Assembly: GCA_032622095.1 (NCBI GenBank)
Contig: CP136066.1
Location: forward strand, 94,571,319-94,635,318
Direction of reading: 5' to 3'
DNA length: 64,000 bases
Source of the DNA: Siphonodentalium dalli
Taxonomy: Eukaryota; Mollusca; Scaphopoda; Gadilida; Siphonodentaliidae
Each line of letters begins with the position of its first letter. Within the stretch, counting starts at the first letter, position 1. Under the pieces are notes generated by a model, which was not told the DNA's origin, did no database searches, and worked only from the letters and a program-made list of their open reading frames with translations. A program made the translations under genes and the position numbers. Positions 1 to 64,000 of this stretch are shown piece by piece.

Positions 1-741
1 CTTTTATGCCAGGCATCAATTACTAAATTAGAGTATCACTTCGTGTGTTTGCTTCAACATCTAATTGTCATATTTACAGGAATTTTGAAGTAATGCGTTA
101 ATTTTTATAATTAAATTATGATATATTTTTTACGATATGTACCCTATGAAAGTCGAACAAGAACTAAACGCTTGTTATCAGATAATATTTCCAGCGCGAA
201 AAATCGATGCGACTCCGCGTCAGCGATTGGATGCTTTTGGATATGCGCAGAATGTGACAGCTACAAACCACGCCCAAATGTGTTAACGCCGCCCATCATG
301 AAAATGTCCGGGAATGATCTACACTTGCGTCAGTTAATTTTTCGAATGATTGTTACATGCATACAACGTCGATTAATATTAAAATTATTCTTATAGTTTG
401 AGGACAATTTAAAATTGAAATCCATCGATCTATTTTTTTTAATTTTTGGATTGGGAACTTAAATTATTGGAATCCTTTATATAACTTAATGAAGAAACAT
501 CCTCTATCGATCATGCACATAAAAATTATCAAGATCCTTCATATGTAATTTTAATGCGTACAAATATTCATGGTTATCACTTTGTACCGTTATATATTTA
601 TTCATTTAGAGAATTGTCCAAATGTGTTTTGGTATATGCTCAGATGATTATAGAAGGAAATATTATAGTTCAAATATAACTGTAGTCAACGATTTTTAGA
701 ATTATGCACCCGAAAATAAAACGCATACACCGGTCTATATA
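1..741. other. intergenic DNA, no feature recognised
   Basis: AT-rich sequence with no recognisable gene or repeat. A 92-codon open frame at 118-396 on the plus strand has no family resemblance and is probably chance. Confidence 0.5.
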
Positions 742-2310
742 TTAACCCTTTGAACCCGTAACACCGATATTTAGGTGCAAACGAACCGTGACTATATCCC
801 GTAACACCGATATTTCGGTGCAGCGACGACATGACTCGGTAGCAAATTTATATATAGTATAACGAGCGTCTGACCCACTGATTTATATTTAAATTGCCCC
901 CACATATGTCAGCGGCGCCCATGGTGCGTATGGAATGGTTGACCGCTAGTATCGGGTAGAAATATATGCGCATGCGCGTAGCATATAATCTACAAAAACA
1001 GACGATATTTTAAGCGAACTATGCCGCTATATTTACGGCATATAATTTCGTGTTCCCCGTGTGTGTACAGAACAGACGTAATTTAGACACACAATTTCAG
1101 TTTAAATTACCCTCGGGTATATTAACCAGTGTTCTGCTACATATGGGGAAGGGTCTATCGCATATGAAGTTGATTTATTCGCGCATGCGCAGACTAGCGC
1201 AATGACAAATAAATGGTTTATAACGTACTTATACACGACATACCCACTAATATATATATTTAAATTGGCCTATTGAAGTCAGCGCTGGCAAAGGTGTCTA
1301 TATGGATTGGCTGCCCGCTAGAAATGGCTAGGAAAATATGCGCATGGGCGCAGACTATAATTCATTTTTAAAAATGCGTTTAAGTTAAATGTGGCGCTAT
1401 ATATGACATTTTGTTGCATGTTTCACATGTTAGTATAGTAGACACAATCTAGACAGCTTACTTGAACAATGGGGCCACGATATGTTACGGGAAATTATGT
1501 TGTTTCTGGTCTCTGTAATATCAGTCTCTGTTGTGCCACATGCAGCAAAAAGTCTATCGCATATCAAGTTGACTTACTCGCGCATGGTCAGGTATATCTT
1601 AATTTCACATTAGGATATTGGTTGCATCGAAACGCAATTCGCTGATGTATAATTACAACGTTATAAGCTAGAATTCGTTTATCCTGCAAATTTCGGGTAG
1701 TTGCCTAGTAACCGTTTCTAAGGCGAGATCGGGTGGCAAAGTCTCCCGTTCTTACAATGATCAGGGGTCCGTGCATGCATATATCATGCCTGCACAGTTT
1801 CAGGTAGGTGTCCCCTTTCAACATAACCAACACCATGCGACTAGACACTCTCTAAATTAAGGCAAAACATACCACTGAATGGTTAGTGCAATTATGTCAT
1901 TCGATCAGTTGTGGTATTTGCTTAGCAACCATTGCTACCCTTAAATGGGATATTTGGTTCACTATTCTGGTCGGGTATATCTCAAATTTCACGTTAGGGT
2001 AGTACCTGCATCAAAAAACGCAATCACTGAGGTTGAATTACGACGCTATAAGCTATATTTACATTTTCCAGTCAATTCTGGGTAGTTGCCTAGCAACCGT
2101 TACCAAGGAGTTGCCACGAGGCAAAGTCTCGCGATCTTATAATGATCGCTGATCCATGGGGGACAAACCTGTAAAGTTTCAGACCGGTGTCGCAATTTGA
2201 ACATAATCAACACCATGCTACTAGAAACTATCTAATTTAAGCGGACATACCACTGGGAGCCCCGGGTCAGGGTGTCGATCACTGTGGGGCACCAGGGTTC
2301 AAAGGGTTAA
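742..2310. mobile_element. piggyBac-like non-autonomous element with TTAA ends
   Basis: The element starts TTAACCCTTTGAACCC at 742 and ends with the inverted form GGGTTCAAAGGGTTAA at 2295-2310. A TTAA at each outer edge and CCCT-type inverted ends are the hallmark of the piggyBac superfamily. No transposase is seen inside, so it would be mobilised in trans. The interior holds diverged internal duplications: the GTAACACCGATATTT motif near 760 and 800, a segment around 880-1010 that recurs near 1250-1350, and a TCTATCGCATAT motif near 1155 and 1550. Superfamily assignment rests on the ends only. Confidence 0.75.
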
Positions 2311-3169
2311 GTGTATTTTGGTGCGAAAACAGCCACGTGGCTTAAAAATATTTATTTTGTCATCTCATGTTCCATTTTTTTTGTCCTCTCGCCGGGGGGG
2401 GGGGGGGGTAGTAAATATTATCATAGAAGGAAATCTTGTAGTTCAAATATAACTAGTCAACGATTTTAAGAAATAAAACGCATATAATAACATTATAAAC
2501 GGAAAGACTTTCATTTCTCGATCTTGATCACCCATTTTGTATATGTACACTATTCTAAGGATGTGTTATATATATTTGGGAAGAAATGAAGCATTGTGTA
2601 AACCGATCTTGTAACCTCAAAATAAACCCAATACCAACGAGCTGGTATTGGCCATATATATAGTAATCAGCACACAAGTGATACAAAATGGTTAGCGTTT
2701 TACCAAAATATTACGGCTAATGAGAAACGCTCTTTATTACCGCCACACAGTGGGTGTACACTGGTGTAGATTTTTTCATATTGTGTGGTCGATCGATAAT
2801 CCACTGGGCGTTTGTATTATTACGTGTGACCTAATATCTCAATAATCTGAGGCAAAAGTACGCCTGCTAAAGGCGAATTATAACAGTTGGGGCTATAACG
2901 CTCAATGAATACTGGAGGCTATAACAAACTGCGCAGCAGAATATCGCTGAATGGACGAGTATGAGATGAGCCTAACTGCAATTGTGACTTTGTTTAAAGG
3001 CCCACTTAATTTTCGAGTCATTCATTTTTGTATAGTATATACGGTTTTAATAACAATTTATGCCATAAAATTTGAATAAAATACTATAATTCATCACCAT
3101 TTCAAACGCAGAATACTTCTATCTCCTAGTTTGAAACACCTTTAAAATACCGCGTCGTATATCTAGCAA
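2311..3169. other. intergenic DNA with a 15-bp G run
   Basis: No gene recognised. A homopolymer of 15 G lies at 2394-2408. The downstream C-terminal exon of the ABCG8-like gene was looked for here on the minus strand and not found. Confidence 0.4.
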
Positions 3170-3179
3170 TTAGCAACCA

Positions 3180-3760
3180 ACATGTCCTCTTCGGCTTTCC
3201 ATAGATTTCAACGTAATTTGATACTTATGGGTATTTGTGTCCGGGAAGTGTTTTGGGTGTGACCCCGACCTGACCTTGACCTTTAAAACTGTCAACGCAA
3301 GGTAAATTTGGGTAAAACGGACAAATTTCGACGAAATTTGATACCTAGGGATACTTTTGTCCGGGGAGAGTTTGAACAGGTCAAATCGTGAACTCGGCGT
3401 GACCTTGACCTTCACTGTGGTCAATCAAAGGTCAAATCGGATAAAACGGATGGATTTCGACGAAATTTGATACCTATGGGTACTTTTGTCGGGGGAGTGT
3501 TTTGGACGGGTCAAATCATGACTCCGACCTTACCTTGACCTTCAAAATTGTTCATTAAAGGTCAAGTGGTGTAAAACGGACGGATTTCGACGAAATTTGA
3601 TACCTAGGGGTATGTTTCTCCGGATGGGGGTGTTTTGGACGGGTCAAATCATGCCCCTGACCTGACCTTGACTTTCGAAATAGTCAATTGAAGGTCAAAT
3701 CGCGTCTTTCACCAGAAATCAGATGGGAAACAGGCCGGGCGAAGTCGGGCCCATCAGCTT
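3180..3760 (+). repeat. relic of a Helitron-like element with ~130-bp tandem units rich in GACCTTGACC
   Basis: About four diverged units share the blocks 'gacgaaatttgatacctag', 'gacgggtcaaatcatg' and 'gaccttgaccttc'. The right edge carries CCGGGCGAAGTCGGGCCCATCAGCT, resembling the 3' hairpin of the Helitron-like elements at 12529-13887 and 49068-50454, which share the same interior vocabulary. The left edge is not defined. The 84-residue open frame on the minus strand here is repeat-derived. Confidence 0.6.
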
Positions 3761-4280
3761 GTGTAATAAAGAAGACAGTTTGAAGAAAGTAATGTATGAC
3801 ACGAGAAACGGGAAAACTTGAAATATGGAAGTATGCAAATTTCCCACATAAAATTTGAAAGCTATTTTATAGAATAATTGCATTATAATTTATATTTATG
3901 GCTAATAATATGATATTGGTGGCGTTACCATTTCTGACTATGGTTTTCTTGTGTGTAAGTGTTCTACTGGATCCATGTTTTCCACATCTCTTGACTTATT
4001 GAACCGGGATGCATACTACATGCATGCATATAGGGTGAATGAGAAGGTCTGTCGATCTTTACGATCACCCTGGGAGCCCATCCTGGTCTAGTTCGTATAT
4101 CTGTCGACCTGCATGTTGTCATCGACCATCCCTTGTACTAAAGCCATGCACTTGGCGGTTTGCGCTCCAAAATACACTTGTAATAATGTATTCGCCTTTG
4201 AAGTTTTCCCGGCATCGAAATTTATATATAGATGATAAATACTTAAACGATACTTTCTACTAGTACGAACATTATATGTT
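3761..4280. other. intergenic DNA, no feature recognised
   Basis: Unique-looking sequence. Small overlapping open frames on both strands (4039-4351) show no known domain. Confidence 0.4.
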
Positions 4281-4289
4281 CCAGAAAGA

Positions 4290-5160
4290 CGCGTTGGTGT
4301 CATAAAACAAGTGATACTTAATTCCGAGTTAAATGTTATATACCGGAACAAGTGATACCCAATTCCGAGTTCAGTGATACCTGAGACAAGTGATACCCAG
4401 TTCCGAGTTCAGTGATACCTGAGACAAGTGATACCTAATTCCGAGTTCAGTGATACCCGAGACAAGTGATACCTAATTCCGAGTTCAGTGATACCTGAGA
4501 CAAGTGATACTTAATTCCGAGTTAAATGCTACCCGGGACAAGTGATACCAAATTCCGAGTTCAGTGATACCCGAGACAAGTGATACCTAATTCCGAGTTC
4601 AGTGATACCTGAGACAAGTGATACTTAATTCCGAGTTAAATGCTATATACCGGAACAAGTGATACCCAATTCCGAGTTCAGTTATACCCGAGACAAGTGA
4701 TACCTAATTCCGAGAGTTCAGTGATACCCGAGACAAGTGATACTTAATTCCGAGTTAAATGCTATATACCGGAACAAGTGATACCCAATTCCGAGTTCAG
4801 TGATACCTGAGACAAGTGATACCTAATTCCGAGTTCAGTTATACCCGAGACAAGTGATACCCAATTCCGAGTTCAGTGATACCTGAGACAAGTGATACCC
4901 AATTCCGAGTTCAGTTATACCCGAGACAAGTGATACCTAATTCCGAGAGTTCAGTTATACCCGAGACAAGTGATACCCAATTCCGAGTTCAGTGATACCT
5001 GAGACAAGTGATACCTAATTCCGCGAGTTCAGTGATACCCGAGACAAGAGATAGTGACACCGAGACAAGTGATACCTAATTCCGAGTCCAGTTCTATAAA
5101 AATGACACCCGAGACAAGTGATACCTAATTCCGAGTCCAGTTCTATAAAAATTTGACAAG
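4290..5160. repeat. 38-bp minisatellite (about 23 copies)
   Basis: Tandem units of the form GACAAGTGATACCTAATTCC followed by GAGTTCAGTGATACCCGA, with CTAA/CCAA/TTAA and ACCTGA/ACCCGA variants interspersed. Each unit contains two AGTGATAC sub-motifs, so the unit probably arose from a ~19-bp ancestor. A decayed inverted version (GTATCACTTGTCTC-like strings) follows to about 5310. Confidence 0.9.
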
Positions 5161-5310
5161 AGAAATTATAATTGCACTAAAATAATAAAAGGTATCATTT
5201 GTCTCAGAAAAGTATTAGTTGACTCGAAAAGAAGGTACCAGTTGACTCGAGATTAGGTATCACTTGACTTTTTTCCGAGAGTATCAGTTGGTTTGAGTAT
5301 CACTTGACCT

Positions 5311-6527
5311 GCACCCGTATTCATCACCACCAATTTTCGTTGGGGCACGTGTATTCAACGGAATCATGGCAATTTACTACATATTATATATATGACACGT
5401 TGAAGACAGGATAGAACTACTAAGTGTCGACTTTGTCGCCAAGTCTTGCGGCCAAGAACACGTCATGGCATATAGATTACGCCAACGACACGATTCCGGT
5501 CATGCCCCAATAATTGCCGCAGATTTTCATCAGACTTGAATCACAGTCAAATTTAACTCGTGCTCCGCTTTTGAGAGATCCCCGCGAAGATCGCAACTCA
5601 TTCGATAAAAGATTCTCGCTTAAAATCCGCATTGCATGTGTTCTCTCTGTCAGGGTTAATGAACGAGCTACTGGACATTCGTAAATTAGATATCCAGTCG
5701 CGACTCCATTAACCAACTTAAAACACAGTTGTATAATATACAAAGAGAAATTACATTTATGCAGCTGAAACATTACGATAAATATCGATAAATGAGACGT
5801 TTACGAAAGTTTTTCGGAAGAAAAAAAAATAAAGTCATTGGCTGACAACAAAACCACGCCATTGATACGGCTCGTGCGAGTAGAAATTGCGTGTGGACTT
5901 TGTCGTGAACACAATAGACAAAATACCACGAGGTACAACTTTGTTCGAAAAATAAACGTCGATGTTCGCAAACCTAATAAAATATATGTTTTGGGCTGAA
6001 CAGATATAGTGTATATACGTAATATATACTGCTGTCGTAATTGAATCTGTATTTTGGTCACGTATGCATATAACATATGTTTAACCTGATTCATGTTGTC
6101 AGAATATTCTTGTCCCAGAATAGAAGAAGAACAGTAACACCATTACTGCTTACGTTAGGTTTCAATTTGATATATACCCCTGATATGCATATAAACAGCA
6201 CACCTCTATATGCAAGTAATTGGATTACGCGGGGTACATACGAACTGTGCATATGTTTAGACTCGACGTGACAGAGAACTATTTTTCGGTTAGAGGCCTC
6301 CTTTGGGACCTAATTGTGCATACACTTGGGGACATGAGCGTTCAAGATTACACATATCGACTTGTGGTTTAAAGCATGAACGTTCTAGATTACGAATGTT
6401 GACTTGTGGTAAAATCGTGGTATAAAGTGCCCATTCGAAGAAATAGATGGTCGAAGTAGAACAAAGGAGCTGGGTTTTAACCCTACCGTGACTGGGGCTT
6501 CCTGGAGTTTTGCGAAAACCCCGTGCC
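5311..6527. other. no gene recognised
   Basis: Several open frames of 64-98 codons (5477-5773 minus, 5801-6094 minus, 6077-6271 plus, 6290-6529 minus) have no recognisable domain and do not match the missing ABCG8 C-terminus. Sequence looks unique apart from a short duplication around 6330-6410. Confidence 0.4.
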
Positions 6528-6530
6528 AAT

Positions 6531-6599
6531 GCATTCTCTTTTATATGCGAGTCTCCAATATGCGAGGTAGCTTCGCATATATAAGAGAATGCATTGGCC
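6531..6599. repeat. hairpin-forming inverted repeat
   Basis: Arms CCAATGCATTCTCTT...ATATGCGA and TCGCATATATAAGAGAATGCATTGG flank a short loop. A diverged partial copy (GTGCATTCTCTTATATA) follows at about 6631-6648. Probably a small MITE remnant. Confidence 0.55.
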
Positions 6600-6768
6600 T
6601 AACAACATTTACCTTGACCTTGTAAGCCAGTGCATTCTCTTATATATACAAAGCCCCTATGTGAGACTCGCACATATAATAGACTGCGCTGGCACATAAT
6701 ATGTAATGCTGCACCAGCGCAGCTCCCGCCATGAAAGGGTTTAAGACATGTATACTGCGACTGCTTAC

Positions 6769-7036
6769 CGAAAACGATACTGTTAAGGTTGATGAAGTAG
6801 CCGCCCGCCATACCAAATAGGGCGTAAAGAGTCTGCGCCGAAAAGCATGAAATTTGGTAACTTGTTGAGACTGCCGCACTGAACATAGCAAGGCAACGAG
6901 CAGCGAAGATATTCAGGTACATGGCAGCATATAACTTCATGAAGATTACGATGTTGTCTTACATGCCAGAGAGAATGTAGACTGGAATCATGTAGACTGT
7001 CACAAACAACGTATGGAACGGGAACTCGCTCAACGT
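6769..7036 (-). CDS. ABCG8-like: ABCG8-like exon 8 (membrane domain) with in-frame TAA
   Basis: Acceptor ATTTCAG precedes 7036 and donor GTAAGC follows 6769. The exon begins in phase 0 and ends in phase 1. It reads [25 protein letters not shown], stop, then [20 protein letters not shown] and continues to the [13 protein letters not shown] region. The reading frame on both sides of the TAA (6959-6961) aligns without gaps to the ABCG8 family, so the stop replaces one residue rather than marking a frameshift. The 113-codon open frame that starts after the stop is the exon's second half plus intron read-through. Confidence 0.85.
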
Positions 7037-10000
7037 CTGAAATATTTAACCCTTTGTATATAAATGGATTCTCCCTTTCATTTATAATAGTAAACAGCGG
7101 AAATAGTCTATTATTCGTCAGGAGGGGTTTACAAATCTGTTAACCGGGTGCCACTTGATTAATCCACAAACCTGCACTTTCTGTCTATAAGAGTACTACG
7201 ACTTGTATCCTGCAAAATCTCGTCCAACGCATGGCTATATATACTAAGGAAATTTAACTGTAACAGTTATAAACACAGTGTGTGAGCAAATCTTTATAAA
7301 TTCCCTTAGTAAATACAGCCAAACAAACTCCAAATATTTTAGAACGTTTGACCGTTGCATATTCATTCATATCCATTTATATCCAAACAACTAAAAATAT
7401 CTGTTTATTCACTGGTATCAATATCTATAATTAAATTCAATATAAATATTAATATAATCAGGAAACTATAGTGAAATACTTCAAGTCTTTATATAGCCAT
7501 TACTGCTTGTATTCTGTCAGTCAGGGGTGCCGGCTAGACGGCCATCATTGGCCACGGCATTCCACACAATACATATACAAATTGACATGTATTATAATGT
7601 ACTAATGTATAATGTATTGTATTGTGGAATAAAATATTATCCTATCCTATCCTTGTTAAAATTGTGAATGTCACTCTATATCAGGGTTGGGGTAATCGTA
7701 ATCAGTAATCGTAATCAAAGTAATCGATTACAAAATTTGGAGTAATCGTCTGTAATCAGTAATCATGACATTTCTTGATTACAAGTACTTTCAAATGTAC
7801 CTGTAATCATGATTACATTTTGATTACTTTTTGATTACTTTTACTAAAATATCCATATTAATGGCTATTGGATACTCATAGTCTCATAATGTAGTACTGT
7901 GGAGTGTACAAAGATACAAACAACATATTAGAAAGTTAGTACAATTTTGTCATGTTTTATATTAGTGCTACAGTGTGTATGTACATTCTGGCAGTGGACA
8001 CAGATAACAACACACAATTGTTGAATACAGCATGAATGGCAATAAACTTGTGATACAGACAATGAAATGTTCTAATATGAATAAATAGGCTAGCCGACTT
8101 CAATAAAGATTAAATTGTGTTGGGACTGCTGCAGACAATGGCTGTATAATCACACTGGTACAATAGGGCTCATTAACTGAACAAAGCAGGTGTGATGTAC
8201 ATCGGTAGACCTAATTAGCTGGTTTGTCATTTACAGCACTCATGGAGTTAAGCCTCATTTAATCCTCATCAGGATTAACAACGGATGATCATCAAATAAA
8301 TCTTAATGTTATCTTCATTGTGTTGGGTATTGAATCTAACAGAACATGCAAATAATTTATAATGGTTTCTGGTGATATTTTCATAAATATTATGCTTTAG
8401 TTTGAATGCATGTAAGAAAATTAAAAATATATTAAAATATATTTACATAAATAAATACACATAAACATAATGCATTCCCAATAAGTTGGTGCATAACTTC
8501 ATGATGAAACCTTTCCAATACATGTAAATGTAAAAAGTTTATATGTTTATTGCTTGCTTCTTTCTATTGTTTCAGTCGTTTCTTGTTTCCATGTTATGCA
8601 GTGATGTCTTTATTCAATCAAATTTGATATGTTAATTTGAATTATTTCATTATTTATTCATATGCGATCAAAATGGTTGGAAACTAACAATTGTAATCAG
8701 ATGTAATCAAAAAGTAATCGATTACATTTAATAAAGTAATTGTAATCGTAATCGATTACATTGAAAAAATGTTATCAGTAATCGTAATCATGTAAATCAA
8801 AAGTAATTGTAATCGTAATCGATTACATTGGCATGTAATCGCCCCAACCCTGCTCTATATATGGTCAGGAAATTCAGCGTTTAGTCTCATCCACGTTATT
8901 GCAAGGAATTGTATTATGGACCTCATCCAGCTATACCAGATTGTTCGATAGTGTTGATTTTGAATAGTGGATATTCAACTGGGAGATATATAGATTCATC
9001 TGAGGGAAGATATGTTCATTTATCAAAACCGCATGGTCTGGTTTGGCGATACCTTCGCGTTTGGCGATACCACGTACACGGGGGTGATATACCTTTGCGA
9101 AGAAATAGGCTGTCCGTGAATAAAGGCCGTCTTGAAGCTCGAAATATAGATATTTCTTTTCTTTATGACCTGAAAGAAAGTCAACATTCTGTGTTAACAT
9201 GCACCTAATACGCACACGTTTAAAACACTCGTAAACTATGTCTGTTATTTCGTTAAAAACACTTCTTCAAATATCTCCGTTATCAATTATCTCATATATA
9301 TTTTGAAGACCTCTGTCTGTATGTATGTTTGTTTGTTTGTTTGTTTGTCTGTCATTTATACAAATCTACGATTCTCGACCGATCGGGACGAAACTTGGTA
9401 CGTGTGTGTAGTTTGACCAGGCGGTGAACGTTGTCGTATTGGCGAGCCCGTGCGGCGCCCGCTTCGCGCATGCGCAGACGAGATCTCGGAAACGGGTGGA
9501 GCTATCGACTTGATATTTGGTATGTGAATGTATCTTGCCCCGGATGCGAATTTTATCGGGTCGCCGAGCCCGTGCGACGCCAGCTTCGCGCATGCGCAGA
9601 CGAGAAATCGGCAACGGGTGGAGCTATCGACTTGAAATTTGGTATGTGAATGTGTCTTGCCCCGGATACGACTTTTATCGGGTCGCCGAGCCCGTGCGAC
9701 GCCAGCTTCGCGCATGCGCAGACCAGATCTCGGAAACGGGTAGAGCTATCGACTTGAAATTTGGTTTTTGAATAGCCCGGACAACGTCGGGCTCATCGGC
9801 TAGTCTCATATATATTTTGAAGACCTCTGTCTGTATGTATGTTTGTTTGTTTGTCTGTCATTTATACAAATCTACGATTCTCGACCGATCAGGACGAAAC
9901 TTGGTACGTGTGTGTAGTTTGACCAGGCGGTTGACGTTGTCGAATTGGCGAGCCCGTGCGGCGCCCGTGCAGCGCATGCGCAGACGAGATCTCGGAAACG

Positions 10001-13000
10001 GGTGGAGCTATCGACTTGAAATTTGCTATGTGAATGCATCTTGCCCCGGATACGAATTTTATCGGGTCGCCGACCCCGTGCGACGCTAGCTTCGCGCATG
10101 CGCAGACGAGATATCGGAAACGGGTGGAGATATCGACTTGAAATTTGGTATGTGAATGTATCTTGCCCCGGATGCGAATTTTATCGGGTCGCCGAGCCCG
10201 TGCGACGCCAGCTTCGCGCATGCGCAGACGAGATCTCGGAAACGGGTGGAGCTATCGACTTGAAATTTGCTATGTGAATGTATCTTGCCCCGGATACGAA
10301 TTTTATCGGGTCGCCGAGCCCGTGCGACGCCAGCTTCGCCCATGCGCAGACCAGATCTCGGAAACGGGTGGAGCTATCGTATATATATATTTTGAAGACC
10401 TCTGTCTGTCTGTTTGTATGTATGTTTGTCTGTCATTAATACAAATCTACGATTCTCGACCGATCGGGACGAAACTTGGTACGTGTGTGTAGTTTGACCA
10501 GTCGGTGGACGTTGTCGTATTGGCGAGCCCGTGCGGCGCCCGTGCAGCGCATGCGCAGACGAGATCTCGGAAACGGGTGGAACTATCGACTTGAAATTTG
10601 CTATGTGAATGTATCTTGCCCCAGATACGAATTTTATCGGGTCGCCGAGCCCGTGCGACGCCAGCTTCGCGCATGCGCAGACGAGATCTCTGAAACGGGT
10701 GGAGCTATCGACTTGAAATTTGCTATGTGAATGTATCTTGACCCGGATACGTATTTTATCGGGTCGCCGAGCCCGTGCGACGCCAGCTTCGCGCATGCGC
10801 AGACCAGATCTCGGAAACGGGTGGAGCTATCGACTTGAAATTTGGTTTTTGAATAGCCCGGACAACGTCGGGCTCATCGGGGTCGCCGAGCCCGTGCGAC
10901 GCCAGCTTCGCGCATGCGCAGACCAGAGCTCGGAAACGGGTAGAGCTATCGACTTGAAATTTGGTTTTTGAATAGCCCGGACAACGTCGGGCTCATCGGC
11001 TAGTCTCATATATATTTTGAAGACCTCTGTTTGTTTGTCTGTTTGTATGTATGTTTGTCTGTCATTGATACAAATCTACGATTCTCGACCGATCGGGACG
11101 AAACTTGGTACGTGTGTGTAGTTTGACCAGGCGGTGGACGCTGTCGTATTGGCGAGCCCGTGCGGCGCCCGTGCAGCGCATGCGCAGACGAGATCTCGGA
11201 AACGGGTGGAGCTATCGACTTGAAATTTGCTATGTGAATGTATCTTGCTCCGGTACGAATTTGATCGGGTCGCCGAGCCCGTGCGACGCCAACTTCGCGC
11301 ATGCGCAGACCAGATCTCGGAAACGGGTAGAGCTATCGACTTGAAATTTTGTTTTTGAATAGCCCGGACAACGTCGGGCTCATCGGCTAGTCTCATATAT
11401 ATTTTGAAGACCTCTGTCTGTCTGTCTGTATGTCTGTCTCTGTCTGTATGTCATTGATACAAATCTACGATTCTCGACCGATCGGGACGAAACTTGGTAC
11501 GTGTGTGTAGTTTGACCAGGCGGTGGACGTTGTCGTATTGGCGAGCCCGTGCGGCGCCCGCTTCGCGCATGCGCAGACGAGATCTCGGAAACGGGTGGAG
11601 CTATCGACTTGAAATTTGCTAAGTGAATGTATCCTGCCCCGGATACGAATTTTATCGGGTCGCCGACCCCGTGCGACGCCAGCTTCGCGCATGCGCAGAC
11701 GAGATCTCGGAAACGGGTGGAGCTATCGACTTGCCGGTGCGACGCCAGCTTCGCGCATGCGCAGACGAGATATCGGAAACGGGTGGAGCTATCGACTTGA
11801 AATTTGCTATGTGAATTTATCTTGCCCCGGATACGTATTTTATCGGGTCGCCGAGCCCGTGCGACGCAAGCTTCGCGCATGCGCAGACTAGATATCGGAA
11901 ACGGGTGGAGCTATCGACTTGAAATTTGTTTTTTTAATAGCCCGGACAACGTCGGGGTCATCGGCTAGTCTCATATATATTTTGAAGACCTCTGTTTGTA
12001 TGTTTGTATGTTTGTATGTATGTTTGTCTGTCTGACATTAATACAAATCTACGATTCTCGACCGATCGGGACGAAACTTGGTACGTGTGTGTAGTTTGAC
12101 CAGGCGGTGGACGTTGTCGTATTGGCGAGCCCGTGCGGCCCCCGCTTCGCGCATGCGCAGACGAGATATCGGAAACGGGTGGAGCTATCGACTTGAAATT
12201 TGCTATGTGAATGTATCTTGCCCCGGATACGAATTTTATCGGGTCGCCGAGCCCGTGTGACGCCAGCTTCGCGCATGCGCAGACGAGATCTCGGAAACGG
12301 GTAGAGCTATCGACTTGAAATTTGGTATGTGAATGTATCTTGCCCCGGATACGACTTTTATCGGGTCGCCGAGCCCGTGCGACGCCAGCTTCGCGCATGC
12401 GCAGACCAGATCTCGGAAACGGGTAGAGCTATCGAAATTTGGTTTTTGAATAGCCCGGACAACGTCGGGCTCATTGACTTGAAATTTGGTTTTTGAATAG
12501 CCCGGACAACGTCGGGCTCATCGGCTAGTCTATTATATATTGTGGAACTTCTGTCTGCCTGTCTGTGTGTATATGTGTAATAGACACGAAACCTGCTCGA
12601 CCGATCCTACTCAAATTTGGTATGCAGGCCTACTTTGATCCCGGGGACAATATAGGCGGGTCCAATTCCACGTGCGATCGTGTCCTTGACCTTGCTCATA
12701 TACGCTCATAAAGGCAAGTTTCTGGATCGATCAAACAATAGTTTGCCCAGACGCTGTATACAGGGATGTGGCTAGAGGGTGGTGGGGGTGTCTCACCCCC
12801 CCCCCCCAGCAGAGAGCTATATTTTCAATAGTTGGAAATTTCATACTTGCCACAACGAAATTTCACACCAACAATAGGTTGAAAATGTTTTTGTAGTTCG
12901 ATTATAAAACAATTTATTGGGGGGAATTTATTGTTTTTCGACCAATATTTGCATATGTTCCTATTTTTGGTCAAAATTTTTGACAGAAATGAACATCAGT

Positions 13001-16000
13001 TGGAAATTTTCCAACCTTAGGGGGGTGACAGGTTGGAAATTTCCAACACTTGGAAAGCTTGTGACCTGGTCCCTCCCCCGTGGCCAGTCAAAAACTTCTA
13101 GTTAATTTAAGAAAACAATATTGTCATACAATTGGTCAACATTGTCATTGGAATTGTCATCAGTTGGAAATTTTCCAACCTAAGTGGGGGTGTAGGGTTT
13201 GGAATTTCCAACAGTAGGAAGGCTTGAGGTTAGTCTAGATGTTAAGATTTTGCGAAACAATATTTTACTACATTTGGTCAAACTTGTAGACATAAATGGT
13301 CATCAGTTGAAGAATTTTCCAACCTGAAGGGAGCATGAGGTTTGAAATTTCCAACACTAGGAAAGCTTCAGTTGAGGCCAGTCTAGATGCTAGGATTTGC
13401 GATTTTCTTGTATATAGTTTTCAAAATTTTCTCACACCGGGCCAAACAACCATGGTCGGCCCGGTGTTTCCTGGTCTGTTGTCGGTATCTGTGTGCATTT
13501 GTCTGGAATTAGATCACTTTTTTCAGGTTAAAATATCTTAATGTTCTCATACTGGGAAAAAAGCATGGCTTATGAATATATAGGAAATTAGGCCTGAGCA
13601 TGAGGTACAAGGGGGGGGGGGGTGCAAATGGAATTATGCAAAAAGTTATGTTGGTGCGATTCCGACTGAAGGGGGGGGGGGGTGCAAATGGAATTATGTA
13701 ACAAGTTGTGTTGGTGTGATTCCGACTCAAGGGGGGGGGGTGCAGTTGGAAATTCCCAAGGTGAACACCCCCCCAGCGGAGACCCTCTAGCCACATCCCT
13801 GTGTATATTCTGCCCAGATGGAGGCGATCACAACGAAATCCCTAAATAGCCCGGACGAAGTCGGGCACATCAGGGCACATCAGCTAATTTCCTATTTCTA
13901 TATTTCGCTCTATTTCGCCATTTCGCTTCATTTTTTTATTCCACTATTTCGCTGTGTTTCATATTTCGCTTTTTCGTCGTATTTCATATTTCGATAATTC
14001 GCTATATTTGACATATTATGTGATATAGGATTATGTGATATCCTATATTCTGCTATTCAATCGAACATCCCGTGCCACGTGTTACTGAGATTGACTATCA
14101 TTAGATACCTCATCACGAACCCGATTACATATTGTTTGCTATATAATCATTGGAGTATTGACTACAACAGGATTGAAGGCCTTTATCATTGAATAAATAC
14201 GAGGCATGACTTTAGCATTGAATAAATACGAGGCATGACTTTAGCATTGAATAAATACGAAGCATGTTTCTGAGAAAAAAATCATCCCTTGACGCGTATA
14301 GTTGCTTTTCTTGAAAAGTAATTTTGAACACATACTGGTTGCGAATTCAGTATAGTAATTTATAGTTCGAAATATATACTGCCTTGCTATGGCCTGGTGC
14401 AGTAGTACCAAAATGCATCCAAGATGATTCTGGTGGCTTCATAGATCATGCCATGAATCTCTACTCTGTATAATGCCCTTAGCCAGAGTAGAGATTCATG
14501 GCACGATCAGGGACGTGGAAACAGGGGAGGTGTTTTCCAACCAACCAATAATTAATGTAATTAATTTTTTTTACCAAGAGTTTCTACCTGTGGTCAACAT
14601 TTTGGATTGAAATGGTCATCATTTTCCAAACTTAGGGGTGCATGCGAGGTTGGAAATTTAACTCAAGAGAGGGGTTTGACAGATGTGTTCAGCGGACAAC
14701 TCTTCAATAAACATTTAACTAACACTGGTTATTTTCTTAAAACCAAATTCTTAAAAAAAAGAAGATACTATTAGATCAATTAAGATAATTTCTTTAAAAA
14801 AAAACAACTTTCTGATGTACGTATACATAAGCCAATGAGCTCGAGGATGACCATATATGGATACACGTTATTAATCATGTGAAGTAACCCCATACGATCT
14901 CTCATTCCAGTTTGGTCTAGGTTCAGTTGAAAGAAGATCAAGCCAAGACATGCGGACATGACGAATGCCTCGATGACCTGCATTCCCAGAAAGCCGTAAT
15001 CTTCAAGAATATTTCTCAGGGCACGTCTGAAAGGGAAAACATCAAATGACTACGATCGTCGTTTATTTTTCCCAACATTGGCCAAATTTTTCAATATTTG
15101 GAAATTTCATGCCTGACGACAATAGTTGGAAATTTCAGATTAAATGTAGGTTGAAATTGTTCTGGCAGTTAGATTTTCTAACCAGAATATTAAAGTAAAA
15201 AGTTGTTGTTTTAGGCCAAAGGTAGAAATTTTTCTAACTTTTGGTCGGTTTGAAATTGCTAACAATTGGAAATTTTGAGGTACCGTGCCAGTTGGAAACT
15301 TTCAACCAAAGAGGGTGCCAATGGGATTTGGCTCCCGGACTTTCAGTCTGGTTCAATGTGAAGTGCTGTTGGAAATTCCAAGCTGGTCACCCCCCAATGG
15401 AGACGTCTAGCATTACGTCCCTGATTTCCCGGCCTTCTGATAGTTCAGATTTTACTGGACATTTTGGCTCGGAATCAGACATGCCCAGGAATTGTGTGAA
15501 AAATGTATTTGAATGATTGTGTTCGTTTCGATGTTGATGTGGGGCTCAGAAACTTCGTACTGACAGAATGTCTGAATAGAAAAATGCAATTATAGTCACT
15601 AATTTTTGGGGGCATTTCATAGATCCACACAAAAGCCAGAAGTCCGAGGAGCGTTCGAACTCTGCAATTCAGAATTGTATATCTCAAATTGGAAATACAT
15701 ATAGCCATTTCAGACGAATTGCCAGAAAAGTTTCTTTACAAATTGTGTCAGTGCGGTACTGAGAGCATTGGTATATGTGGTTTCGTACCTGCACAGAACC
15801 GACAGCTGAGTGAAAAACCGGGGTGTGTCATCATAATGGAAGCATCTGTCCCAGAACTTGCGGTCGTTATCCGTGACTGTGTCTAAACTATCACTGTCAA
15901 CAGTCTGTTGTTTATTCCGATGAGCATCGACCAGGGCTTCGGTAATTCTCGTGGATTCTTCTTCGGCAGACTCCGTTGTGTTATCAATCGTGGCAATATC

Positions 16001-19000
16001 AACTGGAATAATAATTCGTTTGATCGCATAACGAGAGAAAGATAGCAAGACATCGAGCAAGAGGGTGATATACATGTACATGTATGAGAGAGACAGTCAT
16101 GAAAAATTTAATAAAATTTTAAATGTTTTACATTATGCATCATTAATATATATTTGATTTTTTTTTCTTTTACAATGTAACCATTACTACAAGAACTTGT
16201 GTTGAAGTTATCGTTTGGCTAATTTATAATGTAATGTTTAATCAACAGGCAGATACAATCTTTTAATGCCATTCATATATACTTACTATAAAAATCACAA
16301 GGATTCATAAGTTCTGGACACGGGTAGCCTACATTTGTGAAGTAGTCAATCATTTTGTCTGCATCGCCGTAATATACAGTATTTCCCTTTGAAAGTATGA
16401 TCATCTGGTCCAGCAGCTCGAATATTGACGACCTTTAATTAGAAATTTGGTGTGTGTTCGAATCCGAGTAGCGTTGGTGCCGTGAAGTCACATGACTTTT
16501 CCAGCAAAGTGAATAACCATAGCAATAACATAGTAACACACGTTACAATTTACATGAACGCATGGCTGAACCTGGCTATTATCTGAACATTTCCAGCTCG
16601 TCAATGAGAATTTTAATATATAGAACGATTGTGATATTTTGCGTATTTGTAATCTGGGGTTGCGAACAATATGTGGACATGTAACACATACAATGTTTAC
16701 AAATTGTCTATTTATCGGATGATTGTGTCACTGGTATACTGACCAGGCTATGGTCTTACAATCTCGTCCAAATACGGATACGATAGGCGAGAATCGCATG
16801 CGTTTTGATATGTCGATGCCGTCTGGAGAGTTTGGCGGGACCAGCATCCCGTCTCGATTTGCTCAGTCTACCCTTGATGCTATAAAGTGGTAGCCGCGGG
16901 CGCTTATATATAGAGTTGTTATATATAGAGTTGCGCGACCTGACTGCCTCGATATCAATTTGAAAAAGGGGTGACGTTGCTTAACGCGCCTGCGGCGCTT
17001 CAATAACAGTTTGAATTTTGTGTTTCCCAACAGGTCTTAGATCTTTAATGCTGCACCAGCGCTGCATGCTCCCGTCATGAACGGGTTAAAACCATATTTT
17101 ACTCACTTGGGTCGACCAACAACTGTATCCCTATGCTGATCCTCCTCCGCTCCCCTCCGGACACCCCCCGCGTCTCGGAATCCCCGACCAGCGTATTACT
17201 AACGTGAATGAGGCCGAGCTCCGTGATGACGTTGGTCACCTGACAAATGAGACAGCAAAAACAGTCACGTATACGTGCATGACCATACACACGCTATATG
17301 AGCTGCATGTCCACAAACCAACACACGAACGGTAGGATAATATCCCCCTTGTAGGAGCATGTTACAAAAAGAAAACCAACAGGAATGGCATATATGTGTT
17401 CGTCGGCTTGTTTCCCATAGCAATCGGAGTTATATACGAAGTCAGGTGGTCATCACACAACTCTAACTGGAGTGACCATTCAGAAACAAGGTGAGAACAC
17501 AAATTACGATGTCGAACCGTCTCTTTTTAAAGCACATACTTATCTGCATGATCGCTAACACCACTAACTTTACAGTTTATTTTTACTGAAACCCGCCCAA
17601 ATGAATAATAGACCATTCCGTTGTATACTTATATAACTCAATGGGAGAATTCATTCAGTAAATAAAGGGTTAATGTTATAGGTAATTTACCCTTTCTTCA
17701 ATCATATGCCCTGTGAAGTGTCTCGGGAGCTTAAGTTTCGCGACGAACATTAGCGTCTCCTTGACCGTCAGGTGGGCCAGATGCCTGTCATCCTGTCGGA
17801 CGTAGGCGGCACATGTCTGCATCATAGACTGGGTCCTTGGCGTTTCATTTAGGTATATCTCACCAGTGGTAACCCCGCCTTCTGCGCGACAGGCAATTAC
17901 GTCTAGCAGCGTTGTCTTTCCGCTACCTTAATTTCAATATTTTATTTGGGTGATCCAATAAAATAAACAACATATATAGGAAGCACCAATACTTTGAAAT
18001 GTGCAAGTGAATAAATTGAAATAACTTATAATATTTAAGTCATATATGAGTTTATAGTTTAGTAAATTTGTTGAGGTAAATTTGAGTTTATAACTGTAGT
18101 TTTTCCTTATTGCTCGCGTAATTGACGGATATATAGACACATTTGGTTTGTTTATCGATGCCAATGTTTGAGGGGTTAACCGATATTTGCGCTTTAATTT
18201 TGTACTAAAGTTGCACATGAATGACATGTTCTATCTGATACGTTATAGTTATTGGTATTGTGTAACTTCCAATCTCGATATGTAAACTGTGTGCACTTAT
18301 TCTGAGTTTAGTGATTTCTTTTATCAAATTTGTTAACTTTAAGATGTGAACCACTCCACTGATGTGTTCAGAACGGAATAAACAAAGAATAGTGCAAAAA
18401 ATAAGTTATTTTCATAAATTTGACAACAAAATAGGCAGAAAACAGCGTAATTTAAAAAAAATGAATTACATGCAGTGGTTATAAAATGAATTACATGCAG
18501 TGGTTATAAAATGAATTACATGCAGTGGTTATAAAATGAATTACATGCAGTGGTTATAAAATGTATTACATGCAGTGGTTATAAAATGAATTACATGCAG
18601 TGGTTATAAAATGAATTACATGCAGTGGTTATAAAATGAATTACATGCAGTGGTTATAAAATGAATTACATGCAGTGGTTATAAAATGAATTACATGCAG
18701 CGGTTATAAAATGAATTACATGCAGTGGTTATAAAATGTATTACATGCAGTGGTTATAAAATGAATTACATGCAGTGGTTATAAAATGAATTACATGCAG
18801 TGGTTATAAAATGAATTACATGCAGTGGTTATAAAATGAATTACATGCAGTGGTTATAAAATGAATTACATGCAGCGGTTATAAAATGTATTACATGCAG
18901 TGGTTATAAAATGAATTACATGCAGCGGTTATAACATGTATTGGCGGAATCATTGCCGTAATGTTTATGTCCAATAAATCGTCCCGAATGAAGTAGTAAA

Positions 19001-22000
19001 TATTTATATTTGTGCGTGTTCTCTGAAATGGCACAGTCGATGTGGCCGGAATTGTCAATAATCTTAGTTGATTGCTACATAATTCCAGCGGAGAAAGTGT
19101 TTGGTTACTAACTTATCGGATTAATGGGTTCACTTATAAAAGTGTTCATTGCAATATATAGTCCGAATCGACGCTAATAACGCGATGTAATGTTTCAAAT
19201 CAATTAATGTTATTACTATCATAACAAACCCATGCATATATATTTGCAGCATATACTCGAGCTATGATTCCTCTTATACCTGAGCTGAGGAATATTCACC
19301 CAAATCCAAGATGGCGGCCAAAATGGCCACCAGAAATTGTCATGACAACTCCACACCTGCTTACTATTGTGAGTTGTGAACACTTAGGTGAAGAAATGTC
19401 CTTGTACCATATCCAAAAAAAGTCTCCCAAATCCAAAATGACGTCCACAATGGCGGACACATTTCGAAAAATCACCGAAATTCCCTCATATTCATATCAT
19501 TGGGAATTATTGTCGAGACAACTCCACACACGCTGACAGTTGAGTTGGAAATACAGAGGTCAAGTAATTACCTTGCATTTCATGCAAGAAATTGTTTTCC
19601 AAATCGAAGATGGCGACCAAAATGGCGACCGAAATTTGAAACAAGCTCGCACTCCTTTACTTTCTTACGATGGGCGTTATTGTTACGCGAATTATACCCA
19701 CAATTACATGTTGATATGGAATATTGGTATGAAGTATTCGTTTGAGTTTGGCAATTGTTACTCACAGTGAAGATGGCGGCTAAATTGGCGGCCAGAAATT
19801 CAAAAGAAATCGATATTTTCACATATTTGTCATAATATCGGTATGTATGGACGAAACTGTACATAAACCATCTATTTGTCCAACTTAAAACGTATCAAAA
19901 CGCATAACATAGCTCGTATCCTTCTGGAAAGACGAAAACCCACAATTAATATCGCGATGTGGCAATTCGAAATCCATTCTCCACTTAGCGCCTATAATGG
20001 CCGCAACCATAGGTGCGCCGAATAGTCATATTAGAACAATTACCTGATAACAGATTCTGATTTGCCACGTCACGTCCATAATTATCTGGACCAGCTTCCA
20101 TTTCTTTGTCTGATAAATCTAGGTCGCTCACACCGACAAAGTATTCAACACTTCATGGGAGAAGGGACCCTCTAATCATAACGTTTCAAACAATTCAATT
20201 TCCGGTGTCTAGCTTACGATTTTAAATATTTGCTAATTATGGTATTCGTGAGTCATCTTGGACTAGAAAGGCATATGGTCGATGAGTATACAAGCTTACA
20301 GAATGTCATCTCTTTGTATGTGTATCATACCCATGGGGATAACGACATGTACACCTGGCGAACCAGTTAGCTAGTCACTTCTCAAAAGATGGTTCGTCAA
20401 CTCACTTAGCGAACGCATTGGCATACGTGGACAACTTCGACAGTGTTTCGAAGGTTGCTAGCTGTCTCATTCCCTCGGACAGATGTATATCTGCTAAGGA
20501 GAAGACCATAATGTACCGACTACCAACACTTCTTGACCATGATCCTAAGCAAACATTTACTGTGTGACGTCCCGCCGTCGTCTAGTCGAATAGCTCCCAG
20601 CAGAGAAGAACAATACTCGCGGTGCTAGTTTGTGGACATGCGGCATGATAGTGGGAATGAAATAGGCCACGGTTTACACCACCCTACACCTGGTGCATGT
20701 TTAAGGTATAGAATGCCATGCGTGTCGGTGTTTTTTGGTGTGGTAAGATTGTATTTCCACATCCGTTTCGAAGCCGTTCTGATTCAATTTTACCAGACGT
20801 ACAATTTTGTCTGGATAATACTATGTTAGCCTCACCCAGAACAGTCGGATGTTCCAAAGGATAATGTCTTTATATTATGAAGGTATGCGTTTTTGTTAAC
20901 CTCTCTCAGGGTTAGTGTCAGCATGTGGGCCGTATTATTCAAGAAAATGTCAGGAAATGTGGTGCATTTATTTCACTATGTATTTAAAGAACAATTTATA
21001 GTCTCGACGGCAATGGCGGTAGACGTTGTGGAACGTGACCTTTATGATCATATATATAACTTTAGAATATAGTAGTTAATATGTCTCATGCAGAAAAATG
21101 GTCGGTATGGTGATGTTACCAAGAAATCACTTGGTGTACCCAACGTATGTGGAACTGAATGCAAGATCTCATCAACGTAACATTCCTCTGGATGTTCTTC
21201 ACATTGAACATTTCACCCTTGTGTTGGTGGCATTTATACTTTCTTGATCCATACCGACCACCACCAGCGTGAGTATGACATATCAACCAACTAGCAAAGG
21301 CATCGCCTTTAAGACTACGCCCCAGTTTGTGTGGTGCTTATATAGTAGTAGCCAATGGTACGCACCTGGTCCAGTTGATTAAGAACGGCTTCCAAACGGA
21401 TGGGAACATACAATCTTAGCATACAAGGAAAGCAAAGCCACGTTTGATATCATGTCTTAATCTAAAACATACCCAAAGAAGGGGCGGTGCAGTCATGGTC
21501 CAATTTCATTTCCACTATCATGACACATGCCCACAAACTAGCACCGTGTGTATTGTTAATATCTGCTTGGATCTGTTCGGTGAGACGATTGCTGGACACC
21601 AACATGATTGTTCTTAGTATCATGGTCAAGAAGTGTGGGTATATTATGCATTATGGTCTTCTACGCCTTAGCAGAAAGGCATCCGTCAAATGTCAGGCTT
21701 TCAACTTTCGAAGCCATATACAGAAGTTGTCCGGGTACGTCAGTGCATTAGATGAGTATGTGAATTGATGAACCATATATTGAGAAGTGGCTGTTTTGAA
21801 AGATCAACAGGTGTACATTTTGCTATCCCCATTAGGCCACCAAAGCTGAAAATATGCAGATAGATAGGTACTTCTGAAAGCTAGTATACACATCGACCGC
21901 ATACCTTTCTAGTGTATCGCACAAGATGACAAGCAGATCCCATATGTATCATCTGAATTATACCATAACTTATACCACGAATGAAGCTCGCCAAGAATAA

Positions 22001-24276
22001 GGATAAGAATTCCCAGCTTTGGAGACAAACACGTGAGCTGGACATCGGCATATGTAATGTTTGAAACATTCCGATTAGTGGGACGCTTCTACAAAGAAGT
22101 GTAGGAAACTGTGTTGGTGTGAGCGAGATAGCTTTATCTGACGAAGAGACGGAAACTGTTCCAGATAATGCTGAATGTGGCAAATCAGAATAAGTTCAGG
22201 TACTGTTATTTTTATTCATGGAAGTCATAATATGACTATTCGGCACACCTATGTATACGGTTACGGCCAGTAATGACGCTTAATGGAGAATGTATGTCGA
22301 AATGCCACATCTCGATTATTAGTTGTGGGTTTACATCCACCCAAAAGGCTACGATTTATGCTGGAACTAATAGATGGCTTATATTATGCACCGTTTCGTC
22401 CATACAGATCGATATTATGACCAAAAGTTGAAATTATTATGTGAAAATATCGACTTCTTTTCAATTTCTGACCGCCAGTTTGGCCGCCATCTTCACTGTG
22501 AGAATTTGCCAAACTCAAATGAATACTTCATATCAATGTCCCATTTGAACATGTAATTGTGGGCAGAATTCGCATAACAATAACGCCAATCGTAAGAAAG
22601 TAAAGGAATGTGAGCCTGTTTAAAATTTCGGTCGCCATTTTGGTCGCCATCTTCGATTTGGAAAACATGAAATGCATGAAATGCAAGGTAATTACTTCAC
22701 CTCAGTATTTCCAACTCAACTGTCAGCATGGGTGGAGTTGTCTCGACAATAATTCCCAATGATGTGAATATGAGGGAATTTCGGTGATTTTTCAAAATGT
22801 GTTCGCCATTGTGGGTGTCATTTTGGATTTGGGAGACTTTTATTTGGATATGGAACAAGGACAGTTCTTCGACTAAGTTTTCACAACTCACAATAGTAAG
22901 CAGGTGTGGAGTTGTCATGACAATAACGCTCACTGGTGTTAAAATCGGCGATTTTTCTATTTCTGGTGGCCATTTTGGCCGCCATCTTGGATTTGGGTTA
23001 ATATTCCTCAGCTCAGGTATAAGAGGAATCCTAGCTCGAGTATCTCCTGCACATATATATGCATGGGTGTTGTTATGATAGTACTAACATTAATTGATTC
23101 GAAACATTACATCGCGTTATTAGCGTCGATTTGGCTTTGACTTATTATACCGGCATTTGGGAAAACGTGATACCGGATAAAAATATCCCACAATGAATGT
23201 ATATTGTGGTCCCCGTGTGTTCGTCAATGACTCTTCTATACGTTAAATGTATAACATCACGACAAGATGCCAATATTTTATCACATAGACAAACGAAAGT
23301 TGGTAAAATGTCAGAAAAATAGCATATTTTCACATTCGGTGGCCATCTTGGCCGCCATATTAGATTCTGGTGTCGGATTTTTGGCTAATTTGTAAGGGTT
23401 GTATATTAGCATAACGAATCGAGCGGAAAACAAGACCGCATGTGATATCATCTTTACTATAGCGGCGATCAAAAAGACCTGGTGCATATAAAAAAAATGG
23501 CAGCCATGATGGACGCCATCTTGTCTGGAGTATCTGCGGCCACTTTATTTCTTGTTAACAACCGAAAAAAATTAGAGGAGGAGGAGACATTAAGAAAGAA
23601 AATTAGTGGGGTGAAGTTGAGTCCTGGGGGGGGGGGTTGAGAGGTCGACCAATATATCCTGGACTAATGGCGATTTATATATAATCGCGACCACAGGCGG
23701 CATGCGTTGTTTCGATCGAGTATCATATTTAATCTGAAGGGTGATAACTCTATTTAGAATGTACTTTGACGAAATAACGGAGATTTGTATGAAAGAAATT
23801 GCAACACCACCATTGCTCAACTCTGGTGATATCCCATATCCTGATATTCAATCAAACATCCCGTGCCATGTTTTACTCAGATTGACTAGCATTATATTCC
23901 CCATCGCGAACCCCGATTACATATTGTTTGTTATATAATCCTTGGAGTATTGGCTGACATAATTATATGCACATATCGCAAGTGGTCTGGATACACCAAT
24001 CAGATAAATTACAGTATGGTAAGGAAACATATATATACCTGAACTTCCTAACATGGCGGCAAGTTTTCCGCTTTGAACATCGAATGAGATTCCATCCAAT
24101 ACTTTCTTTGGGCCAGTAAAAGAATCGCATTGCGCAGGGATTGCTATTCTTGAAAGCCGACGTATAATGCTCTGCACAGAGTTGTCTATTGTATATGACA
24201 CATCCCGGACTTTTATGTCGATGCACGGTCTCTCGTCCAGTGTGACATCAATAGCACACGTGTCGAATGTCGTCAT
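6769..24276 (-). CDS. ABCG8-like: ABCG8-like sterol half-transporter gene (eight exons seen; possibly a pseudogene)
   Basis: ABCG8 pairs with ABCG5 to export sterols in vertebrates. This locus encodes the same layout: N-terminal nucleotide-binding domain, then membrane domain. Seen in order: Walker A GSSGSGKTT split across exons 1 and 2; signature VSGGERRR in exon 3; the [14 protein letters not shown] stretch in exon 4; the linker in exon 5; membrane segments in exons 6-8, ending in the [10 protein letters not shown] region. Exons 2, 3, 5 and 8 follow human ABCG8 more closely than ABCG5, judged from memory of the family. All placed junctions have GT/AG sites and matching phases except exon 3 to exon 4, where a phase 1-to-2 exon carrying Walker B (LDEPTSGLD-type) is not visible. 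Exon 8 contains an in-frame TAA. The last ~70 residues are not found. About 500 residues are accounted for against roughly 670 in human. Introns carry many mobile elements. No ABCG5 neighbour is seen in the window. Family assignment is strong; functionality is doubtful. Confidence 0.85.
7037..7681. other. intron DNA with a possible LINE 3' tail near 7510-7655
   Basis: Intron 7 of the ABCG8-like gene. Around 7510-7655 there is a run ending TTGTGGAATAAAATATTATCCTATCCTATCC in pieces (AATAAAA followed by a short ATCCT repeat), typical of a non-LTR retrotransposon 3' end. No coding part is attached. The LINE call is tentative. Confidence 0.35.
7682..8852. mobile_element. hAT-like MITE with perfect 8-bp target duplication
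   Basis: Inverted ends CAGGGTTGGGG (7682) and CCCCAACCCTG (ending 8852). The flanks are identical 8-bp direct repeats CTCTATAT at 7674-7681 and 8853-8860. An 8-bp duplication with CAGGG-type ends fits the hAT superfamily. Subterminal regions on both sides are dense in GTAATCGTAATC / GATTAC strings, many centred on the palindrome AATCGATT, which look like clustered transposase-binding motifs. No transposase is encoded. It lies in intron 7 of the ABCG8-like gene. Confidence 0.9.
9093..9169 (-). CDS. ABCG8-like: ABCG8-like exon 7
   Basis: A 77-nt exon between acceptor CTTTCAG and donor GTATAT. It reads [20 protein letters not shown] then YFFAK, matching the family's 'E-x-x-x-Y-E-L-x-D-G-L-Y-x-x-x-x-Y-F-F-A-K' stretch at the start of the later membrane segments. 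It joins exon 6 by a split Cys codon (T + GT) and exon 8 in phase 0. Intact in this window. Confidence 0.85.
9290..9803 (+). mobile_element. Helitron-like element A1 (first of a head-to-tail array)
   Basis: Begins TC(TCATATATATTTTG) after a host A and ends with hairpin AGCCCGGACAACGTCGGGCT, six bases, then CTAG. These are Helitron-type ends: 5' TC, 3' hairpin plus CTRR, A/T target. A (TGTT/TCTG)n microsatellite sits about 40 bp in from the 5' end. Then come a unique block (CGATTCTCGACCGATCGGGA...) and copies of a 122-bp unit. Non-autonomous: no Rep/helicase. The layout resembles bivalve pearl/HINE elements. Lies in intron 6 of the ABCG8-like gene. Confidence 0.75.
9804..10379 (+). mobile_element. 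Helitron-like element A2, 3' end missing
   Basis: Starts directly after the CTAG of A1 with TCTCATATATATTTTG and the TCTG/TATG microsatellite. Contains four 122-bp units. It breaks off inside a unit at 'GGAGCTATCG', where the next element's TATATATATTTTGAAGACC head begins, so its hairpin/CTAG end is lost. Confidence 0.7.
10380..11003 (+). mobile_element. Helitron-like element A3
   Basis: Same 5' head and microsatellite, several 122-bp units, ending with the hairpin and CTAG at 11000-11003. An extra internal copy of the 3' hairpin region at about 10855-10880 suggests fusion of two elements or an end-bypass event. Confidence 0.7.
11004..11390 (+). mobile_element. Helitron-like element A4
   Basis: Abuts A3 without a gap. 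Short member with two 122-bp units and the terminal hairpin plus CTAG at 11387-11390. Confidence 0.7.
11391..11968 (+). mobile_element. Helitron-like element A5
   Basis: Abuts A4. Head with (TCTG)n, about four units (one shortened near 11735), 3' hairpin with one change (GTCGGGGTC) and CTAG at 11965-11968. Confidence 0.7.
11969..12528 (+). mobile_element. Helitron-like element A6
   Basis: Abuts A5. Its 3' end is duplicated: the hairpin segment occurs at about 12447-12470 and again at 12500-12528, only the latter followed by CTAG. Confidence 0.7.
12529..13887 (+). mobile_element. Helitron-like element B, second family, split by a MITE
   Basis: Starts TCTATTATATATTGTGGAAC right after A6's CTAG and ends with hairpin GCCCGGACGAAGTCGGGC, a short duplicated GGCACATCA, then CTAA and a host T. 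With A1's left flank A, the whole 9290-13887 block occupies one A/T target. Its own length is about 320 bp, because 12761-13801 is a nested MITE. Confidence 0.65.
12761..13801 (+). mobile_element. MITE 'GTTGGAAATT' family, most complete copy
   Basis: Twenty-base inverted ends CAGGGATGTGGCTAGAGGGT (12761-12780) and its complement (13782-13801), flanked by TGTATA on both sides as a likely target duplication. The interior is a series of diverged sub-repeats built on CAGTTGGAAATTTTCCAACC, with poly-G/poly-C tracts near each end. No protein coding is recognised; open frames at 12917-13794 are repeat artefacts. Partial relatives occur at 14508-15423, 25665-26075 and 30393-32000. Superfamily not assigned. 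Confidence 0.8.
13895..14030. repeat. simple TATTTCGC-type repeat
   Basis: Degenerate tandem of 'TATTTCGCT' strings with no other feature. Confidence 0.7.
14037..14166 (+). repeat. ~130-bp dispersed repeat, copy 1
   Basis: The segment from GATATCCTATATTCTGCTATTC to CTTGGAGTATTG-like sequence recurs in the same orientation at 23828-23957 with scattered mismatches. The two copies flank ABCG8-like exons 2-6. Confidence 0.75.
14188..14273 (+). repeat. 29-bp triplicate
   Basis: Three direct copies of a GCATTGAATAAATACGAGGC-based unit, the last with AAGCATG. Confidence 0.85.
14444..14508. repeat. hairpin-forming inverted repeat
   Basis: Arms of about 25 bp, GATCATGCCATGAATCTCTA.. and ..AGAGATTCATGGCACGATC, around a ~15-bp loop. 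It directly abuts the left TIR of the MITE at 14508. Confidence 0.75.
14508..15423 (+). mobile_element. 'GTTGGAAATT' MITE sequence on both sides of ABCG8-like exon 6
   Basis: Left inverted end CAGGGACGTGG at 14508 and right end ACGTCCCTG ending at 15423. Left part (14508-14700) carries the GGTCATCATTTTCCAAACTT motif. Right part (about 15065-15423) carries TTGGAAATTTCATGCCTGA and later motifs. ABCG8-like exon 6 lies between them. This is either one element that contains an exon or two separate truncated insertions. The order of sub-motifs differs from the 12761 copy, which slightly favours rearrangement or two insertions. Confidence 0.6.
14827..15026 (-). CDS. ABCG8-like: ABCG8-like exon 6 (first membrane segments)
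   Basis: Acceptor CCCTTTCAG before 15026, donor GTATAC after 14827; 200 nt. It reads [40 protein letters not shown], then [20 protein letters not shown] and ELIGL. The family has the same 'RD-x-x-(A/G)LL' loop after the first membrane helix and a second hydrophobic helix beginning here. It joins exon 5 by a split Arg codon (AG + A). No defect seen. Confidence 0.9.
15789..16002 (-). CDS. ABCG8-like: ABCG8-like exon 5 (linker between NBD and membrane domain)
   Basis: Acceptor ATTCCAG before 16002, donor GTACGA after 15789; 214 nt. It starts DIATIDNTT after a split Ile codon, matching the 'D-L/I-T/A-S/T-I-D' stretch that follows the F-Y of exon 4, runs through an acidic, variable linker ([15 protein letters not shown]) and ends [10 protein letters not shown], equivalent to the family's 'F-x-x-L-x-x-R-R' just before the membrane domain. 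Confidence 0.85.
16287..16432 (-). CDS. ABCG8-like: ABCG8-like exon 4 (end of nucleotide-binding domain)
   Basis: 146 nt with acceptor TTAAAG and donor GTAAGT. It reads [48 protein letters not shown], corresponding to the stretch just after the switch histidine (H-Q-P-R-S-x-I-F). It enters in phase 2, whereas exon 3 leaves in phase 1, so these two cannot be joined directly. Confidence 0.9.
16433..17106 (-). other. ABCG8-like intron where the Walker B exon is expected but not seen
   Basis: In family members about 40 residues with Walker B, the D-loop and the H-loop lie between exons 3 and 4. No LDEPTSGLD-like translation was found in this 674-bp stretch in any minus-strand frame. A short ILIDEL translation at about 16595-16616 lacks the following P-T-x-G-L-D and is followed by a stop. 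Reading by eye could miss a highly diverged exon. Confidence 0.5.
17107..17239 (-). CDS. ABCG8-like: ABCG8-like exon 3 (ABC signature)
   Basis: 133 nt between acceptor TTTGTCAG and donor GTGAGT. It reads [52 protein letters not shown] is the ABC signature (C-loop) in its ABCG form. Starts in phase 0 and ends in phase 1. The continuous open frame stops at 17099 because intron sequence is read. Confidence 0.93.
17691..17926 (-). CDS. ABCG8-like: ABCG8-like exon 2 (second half of Walker A to Q-loop)
   Basis: 236 nt, acceptor ATTAAG and donor GTAAAT. It completes Walker A (SGKTTLLDV) and reads [20 protein letters not shown] then [20 protein letters not shown] and [26 protein letters not shown] is the Q-loop region. 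The sequence has no start codon in frame, so it is easily missed in ORF lists. Confidence 0.93.
18461..18945. repeat. 25-bp minisatellite (about 19 copies)
   Basis: Near-perfect tandem of ATGAATTACATGCAGTGGTT + ATAAA, with a few variants (ATGTATTAC, GCAGCGG) interspersed. Located about 0.5 kb upstream of ABCG8-like exon 2 in intron 1. High identity suggests recent expansion. Confidence 0.95.
19166..23132. mobile_element. ~4-kb foldback element with very long inverted arms
   Basis: Left arm reads AATCGACGCTAATAACGCG from 19166 and the right arm ends with its complement at 23132. Matching blocks, diverged but collinear in inverse order, run through nearly the whole arms, e.g. 19264-19860 vs 22400-23040 and 20420-20830 vs 21340-21760. 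The centre near 21100-21290 is itself bracketed by GGTCGGTATGG / CCATACCGACC. The arms carry repeated CCAAGATGGCGGCC-type motifs. No recognisable transposase. It lies in intron 1 of the ABCG8-like gene. Two alternatives are a foldback/long-TIR DNA element or an inverted duplication of a ~2-kb repeat. Confidence 0.8.
23133..23827. other. intron DNA, no feature recognised
   Basis: Contains GGCCATCTTGGCCGCCAT at about 23341 and ATGGACGCCATCTTG at about 23509, the same GGC-CAT motif seen in the foldback arms, plus a G run near 23625-23637. No gene seen. Confidence 0.4.
23828..23957 (+). repeat. ~130-bp dispersed repeat, copy 2
   Basis: Same segment as at 14037-14166, same orientation, roughly 85-90% alike by eye. 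It sits just downstream of exon 1's donor within intron 1. Confidence 0.75.
24039..24276 (-). CDS. ABCG8-like: ABCG8-like exon 1 (N-terminus to Walker A)
   Basis: Donor TTCAG|GTATAT after 24039. It reads [20 protein letters not shown], then [20 protein letters not shown] and GSSG, i.e. the 'V-R-D-x-x-Y' start of the domain through the first half of Walker A, which finishes in exon 2 (split Gly codon). The first ATG is at 24276 (MTTFDTC). That leaves only about 20 residues before the conserved start, shorter than in vertebrates. Alternatively 24284 follows a CAG acceptor and an upstream exon exists. Confidence 0.85.
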
Positions 24277-25664
24277 GTCGGTACCTGACGAAGGACGAGG
24301 GTGATGCACTGCTCAATTACCAAGCGAGGGTGGTACACTGCTCAATTACCAAATCATGTCACGAGCTCACAGGTACTCCACGAAGAACCCAAAAGGCTTT
24401 AATTACAGGCAAACGGAAGCGTGTCCAATATCGGTAACCTGATTGGGGAAAAAAGACCAATGGAACAAAAGCAGTTCAACCAAAGTATTTGTTGTATTGG
24501 CAAACCACATATATACAGTCAGAAACAAAACATGTTTACGTCGATATACATCGGTATAGGCCTATTCGTGAGACGACGTTAGCCCCATGAGAAAATTATA
24601 TGTAGTGACAACCACTGAAGCAGAGAGTAATAAAGGTCAATAACTCGATCAGAAAACACACATTTGGGTCATTTTGATATTCATCGAATGGACAGCTGTC
24701 AATCAAATAATTATTAGCAGATATTTTGTACCAATCAGCGACTGAGCCGGTCGCTCGTTGCATTGAGATTATTTGTTCACCCTAATTTTTATATCCGCGC
24801 ATACTGTCAGTGTTAAATTGTTTCAAACCACTTTTTGTTGTCAAATCACACTATTGTACTGAAATTTATATTTGTGCAATACTGTTGGAAATTCATCAGT
24901 GATTATAACACAGTTTTACAATTTTCATGACAGTCTCATATATTTCACAATTGAAGACAAAAAGTAGGTATGCTCTCGGGTGTGTTGTAGCATATCGACA
25001 GTGCTCTAAGGGTGTGTTTACATTGGTGTAGATCTGTATACAGATCTGTGTGAAGTCACGTGTCGCGGATTACTGTGATCACAACATGATTACTGATAGC
25101 GAACGAGCGCTCGTCAGTACTCTGGTAATAGACAATTCACTATGAGTCGTGTCAGATTAGGCCAGACAAAAAAATGAATCAACTATCAGCAGGCCAATGC
25201 GATTTGATCTGTGCCGCGTCAGTCGAGTCTATAAGAGAAGCAGGAGATGGTGGGCCCAGCCGTGGGCTACTTCCACAGAAAGACATAGCACCGGATTTTC
25301 ATAAATTTGTCTCAATGCTCGTTGTATTCCATATATATGTGCGATAGCCGTTTGAAACGGGTAGATGTGTCCCATTAACCGGCAGCCTTTCACTACGATT
25401 TTCTCACTCAAAGGTCCACGAATGCCATGAAATTCCAGTCAGCTATGCGTTAACCTATTTATTGCAAGATTTCATGGGCAAATATAATTGATAAAGTTGT
25501 CATTTTAACCCGGAATTTGTGTTCAAATTCTCGAGGCGGCTTCTAGCACTTAGATAAATACGGAAGGCCGATCTTTTCACCAACAACTTTGTTCACTGCA
25601 TTAATGACAGGTTGTGATTAATAGAGTGAGTAGATGGTGCTATAGACGCAGTCTCGGTCCATTG
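24277..25664. other. no gene recognised upstream of the ABCG8-like exon 1
   Basis: A 30-bp direct duplication (GTG.TACACTGCTCAATTACCAA) lies at about 24300-24355. No ABCG5-like coding sequence, which is commonly a head-to-head neighbour, was seen. Confidence 0.4.
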
Positions 25665-26075
25665 CAGGGACATGGCTATATATGGTCTCTGCGTCAGAAA
25701 GGATGTCCACCTTTGAATTTCTAACTACACCCCTTGAACCATATCAAATTCACAAGTTTGCGCGTAATTCCATTTGCACCCCCCCCCCCCCCTCCTTGGC
25801 TGACATCAATCTTTCCAATTGTTGGATATTTTGAGACCTGACACCCCCCAAAGGTTGCAATAAGAAAATATGAAAATGTTGGTCTAAAAACTACAAATTC
25901 TCCACTAATAAATTGAAATTGTTGGAAAATCAAATTACGAAAACAATTTCAACCTGTTGTTTGTGTGAAATTTCCAACAAATGTTGTGTCAGGTATATAA
26001 AATTTCCAAATGTTGAACATTTGACCAAATTTGGGGGGGGGGGGGCGGTGAGACACACCTGTCGTCACGTCCCTG
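25665..26075 (-). mobile_element. 'GTTGGAAATT' MITE, short copy in reverse orientation
   Basis: Ends CAGGGACATGG (25665) and CACGTCCCTG (to 26075). Poly-C near 25780 and poly-G near 26034 plus TTGGAAATTT-type motifs match the 12761 copy read backwards. The flanks TCTCGGTCCATTG and TCTCAATCCATTG are similar direct repeats. Confidence 0.75.
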
Positions 26076-26970
26076 TCTCAATCCATTGTACTAGGGCATC
26101 AATATATCGTGGATTTATCTATGTATTGCACATTTGAATACAATCGTTTAGTTACTTTATCGTATGTAGGTGGGGACTGATTTCTCATTTTAATATATAT
26201 TTACTATCTGAACGGACATGGCGCATTTGAACCATAATACTGGTGTATATTGTAGTGGGGGATAATATAGGTCGCCAAAGACACGAAATACCTATAATAC
26301 ACTACAAAATCTTAGCATAAGCAGAGCGAGTTTCAGATGATTTCTGTGTTTCGTACATAAGTGAAGGAAACGCTCTTTGTTCAATCCGTATAATAAACAG
26401 ACTACATTTTGACACCTTTTTTGTTACCAAGTTTAACATTTCAACAAACCTCCGGGTTTAGATCCAGACAAAAATCCCAATTCTTGGGATAAATATTCCC
26501 TTGTCGGGGCAGACTCTTCGATCTGTTGAAAGATTCCAAACCAAGGTTTATTTAAAGCTACTCAAACCGATCAGAGGGTCCCCATATAAAGTTATTTCTT
26601 CAATATACGCTTTTTTCGATATTAGACCCTTGGTCTAAAACAATACATTTCACACCGAACTTTGGTTGGAAATTTTAACTATAACGTAATTGTAAATTTG
26701 AGCTATCATAATCTATTTTCTAAGTTCAAAAATTCCAACCGATTTATAGTCAACGCTCGGTGGGTCTATTACTTTTAGAATCCAATTGTTGAAAATGTTA
26801 CCAATATGAGTGAAAGAAAAGCAACATCCTCTTCCAACTGCCACCTCGTCCTTGATGAAATCAACTGATTATCCTGGGGCTCATCTAATCTAATCTAAAT
26901 AAAAATTTCCAACAACCCATAACGCTAAGTATAACATCGGCCAATAACGTGAATAACAATCTATCTATTT
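26076..26970. other. no gene recognised
   Basis: AT-rich unique sequence, no convincing open frame or repeat. Confidence 0.4.
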
Positions 26971-27117
26971 AAGAAATAAATACACGGTGTAGAGGTGTGT
27001 ATGGTCAAGTTGTACCACACAAAACTGATTGTAGGACGACGCGTAGCGGAGTCCTACAATCAGTTTTTTGTGGTACAACTTGACCATACACACCGATACA
27101 CCGTGTATTTATTTCTT
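26971..27117. repeat. near-perfect 147-bp palindrome
   Basis: Arms of about 66 bp (AAGAAATAAATACACGGTGT... and ...ACACCGTGTATTTATTTCTT) with only two or three mismatches and a ~12-bp centre GACGCGTAGCGG. Inner parts include GTGTATGGTCAAGTTGTACC and its complement. Confidence 0.9.
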
Positions 27118-27947
27118 TTGTAATACGACTGAAAGTTTATGGTCACAATTCGACTGAATAGTCAACGAAATACTGCGCTTTTTCGGTCTCAGGTGAGAAA
27201 ACATTTCGTGGTGTAATTCGTATTGGGCGTACTCGATTTCATTGCATGAAGTACTCTGGTAATGTCTTGTCTTGTTATGAAATTCCCCCGTTGACTTTTC
27301 GAGGCACCTCTTCTAGAAATAATCGTTGTGATTGGCTAAAAATTGTACATGAAATACGATTGCCGTCATTTCTGTTTTGAACGTTGTTGGGACATGAATA
27401 TGATCATCTAAGCGATATAAGTGATCTAGTTTACTAAACTAATCTTATTCCCCTTCTGTACTGGTGAACACACGCTTTCATTTTCAACTTGATTCCGAAA
27501 TATCGAATATGATCGAGATTCGAATCGACGAATGCACAGCCCGGCCCCATGGGCATGGATTTATTTTGTCATTTAATATACTTATTAAGTAACTTTCTTT
27601 GGTCGTAAGATATATCAATATAACATAACATCATTTGGACCATATTCATTGGCAACCAAACTGGTTTCAAGCGACAAATCGCTAGAAAATTCGCAAGATT
27701 GTCAAGATGTAGCAAAATTCAAAGGGTTACGGGTGCGGGTGTACTCCGTTGATGCCCCGTTTGCGCGGAGTTAGAAAAGACGGGAAAAGTCGCGTGCGGC
27801 GATCTGAATAAACCGATTTTTTTCGTGGTACAATTGGAAAAAGTAGAATTGTACCACAACACTGGAACGAGATAGCCATGGTAACTCGGGCCACTGGCCA
27901 ATCAGGACATGGCTTTTAAGCATAGTTAGGCAGGGTCGTATTACAAA
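27118..27947. mobile_element. possible MITE with TTTGTAATACGAC ends
   Basis: TTTGTAATACGAC at 27118-27131 is inverted at 27935-27947 (GTCGTATTACAAA). A second palindrome, GTGGTACAATT..AATTGTACCAC, lies at about 27827-27858 and echoes the arm of the adjacent 147-bp palindrome, so the two may be one larger element. No target duplication was found. Confidence 0.5.
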
Positions 27948-29272
27948 TCATAATATCTTTTTGGTTGCAGTTGGCTCACAATACTTTACCAGTCGATGTG
28001 ATGAATTCTACCATTAAACAGTTTGCGATTACAAAACGTGTACCGGTACGGGTAGCTACCCGTACGCTTACCCGTACCCGTACCGGTTTGAAATAGCAAA
28101 CTCGCTATTTTCAACTTATTGTTTTTACAAAAACAAATGAGGCATAATATTGTTTGTATCACATCATTTTGGTGTTATTTGATTTTGGATTTTTTGTATA
28201 TAATTTATATAAACTATATACAGTGATGTTATACAAACATATATCTAAGTATTACAAAAACAGTCATGTTATTAATTAAAGTGACATCACATGTGGGGCG
28301 GGTTGGGGTCGTTGCATACTAACCATGCCATCTCCTTGCACACCATACAGTATATCGTTAAAGTGTTTATAAATGACAGAACAAAAACAGACAATAAATA
28401 CCTTCGGCTGTCAAAAACATGATACAAAAAATTATGATATTTGAGTGTGTTTGTGAGTACTCATATATCAACAAAACAAAACATGTCAGAATTGGTACCT
28501 GGTTTCAGTTCTTGTATTGAGGGTGTTTGGTTTTTATGTCAAAATTGTTTGTATTGCCTTATTGAGATATTTGTTTAACGCGTTTGTCAAAGTACCCCTT
28601 CCGCCTGAAATTTCAACCGTCTATCGCCTCTCAAAGCATTGATCTTTTTCATGAGTTCGGTTCACTAATTCATCCAAAAATGCTTGTAAAGATAATTCAA
28701 TGGGGTCGAATGTTGGATTATGACTCTTGTATTGAATCCACGAAATGGCCTACATCCTCAAATTAAGTATCCGTTGTCGTGCATTATGCGAAAGGCGTCC
28801 AATAATGTTTTGACAGTCCGAATAATTTACTGCTACAGTTCTATTACATGCAGCTATTCGTAATTATTATCAGTATAGTAGTTCGGTGTGCGAAAGGTGT
28901 ACATTATATACAGTATGCAGACGACAAACCTTGTAATTAGAAAAAATGTTATTCAGTATTGTATATCTTAGATTCAGAAACACTGTAACCAAATACAAAG
29001 TGTGAAGGCAGTGTAGGACGTCCATACACGGAAGATCGCAGTCGCGCAAACAAATGTTTTAATTTCTTTACTATTAATAGTGTTATCAGCAAACTGTTGG
29101 GACTGGATAATCTTGACCTGTCTCTGTTAAATTGTATGTTAATCTTTGTGTACATGTACTTGCCGACAGTTATCAGCGTGCATTTATCCAATGTTCGTAT
29201 ATCAGGACTAAGAACCTATATATTAGTCATATTGCACTATATAATGAAATATCTAAACTGCCGATTCAGACG
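27948..29272. other. no gene recognised; short CCGTACC palindrome
   Basis: A GGTACGGGTAGCTACCCGTAC palindrome lies at about 28051-28090. Otherwise no feature. Confidence 0.4.
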
Positions 29273-29663
29273 TTCTAGTAGTATTAGTAGTTGTAGTGTA
29301 GTAGTTTATAGTAGTATAGTATGAGTAGTAGTAGAAGTAGTAGTTTAGTATTATAGTAATGTAGTAATAATAGTAGTGTAGTAGTGTAGTAGTAGTAGTG
29401 GTAGTAGTAGTAGTAGTAGTATAAGTAGTGTATTAGTACTAGTAGTAGTGTATTAGTAGTAGTAGTCGTAGTAGTGTAGTAGTAGTATTAGTGTAGTAGC
29501 AACAGCAGTAGTAGTAGTATGAGTAGTAGTAGTGTAGTAGTATTAGTAGTAGTATGAGTAGTAGTAGTGTATTAGTAGTAGTAGTAGTGTTGTAGTAGTA
29601 GTGGTGTAGTAGTATTATGACTAGTAGTAGTAGTGGTGTAGTAGTATTATGAGTAGTAGTAGT

Positions 29664-29696
<33 letters not shown>

Positions 29697-30320
29697 TGAG
29701 TAGTAGGAGTGTAGTAGTATTGTAGTAGTATGAGTATTAGTAGTGTATTAGTAGTAGTAGTAGTAATAGTAGTGTTGTAGTAGTAGTAGTGGTGTAGTAG
29801 TATTATGAGTAGTAGTAGTAGTGTATTAGTAGTAGTAGTAGTAGTAGTGTAGTAGTAGTAGTAGTAGTATTATTATTATTATTAGTAGTAGGGTATTATT
29901 AGTAGTAGCGTAGTGGTAGTAGTGTAGTAGTAGTGTAGTATTAGTATAGTAGTAGTAGTAGTAGCAGCAGTGGTGTAGTAGTAGTAGTAGTAGTAGTAGT
30001 AGTTGTGTAGTGGTAGCAGTAGGAATAGTAGTGGTAGTGGTGTATTAGTAGTAGTAGTGTAGTATCAGTATAGTAGTGTAGTAGTAGTAGTGTAGTAGTA
30101 GTAGTATAATAGTGTGGTAGTAGTAGTATTAGTAGTGGTATGAGTAGTAGTAGTAGTAGTAATAATAGTGTAGTGGTGGTAATAGTAGTAGTGGTGTAGT
30201 AGTAGTAGTAGTAGTAGTAGTGTAGTAGTAGTGTAGTAGACTAGTAGTAGTAATACTAGTAGTAGTAGTAGTAGTAGCAGTAGCAGTAGCAGTAGTAGTG
30301 GTGGTGGTCGTAGTAGTAAC
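29273..30320. repeat. 1-kb (TAG)n trinucleotide microsatellite
   Basis: Imperfect TAG/AGT repeat with interspersed TAT, GTG and AGC variants. On the opposite strand it reads as poly-Leu/Thr, giving a spurious 97-codon frame at 30065-30358. Confidence 0.97.
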
Positions 30321-30392
30321 ATATTTATTGTGCCATGAATATATAGCTTAAGGTACAATATAGGATATATTTATAGTTGTGATATGGCAACC

Positions 30393-32000
30393 AGGGACGT
30401 GGCGACCGGGTGGGGGGTGTCTCACCCCAGCTTTGGTCAAAATTTTCGACAGTTGGAAATTTAATACCTGACACAACATTAGTTGGAAATTTCACACCAA
30501 CAATAGGTTGAAAATGTTCTTGTAGTTTGATTTTCAAACAATTTATTCGGGAATTTATTGCTTTTGGACAAATGTTTGCATATTTTCCAACTTTTTGTCA
30601 ACATTTTGGACTGAAATGGCCATCAGTTGGAATTTTTTCAGCCTTAGAGGGGTGTCAGGTTGGAAATTTCCAACCCTTAGAAAGGTTGAGTCGAGTCTAG
30701 ATGCTAAGATTTTGCGATTTTCTTGTTTAGATTTCAAAATTTTCTCACACCGGGCCGAACCATGGCCAATAAAAAAACTGCTAATTAGTTTAAGAAAACA
30801 ATATTTTACTACATTTGGTCAAAATTATAGATTAAAATGGTCATCGGTTAGAGAATTTTCAACACTAGGACAGCTTGAGGCGAATCTATATGCTAGGATT
30901 TTCTTGTTTAGTTTTCAAATTTTTGTCCTGATCTCTTGTCCGTAGCCTTGTGCATTTGTCTGTAGTTGGACCATTAGATGTTAGGATTTATGCAACTTTC
31001 AGGTTAAAATATCTGAATCATACCGGGTAAAAAGAACAATGGTTTATGAATATATAGGCCATTAGGCCTGAGTACTGAGGTGAGGTGCAAGGGGGTGCAA
31101 ATGGAATAAAAGGTCGGCCGACCAGTGTCCCCCGACAACGTGGCAAGTCGATGCCGCTTTGTTAAAGAAATTTAAATAAATGTTGAAATGTTCTAAGTCG
31201 AAAGGGTTAATAATTCCATAAATAATTCCGTCATCTATATAAATATTGCATATCTCCAATATGTGGGTAACAATACTCTGAAGTTACAAATATCTACGAT
31301 CAAAACTGTAGGAGGAGTTGATTACACCATGAAGGTACCCTCATACAGAAAATTATAAAAAATGTTTTTTCAAAGTCGAAAGGCCCATAACTCTGGGAAA
31401 AATCATTGGATCAAACTCAAATTCGAACTTGACCTGTATTTTGATATGAACGACCCACAAAAAAAACAGAATTTCCAATTGAACAATCCAAACTTGATTT
31501 ATCATCCGGAAACCAAAGAAAAAACAAGAAACATTGAATTATCTAAGAAGAAAAGCCCATAACTCTGAGAAAAATCATCGGATCAAACTCAAATTCGAAC
31601 TCAACCTGTATCTTGATATGACTGATCCATATAAAAACGTTATTTGCAATTAAAGGATCCAAACTTGAGATATCATCCGGAAACCGAAAAAGTGAGAAAT
31701 TTTCTAAGTAAAAAAAAGTTGAAAAAATGGAAATAACTCCATAAAAGAACATCGGATCAAACCCAGAATTGCAGAGCACCTGTATGCTTGGTTGAGACAC
31801 ATACATATCAATCAAATCGGATGATCATTACTGGAGTTATAAATCCGGCCGGACGGACGGATGGACGGAGCTGATTACAATAGTCCCCCGAAAATAAATT
31901 TTACGGGAGACAATTATGCAAAACTGGCGTTTGGTCGGATTCAAGGGGGATGCAGTTGGAATTCCCTTAAGTGGACACCGCCCCAAAAGAGACCCTATAG
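30393..32000 (+). mobile_element. 'GTTGGAAATT' MITE copy with a nested repeat
   Basis: Left end CAGGGACGTGGCGACCGGGT, then the same order of motifs as the 12761 copy (ACAGTTGGAAATTTAATACC, CCATCAGTTGGAATTTTTTC, GGTTGGAAATTTCCAACC). The right end GACCCTATAGCCCTCGAG (about 31990-32010) is degenerate. Interrupted by the block at about 31105-31915. Confidence 0.7.
31105..31915 (+). repeat. nested element with ~165-bp tandem units ending in GGACGGACGG
   Basis: Begins AAAGGTCGGCCGACC. Three diverged units share 'ATAACTC.G..AAAATCAT.GGATCAAACTCAAATTCGAAC'. Ends with CCGGCCGGACGGACGGATGG and AGTCCCCCGAAAAT. No coding recognised. Probably a mobile element inserted in the MITE. Confidence 0.6.
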
Positions 32001-32269
32001 CCCTCGAGCTATGTCGTATCTTTGATTAACAACGTATGTTGTGTACCGTGTACCGGTTAGACTTTTTGCATGATATTTGTATTCGCGGATGTATCTTCGC
32101 GGATGTCTCATTGTTGCAGTACGTAACTTTTATTTCCATATACTAGTTTTTAAATCCTATGTCATGCGCCGACAAGTGGGTCCCTATATAAGCGGAAAAC
32201 GACTAATCAAACTGTCAAATTTAGCCAGGGCCAATAATTTGGGCTACTCCACTACTCTCCGTTTATAAA

Positions 32270-32480
32270 CTTGCGTGTATGTTTCAGTGCATGCACGCAA
32301 GTATACGAGCGAGCGTGTTTATGGGTCTATGTACATGTGTGTATGTATATGTGTGTGTATGCATGTGCGTACGTAGGTATGTGTGGGTGTGTGCACAATG
32401 GTGTGTGTGTGTGAGTATCTAAGGGCGGTTGTGGTGTGTATGTATGTGTATGTGTTATTTATGTGTGGTGTACATGTATA
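32270..32480. repeat. GT-rich low-complexity tract
   Basis: Degenerate TGTG/TATG repeat, no other content. Confidence 0.85.
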
Positions 32481-32589
32481 TACGTTTGATTTTCTTCGTG
32501 TTAAATGTCTGTAAATACTAATTGTCCTGGTATTATGTTCTTGTTCATTTTATGTAAGCTCTCTGTATTACGGAGAAAATAAAGGTATA

Positions 32590-32850
32590 TATATACCTCA
32601 TATCTCGTCTCCAAAAATTATGTATATATTTTACATCACACAGCAATATATTGCAGCTATTTAGCGTTTCGACCCCTAAAAATGATTATACATATAATAT
32701 AATATAATATCTCACAAATGGACCAACCTTCCCCATAAACACGCACGTCTCAAAACTGATCACCATGTAACTACTATTATATTGTATCGGGAGAGGGGCT
32801 TCATAAGTTGCAAAGTTGCAATCCCTTTTGTTTCAAGTCAAAGAACATAA
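32590..32850 (+). mobile_element. LINE 3'-end fragment (CR1-like)
   Basis: The segments CAATATATTGC..CGTTTCGACCCCTAAAA, TCTCACAAATGGACCAACCT and TTGTATCGGGAGAGGGGCTT recur in the same order at 34625-35215, where they follow a LINE-type C-terminal reading frame. This copy is therefore a truncated 3' end. Confidence 0.65.
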
Positions 32851-34073
32851 TACAAACGCTTATACATGTATGAACAGTCAAAGCTATATGCCTATATTCA
32901 ATTCTGGAGATTAGTCTGCACGATCAACTTATCATGCCACCCAAGGTCATCAAGTCGCTAACTTTATAAATAAACTTTATAAATAAATAAAACATTCTGC
33001 CTCTATGAAACAACGTGAACGTGTGAAAACTAGACTTCGAAGTTACCAATTATACAGTATAACTTAGAAAAGTGGAAAAATATCATATATTTCAGTATAC
33101 ATGTATTATATTTTGCTCGTAATACTATAAGACACAACTCTCTTGTCGTTTTGATTTCGAAACTTGAACTTTGAGCTACGATTATTAGAAAATGATGGGG
33201 TGAGGTCTGGGGTCAGGTCACATACATGTAACAATTCCGGTCATCTGATGCATGTACTGCCCAGCAGTGACTCATGATGAGTTACTGTTTGACAGTCTAT
33301 GCCCCAGTTGGCTGACAAAGCCAATAAGATAGAAACATTGAACATGAAAGCAAAATCTAACTGGGAAAATAACATTATGAATAATCAATAAAGACACCAC
33401 CTGTGAATGCTAAAGATGGGGACATGGCTGATATAAGCATCATGCTTTCTGCCAAATCCCATTCTCTAATAAAATTGTCTTTATGTTATACTTGTACCAT
33501 GCATTAGCTTGTTAATTCATGTGCATGATTTAGAGAATAAAATATGTTTACACTAAGGTCATCAAACTGTTCGACATGACGACACGGGATGGCAACGGCT
33601 CAAACGCAATTCCAGCGCCGCAGTAAGCGCAGGTGAGGTCGCGACCACAACGACAGACGCTGGTGTATGTTGCGCACGAACATCGATCGCCTGGACTTAC
33701 AGGGAAGACGAGACAACCTGCTATATCCAGTCAGACAAATATTGATGTATGAATTAATCCCAAGTACACACATGACTTAATCTTCCATCTCGTTTCTAAA
33801 TGAATATATGCGCGTACAATCAATCGAAGTGTGAGACAAAATGTCGGTTGTGCATGGGATAGCCACAGTTCATACATATCTCATATGCTTTATTCTCTCA
33901 TCCAAGTTAATACATGTATAACATAAGGATATTGAGACATAGAATTATATAAACAATAGACATGCATATAGAAATATTATACAATAGATATGTACATATG
34001 GTTCCGGGTCGATGGCATGTTGAAATTCGATGAATATATTACGAGTTTTATTCTGACACCGCTACTAGCGTTC
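32851..34073. other. no gene recognised
   Basis: AT-rich, no convincing open frame. The stretch around 33590-33710 is notably more GC-rich but shows no known domain. Confidence 0.4.
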
Positions 34074-34446
34074 GTACGGTGGCTGGATGAGGACATGGGA
34101 AATTTTATTTTTATCTCGTTTAAACGAGATAACTATCTCGTTTAAACGAGATAGCAGATGGGAAATTTTATTTTAATCTCGTTTAAACGAGATAACTTAT
34201 CTCGTTTAAACGAGATAAGGGAGATGGGAAATTTTATTTTTATCTCGTTTAAACGAGATAACTTATCTCGTTTAAACGAGATAGCAGGTGGGAAATATTA
34301 TTTTTATCTCGTTTAAACGAGATAACTTATCTCGTTTAAACGAGATAGCAGATGGGAAATTTTATTTTTATCTCGTTTGAACGAGATAACTTATCTCGTT
34401 TAAACGAGATAGTTATAATACAACAGTTACTAGTGGCCAGTCCAGA

Positions 34447-35275
34447 CGGTTGCACCGGGAATGGATAGGGAACAACTTGTACGTGTGGAAACCGGTATGA
34501 AGACGCATATCATTATTTCTTCATGTGCCCGTTGTACCAAAGAGAGCGCTCAGAATTTTTCTGAGAAACTAACCCGTGAAAATCTCATAATAAGCAACAT
34601 TGCAGAACTCATGTGTGGAACACCTAATATCTCGTCCCAAAAAAATATGAGACTATTTGACATCACACGGCAATATATTGCCGCGACTAAACGTTTCGAC
34701 CCCTAAAAGATGTTATATTATATGTATGTATGTGTGTCCATATGTAACCATATGTGTGTACATGTGTATATGTAGGTGTATGTACATACATAAGTATATC
34801 ACTTCTGAATATACTTAAAGGTGCTTCCGAAATTTCAATTTTTATGTGGCAGTTATCTCACAAATGGACCAACCTCCCCCACAAACATGGACGTTCTTAT
34901 CAATTGTCGGTACTGTCTTCCAGAGCGCTACAAAAATTAAAACCTAGTTCATGACTGTCTACTATTGTTATTTGTTCCTAACCTCCGAACATACGTACAC
35001 CAATAGATTATATTAGCACTCGTTTATCGTGTCACATACTCGTATTCACAATGTAGCCTCATTGTTATAAACACAAATCTACACAACCTCTGGAAGGCAA
35101 TACAAATTATATATCTCTAAATTGATCATAATGTAAATACGTTTATATACCGTCATCTTGATCACATGTATGTAATATTATTGTATCGGGAGAGGGGCTT
35201 CGTAAGTTGTAAAAACTTGTGCCTCAATCCCTTTTGTATATTATACAAATAAAATATGTTTCAAGCAATCAAGCA
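34447..35275 (+). mobile_element. LINE C-terminal and 3'-UTR fragment inside the inverted-repeat element
   Basis: One frame reads CGNRYEDAYHYFFMCPLYQR, ERSEFF, the zinc-ribbon-like 'C-x-C-x-(n)-E-D-x-x-H-Y-F-x-x-C-P' tail of CR1-like reverse transcriptases. A +1 shift then gives LTRENLIISNIAELMCGTPN to FDITRQYIAATKRF and a stop at 34706. The 3' UTR includes CGGGAGAGGGGCTTC and an AATAAAATATG tail near 35250. Frameshifted and truncated. Confidence 0.75.
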
Positions 35276-35279
35276 ACAA

Positions 35280-35620
35280 CTTGTACCCACCCACCACCCC
35301 ATCCCGCCACCCATAGTATAGTATGCGCCGCAGGCGCTCGTATATAGGTAGTTACCCACCCACCACCCCATCCCATCACTATGGGTGACGTGATGGGTTG
35401 GTGGGTGGGTACAACCTATATACGAGCGCCTGCGGCGCATTGGATACTATGGGTGATGGGATGGGGTGGTGGGTGGGTAACTATACCTATATAGGAGCGC
35501 CTGCGGCGCACAATATACTATGGGTGAAGGGTGGGTAACTACATATATACGAGCGCCTGCGGCGCACAATATACTATGGGTGATGGGATGGGGTGGTGTT
35601 TGGGTACCACCTATATACGA
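35280..35620. repeat. ~80-bp tandem repeat with an inverted first copy
   Basis: Units contain ACTATGGGTGATGGGATGGG, GTGGTGGGTGGGTA and TATACGAGCGCCTGCGGCGC. The first unit (35280-35345) is inverted relative to the next three or four. Lies between the LINE fragment and the right palindromic arm. Confidence 0.8.
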
Positions 35621-36338
35621 GCGCTACCGTCTGGACTGGCCACTAGTAACTGTTGTATTATAACTATCTCGTTTAAACGAGATAAGTTATCTCGTTTAAA
35701 CGAGATAAAAATAAGATTTCCCATCTGCTATCTCGTTTATACGAGATAAGTTATCTCGTTTAAACGAGATAAAAATAAAATTTCCCATCTCTTATCTTGT
35801 TTAAACGAGATAAGTTATCTCGTTTAAACGAGATAAAAATAAAATTTCCCATGTCCTCATCCAGCCACCGTACTTTCGTCAGGAGTAATGACGGCGCAAT
35901 CTCGTGTGAAATCTTGTTGGTTGGAGCAAACTAATTGATCGCAACGCGGAAATAAAAGGTTGATGTCTTCACAGTCACACACGCATGTGTTTAGATTTAG
36001 TTACGAATAATAGGTTACTACATGTAGATCGTCAATTTTAGTACTATTTATACCATCGATGATTGCCATATCGCTCACTCGTGTCTATCGTATAGTTGAT
36101 TCCGGGAACCATACATATATACTATAATATACCAACATAGAAGTCAAGTATTAATATCATAACGAATAGAGTACATATAGAGTACATGTTATTCTCTGAT
36201 TACGCCTATCTTATCAATTGCCAATCGGCAGAGATATATACCAGAATCACATGTTATTTTTCTGTTGTGACGTGAGCCAGTTCTTTCTATGGTTGCCTTT
36301 ATGAGCGCAGGTGGAGCTAGACACTGTTGTCAGGGAAG

Positions 36339-37307
36339 TTACTGTACTGTATTTACATATACTTCAGCAGCATTTCGACCAGATTTTCTCAGACAGAAGA
36401 AAACTTGTTTCAGTTTGTTACGAAATTCTTGATATATACAAGAATATATACACACATTAACGAAACTGTTTGCATTCCCTATCCATATAGATGAGAAACG
36501 GACGAGCATTGGCGTTTGGTAAACCAGTGTAGGATCAACTAGCCTAACACCTGCCAAGATAATAAAGGGCAACCAGCATGCGCCGAAACAAATCGTTGTG
36601 ACAAGTGTCAGTCTCAATGCTTTTTTCTCTCTCTGTAGAGATGCGGGGTTAGTTTTAACATCTCCAGGAATCTGAATTTTTCTCAGAACCCTTATTATTA
36701 TCACACCAGAAAATATAAGCACAATACCACACGGAAGCATGATGGTAAAAAACGGTAGTAGGACAGACCAGAGCTTCACCCAACAAACGGTGCAAAATCC
36801 AAAACCTACCGAGTACTCAACAATTGTCGCCTGAATAAAAATAGGACATACAAATACACTACTACAGTAAAGCCAGATCAGTGCGCACGCGAAAAGGCAC
36901 TTCCGTCCCGAAATCATCCTGTATTTGAATGGACGAATCACGGCGAAGCATCGAACAAGGCTTATTGCTGTCAGTGTTGTCATGGACACGCTAGACGAAG
37001 TCACATGTAACAGGCCAGAGAAGTAGCAATACGGCTCACCAAACAACCATACGTCATTGACTATTGTCGCCACTAGTGTCGGAAAACCAACAGACAGCCC
37101 GACCATTAAATCTGCAATGCTGAGGTTAACCAAGAATATTTTGCTGACTTTAGTGAGTGAACACATCCTTGGAAGAATGCAAACGTTGGCTACATTTCCA
37201 ACGACGATTAATGTTGTTACTGCGCTAATTACACACATCCTGTAGATACGTGACGCCGTTGAGTTGTCGGTCGAAGCAATATTCAACGCTGTCTGGTTGC
37301 AATTCAT
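36339..37307 (-). CDS. class A (rhodopsin-like) G-protein-coupled receptor, single exon, 322 aa
   Basis: Intact intronless reading frame with seven hydrophobic segments at about residues 24-48, 57-82, 96-118, 137-158, 177-206, 233-253 and 270-291. Landmarks: two N-glycosylation sequons at the N-terminus (N4, N15), GN in TM1, NLSIAD in TM2, Cys94 before TM3, Trp145 in TM4, Pro192 in TM5, FGACWLP in TM6. Departures from the family: the DRY position reads V118-R119-C120, and the NPxxY position reads N284-V-C-I-Y288 (Pro replaced by Val). Position 3.32 is His101, so it is not a typical amine receptor, which needs Asp there. The C-tail is short and basic with a CLRKSG motif. The ligand is unknown; probably a lineage-expanded orphan of the plasma membrane. 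The start ATG is the first in frame, directly ahead of the glycosylated N-terminus. No neighbour gives functional context. Confidence 0.93.
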   Translation of the reverse strand: MNCNQTALNIASTDNSTASRIYRMCVISAVTTLIVVGNVANVCILPRMCSLTKVSKIFLVNLSIADLMVGLSVGFPTLVATIVNDVWLFGEPYCYFSGLLHVTSSSVSMTTLTAISLVRCFAVIRPFKYRMISGRKCLFACALIWLYCSSVFVCPIFIQATIVEYSVGFGFCTVCWVKLWSVLLPFFTIMLPCGIVLIFSGVIIIRVLRKIQIPGDVKTNPASLQREKKALRLTLVTTICFGACWLPFIILAGVRLVDPTLVYQTPMLVRFSSIWIGNANSFVNVCIYSCIYQEFRNKLKQVFFCLRKSGRNAAEVYVNTVQ

Positions 37308-37930
37308 CCTTTCATTGGACCTTGAAAATGGCGTGACCTGTGAAGGGAAATAATTGTCACAATAGATTTATATACAGCCTCGATTACACAGTTGTAACAC
37401 TCATGCATTTTCAGTAGTGACAATTCCTCCTCGATGATCGACTCATGTTGCCGTAGTCAACAAGTAAGACGTATTTATTAAGGAGGTTTAGATTGAAAAA
37501 AACAACTTATAAATTCGCCCGCCATAACATACTTTATTATAACCATTGTGTTCACCGAGGGTTATACTGTCTTTAAATTGGACGAACGCCATCATGTGCA
37601 CATCGCATGTTAGAAAGTAGTTGCCCGTCGATTAACTATTTACCGGGATATATAGTCTTCGAAATATTGCACACCCTGCTGACTTAACAATCTGGCGCGA
37701 AGTCAAGGAGCGATGACAGCATTGTCATTACATTCCTTGCGCGAGGCCAGAATTTTCCGACCTATTTCCTGGCAAATAGTATTCGAACTATCGCAACTAT
37801 CTCACCCACTATAATACTGAAATGTTCATGACCCTTCATAAATACATAATACAATTTACACACATGTATTGGAGTTACCCAATATATAATTATCTTTGTT
37901 GCACTAACTTAATTTTTTTTGCCGCATTAT
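37308..37930. other. region upstream of the GPCR
   Basis: Likely 5' flank of the minus-strand GPCR. No clear core promoter motif can be asserted. No other gene seen. Confidence 0.35.
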
Positions 37931-37940
37931 ACTTTATTTA

Positions 37941-38310
37941 GTGATGCACCGCCATACCTGGCCAGAACTCCCACCACACATCAGACCATTAACCCAGTAC
38001 TTATCACGCCCCTCAGTAATCAGTAATAAAGATTTCACTGAATCATTTATATGTTATAAGATGGACCAAATAACATCGCAGATTATTGCTTTGCATACAA
38101 CGCCCCACCGTTGTCCAAGCCACTCCAAGAGTATACACTTTATAAATACACCAACTATGTCGGCTTGGTCGGTGTCTCTCTGACCCGTCTTTGTTTATCT
38201 GGGAACGGGACAAATCTAAATGCCGGCACTTGTGTCTCAATCCCAAATTGTTGTATGTATATATACATGTATATATGACAATAAAATATGTTTAAACTAA
38301 ACCCCTGGTT
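37941..38310 (+). mobile_element. LINE 3'-terminal fragment
   Basis: Open frame with HTWPELPPHIRPLTQYLS, resembling the 'W-N-x-L-P-x-x-I' segment near the end of CR1-like LINE proteins. It is followed downstream by ATGACAATAAAATATGTTT, matching the 3' tail type seen at about 35245. Truncated at the 5' side. Confidence 0.5.
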
Positions 38311-39320
38311 TGCACTCCAATATACACCTCTTAATTTTCGCTTTTAAATTATTCCCGGTACCGGAATAGGTAAATAAATACTTGAACTACCATTCACGGG
38401 CATTATATGTCCCGGAAAGACAACAACAGTCATGTGTATATGGCATGGAACAGAAAAGAGCGTTCCGTGTTAGTATATTCCTGATATGGTAGAAATAAAG
38501 AGCATTTGTTTTACTTCTGCGCGAATAATTTAAAACAGCCCGAAAATTGCTGTGACCATGGCAAGTATTTTAAAAAGCATATTCAGCCGTTATATCAATA
38601 TTTCGTGTATTTGTCAACCTATCTTTTATATCCTTCCAAATTACGCAAACAAAATCTGGAAGCTCGGATGCGCCACGTCCGTTTAAGTACTAGAAACAGA
38701 GTGAGCCTTTGTTCGGCGAGTCATAACACTTTCAATCAACGAAATGTCGCGTACTGAAACCATTGTTATACACACAATACTGTTACATTCATTTGTCAAC
38801 AAACATCACTGGTCGCTTATTAAGTTAAAATATTTTCGTCTAAATATGATTGTTAAGAACATTTTCAATGCTTAGATCAATTCAATTGTTTACGTCAATT
38901 TGTTTTTATTAAACTTTGTTAATTGATTGGAGTAATTGGACTTTGATGGTCGGTTATGCCACTGTGCCAGCAATGTTTACATAACAATGGTTTTCAGGTG
39001 CGAAATATAGTTTTTGAGAGTTGTTAATAATGAACATAAGAACAAAGTAGATATATTACGTCAGTCTAAATAAATTAGACCGTGTTTCGTTTCAATCAAC
39101 TTACGAAAGTAATGAGACGGATAGTCTGGATATTTATCAGACTGATATTACATGTGCTTGTTAATGACAGTTATTTTCTCTTCGATGTAATAAAGAATTG
39201 TGCATGTAGACGAAAACCTGGAAAAACAGCTAGTTTTCTCAGATTAAGATTTCCAAATTTGAAATTTGTACTGATCGCATCGCTCTTGCTGATGAATTGC
39301 GGATATATTCACCCTCTGTC
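38311..39320. other. no gene recognised
   Basis: AT-rich sequence. Short frames at 38506-38757 and the start of 39082-39405 lack known domains until the LINE begins. Confidence 0.4.
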
Positions 39321-41460
39321 AGGACCCGTAAATATGAACGGACATACTCTCTCAATATTCCATTTAAATATCCGTAGTTTAAGGAATACACTTGACAAAA
39401 TTTAATATCTATCAACGAATATGACATCATATGTTTTACAGAAACCCACTTAGAACCTTTCTATAGCACGGACCAGATACAAATTTCCAATTTTTACGAG
39501 TCAATAAGGAAAGATCGCGACAGTCGTTGATGAGGCATCTGCGCCCATATATGTGGCTAGTCATGGCGCTTATAAGCACTTAGAAGAGTTAGAGTTTGAT
39601 GACAGTATAATATGTTTTCAGATCAGTTCCAAACCAGTATAGTACATACTTGCGCTTACGTATAGATCCCAACAGTTTTGCTACTCACTCTACACTGATG
39701 ATACTTGTTTAACAAATGACAGTCCGATTGAAGAAACCAGCTCTGATCTATCGGCCGATCTTTATCGTATCTCTGCTTGGGCAAAACAATGGCTTGTAAA
39801 TTTTAATACTGCATGACAAAACACAGGCAATTCTGTTCTCTTTTATGCCCTCCAATACAAATGCAATGGATTTGTCACTGGATGACTCCGCCATAGAAAC
39901 TGTCTCATCTTTATACAGACATCTAGGAATCGTTCTGCAATCAAACCTGGACTGGGATATCCAAATAAATAATATGCGTAAGCATCAAGACTATCACAAC
40001 TAAGAAAGTTGAAATATTCTTTGAATAGACGCACACTTGAGATTATTCAATTCAATTTGTTTATTTTCTTCACTCAAAAGTACATGGTTATTGAGACATT
40101 TAATATATTTACATGGTATATAGTTATTTACATTATATACATGGGGCAGGTGGGATACAACAACGATAATGTTCTTTCTCTGTCGTTACTAATACTGGTA
40201 TGTATTACTCTACCATAAATACGGTAGCTTAATTTTTCTCTCGGTTTTTAGTACTATCTGCCCAGGGCAAGCTTCAGTTGTCTCCATCTCCATTATGTAT
40301 AACGTTTTCATTCTTTCTTTAATGGATTGTGGTGATGTCATCTGGGATAATGCACCAGCATATCGTAAGTTAGATGATATACATTATGATGCAGCACGAA
40401 TTGTCAGTGGTGTCACAAAATCTGTCTCAAATGCTAACCTATTGCGTGAACTTGGGTGGACTTGGGTGGAATAATCTCCAACAACACAGAGACTGGCACA
40501 AATTACGTATCGCTTATCAAATCATGACAAATCACACACCATCGATCCTATATCCTAAACATACCCCCCCCCCAAACAACTGGCGACATAACGGACAACA
40601 GGTATGAGTTTAGAAATCCAAACTTTGTTAGACATTTTGTACCAAGCTCTCAGCACACATATAGTAGCTTCCTTCCTTCCATAATTTCGATAAGGAATGG
40701 TCTAGAGAAAATAGCCCAACAAAGCGCATCAATTACAACCTTCCCTAACCTTGAAAACCCCCAACCCGGGACACTTAAACCACCATTCCAGCCGCAAAAG
40801 AAAAGCTAACATTCTGTTATACAGACTCAGAAATAAATGCAGCGATTTGAATGCTGACAAAATTAATGTCAAAATCACTTAATAAGTAACCCTGAATGTA
40901 GTTGTGGCTACCTAAACGAGGACGCTGGTCATTACTTTTTTACTTGTCCCTTTTATAAAAAAGAAAGGGCCAACCTCGAAGAACAAAATAGTGCGTATTG
41001 GACTGTATCAAATACACGTTGCCGATCTACTTTGTGGATCAGTCTCACTTTTCAATTAAGGAAATTACCCATTGTTTGCAACTGTCCAAAAATATATTAT
41101 AAACTATTTGCTATTTGGCGATGAACAGATGTATTTACATTTGGTGAATATCGTCAGCCGTATATTAACTTAAATCTAGAATAATATGCACTAAAATATT
41201 ACATAAACTACCTTCCCTTACCCCGAACCAATCTTGAACATTCCATATTATATTTGTGTGTTTAGTCAGAATGTATTGTGTTCAACATTAATACATTTAA
41301 ATGTTTTTCTGTGCACCACCATCTTTCTCCTGGGAAGAGGAGCTCCATCTAAGTTTCTACAACTTGTGCTCCAATCCCCATTCATTTATCCTATATTAGT
41401 TGGTTATAAGCAAATTTGTTTGAAATGTATATATGGGATGCTCAATAAAATATGAAACAC
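39320..41460 (+). mobile_element. degenerate CR1-like LINE (endonuclease, RT and C-terminal pieces)
   Basis: Near 39340-39400 the frame reads LSIFHLNIRSLRNTLDKI, the start of an APE-type endonuclease. The following frame reads NEYDIICFTETHLEPFYSTD, with the T-E-T-H-L catalytic motif (about 39412-39475). About 39690 reads SLYTDDTCL, the RT Y/F-x-D-D box. 40370-40560 contains LQQHRDWHKLRIAYQIMTNH. About 40890-40975 reads CSCGYLNEDAGHYFFTCPFY, the C-terminal zinc-ribbon-like motif. The order is right for a LINE, but large deletions and frameshifts remove most of the RT. The 3' end with CTCAATAAAATATGAAACAC is near 41440. Inactive. Confidence 0.85.
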
Positions 41461-41660
41461 GACAGTTGTTTTACAATTAAAACAATTAATTAAAGTTTAT
41501 GTCAATATTTCACGTTAACCCACTTCGAAGACATTGAGTCCATTTAAAGTACCAGTAGCTTTGGTTCGTACGTACAATCGTACATAGCCTAATCTGAATT
41601 TGTGACTTCACCAAATTTTAACAATTAGATGTAATTGGAAGAGGCCAATCCAAATCGGTC
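41461..41660. other. spacer between LINE and minisatellite
   Basis: Contains a near palindrome TTTTACAATTAAAACAATTAATTAAAG; nothing else recognised. Confidence 0.3.
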
Positions 41661-41679
41661 AACGTACAACCTCTCATGA

Positions 41680-42775
41680 CATCACCAACAACCATCACAA
41701 CCACGCCGATCTCCCGAACATCACCAACAACCATCATCACCACACCGATCTCCCGAACATCACTAACAACCATCATCGCCACACCGAACTCTCGAACATC
41801 ACCAACAACCATCATCACCACACTGATCTCCCGAACATCACCAACAACCATCATCACCACACCAAACTCGCGAACATCGCCAACAACCATCATCACCACA
41901 CCGATCTCCCGAACATCACCAACAACCATCATCACCACACCGATCTCCTGAACATCACCAACAACCATCATCACCACACCGATCTCCCGAACATCACCAA
42001 CAACCATCATCACCACACCGATCTCCCGAACATCACCAACAACCATCATCACCACACCGATCTCCCGAATATCATCAACAACCGTCATCACCACACCGAT
42101 CTCCCGAACATCACCAACAACCACCATCACCACACCGATCTCCCGAACATCAACAACCATCATCACCACACCGATCTCCCGAACATTACCATCAACCATC
42201 ATCACCACACCGATCTCCCGAACATTACCAACAACCATCATCACCACACCGATCTCCCGAACATCACCAACAACCATCATCACCACACCGATCTCCCGAA
42301 CATCACCAACAACCATCATCACCACACCGATCTCCCGAACATCACAAACAACCATCATCACCACACCGATCTCCCGAACATCACCAACAACCATCATCAC
42401 CACACCGATCTCCCGAACATCACCAACAACCATCATCACCACACCGATCTCCCGAATATCACCAACAACCGTCATCACCACACCGATCTCCCGAACATCA
42501 CCAACAACCATCATCACCACACCGATCTCCCGAACATCAACAACAACCATCATCACCACACCGATCTCCCGAACATCACCAACAACCATCATCACCACAC
42601 CGATCTCCCGAACATCACCAACAACCATCATCACCACACCGATCTCCCGAACATCACCAACAACTATCATCACCACACCGATCTCCCGAACATCACCAAC
42701 AACCATCATCACCACACTGATCTCCCGAACATCACCAACAACCATCATCACCACACCGATCTCCCGAACATTCTC
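41680..42775. repeat. 39-bp minisatellite (about 28 copies)
   Basis: Unit ATCACCAACAACCATCATCA + CCACACCGATCTCCCGAAC. A few copies are 36 bp or have CGTC, TATC or AACTCG variants. Because the unit is a multiple of three and stop-free, a 378-codon frame on the minus strand (VGDVREIGVVMMV repeats, 41618-42754) and a long plus-strand frame both stay open. No splice signals, non-repeat domain or signal peptide support a gene. Confidence 0.93.
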
Positions 42776-44560
42776 CTATTGTTGGTTATATAAACGTATT
42801 CAAATCATTTTTTGATCGATTGATGAAGGCAAGTAGACCTATAAAGACTTTCTAAGCTTCAAAGTTGTTACGGACGGGTGGGCGTTGAACGCTCTCCCGA
42901 GGATGTAATTGTAGGTGAATGAAGGTACATAGAGTATACATTTGACATGCGTGGTGAATTTTTCTCTGTGAGGTGCACCTCACAGGTGATGATGTTGAAA
43001 TGAGTATAAATTGTATTTGTGAATCAGAATTTTTTTTAATTCCATGGCCAATCATCACAGTATATAATACATAAAGTGTAAAGATAAAACAATGAGACAA
43101 GTCATGTAGAGGTCGTCTTCCTGTCGCCACCCTAAAATTAACGATATTGCTATTGATTCTTTCAATAATAAGTCCTATCAAGGCATTTGAGAGCTGGTTA
43201 CTTATTCTTGTATCCATTTGTTCAAGATTAAATCAAGTCGTTATGACTATAATTATTTATTAAATATTTCATCTTGATTAGAATTAGTCAGTTTAGAACA
43301 GCATTGAAACATGTGTAATGGTGAAAGTGGACAGTTTGATATGTCATTTAGATCATCGAATATTTTTCCATAAGTGAATTTGTGAGCTGAGATGAATTTC
43401 TGTCAGTCACCACACAAGGAAAAATGGTCTACACAAAACGGACGGTGTCATCCAGCCAATTCATTGTATTCTCGGAATCCCATAGATATGTTTTCTACCT
43501 ATCTATGCCATGTAACACTGTTTCGACAAATCATCGAACGTCGACATGACGGTGGGTGCACTGTATTTGGCAACACCACTCCAGAAGCTTGAAAGTCACA
43601 GTTTTGACTTAGACGTTTATGGATCAACACAACGAGGCCCAAACTGACAATAAAATTATTATTAGACTCATGTCATATTTCAACACAGATCTCAATATTT
43701 GTTGATTGACTTGGAGATTGCCCGTCAAAAATGACGGATAAATGAATGTACTTGTTACTTTCTGGTGGTCGCGTGCATGACCAATTTCTTATTTATATTA
43801 AAAATGGAATGGCTAATAGTATGCTTTTCTTGTCACGGCATGGCGGCGTAGGAATACTTTATTTCACTATAAAGAAATGAATTTACCCCTCCCGCTTCAA
43901 CATGTATGTACGCATGGGCGTAGCCAGTTTGCTCTAAGGCGGATTCGTCAGCTGAGAGCAACAGCATAATTGATGCTGCGAGCCCAGTAGATGGGTGGAT
44001 ATCCAATATGACGGACGCCTCACACACCAACACCTTCAGAATTCTTCATGACGAACATTATGAATAATTAAATTTCATTTCCCTAATATAAGATATAATC
44101 AAACCACTGCACGGGTAGTTCGTGTGCGACATATGGATATACTATGCAAGTATTGTCTAAGTGGATTAATGCCAATAGTTTAGTACGAAAGGTTCTGGTC
44201 ATCTGAACGCCTACCAATTCTTCAGTTCGAGGGTATCCGGGTCACAACATTAATATTTAAAATAGCACCCATTTCCAACAGTAATTGAACGTTCGACCCT
44301 ACAACACAAGCACTTCCACGACAAAATCAGCACCCTTTGTTATATATTCACACATAACCTGATGACAAATTAATTTTGCGCCCCTTACCAATGTTATTGT
44401 AGAACGCATGGAAGTTTCGTCTATGCAATGGCAAAGCAAGTGTGGGTTTGTGTGCGACGTCATTTCGACAAACGTCATAAGAAATAGTGTGGTCAGTGGT
44501 CCAAATTTGGGCTACATTAGACGCATGGTTTAAAAGACAAAAACGCGCCAAAAAGCGTGA
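42776..44560. other. no gene recognised
   Basis: Open frame 42852-43217 on the minus strand (121 codons) has no recognisable domain. The rest is AT-rich without repeats. Confidence 0.4.
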
Positions 44561-44569
44561 CCGAGTTAC

Positions 44570-44965
44570 ACACACACAGTCACGCACACACACACACCCT
44601 TGTTTGTATTACATACGTTGTGGGGACATTTCTTTAGAAATTCAAACAATACCGTAGTTGTGAGGACCTCGTTATTTCGTAAATATTACAAACTCGGAGG
44701 GTACCTTTAACGAAATAACGGCAATCTCTGTAACGCATGCGTAGTATCATTTCCGCCTAGTGCGGACGAAAAAATATCAAAAATTTCTAAAAATACAAAT
44801 TTCCGTCGCCTTAAGGGAAAAAACTGTTAACATTGTGAGGACATTGTTTTACTATATGAATGTCCTCACAGAGATGGGTTAACACACTCACACCCTCACA
44901 CGCACACACACACCCTCACGCACACACACACACACACACACAGATTTCCCAAAATATATAATAGA
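44570..44965 (-). mobile_element. Helitron-like 5' end with (CA)n microsatellite
   Basis: Reading the minus strand from 44965: TCTATTATATATTTTGGGAA followed by a (TG)n tract, the head of a Helitron-like element as at 12529. A CA tract also lies at 44570-44600. The 3' end is not recognised, and a GTGAGGACATT/AATGTCCTCAC inverted pair lies at about 44836-44872. Confidence 0.5.
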
Positions 44966-45286
44966 CTAGCCGATGAGCCCGACGTTGTCCGGGCTATTCA
45001 AAAACAAAATTTCAAGTCGATAGCTCCACCCGTTTCCGAGATCTGGTCTGCGCATGCGCGTAGCTGGCGTCGTACGGGCTCGGCGACCCGATAAAATTCG
45101 TATCCGGGGCAAGATACATTATCACTTGATTAAACACCGCAGTGCCGTTTTTTTGTGACTGAGATTGGAGAACGGGTGCTCTGAGCTTCTCCAAAACGCG
45201 ACCACGGCGGTGTCGGTGGGATTTTACACTTACATAGGAAGTTTGAGCTCAATCTGTACACGCGTTTTAGATTCTATGAAGTACAC

Positions 45287-45319
<33 letters not shown>

Positions 45320-45342
45320 CGGAAGTCTCAAAATATATAGTA
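44966..45342 (-). mobile_element. Helitron-like element C1
   Basis: On the minus strand it ends with the GCCCGG..GGGC hairpin and CTAG (44966-44969). It carries part of one 122-bp unit, a different block with AAAACGCG and a (TA)n tract, and the head TACTATATATTTTGAGACTT. Confidence 0.6.
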
Positions 45343-46481
45343 CTAGCATGGTAGCCCGCCACCGGCGGCTTGTCCGAAACATTGTTTATATTTTTTTTTT
45401 ATTTTTAGCTCCACGCGTTTCAATAAGAAAAAATTGTACCCGGTAGCTCCACCCGTTTCCGAGATCTGGTCTGCGCATGCGCGAAGCTGGCTTCGCACGG
45501 GCTCGGCGACCCGATCAAATTTGTACCCGGCCCAAGATACATTCACATAGCAAATTTCAAGTCGATAGCTCCACCCGTTTCCGATATCTCGTCTGCGCAT
45601 GCGCTGCACGGGCGTCGCATGGGCTCGCCGACCCGATAAAATTTGTACCCGGCGCAAGATACATTCACATTGCAATTTTCAAGTCGATAGCTCCACCCGT
45701 TTCCGAGATCTGCCTTTTTAATCGAGATAAATGCATTTCGTACTCGTCCTAATGTACTATTTCGAGCGATAACAATTGTCAGACTCCCATCGTGAACCTC
45801 AACACGAAGTAAACACGTGTTTCGAGCGATAACATTGCATTGAAGTCAGACTCCCATCGTGGACCCCCAAGACGACGTAAACACGTGTTTGTTCCCGTAT
45901 AACTCTGGAGACTCTGACTTCATATATATATATAATGACGTTATTAACCCCGGCCGTGCCGTTTGAGCTGATTTTAATGACTGGGAGTGGAGTACGGGTG
46001 CTCGGAGCTTCTGGAAAACGCGAGGACGACATCGTACGTGGGTTTTACCTCTAGATGGGAAGTTTGAGCTCAATCTGTCCAGCCGTTGTACTATTTCGAG
46101 CGATAACAATTGTCAGACTCCCATCGTGAACCTCAACACGAAGTAAACACGTGTTTCGAGCGATAACATTGCATTGAAGTCAGACTCCCATCGTGGACCC
46201 CCAAGACGACGTAAACACGTGTTTGTTCCGGTATAACTCTGGAGACTCTGACTTCATATATATATATAATGACGTTATTAACCCCGGCCGTGCCGTTTGA
46301 GCTGATTTTGATGAATGGGAGTGGAGAACGGGTGCTCTGAGCTTTTCTAAACTGCGACTACGGCGGTGTCGGTGGGATTTTACACTTACATACGAAATTT
46401 GAGCTCGATCGGATCAGTCGTTTTGGATTCTATGAAGTACACACATATATATATACGAAGTCTCAAAATATATAGTATAGA
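45343..46481 (-). mobile_element. Helitron-like element(s) C2, composite
   Basis: The 3' end on the minus strand is GCCGCCGGTGGCGGGCTACCATGCTAG, a different hairpin. It includes 122-bp unit copies (45435-45715), then two ~330-bp direct repeats (see separate entry), and a head with (TA)n and TATACTATATATTTTGAGAC at 46481. Probably more than one truncated element. Confidence 0.55.
45755..46310 (+). repeat. ~330-bp direct duplication
   Basis: The block from GAGCGATAACAATTGTCAGA through AACACGTGTTTGTTCC to ATGACGTTATTAACCCCGGC occurs at about 45758-45968 and again at about 46094-46304 with very few differences. Part of the CACGTG-containing sequence is also duplicated within each copy. Confidence 0.85.
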
Positions 46482-47475
46482 CTAGAAGGTGACCCGACTT
46501 CGTCCGGGCTATTCAAAAACCAAATTTCAAGTCGATTGCTCCACCCGTTTCCAAATTTCAAGTCGATTGCTCCACCCGTTTCCTAGATCTGGTCTGCGCA
46601 TGCGCGAAGCTGGTGTCGCACGTGCTCGGCGACCCGATAAAATTCGTATCCGGGGCAAGATACATTCACATACCAAATTTAAAGTCAATATCTCAACCCG
46701 TTTCCGATATCTCGTCTGCGCATGCGCGAAGCTGGTGTCGCACGTGCTCGCGACTTCGTCCGGGCTATTCAAAAACCAAATTTCAAGTCGATTGCTCCAC
46801 CCGTTTCCTAGATCTGGTCTGCGCATGCGCGAAGCTGGTGTCGCACGTGCTCGGCGACCCGATAAAATTCGTATCCGGGGCAAGATACATTCACATACCA
46901 AATTTTAAGTCGATAGCTACACCCGTTTCCGAGATATATAGCCCAATGTCATTTGCGGATACCTCGGCCGGTGATGAGTTAACGCGACACAGTCAAATGC
47001 ATCGGCAGGGTGAGAGTTAACGTAATCTAGCTTTATGACCTCTGACGACGTCATAGAAATTACGCATTGATTTTATCCTGATAAAAGCATCGTACCACTT
47101 GTACCTAATAATTGAGGCAGATAACTAAAACGGATACATACATATTATATATCTTTGGAAAGATGAAGCCACACAGATTCTAACCGTGCAAATTATATGA
47201 CTGGCAATTTATTATTCGCGCTATATCGAATCGATTTGTGAGCACCGAACTGAAATATATTAGCGCAAAAACGGCGTAAAAACAGATTTGACCTCCGCAC
47301 GTGAAAAGTTGACCTCGCACGGACAAATAAATATGCCTATGTTCGTCTCCGGCCGAAAACACATCCAAATACCAAATTTCATCGAAATTGGCTTAGTCGT
47401 TTTGGAGTCCATCGATTTCAAACACACAAACACACACACACACAAACACACAGATCTTTCAAAATATATAATAGA
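46482..47475 (-). mobile_element. Helitron-like element C3
   Basis: Minus-strand 3' end: AGCCCGGACGAAGTCGGGTC, then CTAG (46482-46485). Contains three 122-bp-type units (one internal junction repeats the 3' hairpin near 46750), then a separate block with GTGAAAAGTTGACCTC and a (GT)n head near 47425-47470. Confidence 0.65.
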
Positions 47476-47998
47476 CTAGCCGATGAGCCCGACGTTGTCC
47501 GGGCTATTCAAAAACCAAATTTCAAGTCGATAGCTCTACCCGTTTCCGATATCTGGTCTGCGCATGCGCGAAGCTGGCGTCGCACGGGCTCGGCGACCCC
47601 GATGAGCCCGACGTTGTCCGGGCTATTCAAAAACCAAATTTCAAGTCGATAGCTCCACCCGTTTCCGAGATCTCGTCTGCGCATGCGCGAAGCTGGCGTC
47701 GCACGGGCTCGGCGACCCGATAAAATTCGTATCCGGGGCAAGATACATTCACATACCAAATTTCAAGTCGATAGCTCCACCCGTTTCCGAGATCTCGTCT
47801 GCGCATGCGCGAAGCGGGCGCCGCACGGGCTCGCCAATACGACAACGTTCACCGCCTGGTCAAACTACACACACGTACCAAGTTTCGTCCCGATCGGTCG
47901 AGAATCGTAGATTTGTATAAATGACAGACAGACAGACAGACAAACAAACAAACAAACAAACATACATACAGACAGAGGTCTTCAAAATATATATGAGA
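47476..47998 (-). mobile_element. Helitron-like element C4
   Basis: Same family as A1-A6, opposite strand. CTAG at 47476-47479, doubled 3' hairpin, two 122-bp units, the ACGTACCAAGTTTCGTCCCG block, a (CAAA/CAGA)n microsatellite and the TCTCATATATATTTTG head at 47998. Confidence 0.75.
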
Positions 47999-49067
47999 CT
48001 AGCAGGTTAGCCCGCCACTGGCGGCATTCGTCCCATGGCTTTGTTTCAGAAACATGACATTTTTGTAATTATTTTGTTTTTATTTATTTTTGTTTTTTAT
48101 TTTTGAATATGAATTTAATGTTTTTTAAATTTAATATATTTTGTTTCTGAATTGTTTTTTTATTGTTAATTTTTTTTAATTTTAAATTGTTTTAATTAAA
48201 TTGTAAATTGTTTTATTTAATTTTTTTGTTTCTGGCGGAAAAATTTACCCGTAGAAATCCCCCCCCCCTTCCTAGAAACGACAGACAACGCATTCTTTGT
48301 TTCGCGAAATCTCTCTACGATAACATTGCATTGAATTTAAAACAAACGCTTCCCGTCGGGAAATCTGTCTTCGGGTCGTTGTTGTTGGCATCACGGCTCC
48401 CCGAAAACTCTCACATTGCCGAAAACGTGTATTTAGTAATATCGTTGTTGTTGATATTTACGGCTTGGGGGCTATTTTCTTATTTAGCAAGTTTGAGCTC
48501 AATCGGTTAGAGTCTATAAAGGACACACTCATATATATGACACTTCCCGTAGGTAGCAAGTTTGAGCTCAATCGGCATTCCCTGGAATATCCCGTAGATT
48601 GGCAGATTCCAGTAGCTTTATAACGGTATATCTGAGGAGAAATCTGATGCTATATTCGTGATTATCTGGGATGATTTCGGTATATACCAAAGGTATATAC
48701 TGTAAAAACAGAGCGCGCCATCCGTGCTCGCTGGGAATAAATTTCGAGCGATAACGTTTGCGTTCCCGTATAACTCTGCATATGCGAATAACGTTGAATG
48801 GGAAACAGACGCTCTTTATAGAGATGCGTCAAAAACAAACGCTCATTAAATAATCACTTGATTAACCCCCCGCCGTGCCTTTGCGGTGATTTGAGATTGG
48901 AGAACGGGTGCTCTGAGCTTCTCTAAACCGCGACTACGGCGGTGTCGGTGTGATTTTACACTTACATACGAAATTTGATCTCAATCTGTACACGCGTTTT
49001 GGATTCTATGAAGTACACACACACACACACACACATATATACGAAGTCTCAAAATATATAGTATAGA
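47999..49067 (-). mobile_element. Helitron-like element C5
   Basis: Minus-strand 3' end GCCGCCAGTGGCGGGC..CTAG as in C2. Interior holds an AT-rich run of T/A homopolymers (48060-48235), a C run near 48260 and unit blocks shared with C1/C2 (GGAGAACGGGTGCTCTGAGC). Head with (TG)n near 49020. Confidence 0.6.
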
Positions 49068-49649
49068 CTAGAAGGTGACCCGACTTCGTCCGGGCTTGGA
49101 CCTTGAATTGACCATTTTGAAGGTCACGGTCAAGTGGGTTAACGATTTGACCCGTCCAAAACACTGCCCGGACAAAAGTACCCGACAAAAGTACCCGTCG
49201 AAATCCATCCGGTTTTACCGATTTGACCTTGAATTTATCATTTTGAAGGTCAAGGTCAGGTCGGGGTCACGATTTGACCCGTCCAAAACACTCAGTGGAC
49301 AAAAGTAACCCATCAAAATTGGCGATTTGACCTTGAATTGACCCGATTTCAAGGTCAAGGTCACGTCGCACGGGCAAATGAATATGCTTCTGAGACTCCC
49401 GATACGAAAGTACCCCCACATACCAAGTTTCATCGAAATCCCGTGATATTCGGGCGTTTGACCTTGAAATCACCCGAGTGCAAGGTCAAGGTCACGTCGC
49501 ACGGGCAAATTAATATGCCTATGCCACTTCCTGGCCGAAAATACCCCCACATACCAAGTTTCATCGAAATCGGATAGGGCGTTTTCGAGTTCATCGCGAA
49601 CACACACACAGACAGACAGGCAGACAGATCTTCCAAAATATATAATAGA
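49068..49649 (-). mobile_element. Helitron-like element C6 (GACCTTGA family)
   Basis: 3' end with the GTCGGGTCACC..CTAG type. Interior has repeated units around TTTGACCTTGAATTGACC and GAAGGTCAAGGTCA, and the CATACCAAGTTTCATCGAAA block twice. Microsatellite (CAGA)n and head TCTATTATATATTTTGGAAG. Confidence 0.65.
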
Positions 49650-50454
49650 CTAGAAGGTGACCCGATTTCGTCCGGGCTTTGACCTTGAATTGACCATTTT
49701 GAAGGTCAAGGTCAGGTGGGGTCAAACACCAACACCCCAAAAAATGGTGGAAATCGGCCCAGCGGATACCGGGAAATCGGCCCAGCGGATACCGAGATAC
49801 CCTATGCATCAAATTTCGTCCGTAAAAATCCGCCAGTTTAACCGATTTGATTTCCACTCAAGTATATAAACGCGCCTCATATACACACGCTCATTAATTA
49901 TCAAGTTTCAACGTAAAGATAAATTACCATCGGTGCCCGAGATATCGCCAAGACGTCTGAAACAGTCAAATGCATCGGCCGGTTAAGCGTTAACGTGATC
50001 TAACGTTATGACATCTAACGACGTCATAGAAGTTACGCATTGTTTTTATCCTGATGGAAGATAGTACCACTTCTTCTTGATAATTGAGGCAGATAACTAA
50101 AACGGATACATACGCATTATATATCGTTGGAAAGAGGAAACACGAAATATTCTCACAGTGTCATTATTATGACTGGCATTTTATTATTCACGCTGTTTCG
50201 AATCGATTTGTAAGCACCGAACTCAAATGAAAGTCCCGTAACACAGCGTAAAAACAGATTTGACCTCGGCACGTGAAAAGTTGACCTCGGATCTGAAAAT
50301 CAATATGCCTATGCCACTTCCCGACCGATAGTACCCTCACATACGAAGTTTCATCGAAATCGGGTCGGCCGTTTTCGAGTTCATCGCCAACACACACACA
50401 CACAGACACACCAAACACACACACACAGATCTTCCAAAATATATAATAGATAGA
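49650..50454 (-). mobile_element. Helitron-like element C7 (GACCTTGA family)
   Basis: CTAG at 49650-49653. Shares the GACCTTGA interior with C6, then a block shared with C3 (AACGATGTCATAGAA-like; CGGCACGTGAAAAGTTGACC), a (CA)n tract and the TCTATTATATATTTTGGAAG head. Confidence 0.6.
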
Positions 50455-51151
50455 TAGCCGATGAGCCCGACGTTGTCCGGGCTATTCAAAAACCAAATTT
50501 CAAGTCGATAGCTCCACCCGTTTTCTAGATCTGGTCTGAGCATGCGCGAAGCTGGCGTCGCACGGGCTCGGCGACCCGATAAAATTCGTATCCGGGGCAA
50601 GATACATTCACATAGCAAATTTCAAGTCGATAGCTCCACCCGTTTCCGAGATCTCGTCTGCGCATGCGCGAAGCTTGCGTCGCACGGGCTCGGCGACCCG
50701 ATAAAATTCGTATCCGGGGCAAGATACATTCACATACCAAATTTCAAGTCGATAGCTCCACCCGTTTCCGAGATCTCGTCTGCGCATGCGCGAAGCTGGC
50801 GTCGCACGGACTCGGCGACCCGATAAAATTCGTATCCGGCGCAAGGTACATTCACATAGCAAATTTCAAGTCGATAGCTCCACCCGTTTCCGAGATCTCG
50901 TCCGCCTGGTCAAACTACACACACGTACCAAGTTTCGAGTCGATAGCTCCACCCGTTTCCGATATCTCGTCTGCGCATGCGCTGCACGGGCGTCGCACGG
51001 GCTCGCCAATAACGACAACGACGACCGCTTGGTCAAACTACACACACGTAACAAGTTTCGTCCCGATCGGTCGAGAATCGTAGATTTGTATAAATGACAG
51101 ACAGACAAACAGACAAACAGACAGACAGAGGTCTTCAAAATATATATGAGA
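50455..51151 (-). mobile_element. Helitron-like element C8
   Basis: 3' CTAG changed to ATAG at the junction (50455-50458). Four 122-bp units, one fused internally to the ACACACGTACCAAGTTTCG block, then microsatellite and TCTCATATATATTTTG head. Confidence 0.65.
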
Positions 51152-51693
51152 CTAGCCGATGAGCCCGACGTTGTCCGGGCTATTCGACCCGATAAAATTC
51201 GTATCCGGGGCAAGATACATTCACATACCAAATTTCAAGTCGATAGCTCCACCCGTTTCCGAGATCTCGTCTGCGCATGCGCGAAGCTGGCGTCGCACGG
51301 GCTCGGCCACCCGATAAAATTCGTATCCGCGGCAAGATACATTCACACCCCAAATTTCAAGTCGATAGCTCCACCCGTTTCCGAGATCTGGTCTGCGCAT
51401 GCGCGAAGCTGGCGTCGCACGGGCTCGGCGACCCGATACAATTTGTACCCGGCGCAAGATACATTCACATAGCAAATTTCAAGTCGATAGCTCCACCCGT
51501 TCCCGAGATCTCGTCTGCGCATGCGCGAAGCGGGCGCCGCACGGGCTCGCCGATACGACAACGTCCACCGCCTGTCAAACTACACACACGTACCAAGTTT
51601 CGTCCCGATCGGTCCAGAATCGTAGATTTGTATTAATGACAAACAAACAAACAAACATACATACAGACAGAGGTCTTCAAAATATATATGAGA
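51152..51693 (-). mobile_element. Helitron-like element C9
   Basis: CTAG at 51152-51155, three 122-bp units, the CGTACCAAGTTTCGTCCCGA block, (CAAA)n and head at 51693. Confidence 0.75.
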
Positions 51694-52342
51694 CTAGCCG
51701 ATGAGCCCGACGTTGTCCGGGCTATTCAAAAACCAAATTTCCAAGTCGATAGCTCCACCCGTTTCCGATATTTGGTCTGCGCATGCGCGAAGCTGGCGTC
51801 GCACGGGCTCGGCGACCCGATAAAATTCGTATCCGGGGCAAGATACATTCACATAGCAAATTTCAAGTCGATAGCTCCACCCGTTTCCGAGATCTCGTCT
51901 GCGCATGCGCGAAGCTGGCGTCGCACGGGCTCGGCGACCCGATAAAATTCGTACCCGGGGCAAGATACATTCACATACCAAATTTCAAGTCGATAGCTCC
52001 ACCCGTTGCCGAGATCTCGTCTGCGCATGCGCGAAGCTGGCGTCGCACGGGCTCGGCGACCCGATAAAATTCGCATCCGGGGCAAGATACATTCACATAC
52101 CAAATATCAAGTCGATAGCTCCACCCGTTTCCGAGATCTCGTCTGCGCATGCGCGAAGCGGGCGCCGCACGGGCTCGCCAATACGACAACGTTCACCGCC
52201 TGGTCAAACTACACACACGTACCAAGTTTCGTCCCGATCGGTCGAGAATCGTAGATTTGTATAAATGACAGACAGACAGACAAACAAACAAACAAACAAA
52301 CATACATACATACAGACAGAGGTCTTCAAAATATATATGAGA
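51694..52342 (-). mobile_element. Helitron-like element C10 (rightmost)
   Basis: CTAG at 51694-51697, four near-identical 122-bp units, (CAGA/CAAA/CATA)n, 5' TC at 52342-52341 on the minus strand preceded by a host A. The most regular copy of the family. Confidence 0.8.
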
Positions 52343-52682
52343 TATCACTGGCTATAAAATCCAAAATACTTGTTAGATTAGGTTCTTATAACAATTGATA
52401 TATGTGTCGTTGACATGCTCATGTTATGGGTTATTTGCATTATCATGTGACTATTACTACCTTGAAACATTTTGAAAATACCTTGAAAAAGTGGCATTTT
52501 TTATGAAAAATCTTACTATTTTTTTGGCTGATGTAAGTGAAAGAAGACATCAGCAGCAATAATAGCCACACCATACATGAGATATTCATTGGACTGAAAG
52601 ACCAGGCTCTGTAAAATGCATTAAAATGCTTTAAAGTGACTCCCAGGAATCAAAAATGATAAAAAGCTATTTTCTCCCTTTA
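52343..52682. other. no gene recognised
   Basis: AT-rich flank between the Helitron array and the next MITE. Confidence 0.4.
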
Positions 52683-53132
52683 GGTTACACTGGTGTAAAT
52701 GTTTTACATAGGCCTCAGTGATAACGTTTTAGCGTATAGTGTTGGCAATATAAATGTTGGGTCCAAAATTTTCTTTAAATCTGAAAAATTGACATTTTGG
52801 GAAACTTTTTACACAAAAAAATCATGTCTGTCTAGCAGGGTATTCGCCTTTAAATCTTATGTTTTCGTAACTAGTGTCAGAACCGCATAAAACAATACAG
52901 TCATATTTTAGACCACACCAAAAAATTCAAACTTCACTACAAAGGGTTAATTCCTGTGCCAATGGTTATTTTACCTATGGGTAATCATAGGGAAGAGGTG
53001 TGATGATTTTTTATGTGAAAAACACACAAGGCTATTGACCAATCAGGGCCCAGTGTCTATTTTATTTTCTCCTATATATTCCTCCCGCATCCGCTAGATG
53101 TCACTCGGAACCTTATTTACACCAGTGTAACC
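52683..53132. mobile_element. 450-bp MITE with GGTTACACTGGTGTAAAT ends
   Basis: Inverted 18-bp ends at 52683-52700 and 53115-53132, perfect by eye. No coding. No convincing target duplication, so the superfamily is open. Confidence 0.75.
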
Positions 53133-55149
53133 GTCAATACCCAACTGCGATGGAGCGTATTGGTGCAGGGGTAGACTAGGCTATCAGCTCCCGGATAAGT
53201 AGCGAATTTTCGAAGTTTCAGGTGAGGGTTCAAACTACCCTTCTTATCTGAAAATGCTTCAGAAATCCGCTTCTTAAGTTGGGTTTCTATGTTTAGTATA
53301 TATCAAAGAATGACCAGAGTAAATTTCAAGGACGTACGCGAAAGTTCGAATAAAAGTTATTTTGACGTTTTGTGGGTTTCTGTCAAAACACCCCCTTCTT
53401 ATCTGAAAATGCTGCAAAAACATTTCTTAAGTAATGTTTTGATGATCAGTGTAGTACCCAGGTATGATTACAGCATATTTCCTGCTCGTACTCAAAGGTT
53501 CGTTTAAATGTGAATTTTTGGGTTTAGGGCCCCTGTCCCCTTTGTGTTGTAATTGCGGAACTTAAGAATTTGTTTGTACCGTCAACCCGGTCCTCCAGAA
53601 AATTCAGGCACATCAATCATTTCGTACTCAATAGTTCGAATAAAACTTTCTGGGCTCCCCGACTAATAATCAATCATATATGGCAAGAAACGTGGTCAAT
53701 TTTTTTTGGGTATTCGTATTTTTAGGTGCTAACTGCTACATCAAAGTAAAGTCAAAGATATGTTTTATTCTTGTCACTTATGCATAGTGTCACAGAATGC
53801 ACGCAGTATATTCGAAGTATGGACACATTTAATAGCACCATCACTCCAATATTCTAATATAATTATACATACGACTGCTGCTATACTTTTATTATTAGTT
53901 ATTAAATCGGCCAATCTAATCCAAGAAGTGTGCTAACGATTCGTCTTTGTCCCACTGACCCATTTTAAACAATTTGTTGTTGATAGAAATGTATTATTAA
54001 AGATTTCCGCATATACGGTGTCACAAGTTACAATGATGCTTGATTGTGCTGTGAAATTATTTTGAAACATGATTGGAAACGTATTTGCAAGCCCGTATGT
54101 TTTCTATAAAATGGGTGAGTACAAATTTATACTGGAATCGTAGTCATTGCTATTTTTGTTTAGCAAACCAGATTAGAATATGGTCAATGTACCAGCGGGC
54201 TGAACATGTTTTATATACAGGGTGCGTGCACACACTGACAAGTTTGCACGACATTTCTTGCAGGCATTTTATCACAGAAAACCTTATGATGCCGATATAT
54301 AAACAGCACCATGCATCTAAAATGCATATTTACCCAAGCTACATGTAACGACATGAGAAGTAAAATGTCGGTAGTTCGGGCGGGACTAACACATTGCCTT
54401 AAAATACATGTAATGATAATTCTTGCGAGATAATTGCATGTAATTTACAGACAAATTTGTATACCATCGCTACTAGTGGAACTATATAGTTTTCACTTAC
54501 CATGTAGTTAGCTGTGGTAAATATTCATATTATAAGCATGTTTGTATTCGGTTTCTGGTACATTGTAGATGGCTATACCGAAACACCTGCAAAAGAATGC
54601 CTGGTAAATTTGCGAGTGTATGAACGTACCCTAAGAACGAAAAAATAAGTTTTAGGTTGGAGGAATATACAGAGGGAAGTTGTGGAAAGCGGACTCTTGG
54701 CATGGAAGTTGTGGATGACGGAAAGTTGTGGAAGGCGGACTGTCTAAAATTCTGAATGGTAAAACAATTTGAGTTCAGACATTGTTAGCGCCAAAAGTGA
54801 CTTACCTAACTAAGCCTATTCTGAAGGATTCCAGAGCTGGTAGATGTATGTTAAACAGGCGAGTGGAGATTATGTTGCCACCACATATATTATATAGCGC
54901 ATGCATGCGTGGCTTCCTGTTTCATGTATTTGTTGAAAAATCGTGCCTCTTATTGTGTAAATTTAATCTGCAAAATACTCAATCAAGTGGGCTCTTCAAT
55001 TAAAACAAATTGAATCAGCCCTCAGCCAGTTGCTATGCAACTAACTTGCGAGAATCATCTTATAGATTTGTTTTCTCATTCAACACATGTCAGAATAATA
55101 TAGCAGATAATGTTGATTGTTGTGTACATGTATGTCCACATGCGTGAAT
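53133..55149. other. no gene; possible reversed LINE tail near 53741-53830
   Basis: On the minus strand, 'GTGACAAGAATAAAACATATC' followed by a short CTTTGA-type repeat at about 53745-53785 looks like a LINE 3' tail without coding. A ~25-bp GAAGTTGTGGAAAGCGGACT repeat lies at 54675-54755. Short open frames have no known domain. Confidence 0.35.
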
Positions 55150-55164
55150 GGTGTCGACCGTTTA

Positions 55165-55345
55165 TTCTGAAGGTTCGGTACTCCGAAGTTCCAATACTCC
55201 GAAGGTCCTATATTACGAAGTTCCAATACTCCGAATGTCCCATATTACGGAGGTTCAATACTCCAAAGGGCCTTTATTCCGAAGAGCAAACACTGCGAAT
55301 GTCTGATACTCCGAAGTTCCGATACCCTGTAGGTCCGAAGGCACA
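55165..55345 (+). repeat. ~22-bp TCCGAAG tandem repeat, left block
   Basis: Degenerate units of the type AATACTCCGAAGGTCCTATA. The same motif resumes at 55895 after the inserted element, so both blocks are probably one array. Confidence 0.8.
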
Positions 55346-55349
55346 ACAG

Positions 55350-55894
55350 CACACCGACCAATAGTTTCTGCGCTGTGGCGGGCGCCGTAAAGTAGATGAC
55401 AACAATGCTGTGGAAAACCCAGTTTTTCAATTAGATGAGACCCCTCAGATTGTCCCCTTAGATCGCTGTTTTCTCGACTATTAGTGACTCTTACGACAGT
55501 TGGCCAATACGGACCCGTTAATGAATTATTGTAGCTCACACGAGGCTCATCAGTAGGGTGCTAACGCGTTATCATTGTGTTAAAATCAGATTGTTTTCAG
55601 TGGGAGACAATGTTCAGAAACCATACCCAGGCATTTTGTGTAGTGTTTTTGCCCCAGACATATAGAAACTAAGGGAGGGGCGAAGAAGCGTGCATCTGTT
55701 GACATAAATATCACCCTACATGGATGTGGGCCATTTATTGTAATAAATATGATAATTACCTGTCCGTGTAGATATTAGTGACTGTTTGCATATTGGTCGC
55801 TCGAAACAAATCGCGATTTGACCGCCACAGCATCCGTACACTCAAACACAGCGGACACACACCCGCCACAGCGCAGAAACGATTGGTCGGTGTG
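55350..55894. mobile_element. 545-bp MITE inserted in the TCCGAAG repeat
   Basis: Inverted ends of about 35 bp: CACACCGACCAATAGTTTCT + GCGCTGTGGCGGGCG at 55350 and the complement ending 55894, with one or two mismatches. No transposase. Confidence 0.85.
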
Positions 55895-56045
55895 AATAGT
55901 CCGAAGGTCCGATACTACGATCGAAGGTCCGATACCACGAAGTTTCAATCAATATGTTTATTCAGAATCACACATGTGACATAATAATCATTAATACCTT
56001 ATACAACTTTCACAATACTTCGAAAGTCCGATATTCCGAAGTTAA
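55895..56045 (+). repeat. TCCGAAG tandem repeat, right block
   Basis: GTCCGAAGGTCCGATACTAC and related units, with an unrelated AT-rich interruption at about 55945-56010. Confidence 0.7.
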
Positions 56046-56214
56046 GATTATTTTTTATTTTAATAGATTTTATTCATGTCAAAACATATGTAATGAATAA
56101 ACACAACGACACACAGCCATTGAGGTAACATAATGTTATTTTGCAGAGAAGTACCTTATATCAGACTAATCTAAATCGTTTCAGATTACGAATGGTCTGT
56201 GGTGCCTCTGACAC

Positions 56215-56961
56215 TTAACTCTTTCGCTGCCACCCCGCCACACGGACATACTCCCAAGTGCCAAGCATTCTGGGTGTAAATACAAGTATTTTATGTATAT
56301 GTGGGTAATGCAATGACTATCGGGTAATTATCGGTGTATTTAGTTGAAACTTCACATGTGGGTATATATGACAATGACCTATCACATGCCCGACGTGGAG
56401 ACCCATTCAAGGTCAAAGCCTTTGGGTCACGTGCCATTGGCGGCCATCTTGGATTTGCTTTAATTTATGATTTTCGGTAATTTATTTCAATTCATATATG
56501 ATTAAATGTTTGTTTTTTGTTCTATTGTTCTATCCCATTAATTAATGCTTCACCAGTTAATCATATTCCGGCTACTATTCCGTATTTTTCACCGACCTCA
56601 TTCCGACAGAATTTTTGGACGCTAAACTGATCAGCAGAAAGGAGGCCGCCAAGTCAATATTGATGTTTATTTTCCACTCATATATCGCATCCCATGCACC
56701 AAAAGTTAATTTGTCAATGGTATATGCTGGCTCGGACTGTACTCATAGAACTTCAGGAGTAGCATGACTTTGACTGACCTTTCTTCTAAATTGTCAGCGC
56801 ACACCAGCACTCTACATAAAATAAATGAACCCCCGTTGTAATGTAACAAAACAATATAATTACGACCCGTAAACCAGGTGCACCCCCGAACTCGCATAAA
56901 TGCGTATTTGGCAGCGACTGGGTAACTCGCATATATGTGAGCTTGGCATCGAAAGAGTTAA
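56215..56961. mobile_element. second piggyBac-like MITE with TTAA ends
   Basis: Starts TTAACTCTTTCGCTGCCA and ends TGGCATCGAAAGAGTTAA, one mismatch. TTAA at both outer edges as for piggyBac targets. The TIR differs from the 742-2310 element, so it is another family. The interior includes GGCGGCCATCTTGG. No transposase. Confidence 0.8.
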
Positions 56962-57237
56962 AGAAATATTTGATATGTGCTCTTAAGCAAACATGTATTG
57001 CATTTAGATATTATATTTTTCTTCATAGACAGGGTTGGCATATTTTCCCGGTGGTTATGCAAAGCATGTGTGAGCCACAATTTCCAAGAACGGTTAAGGG
57101 TTGGTCGAGAAAAGCGGGGATAAGATATACCATCTGTTTTTAAAGTTAATTTCCTTCCTTGTGTTAGAACTGTTTACAAAGAGAAGTTCTGTGTTTTGTA
57201 ACTTCTTATTCGATCTATCAACCCTGTAATTTTGGGT
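56962..57237. other. short spacer, no feature
   Basis: Nothing recognised apart from the tail of a 68-codon chance frame. Confidence 0.3.
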
Positions 57238-57552
57238 TCAGTATTCATAAATGATCATGAATATATATCTCTTAAAGAGCAGGATGCATATCACAATAGC
57301 GTTTTGGTTTGTGTTTTGTAGGGTTTGTTGTTCAAGAATGATATACTCGGGGGTAAACTCAAACTTTATAATAAAAGTATCTTCCAATTGTTGTTTCAAA
57401 TTGAGCAACACTCGTTTTGTAACTGGGCATTCAAAGAAGATGTGAATAATGGTTTCTTTAGCATTATTACACAATATGCATAGCTCAGTTTCATATAGCT
57501 TACATTTGAATAGTCTTGAATTAGTATAAAGGATATTGCCACTACAGCACAC
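57238..57552 (-). mobile_element. LINE C-terminal fragment
   Basis: A 104-codon frame containing CKLYETELCILCNNAKETII followed by HIFFECPVTKRVLLNLKQQL, i.e. the C-x2-C-(n)-E-T-x-x-H-x-F-x-x-C-P motif found at the end of non-LTR retrotransposon proteins. Different from the fragments at 34.4 and 40.9 kb. RT and endonuclease are absent. Confidence 0.75.
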
Positions 57553-59967
57553 TAAATAGAAGAGTGCACATATTGGAGGGGTAGTTATTTCGAGAGAGAT
57601 ATATAAAGCCTCTTGTGGGAAGCACTTTGCATCTCATAGGGCACAGTTCGATTCGAGCAGGCATAGTGTATTATTTGCGTAACCTATGGGAGATTACTCA
57701 TGAGGTATCTACGTTATCTTCGTGTGATTGGCTGAAACCACCACGAGACGCCACGTGATCTCTTTTCAAACGAAATCATACCAAATTTAAAATGGCGGCT
57801 GGCGATCGACTTTTAATTTCCGACATAAATGTCGAGATAATGGTTCTGGCATTGATTCCGGCATTCAGAGGCACACTTCTGTGATTTAACATCGACTCGT
57901 GAAGACATTTAGAGGACACAAGACATAAAAAACGGTTTTATTTTTAACAATATGCGTATATTATTCTGCTGATGTGTTGCATTGTTGGTACGGAATAATC
58001 AGAGATAAATTTTTAATTTGGTTATCGTTGATATTTATAGCGATTCATAACATTTTACTTCAGCTAGTATTAAAATAAGTTTAAGGATAATTTCCGTTCC
58101 AACTTCCATGGTCTTCCATATTTTTGTTAAGCTAAATTAAATCATTTCCGGGTCAGATTTTACGACCATGCAAAGATGTTAAAAATTCATTTTTATCTTT
58201 ATATTAGATATAGGTAAGCTATTTATTGTAAATACCATTACCCATGCAGCTCTCCTTCAAGTTGCAATGCACACATATATATAGCGTATAACTATAAGTT
58301 AATTCTATTAATAATAATATTGTACATAATGGATCAGAGAACCCCAAATGTTTTAATACCATGGATTTAGGTAACTTCAAACTTGTTTGAATACAAGAGA
58401 AGATCTGCCCGCTATGACGTTGGTCGACAACAAAGTCGCCCCAGTGCGAAGTCGCCCCTTGCGAATTCGTCTACTTGCGAAGTCGTCAACCGCGTTTAAA
58501 TAATCCGGTTGACCAAAAACGAGCTATGTATCTCGTTTTGTCTATCATAGCCCAATTGAGCTACATGTTTAATGTGATTTACAAATCTCGATAGAATTTA
58601 CTTTCATTAGTTGTGTACCACTATTCCATATAACATATAAGTAAATTAAAGATGGCAAGATAACATTAATGCCAAGACAAGGTAATATAAGGCAAATGGA
58701 ACAATATTATAAGTTACGAGACACTTAGTGGTCGGATATTGTGTCATATGCGGCGAAGTGAGATCAATATATACTAGGCGAGTCCGTAACATATATCCAG
58801 CATGTCCCTTTAAAAAGTCGTCGATGTAATTTATTTTCACGTTGGGCTAAATAAATGCGACGAGGCTTTGGTATTTTATTTAGATTAGGTTTAACACACC
58901 GCGCTCAAGTATATGCAGTCGCGTTGAAATTTCCGATCACTGCGCCAAAAAAGTATACCAGAGCTGAATTGCGTCGGCCTATTTTGCAGTAAATCTTTTA
59001 ATTCTATTTAGTTGCGTTCACCTCTGAATAATTTTTGTGTTATTATCGCACTCCTAATCTCCGTTCGGACGCGGTGTACTAGTTGCTGATCATAATGGTC
59101 AGTTTGTTAATACACTAAGTCACGATTTTATAAGCCAGCAAGCCGGATCGAAAATCGTCTTTATTAGGGCATTAGTGTATGGAGGCAAGATGTCTCACAT
59201 TGAAGTGATTATATATCATTTCTTCACCTGTATGTATATAAATAAATCAACCAAAAAAAATAACAAATGAGCTATGTATTTTTGCTAGCTCACATAAAAA
59301 AAATATGACGGTTGAGAGAAGATATAAGTGTTAGGGTCCTGCGAATATTCGATATTCGATTCGAGATTTGATTCAAAACTTGATTCGAAACTCAAATCTG
59401 ATTTGAATTTGAGTCGAAATTTCCAACTTGAAATTTTGAATATACACTGACGAAAAAGTAGACTGTTTATGGACAAGTACACACATCGATCTTAGCTGTT
59501 TCTGTGCCATTTAATTCCCGAAAATTATGAATATATGCAACTTATAATTCTTATTGTACATCGCGAATGTTCGCATGCTATTAAATATAAGTATAGCCAG
59601 TAATTAGCAACTACATGTATATGACGACTAAATACGTCTGAATTCTAGCTTTGAACATGGTAGCCAAAAGCTCGGATGTCGCCGATGGACCGACGACACG
59701 CGTAAATTATAATAGCTATGAGACTGAGCAACCGCTAGCATTATCCACCGACTATCCGTACAGTATCATATTCCGCGTTATGTAATATCGCTGAGATTGT
59801 AAACAACACCGGTTCCCGGCGGTGTTTTCTTTTGAAGTAGACTTTCAGTTTTGGAGCATTCCTTGACACTTGACAATATGTCGTCCGTTATTCAGGTTTA
59901 TTTTAAACATGATAAAACTGCAGGCATTGCAGGAACTTACACAGTAGAGCGGTTAAGAAAAAAATCA
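57553..59967. other. no gene recognised
   Basis: AT-rich unique-looking DNA with a few frames of about 65 codons lacking domains. Around 59341-59440 there is a short GATTCGA/ATTTGA-rich tract. Confidence 0.4.
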
Positions 59968-61247
59968 TGCACTTTTGAGTAGAAGCATGAAACTTCTCAC
60001 ATATCATTATGGACATATATAGATCAATTTCTGATATGGACCTAATTTCAAAAATTCAAAATGGCCGCCAAATCCAAGATGGCCGCCAAAGGGGTCAAAA
60101 CATTTCGCAGTGTCTAGTTATACACCGAATTCAGAAAACATATTTGACATATGATGGTGTAGTTAATTGTTTGGTTTTCGCCGTACATATGCGTATATAA
60201 TGAGACCAATTTTGTTAGCCATCACCCAACATGGCCACCAAAATATCCCAAAATGGCCGCCAAAATTACAAAAAAAATTCTATTTTTCTTAAATTCTTCA
60301 CTTCTTTTCTAAATTATCCCAGACATTTTACGGGTATTGTGGTAATTTCTTCTCGTAATATTGACAGTAGTCATTTCCTATCAATTTGGAGCCATCATAT
60401 GGGTATTCTGGGTTACCACCGGGCCATGTATACACAGTTTTTTAAAATGACCGTCAAATCACCCACATAGTACGTTAGTATTATTCCAACTACACTGTGT
60501 GCACTAAGAGCTCTGTAATGTATACAATAATTATCTTCTGGACATGAAAAATCGGTATCGCATTGTTGTTCATAAATTTATTTACTTTTACAAAAATTGC
60601 TGCCAAAATGGCCGTCATAATGGAACAAATCTAGATTTTCGTTAAAATTTACTATTTTTGGGCTAATTTTGCGACATACATTGTAAGGCCCATAGGCATG
60701 CACTTTTGAGTAGAACTATCAGACTTTGCATATATATATAGTAGGACCATAGCTGATCAATTTCTGATATGGACCTATTTTCAAAAATCCAAAATGGCCG
60801 TCAAATCCAAGATGGCGGCCAAAGGGGTGACCGAATGGCCATATCTCTAGTTATACACCGATTACAGAAAAAATATTTGACATATGGTGTTGTCGTTAAT
60901 TGTTTGGTGTTCGCCATACATAAGTACATATAATGAGACCAATTTTGTCAGCCATCCCCACAAGATGGCCACCAAAATATCCCAAAATGGCAACCAAACG
61001 TAGATTTTTTTTCACTTCTTTCTAAATTACCCCAGAAATGTTAAGGAGTATATGGTAATTTTCTCTCGTAATATTGATATTAGTCATTTCCCATCACTTT
61101 GGAGCCATTTCCGTTATTATTGGTTACAGCCTGGTCGTGAAACAATAGTTTTAAAATAACGACCATCAAATCACCCAAGTAGTGCATTAGTGTTTAATAT
61201 TCCATACACACTATGTGCATTCAGAAAACTGTAATGCACACAAGAGA
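59968..61247 (+). repeat. two-copy direct duplication with GGCGGCC-type motifs
   Basis: Copy 1 at about 59968-60545 and copy 2 at about 60700-61247 share GCACTTTTGAGTAGAA, TTTCTGATATGGACCTA, AATCCAAGATGGC and ACACTGTGTGCACT-type blocks in the same order. Between them are about 150 bp unique to copy 1 or deleted in copy 2. Several AAAATGGCCGCC and CCAAGATGGCGGCC strings occur in both. Confidence 0.85.
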
Positions 61248-61439
61248 ATATTCCTTACAATTCATTGGGTTCATTTTGAGATAGAATTGGAACAGTACGA
61301 TATATTTTATGATTTTGGACGGTCGGATAAAATGGAACACTTTTTTTGTTCTCAAAACCAATAAAATGAAAGTGGGTATGCGGTTTGACATGGGGCGGGC
61401 GGGAAAGGGGAAACCCACATATTATTTATTTTGGCCTTA

Positions 61440-61920
61440 TATATCTAGTATAGTCTATACCGAACGTATTATATATAATGACCCGAATCGTGTGTAACAG
61501 ATGAATTGTGACATGTGTGATGAGACTGTTGTAGTCTATACCGATCCTGTTGTCATATATAATGACCCTGAATCTGATAGTGTGTAAACAGATGTAGTGA
61601 CTAGTGTAGCATGTATGATGACCCTGGTATAGTTTATGCTGGAACTGTTATGATATATAATTACCCTGGGGCTGACCGTGTGTATCATGTGCATTGTATG
61701 ATGTATGGTGAGCCTGGTGTGGTTCATACTGAAGCTGTTATAAAATGTAATGATAATGATCGTGTGTAACAGACAAAGTGTGGCAGTTATTATGATATTG
61801 GTGTAGTCTATGCCGAACATGTTATCACAATGACGTGCATCGTGTGTAACATATGAATTATGACATGTATGATGAGCCTGGTGTAGTCTACAGTGGACTT
61901 CTGTTATCATATACACTAGT
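61440..61920 (+). repeat. ~100-bp tandem repeat, about five diverged copies
   Basis: Units share 'TGGTGTAGTCTATACCGA..CTGTTATCATATATAATGACCC' and 'CGTGTGTAACAGATGAATTGTGACATGTATGATGA' in pieces. The 126-codon frame on the opposite strand is repeat-derived. Confidence 0.75.
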
Positions 61921-63021
61921 CAAATTTTGCTAAGGATTACCCATAAATTGGTCATATTTAGACAGTAATATGCAATTTTGCCCTTTCGTATCTGACTATG
62001 GTGTAGATGCGTGATCATTTGTTCTGTCTTAGGATGCTACAATTTGAAATACACCGTGGTGTGATCTGTCCAGTGAACAAGTGGGTCTCCACGTTTTTCG
62101 TGATTTTGTCCACAATGTTTCTGTGTTCAAATCAGATTGTTATCACTACTCCTTTTCTCTATCATTTGATAGGCCGAGAACCTGTCACGTGGCGGGCGGC
62201 AAATGACACTGTCACCCGCTGAGCCGGGCGACAACCACTAACTTGTTGCCCTGGCCGTAACGTCAGTCATAAGTTTACTGTGGATATTGACCAACGAATA
62301 CTACATACACATGTAGCTATACCACACCACCTCCTCTACAACATACTAAAAATAACACTCCGCATATATACCTACATGTGTACACAATTTTACCAACCGT
62401 GGTGTAACCACATTGTTTGCATATAAATCGTGGAAATACGACATTTAACTTTCCGTGCGAGGTAGTAGGTTATTCCCCTTTGCCTGTGATCAGTGTGTTG
62501 TCGTTTTCGTGTTTGACACGCTGTGTTGAGATGTCGCTGCTTTCGTTTGGCGTGTACATGTAGAGTGAAAGCTTGTAACTTTCGGCACCTGCACTAGCTA
62601 ATACACATCCACTTATTGTTTGTGATCTAGCGTATTTACATGTAACTATTGTTACAAATGGGTAGCTCAGAATTATGCTTTTTAACATTGCTATACTTTG
62701 GTTAAAAAAATGTCCGATGAATCTTGTGATGTTAAAACCCGTTGTCGGGACAATACTTTTTATTGCATCATGCATCTCCAAATTCACAGACTCGTTGTCC
62801 TATACATGTATGTCCGTATATCATGCGCTGATGAACTTTATATGATAATTTTAGAGCCCATATTGTGTTAATACTATGTCGACATGTGCATTGCAGATAT
62901 TACGAATACTTTTCCGTTGTCACCAAAGCTACAAATCTTGCTTCATGTTTTGTCATCTTGTGTTAATTTATGACTTGATTAAGCTGGTGGAATAACAATG
63001 TTATTCAGAGCGGATAACAAA
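61921..63021. other. no gene recognised
   Basis: Open frames at 62007-62222 and 62470-62787 show no known domain. Confidence 0.4.
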
Positions 63022-63137
63022 ACAGTTATCGCCTTTATTTTTCGGGAGACACGGATATTTGTCGCCCGCTTGGGATATGAATGTCCCCAAACGGGCGACA
63101 AATATCCGTGTCTCCCTCAACACCAGGCGATAACTGT
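63022..63137. repeat. long imperfect hairpin
   Basis: Arms ACAGTTATCGCC + GGGAGACACGGATATTTGTC + GCCCG and the complement, around the centre ATATGAATGTCC. The stem is about 45 bp with one internal loop. Confidence 0.85.
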
Positions 63138-63535
63138 ATAGTGTCACATGAGTGGCTATTACCAACAACTCTTCGGCATTGATTTAAAAAGGTTTCCGAA
63201 TTAAGCACCCACAATTTGTCCAGAGGGGTGGTGATGCTCCAATCTGGAATGTCACATATAGGTAGGTTTCTGCATGGCCAGGTGACAGCAATAACATTGC
63301 ATCCAGGTGTGGAATCGCATCAATACCCATATTACTGTGGAAAGAAGTCACGACATAGTCATCTGCGGGTACGAAATGATAAGACAAACATATAACCTTT
63401 ATGATGGCTTTATCTCAAAGAAACTGTGAATCTGGCACATACCATGAATGTCATATCACTGCAGCGCTCCCCTCCAGAATGAGGCTGGGGTCATAATTTC
63501 AACACAGGCCAACATAAACAGACAACACGATGTTC
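63138..63535. other. no gene recognised
   Basis: Spacer before the Tc1-like remnant; no feature seen. Confidence 0.35.
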
Positions 63536-63539
63536 GTTA

Positions 63540-64000
63540 CGCTCAAGGGGGTCGTAATCGTGCTGCCACGTCACATATGACACCATGAACAGCGGTGCGC
63601 GGAATGTGTCAACTGTAGAGTGCAACAATGGTCAACCGTGCTGTGAACAGAGTTAGCCTAGATTTCCTTGACAGACGTGTTTTGGTCTGGAGGAGGCGAT
63701 ATGAAAGTTTCACTGATGCCACAGTGGTGGAAGATAACCGATAAGATGGTGGTTCGGTTATGGTGTGGGGAGGGATGCATTTTGACGGTCGCACAGACAT
63801 GTTTATCATCCAGAACGGCACCATTGATGCTTAAAGTTATAGGGGTGGAATTCTAGACCTGTTTGTGCGACCGTTTGCAGGTACTATAGGTGCATATTCC
63901 TTTCTGGTAGAAGATACCACCAGACCACACTGAACCAGGCTTGGGAAACGTTATCTCAAAGAGGAAGGAATCAAATGCATTGATTTACCAGCGGTATCAT
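63540..64000 (+). pseudogene. Tc1/mariner-like transposase remnant, continues past the window
   Basis: Translating across frames gives RVSLDFLDRRVLVWRRRYES, then DGGSVMVWGGMHFDGRTDMF, IIQNGTIDA and, after a stop, LFVRPF and LGKRYLKEEGIKCIDLPAVS. These are Tc1-family landmarks: the 'W-x-R-R' segment, the 'G-x-V-M-V-W-G-G' segment, and the 'L-x-x-x-G-I-x-x-I/L-x-W/L-P-A-x-S' segment before the final catalytic Asp/Glu, which lies beyond 64000. At least two stops and one frameshift: inactive. The frame at 63668-63856 is an out-of-frame shadow. Confidence 0.8.

Follow-up and report, generated by a model that had tools for sequence, protein, structure and literature searches.

Probable recent death of an ABCG8-like gene copy in Siphonodentalium dalli through a repeat insertion in place of the Walker B exon

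The closest described relatives of the gene studied here are ABCG8 (sterolin-2) and the animal ABCG half-transporters in general. Two close copies of this gene lie on one contig of the scaphopod Siphonodentalium dalli. One of them, called P in the following, resembles these transporters over residues 21-631 including the Walker A, signature, Walker B and H-loop residues, whereas the other one, the window copy, differs from ABCG8 in having no Walker B/D-loop/H-loop exon and in carrying a premature stop. ATP hydrolysis is not expected of a nucleotide-binding domain that has lost its Walker B, D-loop and H-loop residues. With respect to the way in which the exon was lost, the deletions associated with L1 and Alu insertions are comparable cases. 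The same holds for the SVA insertion-associated deletion reported in PMC4229983, where as here a mobile element with a fixed 3′ and a truncated 5′ end stands in place of deleted target DNA. The repeat in S. dalli differs from L1, Alu and SVA in that some copies contain 76-bp tandem units, and it is assigned to none of these families. Capture of filler DNA at double-strand breaks, reported for pieces of mitochondrial DNA (PMC2567098), also combines a deletion with inserted DNA, but the insert at our locus ends at the repeat's own terminus, which argues for insertion of an element. Natural inactivation of ABCG8 is known from elephants and manatees, in which according to PMC7671337 ABCG5/ABCG8 were lost; there the gene itself is gone, whereas in S. 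dalli an intact copy remains. A literature search found no title about the gene of S. dalli, which is weak evidence.

The window, i.e. the whole stretch of 64,000 nucleotides that was analysed, corresponds to C6:94571319-94635318 in a genome of 2.23 Gb on 9 contigs. Using tblastn with human ABCG8 together with an inspection of splice sites, an ABCG8-like gene of nine exons was found on the minus strand (Table 1); the human query agrees with the ABCG8 sequence in the PDB alignment. Walker A and the signature are present in this copy. If PDB chains are ranked by score, both the window exons and P find ABCG8 first, P aligning over residues 21-631 with 460 bits in comparison to 287 for ABCG5. On this ground both genes can be classified as ABCG8-type by descent, in preference to ABCG5, ABCG2 or ABCG1. 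The weak splice acceptor of exon 2 was considered as an additional, third lesion and rejected, since P has a near-identical acceptor. Upstream of exon 2, at 18458-18942, there is a 25-bp tandem array, TTCATTTTATAACCACTGCATGTAA, which occurs in P as well, the two arrays differing in extent. Elsewhere in the window we noticed an open single-exon gene for a rhodopsin-type GPCR (36339-37367, minus strand; Pfam 7tm_1, E = 5.6e-31, full model) and at 41606-42793 a long tandem repeat which is open on both strands, reads NHHHHTDLPNIT on the plus strand and looks like a simple repeat and not like a gene.

Table 1. Features of the window copy and the Walker B exon of gene P (window positions unless preceded by C6).
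Feature	Position	Strand	Remark
Exon 1	24039..24276	-	ends LGSSG; donor GTATAT
Exon 2	17691..17926	-	Walker motif exon
Exon 3	17107..17239	-	signature VSGGERRR; ends in phase 1
Exon 3-exon 4 intron	16433..17106	-	Walker B exon expected here
One end of TTAA-type MITE	17040..17089	-	also in P, which retains more
5′-truncated copy of dispersed repeat, 295 bp	16745..17039	-	replaces 452 bp of P
G/GTCAG, last base of lost exon and 5′ splice site	16739..16744	-	joined to 3′ end of repeat
Exon 4	16287..16432	-	ends NPCDFY
Exon 5	15789..16002	-	
Exon 6	14827..15026	-	transmembrane domain begins
Exon 7	9093..9169	-	
Exon 8	6769..7036	-	transmembrane; premature stop inside
Nonsense codon TAA	6959..6961	-	in exon 8; CAA (Gln) in P
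Exon 9	-1426 to -1688	-	beyond left end of window
Walker B exon of P	C6:94746234-94746357		124 bp, between exons 3 and 4

The initial annotation had argued from the splice phases that an exon must lie between exons 3 and 4, and this argument is right. Exons 1 to 3 sum up to 607 nt, one base over, and the first base of exon 4 completes a codon; direct joining of exon 3 to exon 4 shifts the frame and runs into a stop after 10 codons. The 674 bp in which no Walker B exon had been visible coincide exactly with this intron, and the absence was borne out by alignment, Pfam, tblastn and the TIGR00955 model. In an alignment to 16433-17103 that tolerates frameshifts, five ABCG Walker-B segments reached only chance scores (23-29 on the gene strand, 22-24 on the opposite strand); dinucleotide shuffles of the gene strand average 23-26, and depending on the query the gene-strand score is reached by 6 to 47 of 60 shuffles. 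Such an alignment, which the initial annotation had named beside a spliced transcript as able to refute its claim, placed no Walker B exon in the interval. Pfam gave no match in the three gene-strand frames of 16433-17103, where the control is strong only in part: the peptide of P's Walker B exon plus exon 4 is assigned to ABC2_membrane_7 through the exon-4 part (E 1.8e-11), the Walker B part alone finding only AAA_21 with E 0.0015, below the family cut-off. Neither the alignment nor Pfam therefore supports the idea that the exon is still there in concealed or decayed form.

TIGR00955 served only as a ruler, as the scores stay under its curated cut-off. On this model exons 1-3 span positions 29-185 and exons 4-9 positions 228-611, leaving a gap of 42 positions (186-227). 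P is continuous over 35-611 and has 42 residues more than the window exons. Relocation or inversion of the exon nearby was also considered. In 294 kb none was found, the best tblastn match of the Walker B segments having E = 0.14, and genome-wide there is no close copy except that of P. In the genome-wide search with the peptide of P's Walker B exon and exon 4 (20 of 20 candidates scored) 11 protein-level matches were obtained; the Walker B part reaches 93% in P only, and the other matches covering Walker B stay at or below 56%. The window copy hence possesses no complete nucleotide-binding domain, as the exon for Walker B, D-loop and H-loop is not found.

On the same contig, about 104 kb beyond the right end of the window, P begins in inverted orientation. 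A genome-wide protein search, in which all 36 candidates were scored, gave 17 matches: seven are the window gene, seven the inverted set at C6:94745010-94752117, and three belong to a distant relative at C6:61.39-61.40 Mb. Among the seven exon matches of P six show 85-96% identity and one, which runs beyond its exon, 68%; a TAA counted in the match of exon 8 lies before the exon. The gene model of P (L033+L032+L034) has ten exons with GT/AG introns and encodes 632 aa with a single terminal stop, and all nine exons shared with the window copy are equal in length. The protein carries the Walker A, signature, Walker B and H-loop residues and covers ABC_tran from 1 to 137 of 137 and ABC2_membrane from 1 to 210 of 211 positions in Pfam. 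Presumably it is this intact gene which supplies the function. In the distant ABCG relative (C6:61391501-61404500; L035, L036) the Walker B segment and the next exon form one open stretch without an intron, which is present at this place in both P and the window copy.

An alignment of the DNA of P with the window reveals what stands in place of the exon. Homology stops at 17040 and resumes at 16744, and between these breakpoints there are 452 bp in P and 295 bp in the window. The 452 bp of P consist of the rest of a MITE, intron, and the 124-bp exon except its last G, which is shared; homology sets in again with this G, followed by the donor GTCAGT of the lost exon. The repeat's 3′ end and the end of the exon have the G at 16744 in common. 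The MITE end on the left side is found in both copies and is therefore older than the exon loss and predates the duplication. Deletion via the MITE alone was rejected: as 17089-17040 are shared with P, the MITE only marks the left edge. Other members of this TTAA-flanked palindromic MITE family lie at about 6480-6745 of the window, likewise inside the gene, and in the flanks, full copies having about 240-270 bp. The initial annotation had listed a recent exon loss among the possible causes, and this is supported by the intact paralogue and by a mobile-element copy located exactly between the breakpoints.

The 295-bp insert belongs to a dispersed repeat family. Genome-wide there are at least 61 matches including the insert itself, some of them several per place, on all nine contigs; this is a lower bound, because 40 of 624 candidates were scored and P's own copy was outside the list. 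The identity of the other matches is up to 97-100%. Eight copies chosen among the best matches were examined with their flanks, which together with those of P and the window makes ten. All ten have the 3′ end TAAGACCATAGCCTG in common and lose their similarity directly after it, and each of the nine others is identical to the window insert over the last 170 bp. The 5′ starts differ in the insert, L037, L043 and L044; L038-L042 and the copy of P extend further upstream, the 5′ start thus not being reached in six of the ten. Shared 3′ ends (10/10) with differing 5′ starts (4/10) are typical for 5′-truncated retrotransposon copies. The occurrence on all nine contigs and the identity of the ten copies over the last 170 bp make the family look recently active in this genome. 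For the insert itself its identity to other copies points to a young insertion, and a single-source amplification of the family could give the same likeness among copies.

Two other classifications of the repeat were rejected. Against a known RNA family stands that for L034, L037, L038 and L040 no Rfam match was obtained at E up to 1, and that the repeat folds no better than shuffles (z -0.06). With regard to a Helitron, all ten copies end in CTG plus purine at the 3′ side, but a constant 5′ end and a regular T after the 3′ end, as the end rules of these elements demand, are absent. The copy beside gene P (L034 1475-2180) comprises six identical 76-bp tandem units. L043 is followed by GTCAGT, the same six bases as window 16743-16738; beyond these the flanks differ, and chance or a target preference may account for it.

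Taking this together, the window copy is very probably a recently dead unprocessed (duplicated) pseudogene in which the insertion of a repeat deleted the Walker B exon, with P as the intact counterpart. Introns homologous to those of P occur in blocks along the gene, as expected for an unprocessed pseudogene, and in comparison to P there are two inactivating lesions, the exon replacement and the nonsense codon. From the end structure of ten copies among the best matches we infer that the repeat would have arrived by a retrotransposon-like (target-primed) insertion, which produced a 5′-truncated copy and deleted the target in a single event. The TAA in exon 8 would have arisen as a separate mutation, and the intact P may have made the loss of the window copy tolerable. 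The deletion could also be separate from the insertion. It is possible, though rather unlikely, that the exon was first deleted by end joining and that the repeat fragment is captured filler DNA or a later insertion. Two bases at each joint (TC and GG) are common, the insert is near-identical to the copy 3′ of gene P, and capture at breaks is documented (PMC2567098). On the other hand, the insert stops exactly at the 3′ terminus of the repeat like nine other copies, and this is unexpected for a random fragment. A templated insertion from P's 3′ flank was once favoured due to the shared bases at the joints, the near identity and the fact that the counterpart flank of the window gene has no copy; it was dropped because the insert belongs to a dispersed repeat and stops at the 3′ terminus of that repeat.

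The two copies lie inverted to each other on one contig with about 144 kb between them, and collinear homology in inverted order connects positions 662-21587 of P with window 30880 to -3289. The inverted segmental duplication, which holds the gene and its flanks, thus consists of window -3289 to 30880 and C6:94735980-94756905, while the 100 kb right of the window have only scattered repeats in common with it. Divergence of the aligned non-coding DNA is 3.7% upstream (5′ side) and 6.4% downstream (3′ side) of the lost exon, the lower value perhaps resulting from gene conversion. That the two copies are in fact haplotypes placed in one contig by mistake, or that the exon disappeared in a collapse, appears improbable. 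The data come from one assembly, and such a divergence can be reached between alleles in very heterozygous marine animals. However, the inversion, the distance of about 144 kb and the end of collinear homology at about 30.9 kb and -3.3 kb of the window speak for a local inverted duplication rather than for two haplotypes, as judged from the sequence, and what stands in place of the exon is a dispersed element with its usual end. The assembly collapse considered by the initial annotation looks unlikely: a copy of a dispersed element that stops at its own 3′ terminus occupies the place of the exon, and the only close copy of the exon genome-wide is at P. A segregating null allele is a further possibility beside an assembly error.

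The initial annotation also described exons 1-7 as intact. This is borne out, although the TAA in exon 8 (6961-6959), which interrupts the frame within the transmembrane domain, had been missed. All nine remaining exons are free of indels and have kept their splice sites. In 1773 coding bases shared by P and the window copy there are 0 indels, compared to 62 indel events in 9065 non-coding columns (10 collinear blocks; unaligned stretches left out). On one unconstrained branch 6.1 indels would be expected and P(0) is 0.002; with the slower upstream introns alone P(0) is 0.058. At the mean rate, P(0) > 0.05 requires that the time without constraint was less than about half of the copy's age. 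Between the copies Ks is 0.062 and Ka 0.020, and the resulting Ka/Ks of 0.33 (95% 0.18-0.59) mixes constrained and neutral time. With Ka/Ks well below 1 and zero indels, constraint on the window copy was long-lasting or is still acting. Of 28 amino-acid differences (stop included) the human ABCG8 residue is kept by P in 7, by the window copy in 2 and by neither in 19; the excess in P is suggestive and not significant. Exons without indels and preserved splice sites place the death of the gene late in the time since the duplication, and for a large part of that time the window copy was probably under constraint. The intactness which had been called unusual for an old pseudogene fits with lesions that are recent in comparison to the duplication.

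The initial annotation had considered a catalytically dead paralogue; a paralogue it is, but the dead transporter does not hold, because the frame is broken after exon 3 and there is a nonsense codon in exon 8, so that as assembled no full-length half-transporter can be read. It is very improbable that the copy still acts as a truncated or decoy protein or as a regulatory transcript, through skipping or a cryptic exon in the repeat. The coding sequence is without indels, skipping from exon 3 to exon 5 is in frame and gives 391 aa until the TAA, and three cryptic exons in the repeat would together with the retained donor restore the frame into exon 4. Yet the same intron has 18 in-frame AG..GT combinations, among which three are unremarkable, and every such product is without Walker B and ends at the TAA within the transmembrane domain. 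Least probable of all is that the element was adopted as a replacement exon, with for instance 16822-16744 (acceptor after ctccag, surviving donor) bringing exon 4 back into frame, and that an ATPase-dead truncated product was retained to regulate the intact partner gene, a reading which, if true, would account for the unharmed remaining exons and splice sites.

The window copy is thus best called a recent unprocessed pseudogene and not a working but catalytically dead transporter. What looked like a conserved ABC transporter that merely lacks the catalytic exon is a probable young pseudogene, the cause of which can be followed at base resolution as both breakpoints are readable, and the death of this gene is ordinary in kind. 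For annotation it is a warning: a gene predictor could skip the exon and report a "catalytically dead ABCG8". The gene to study in S. dalli is the intact paralogue P.
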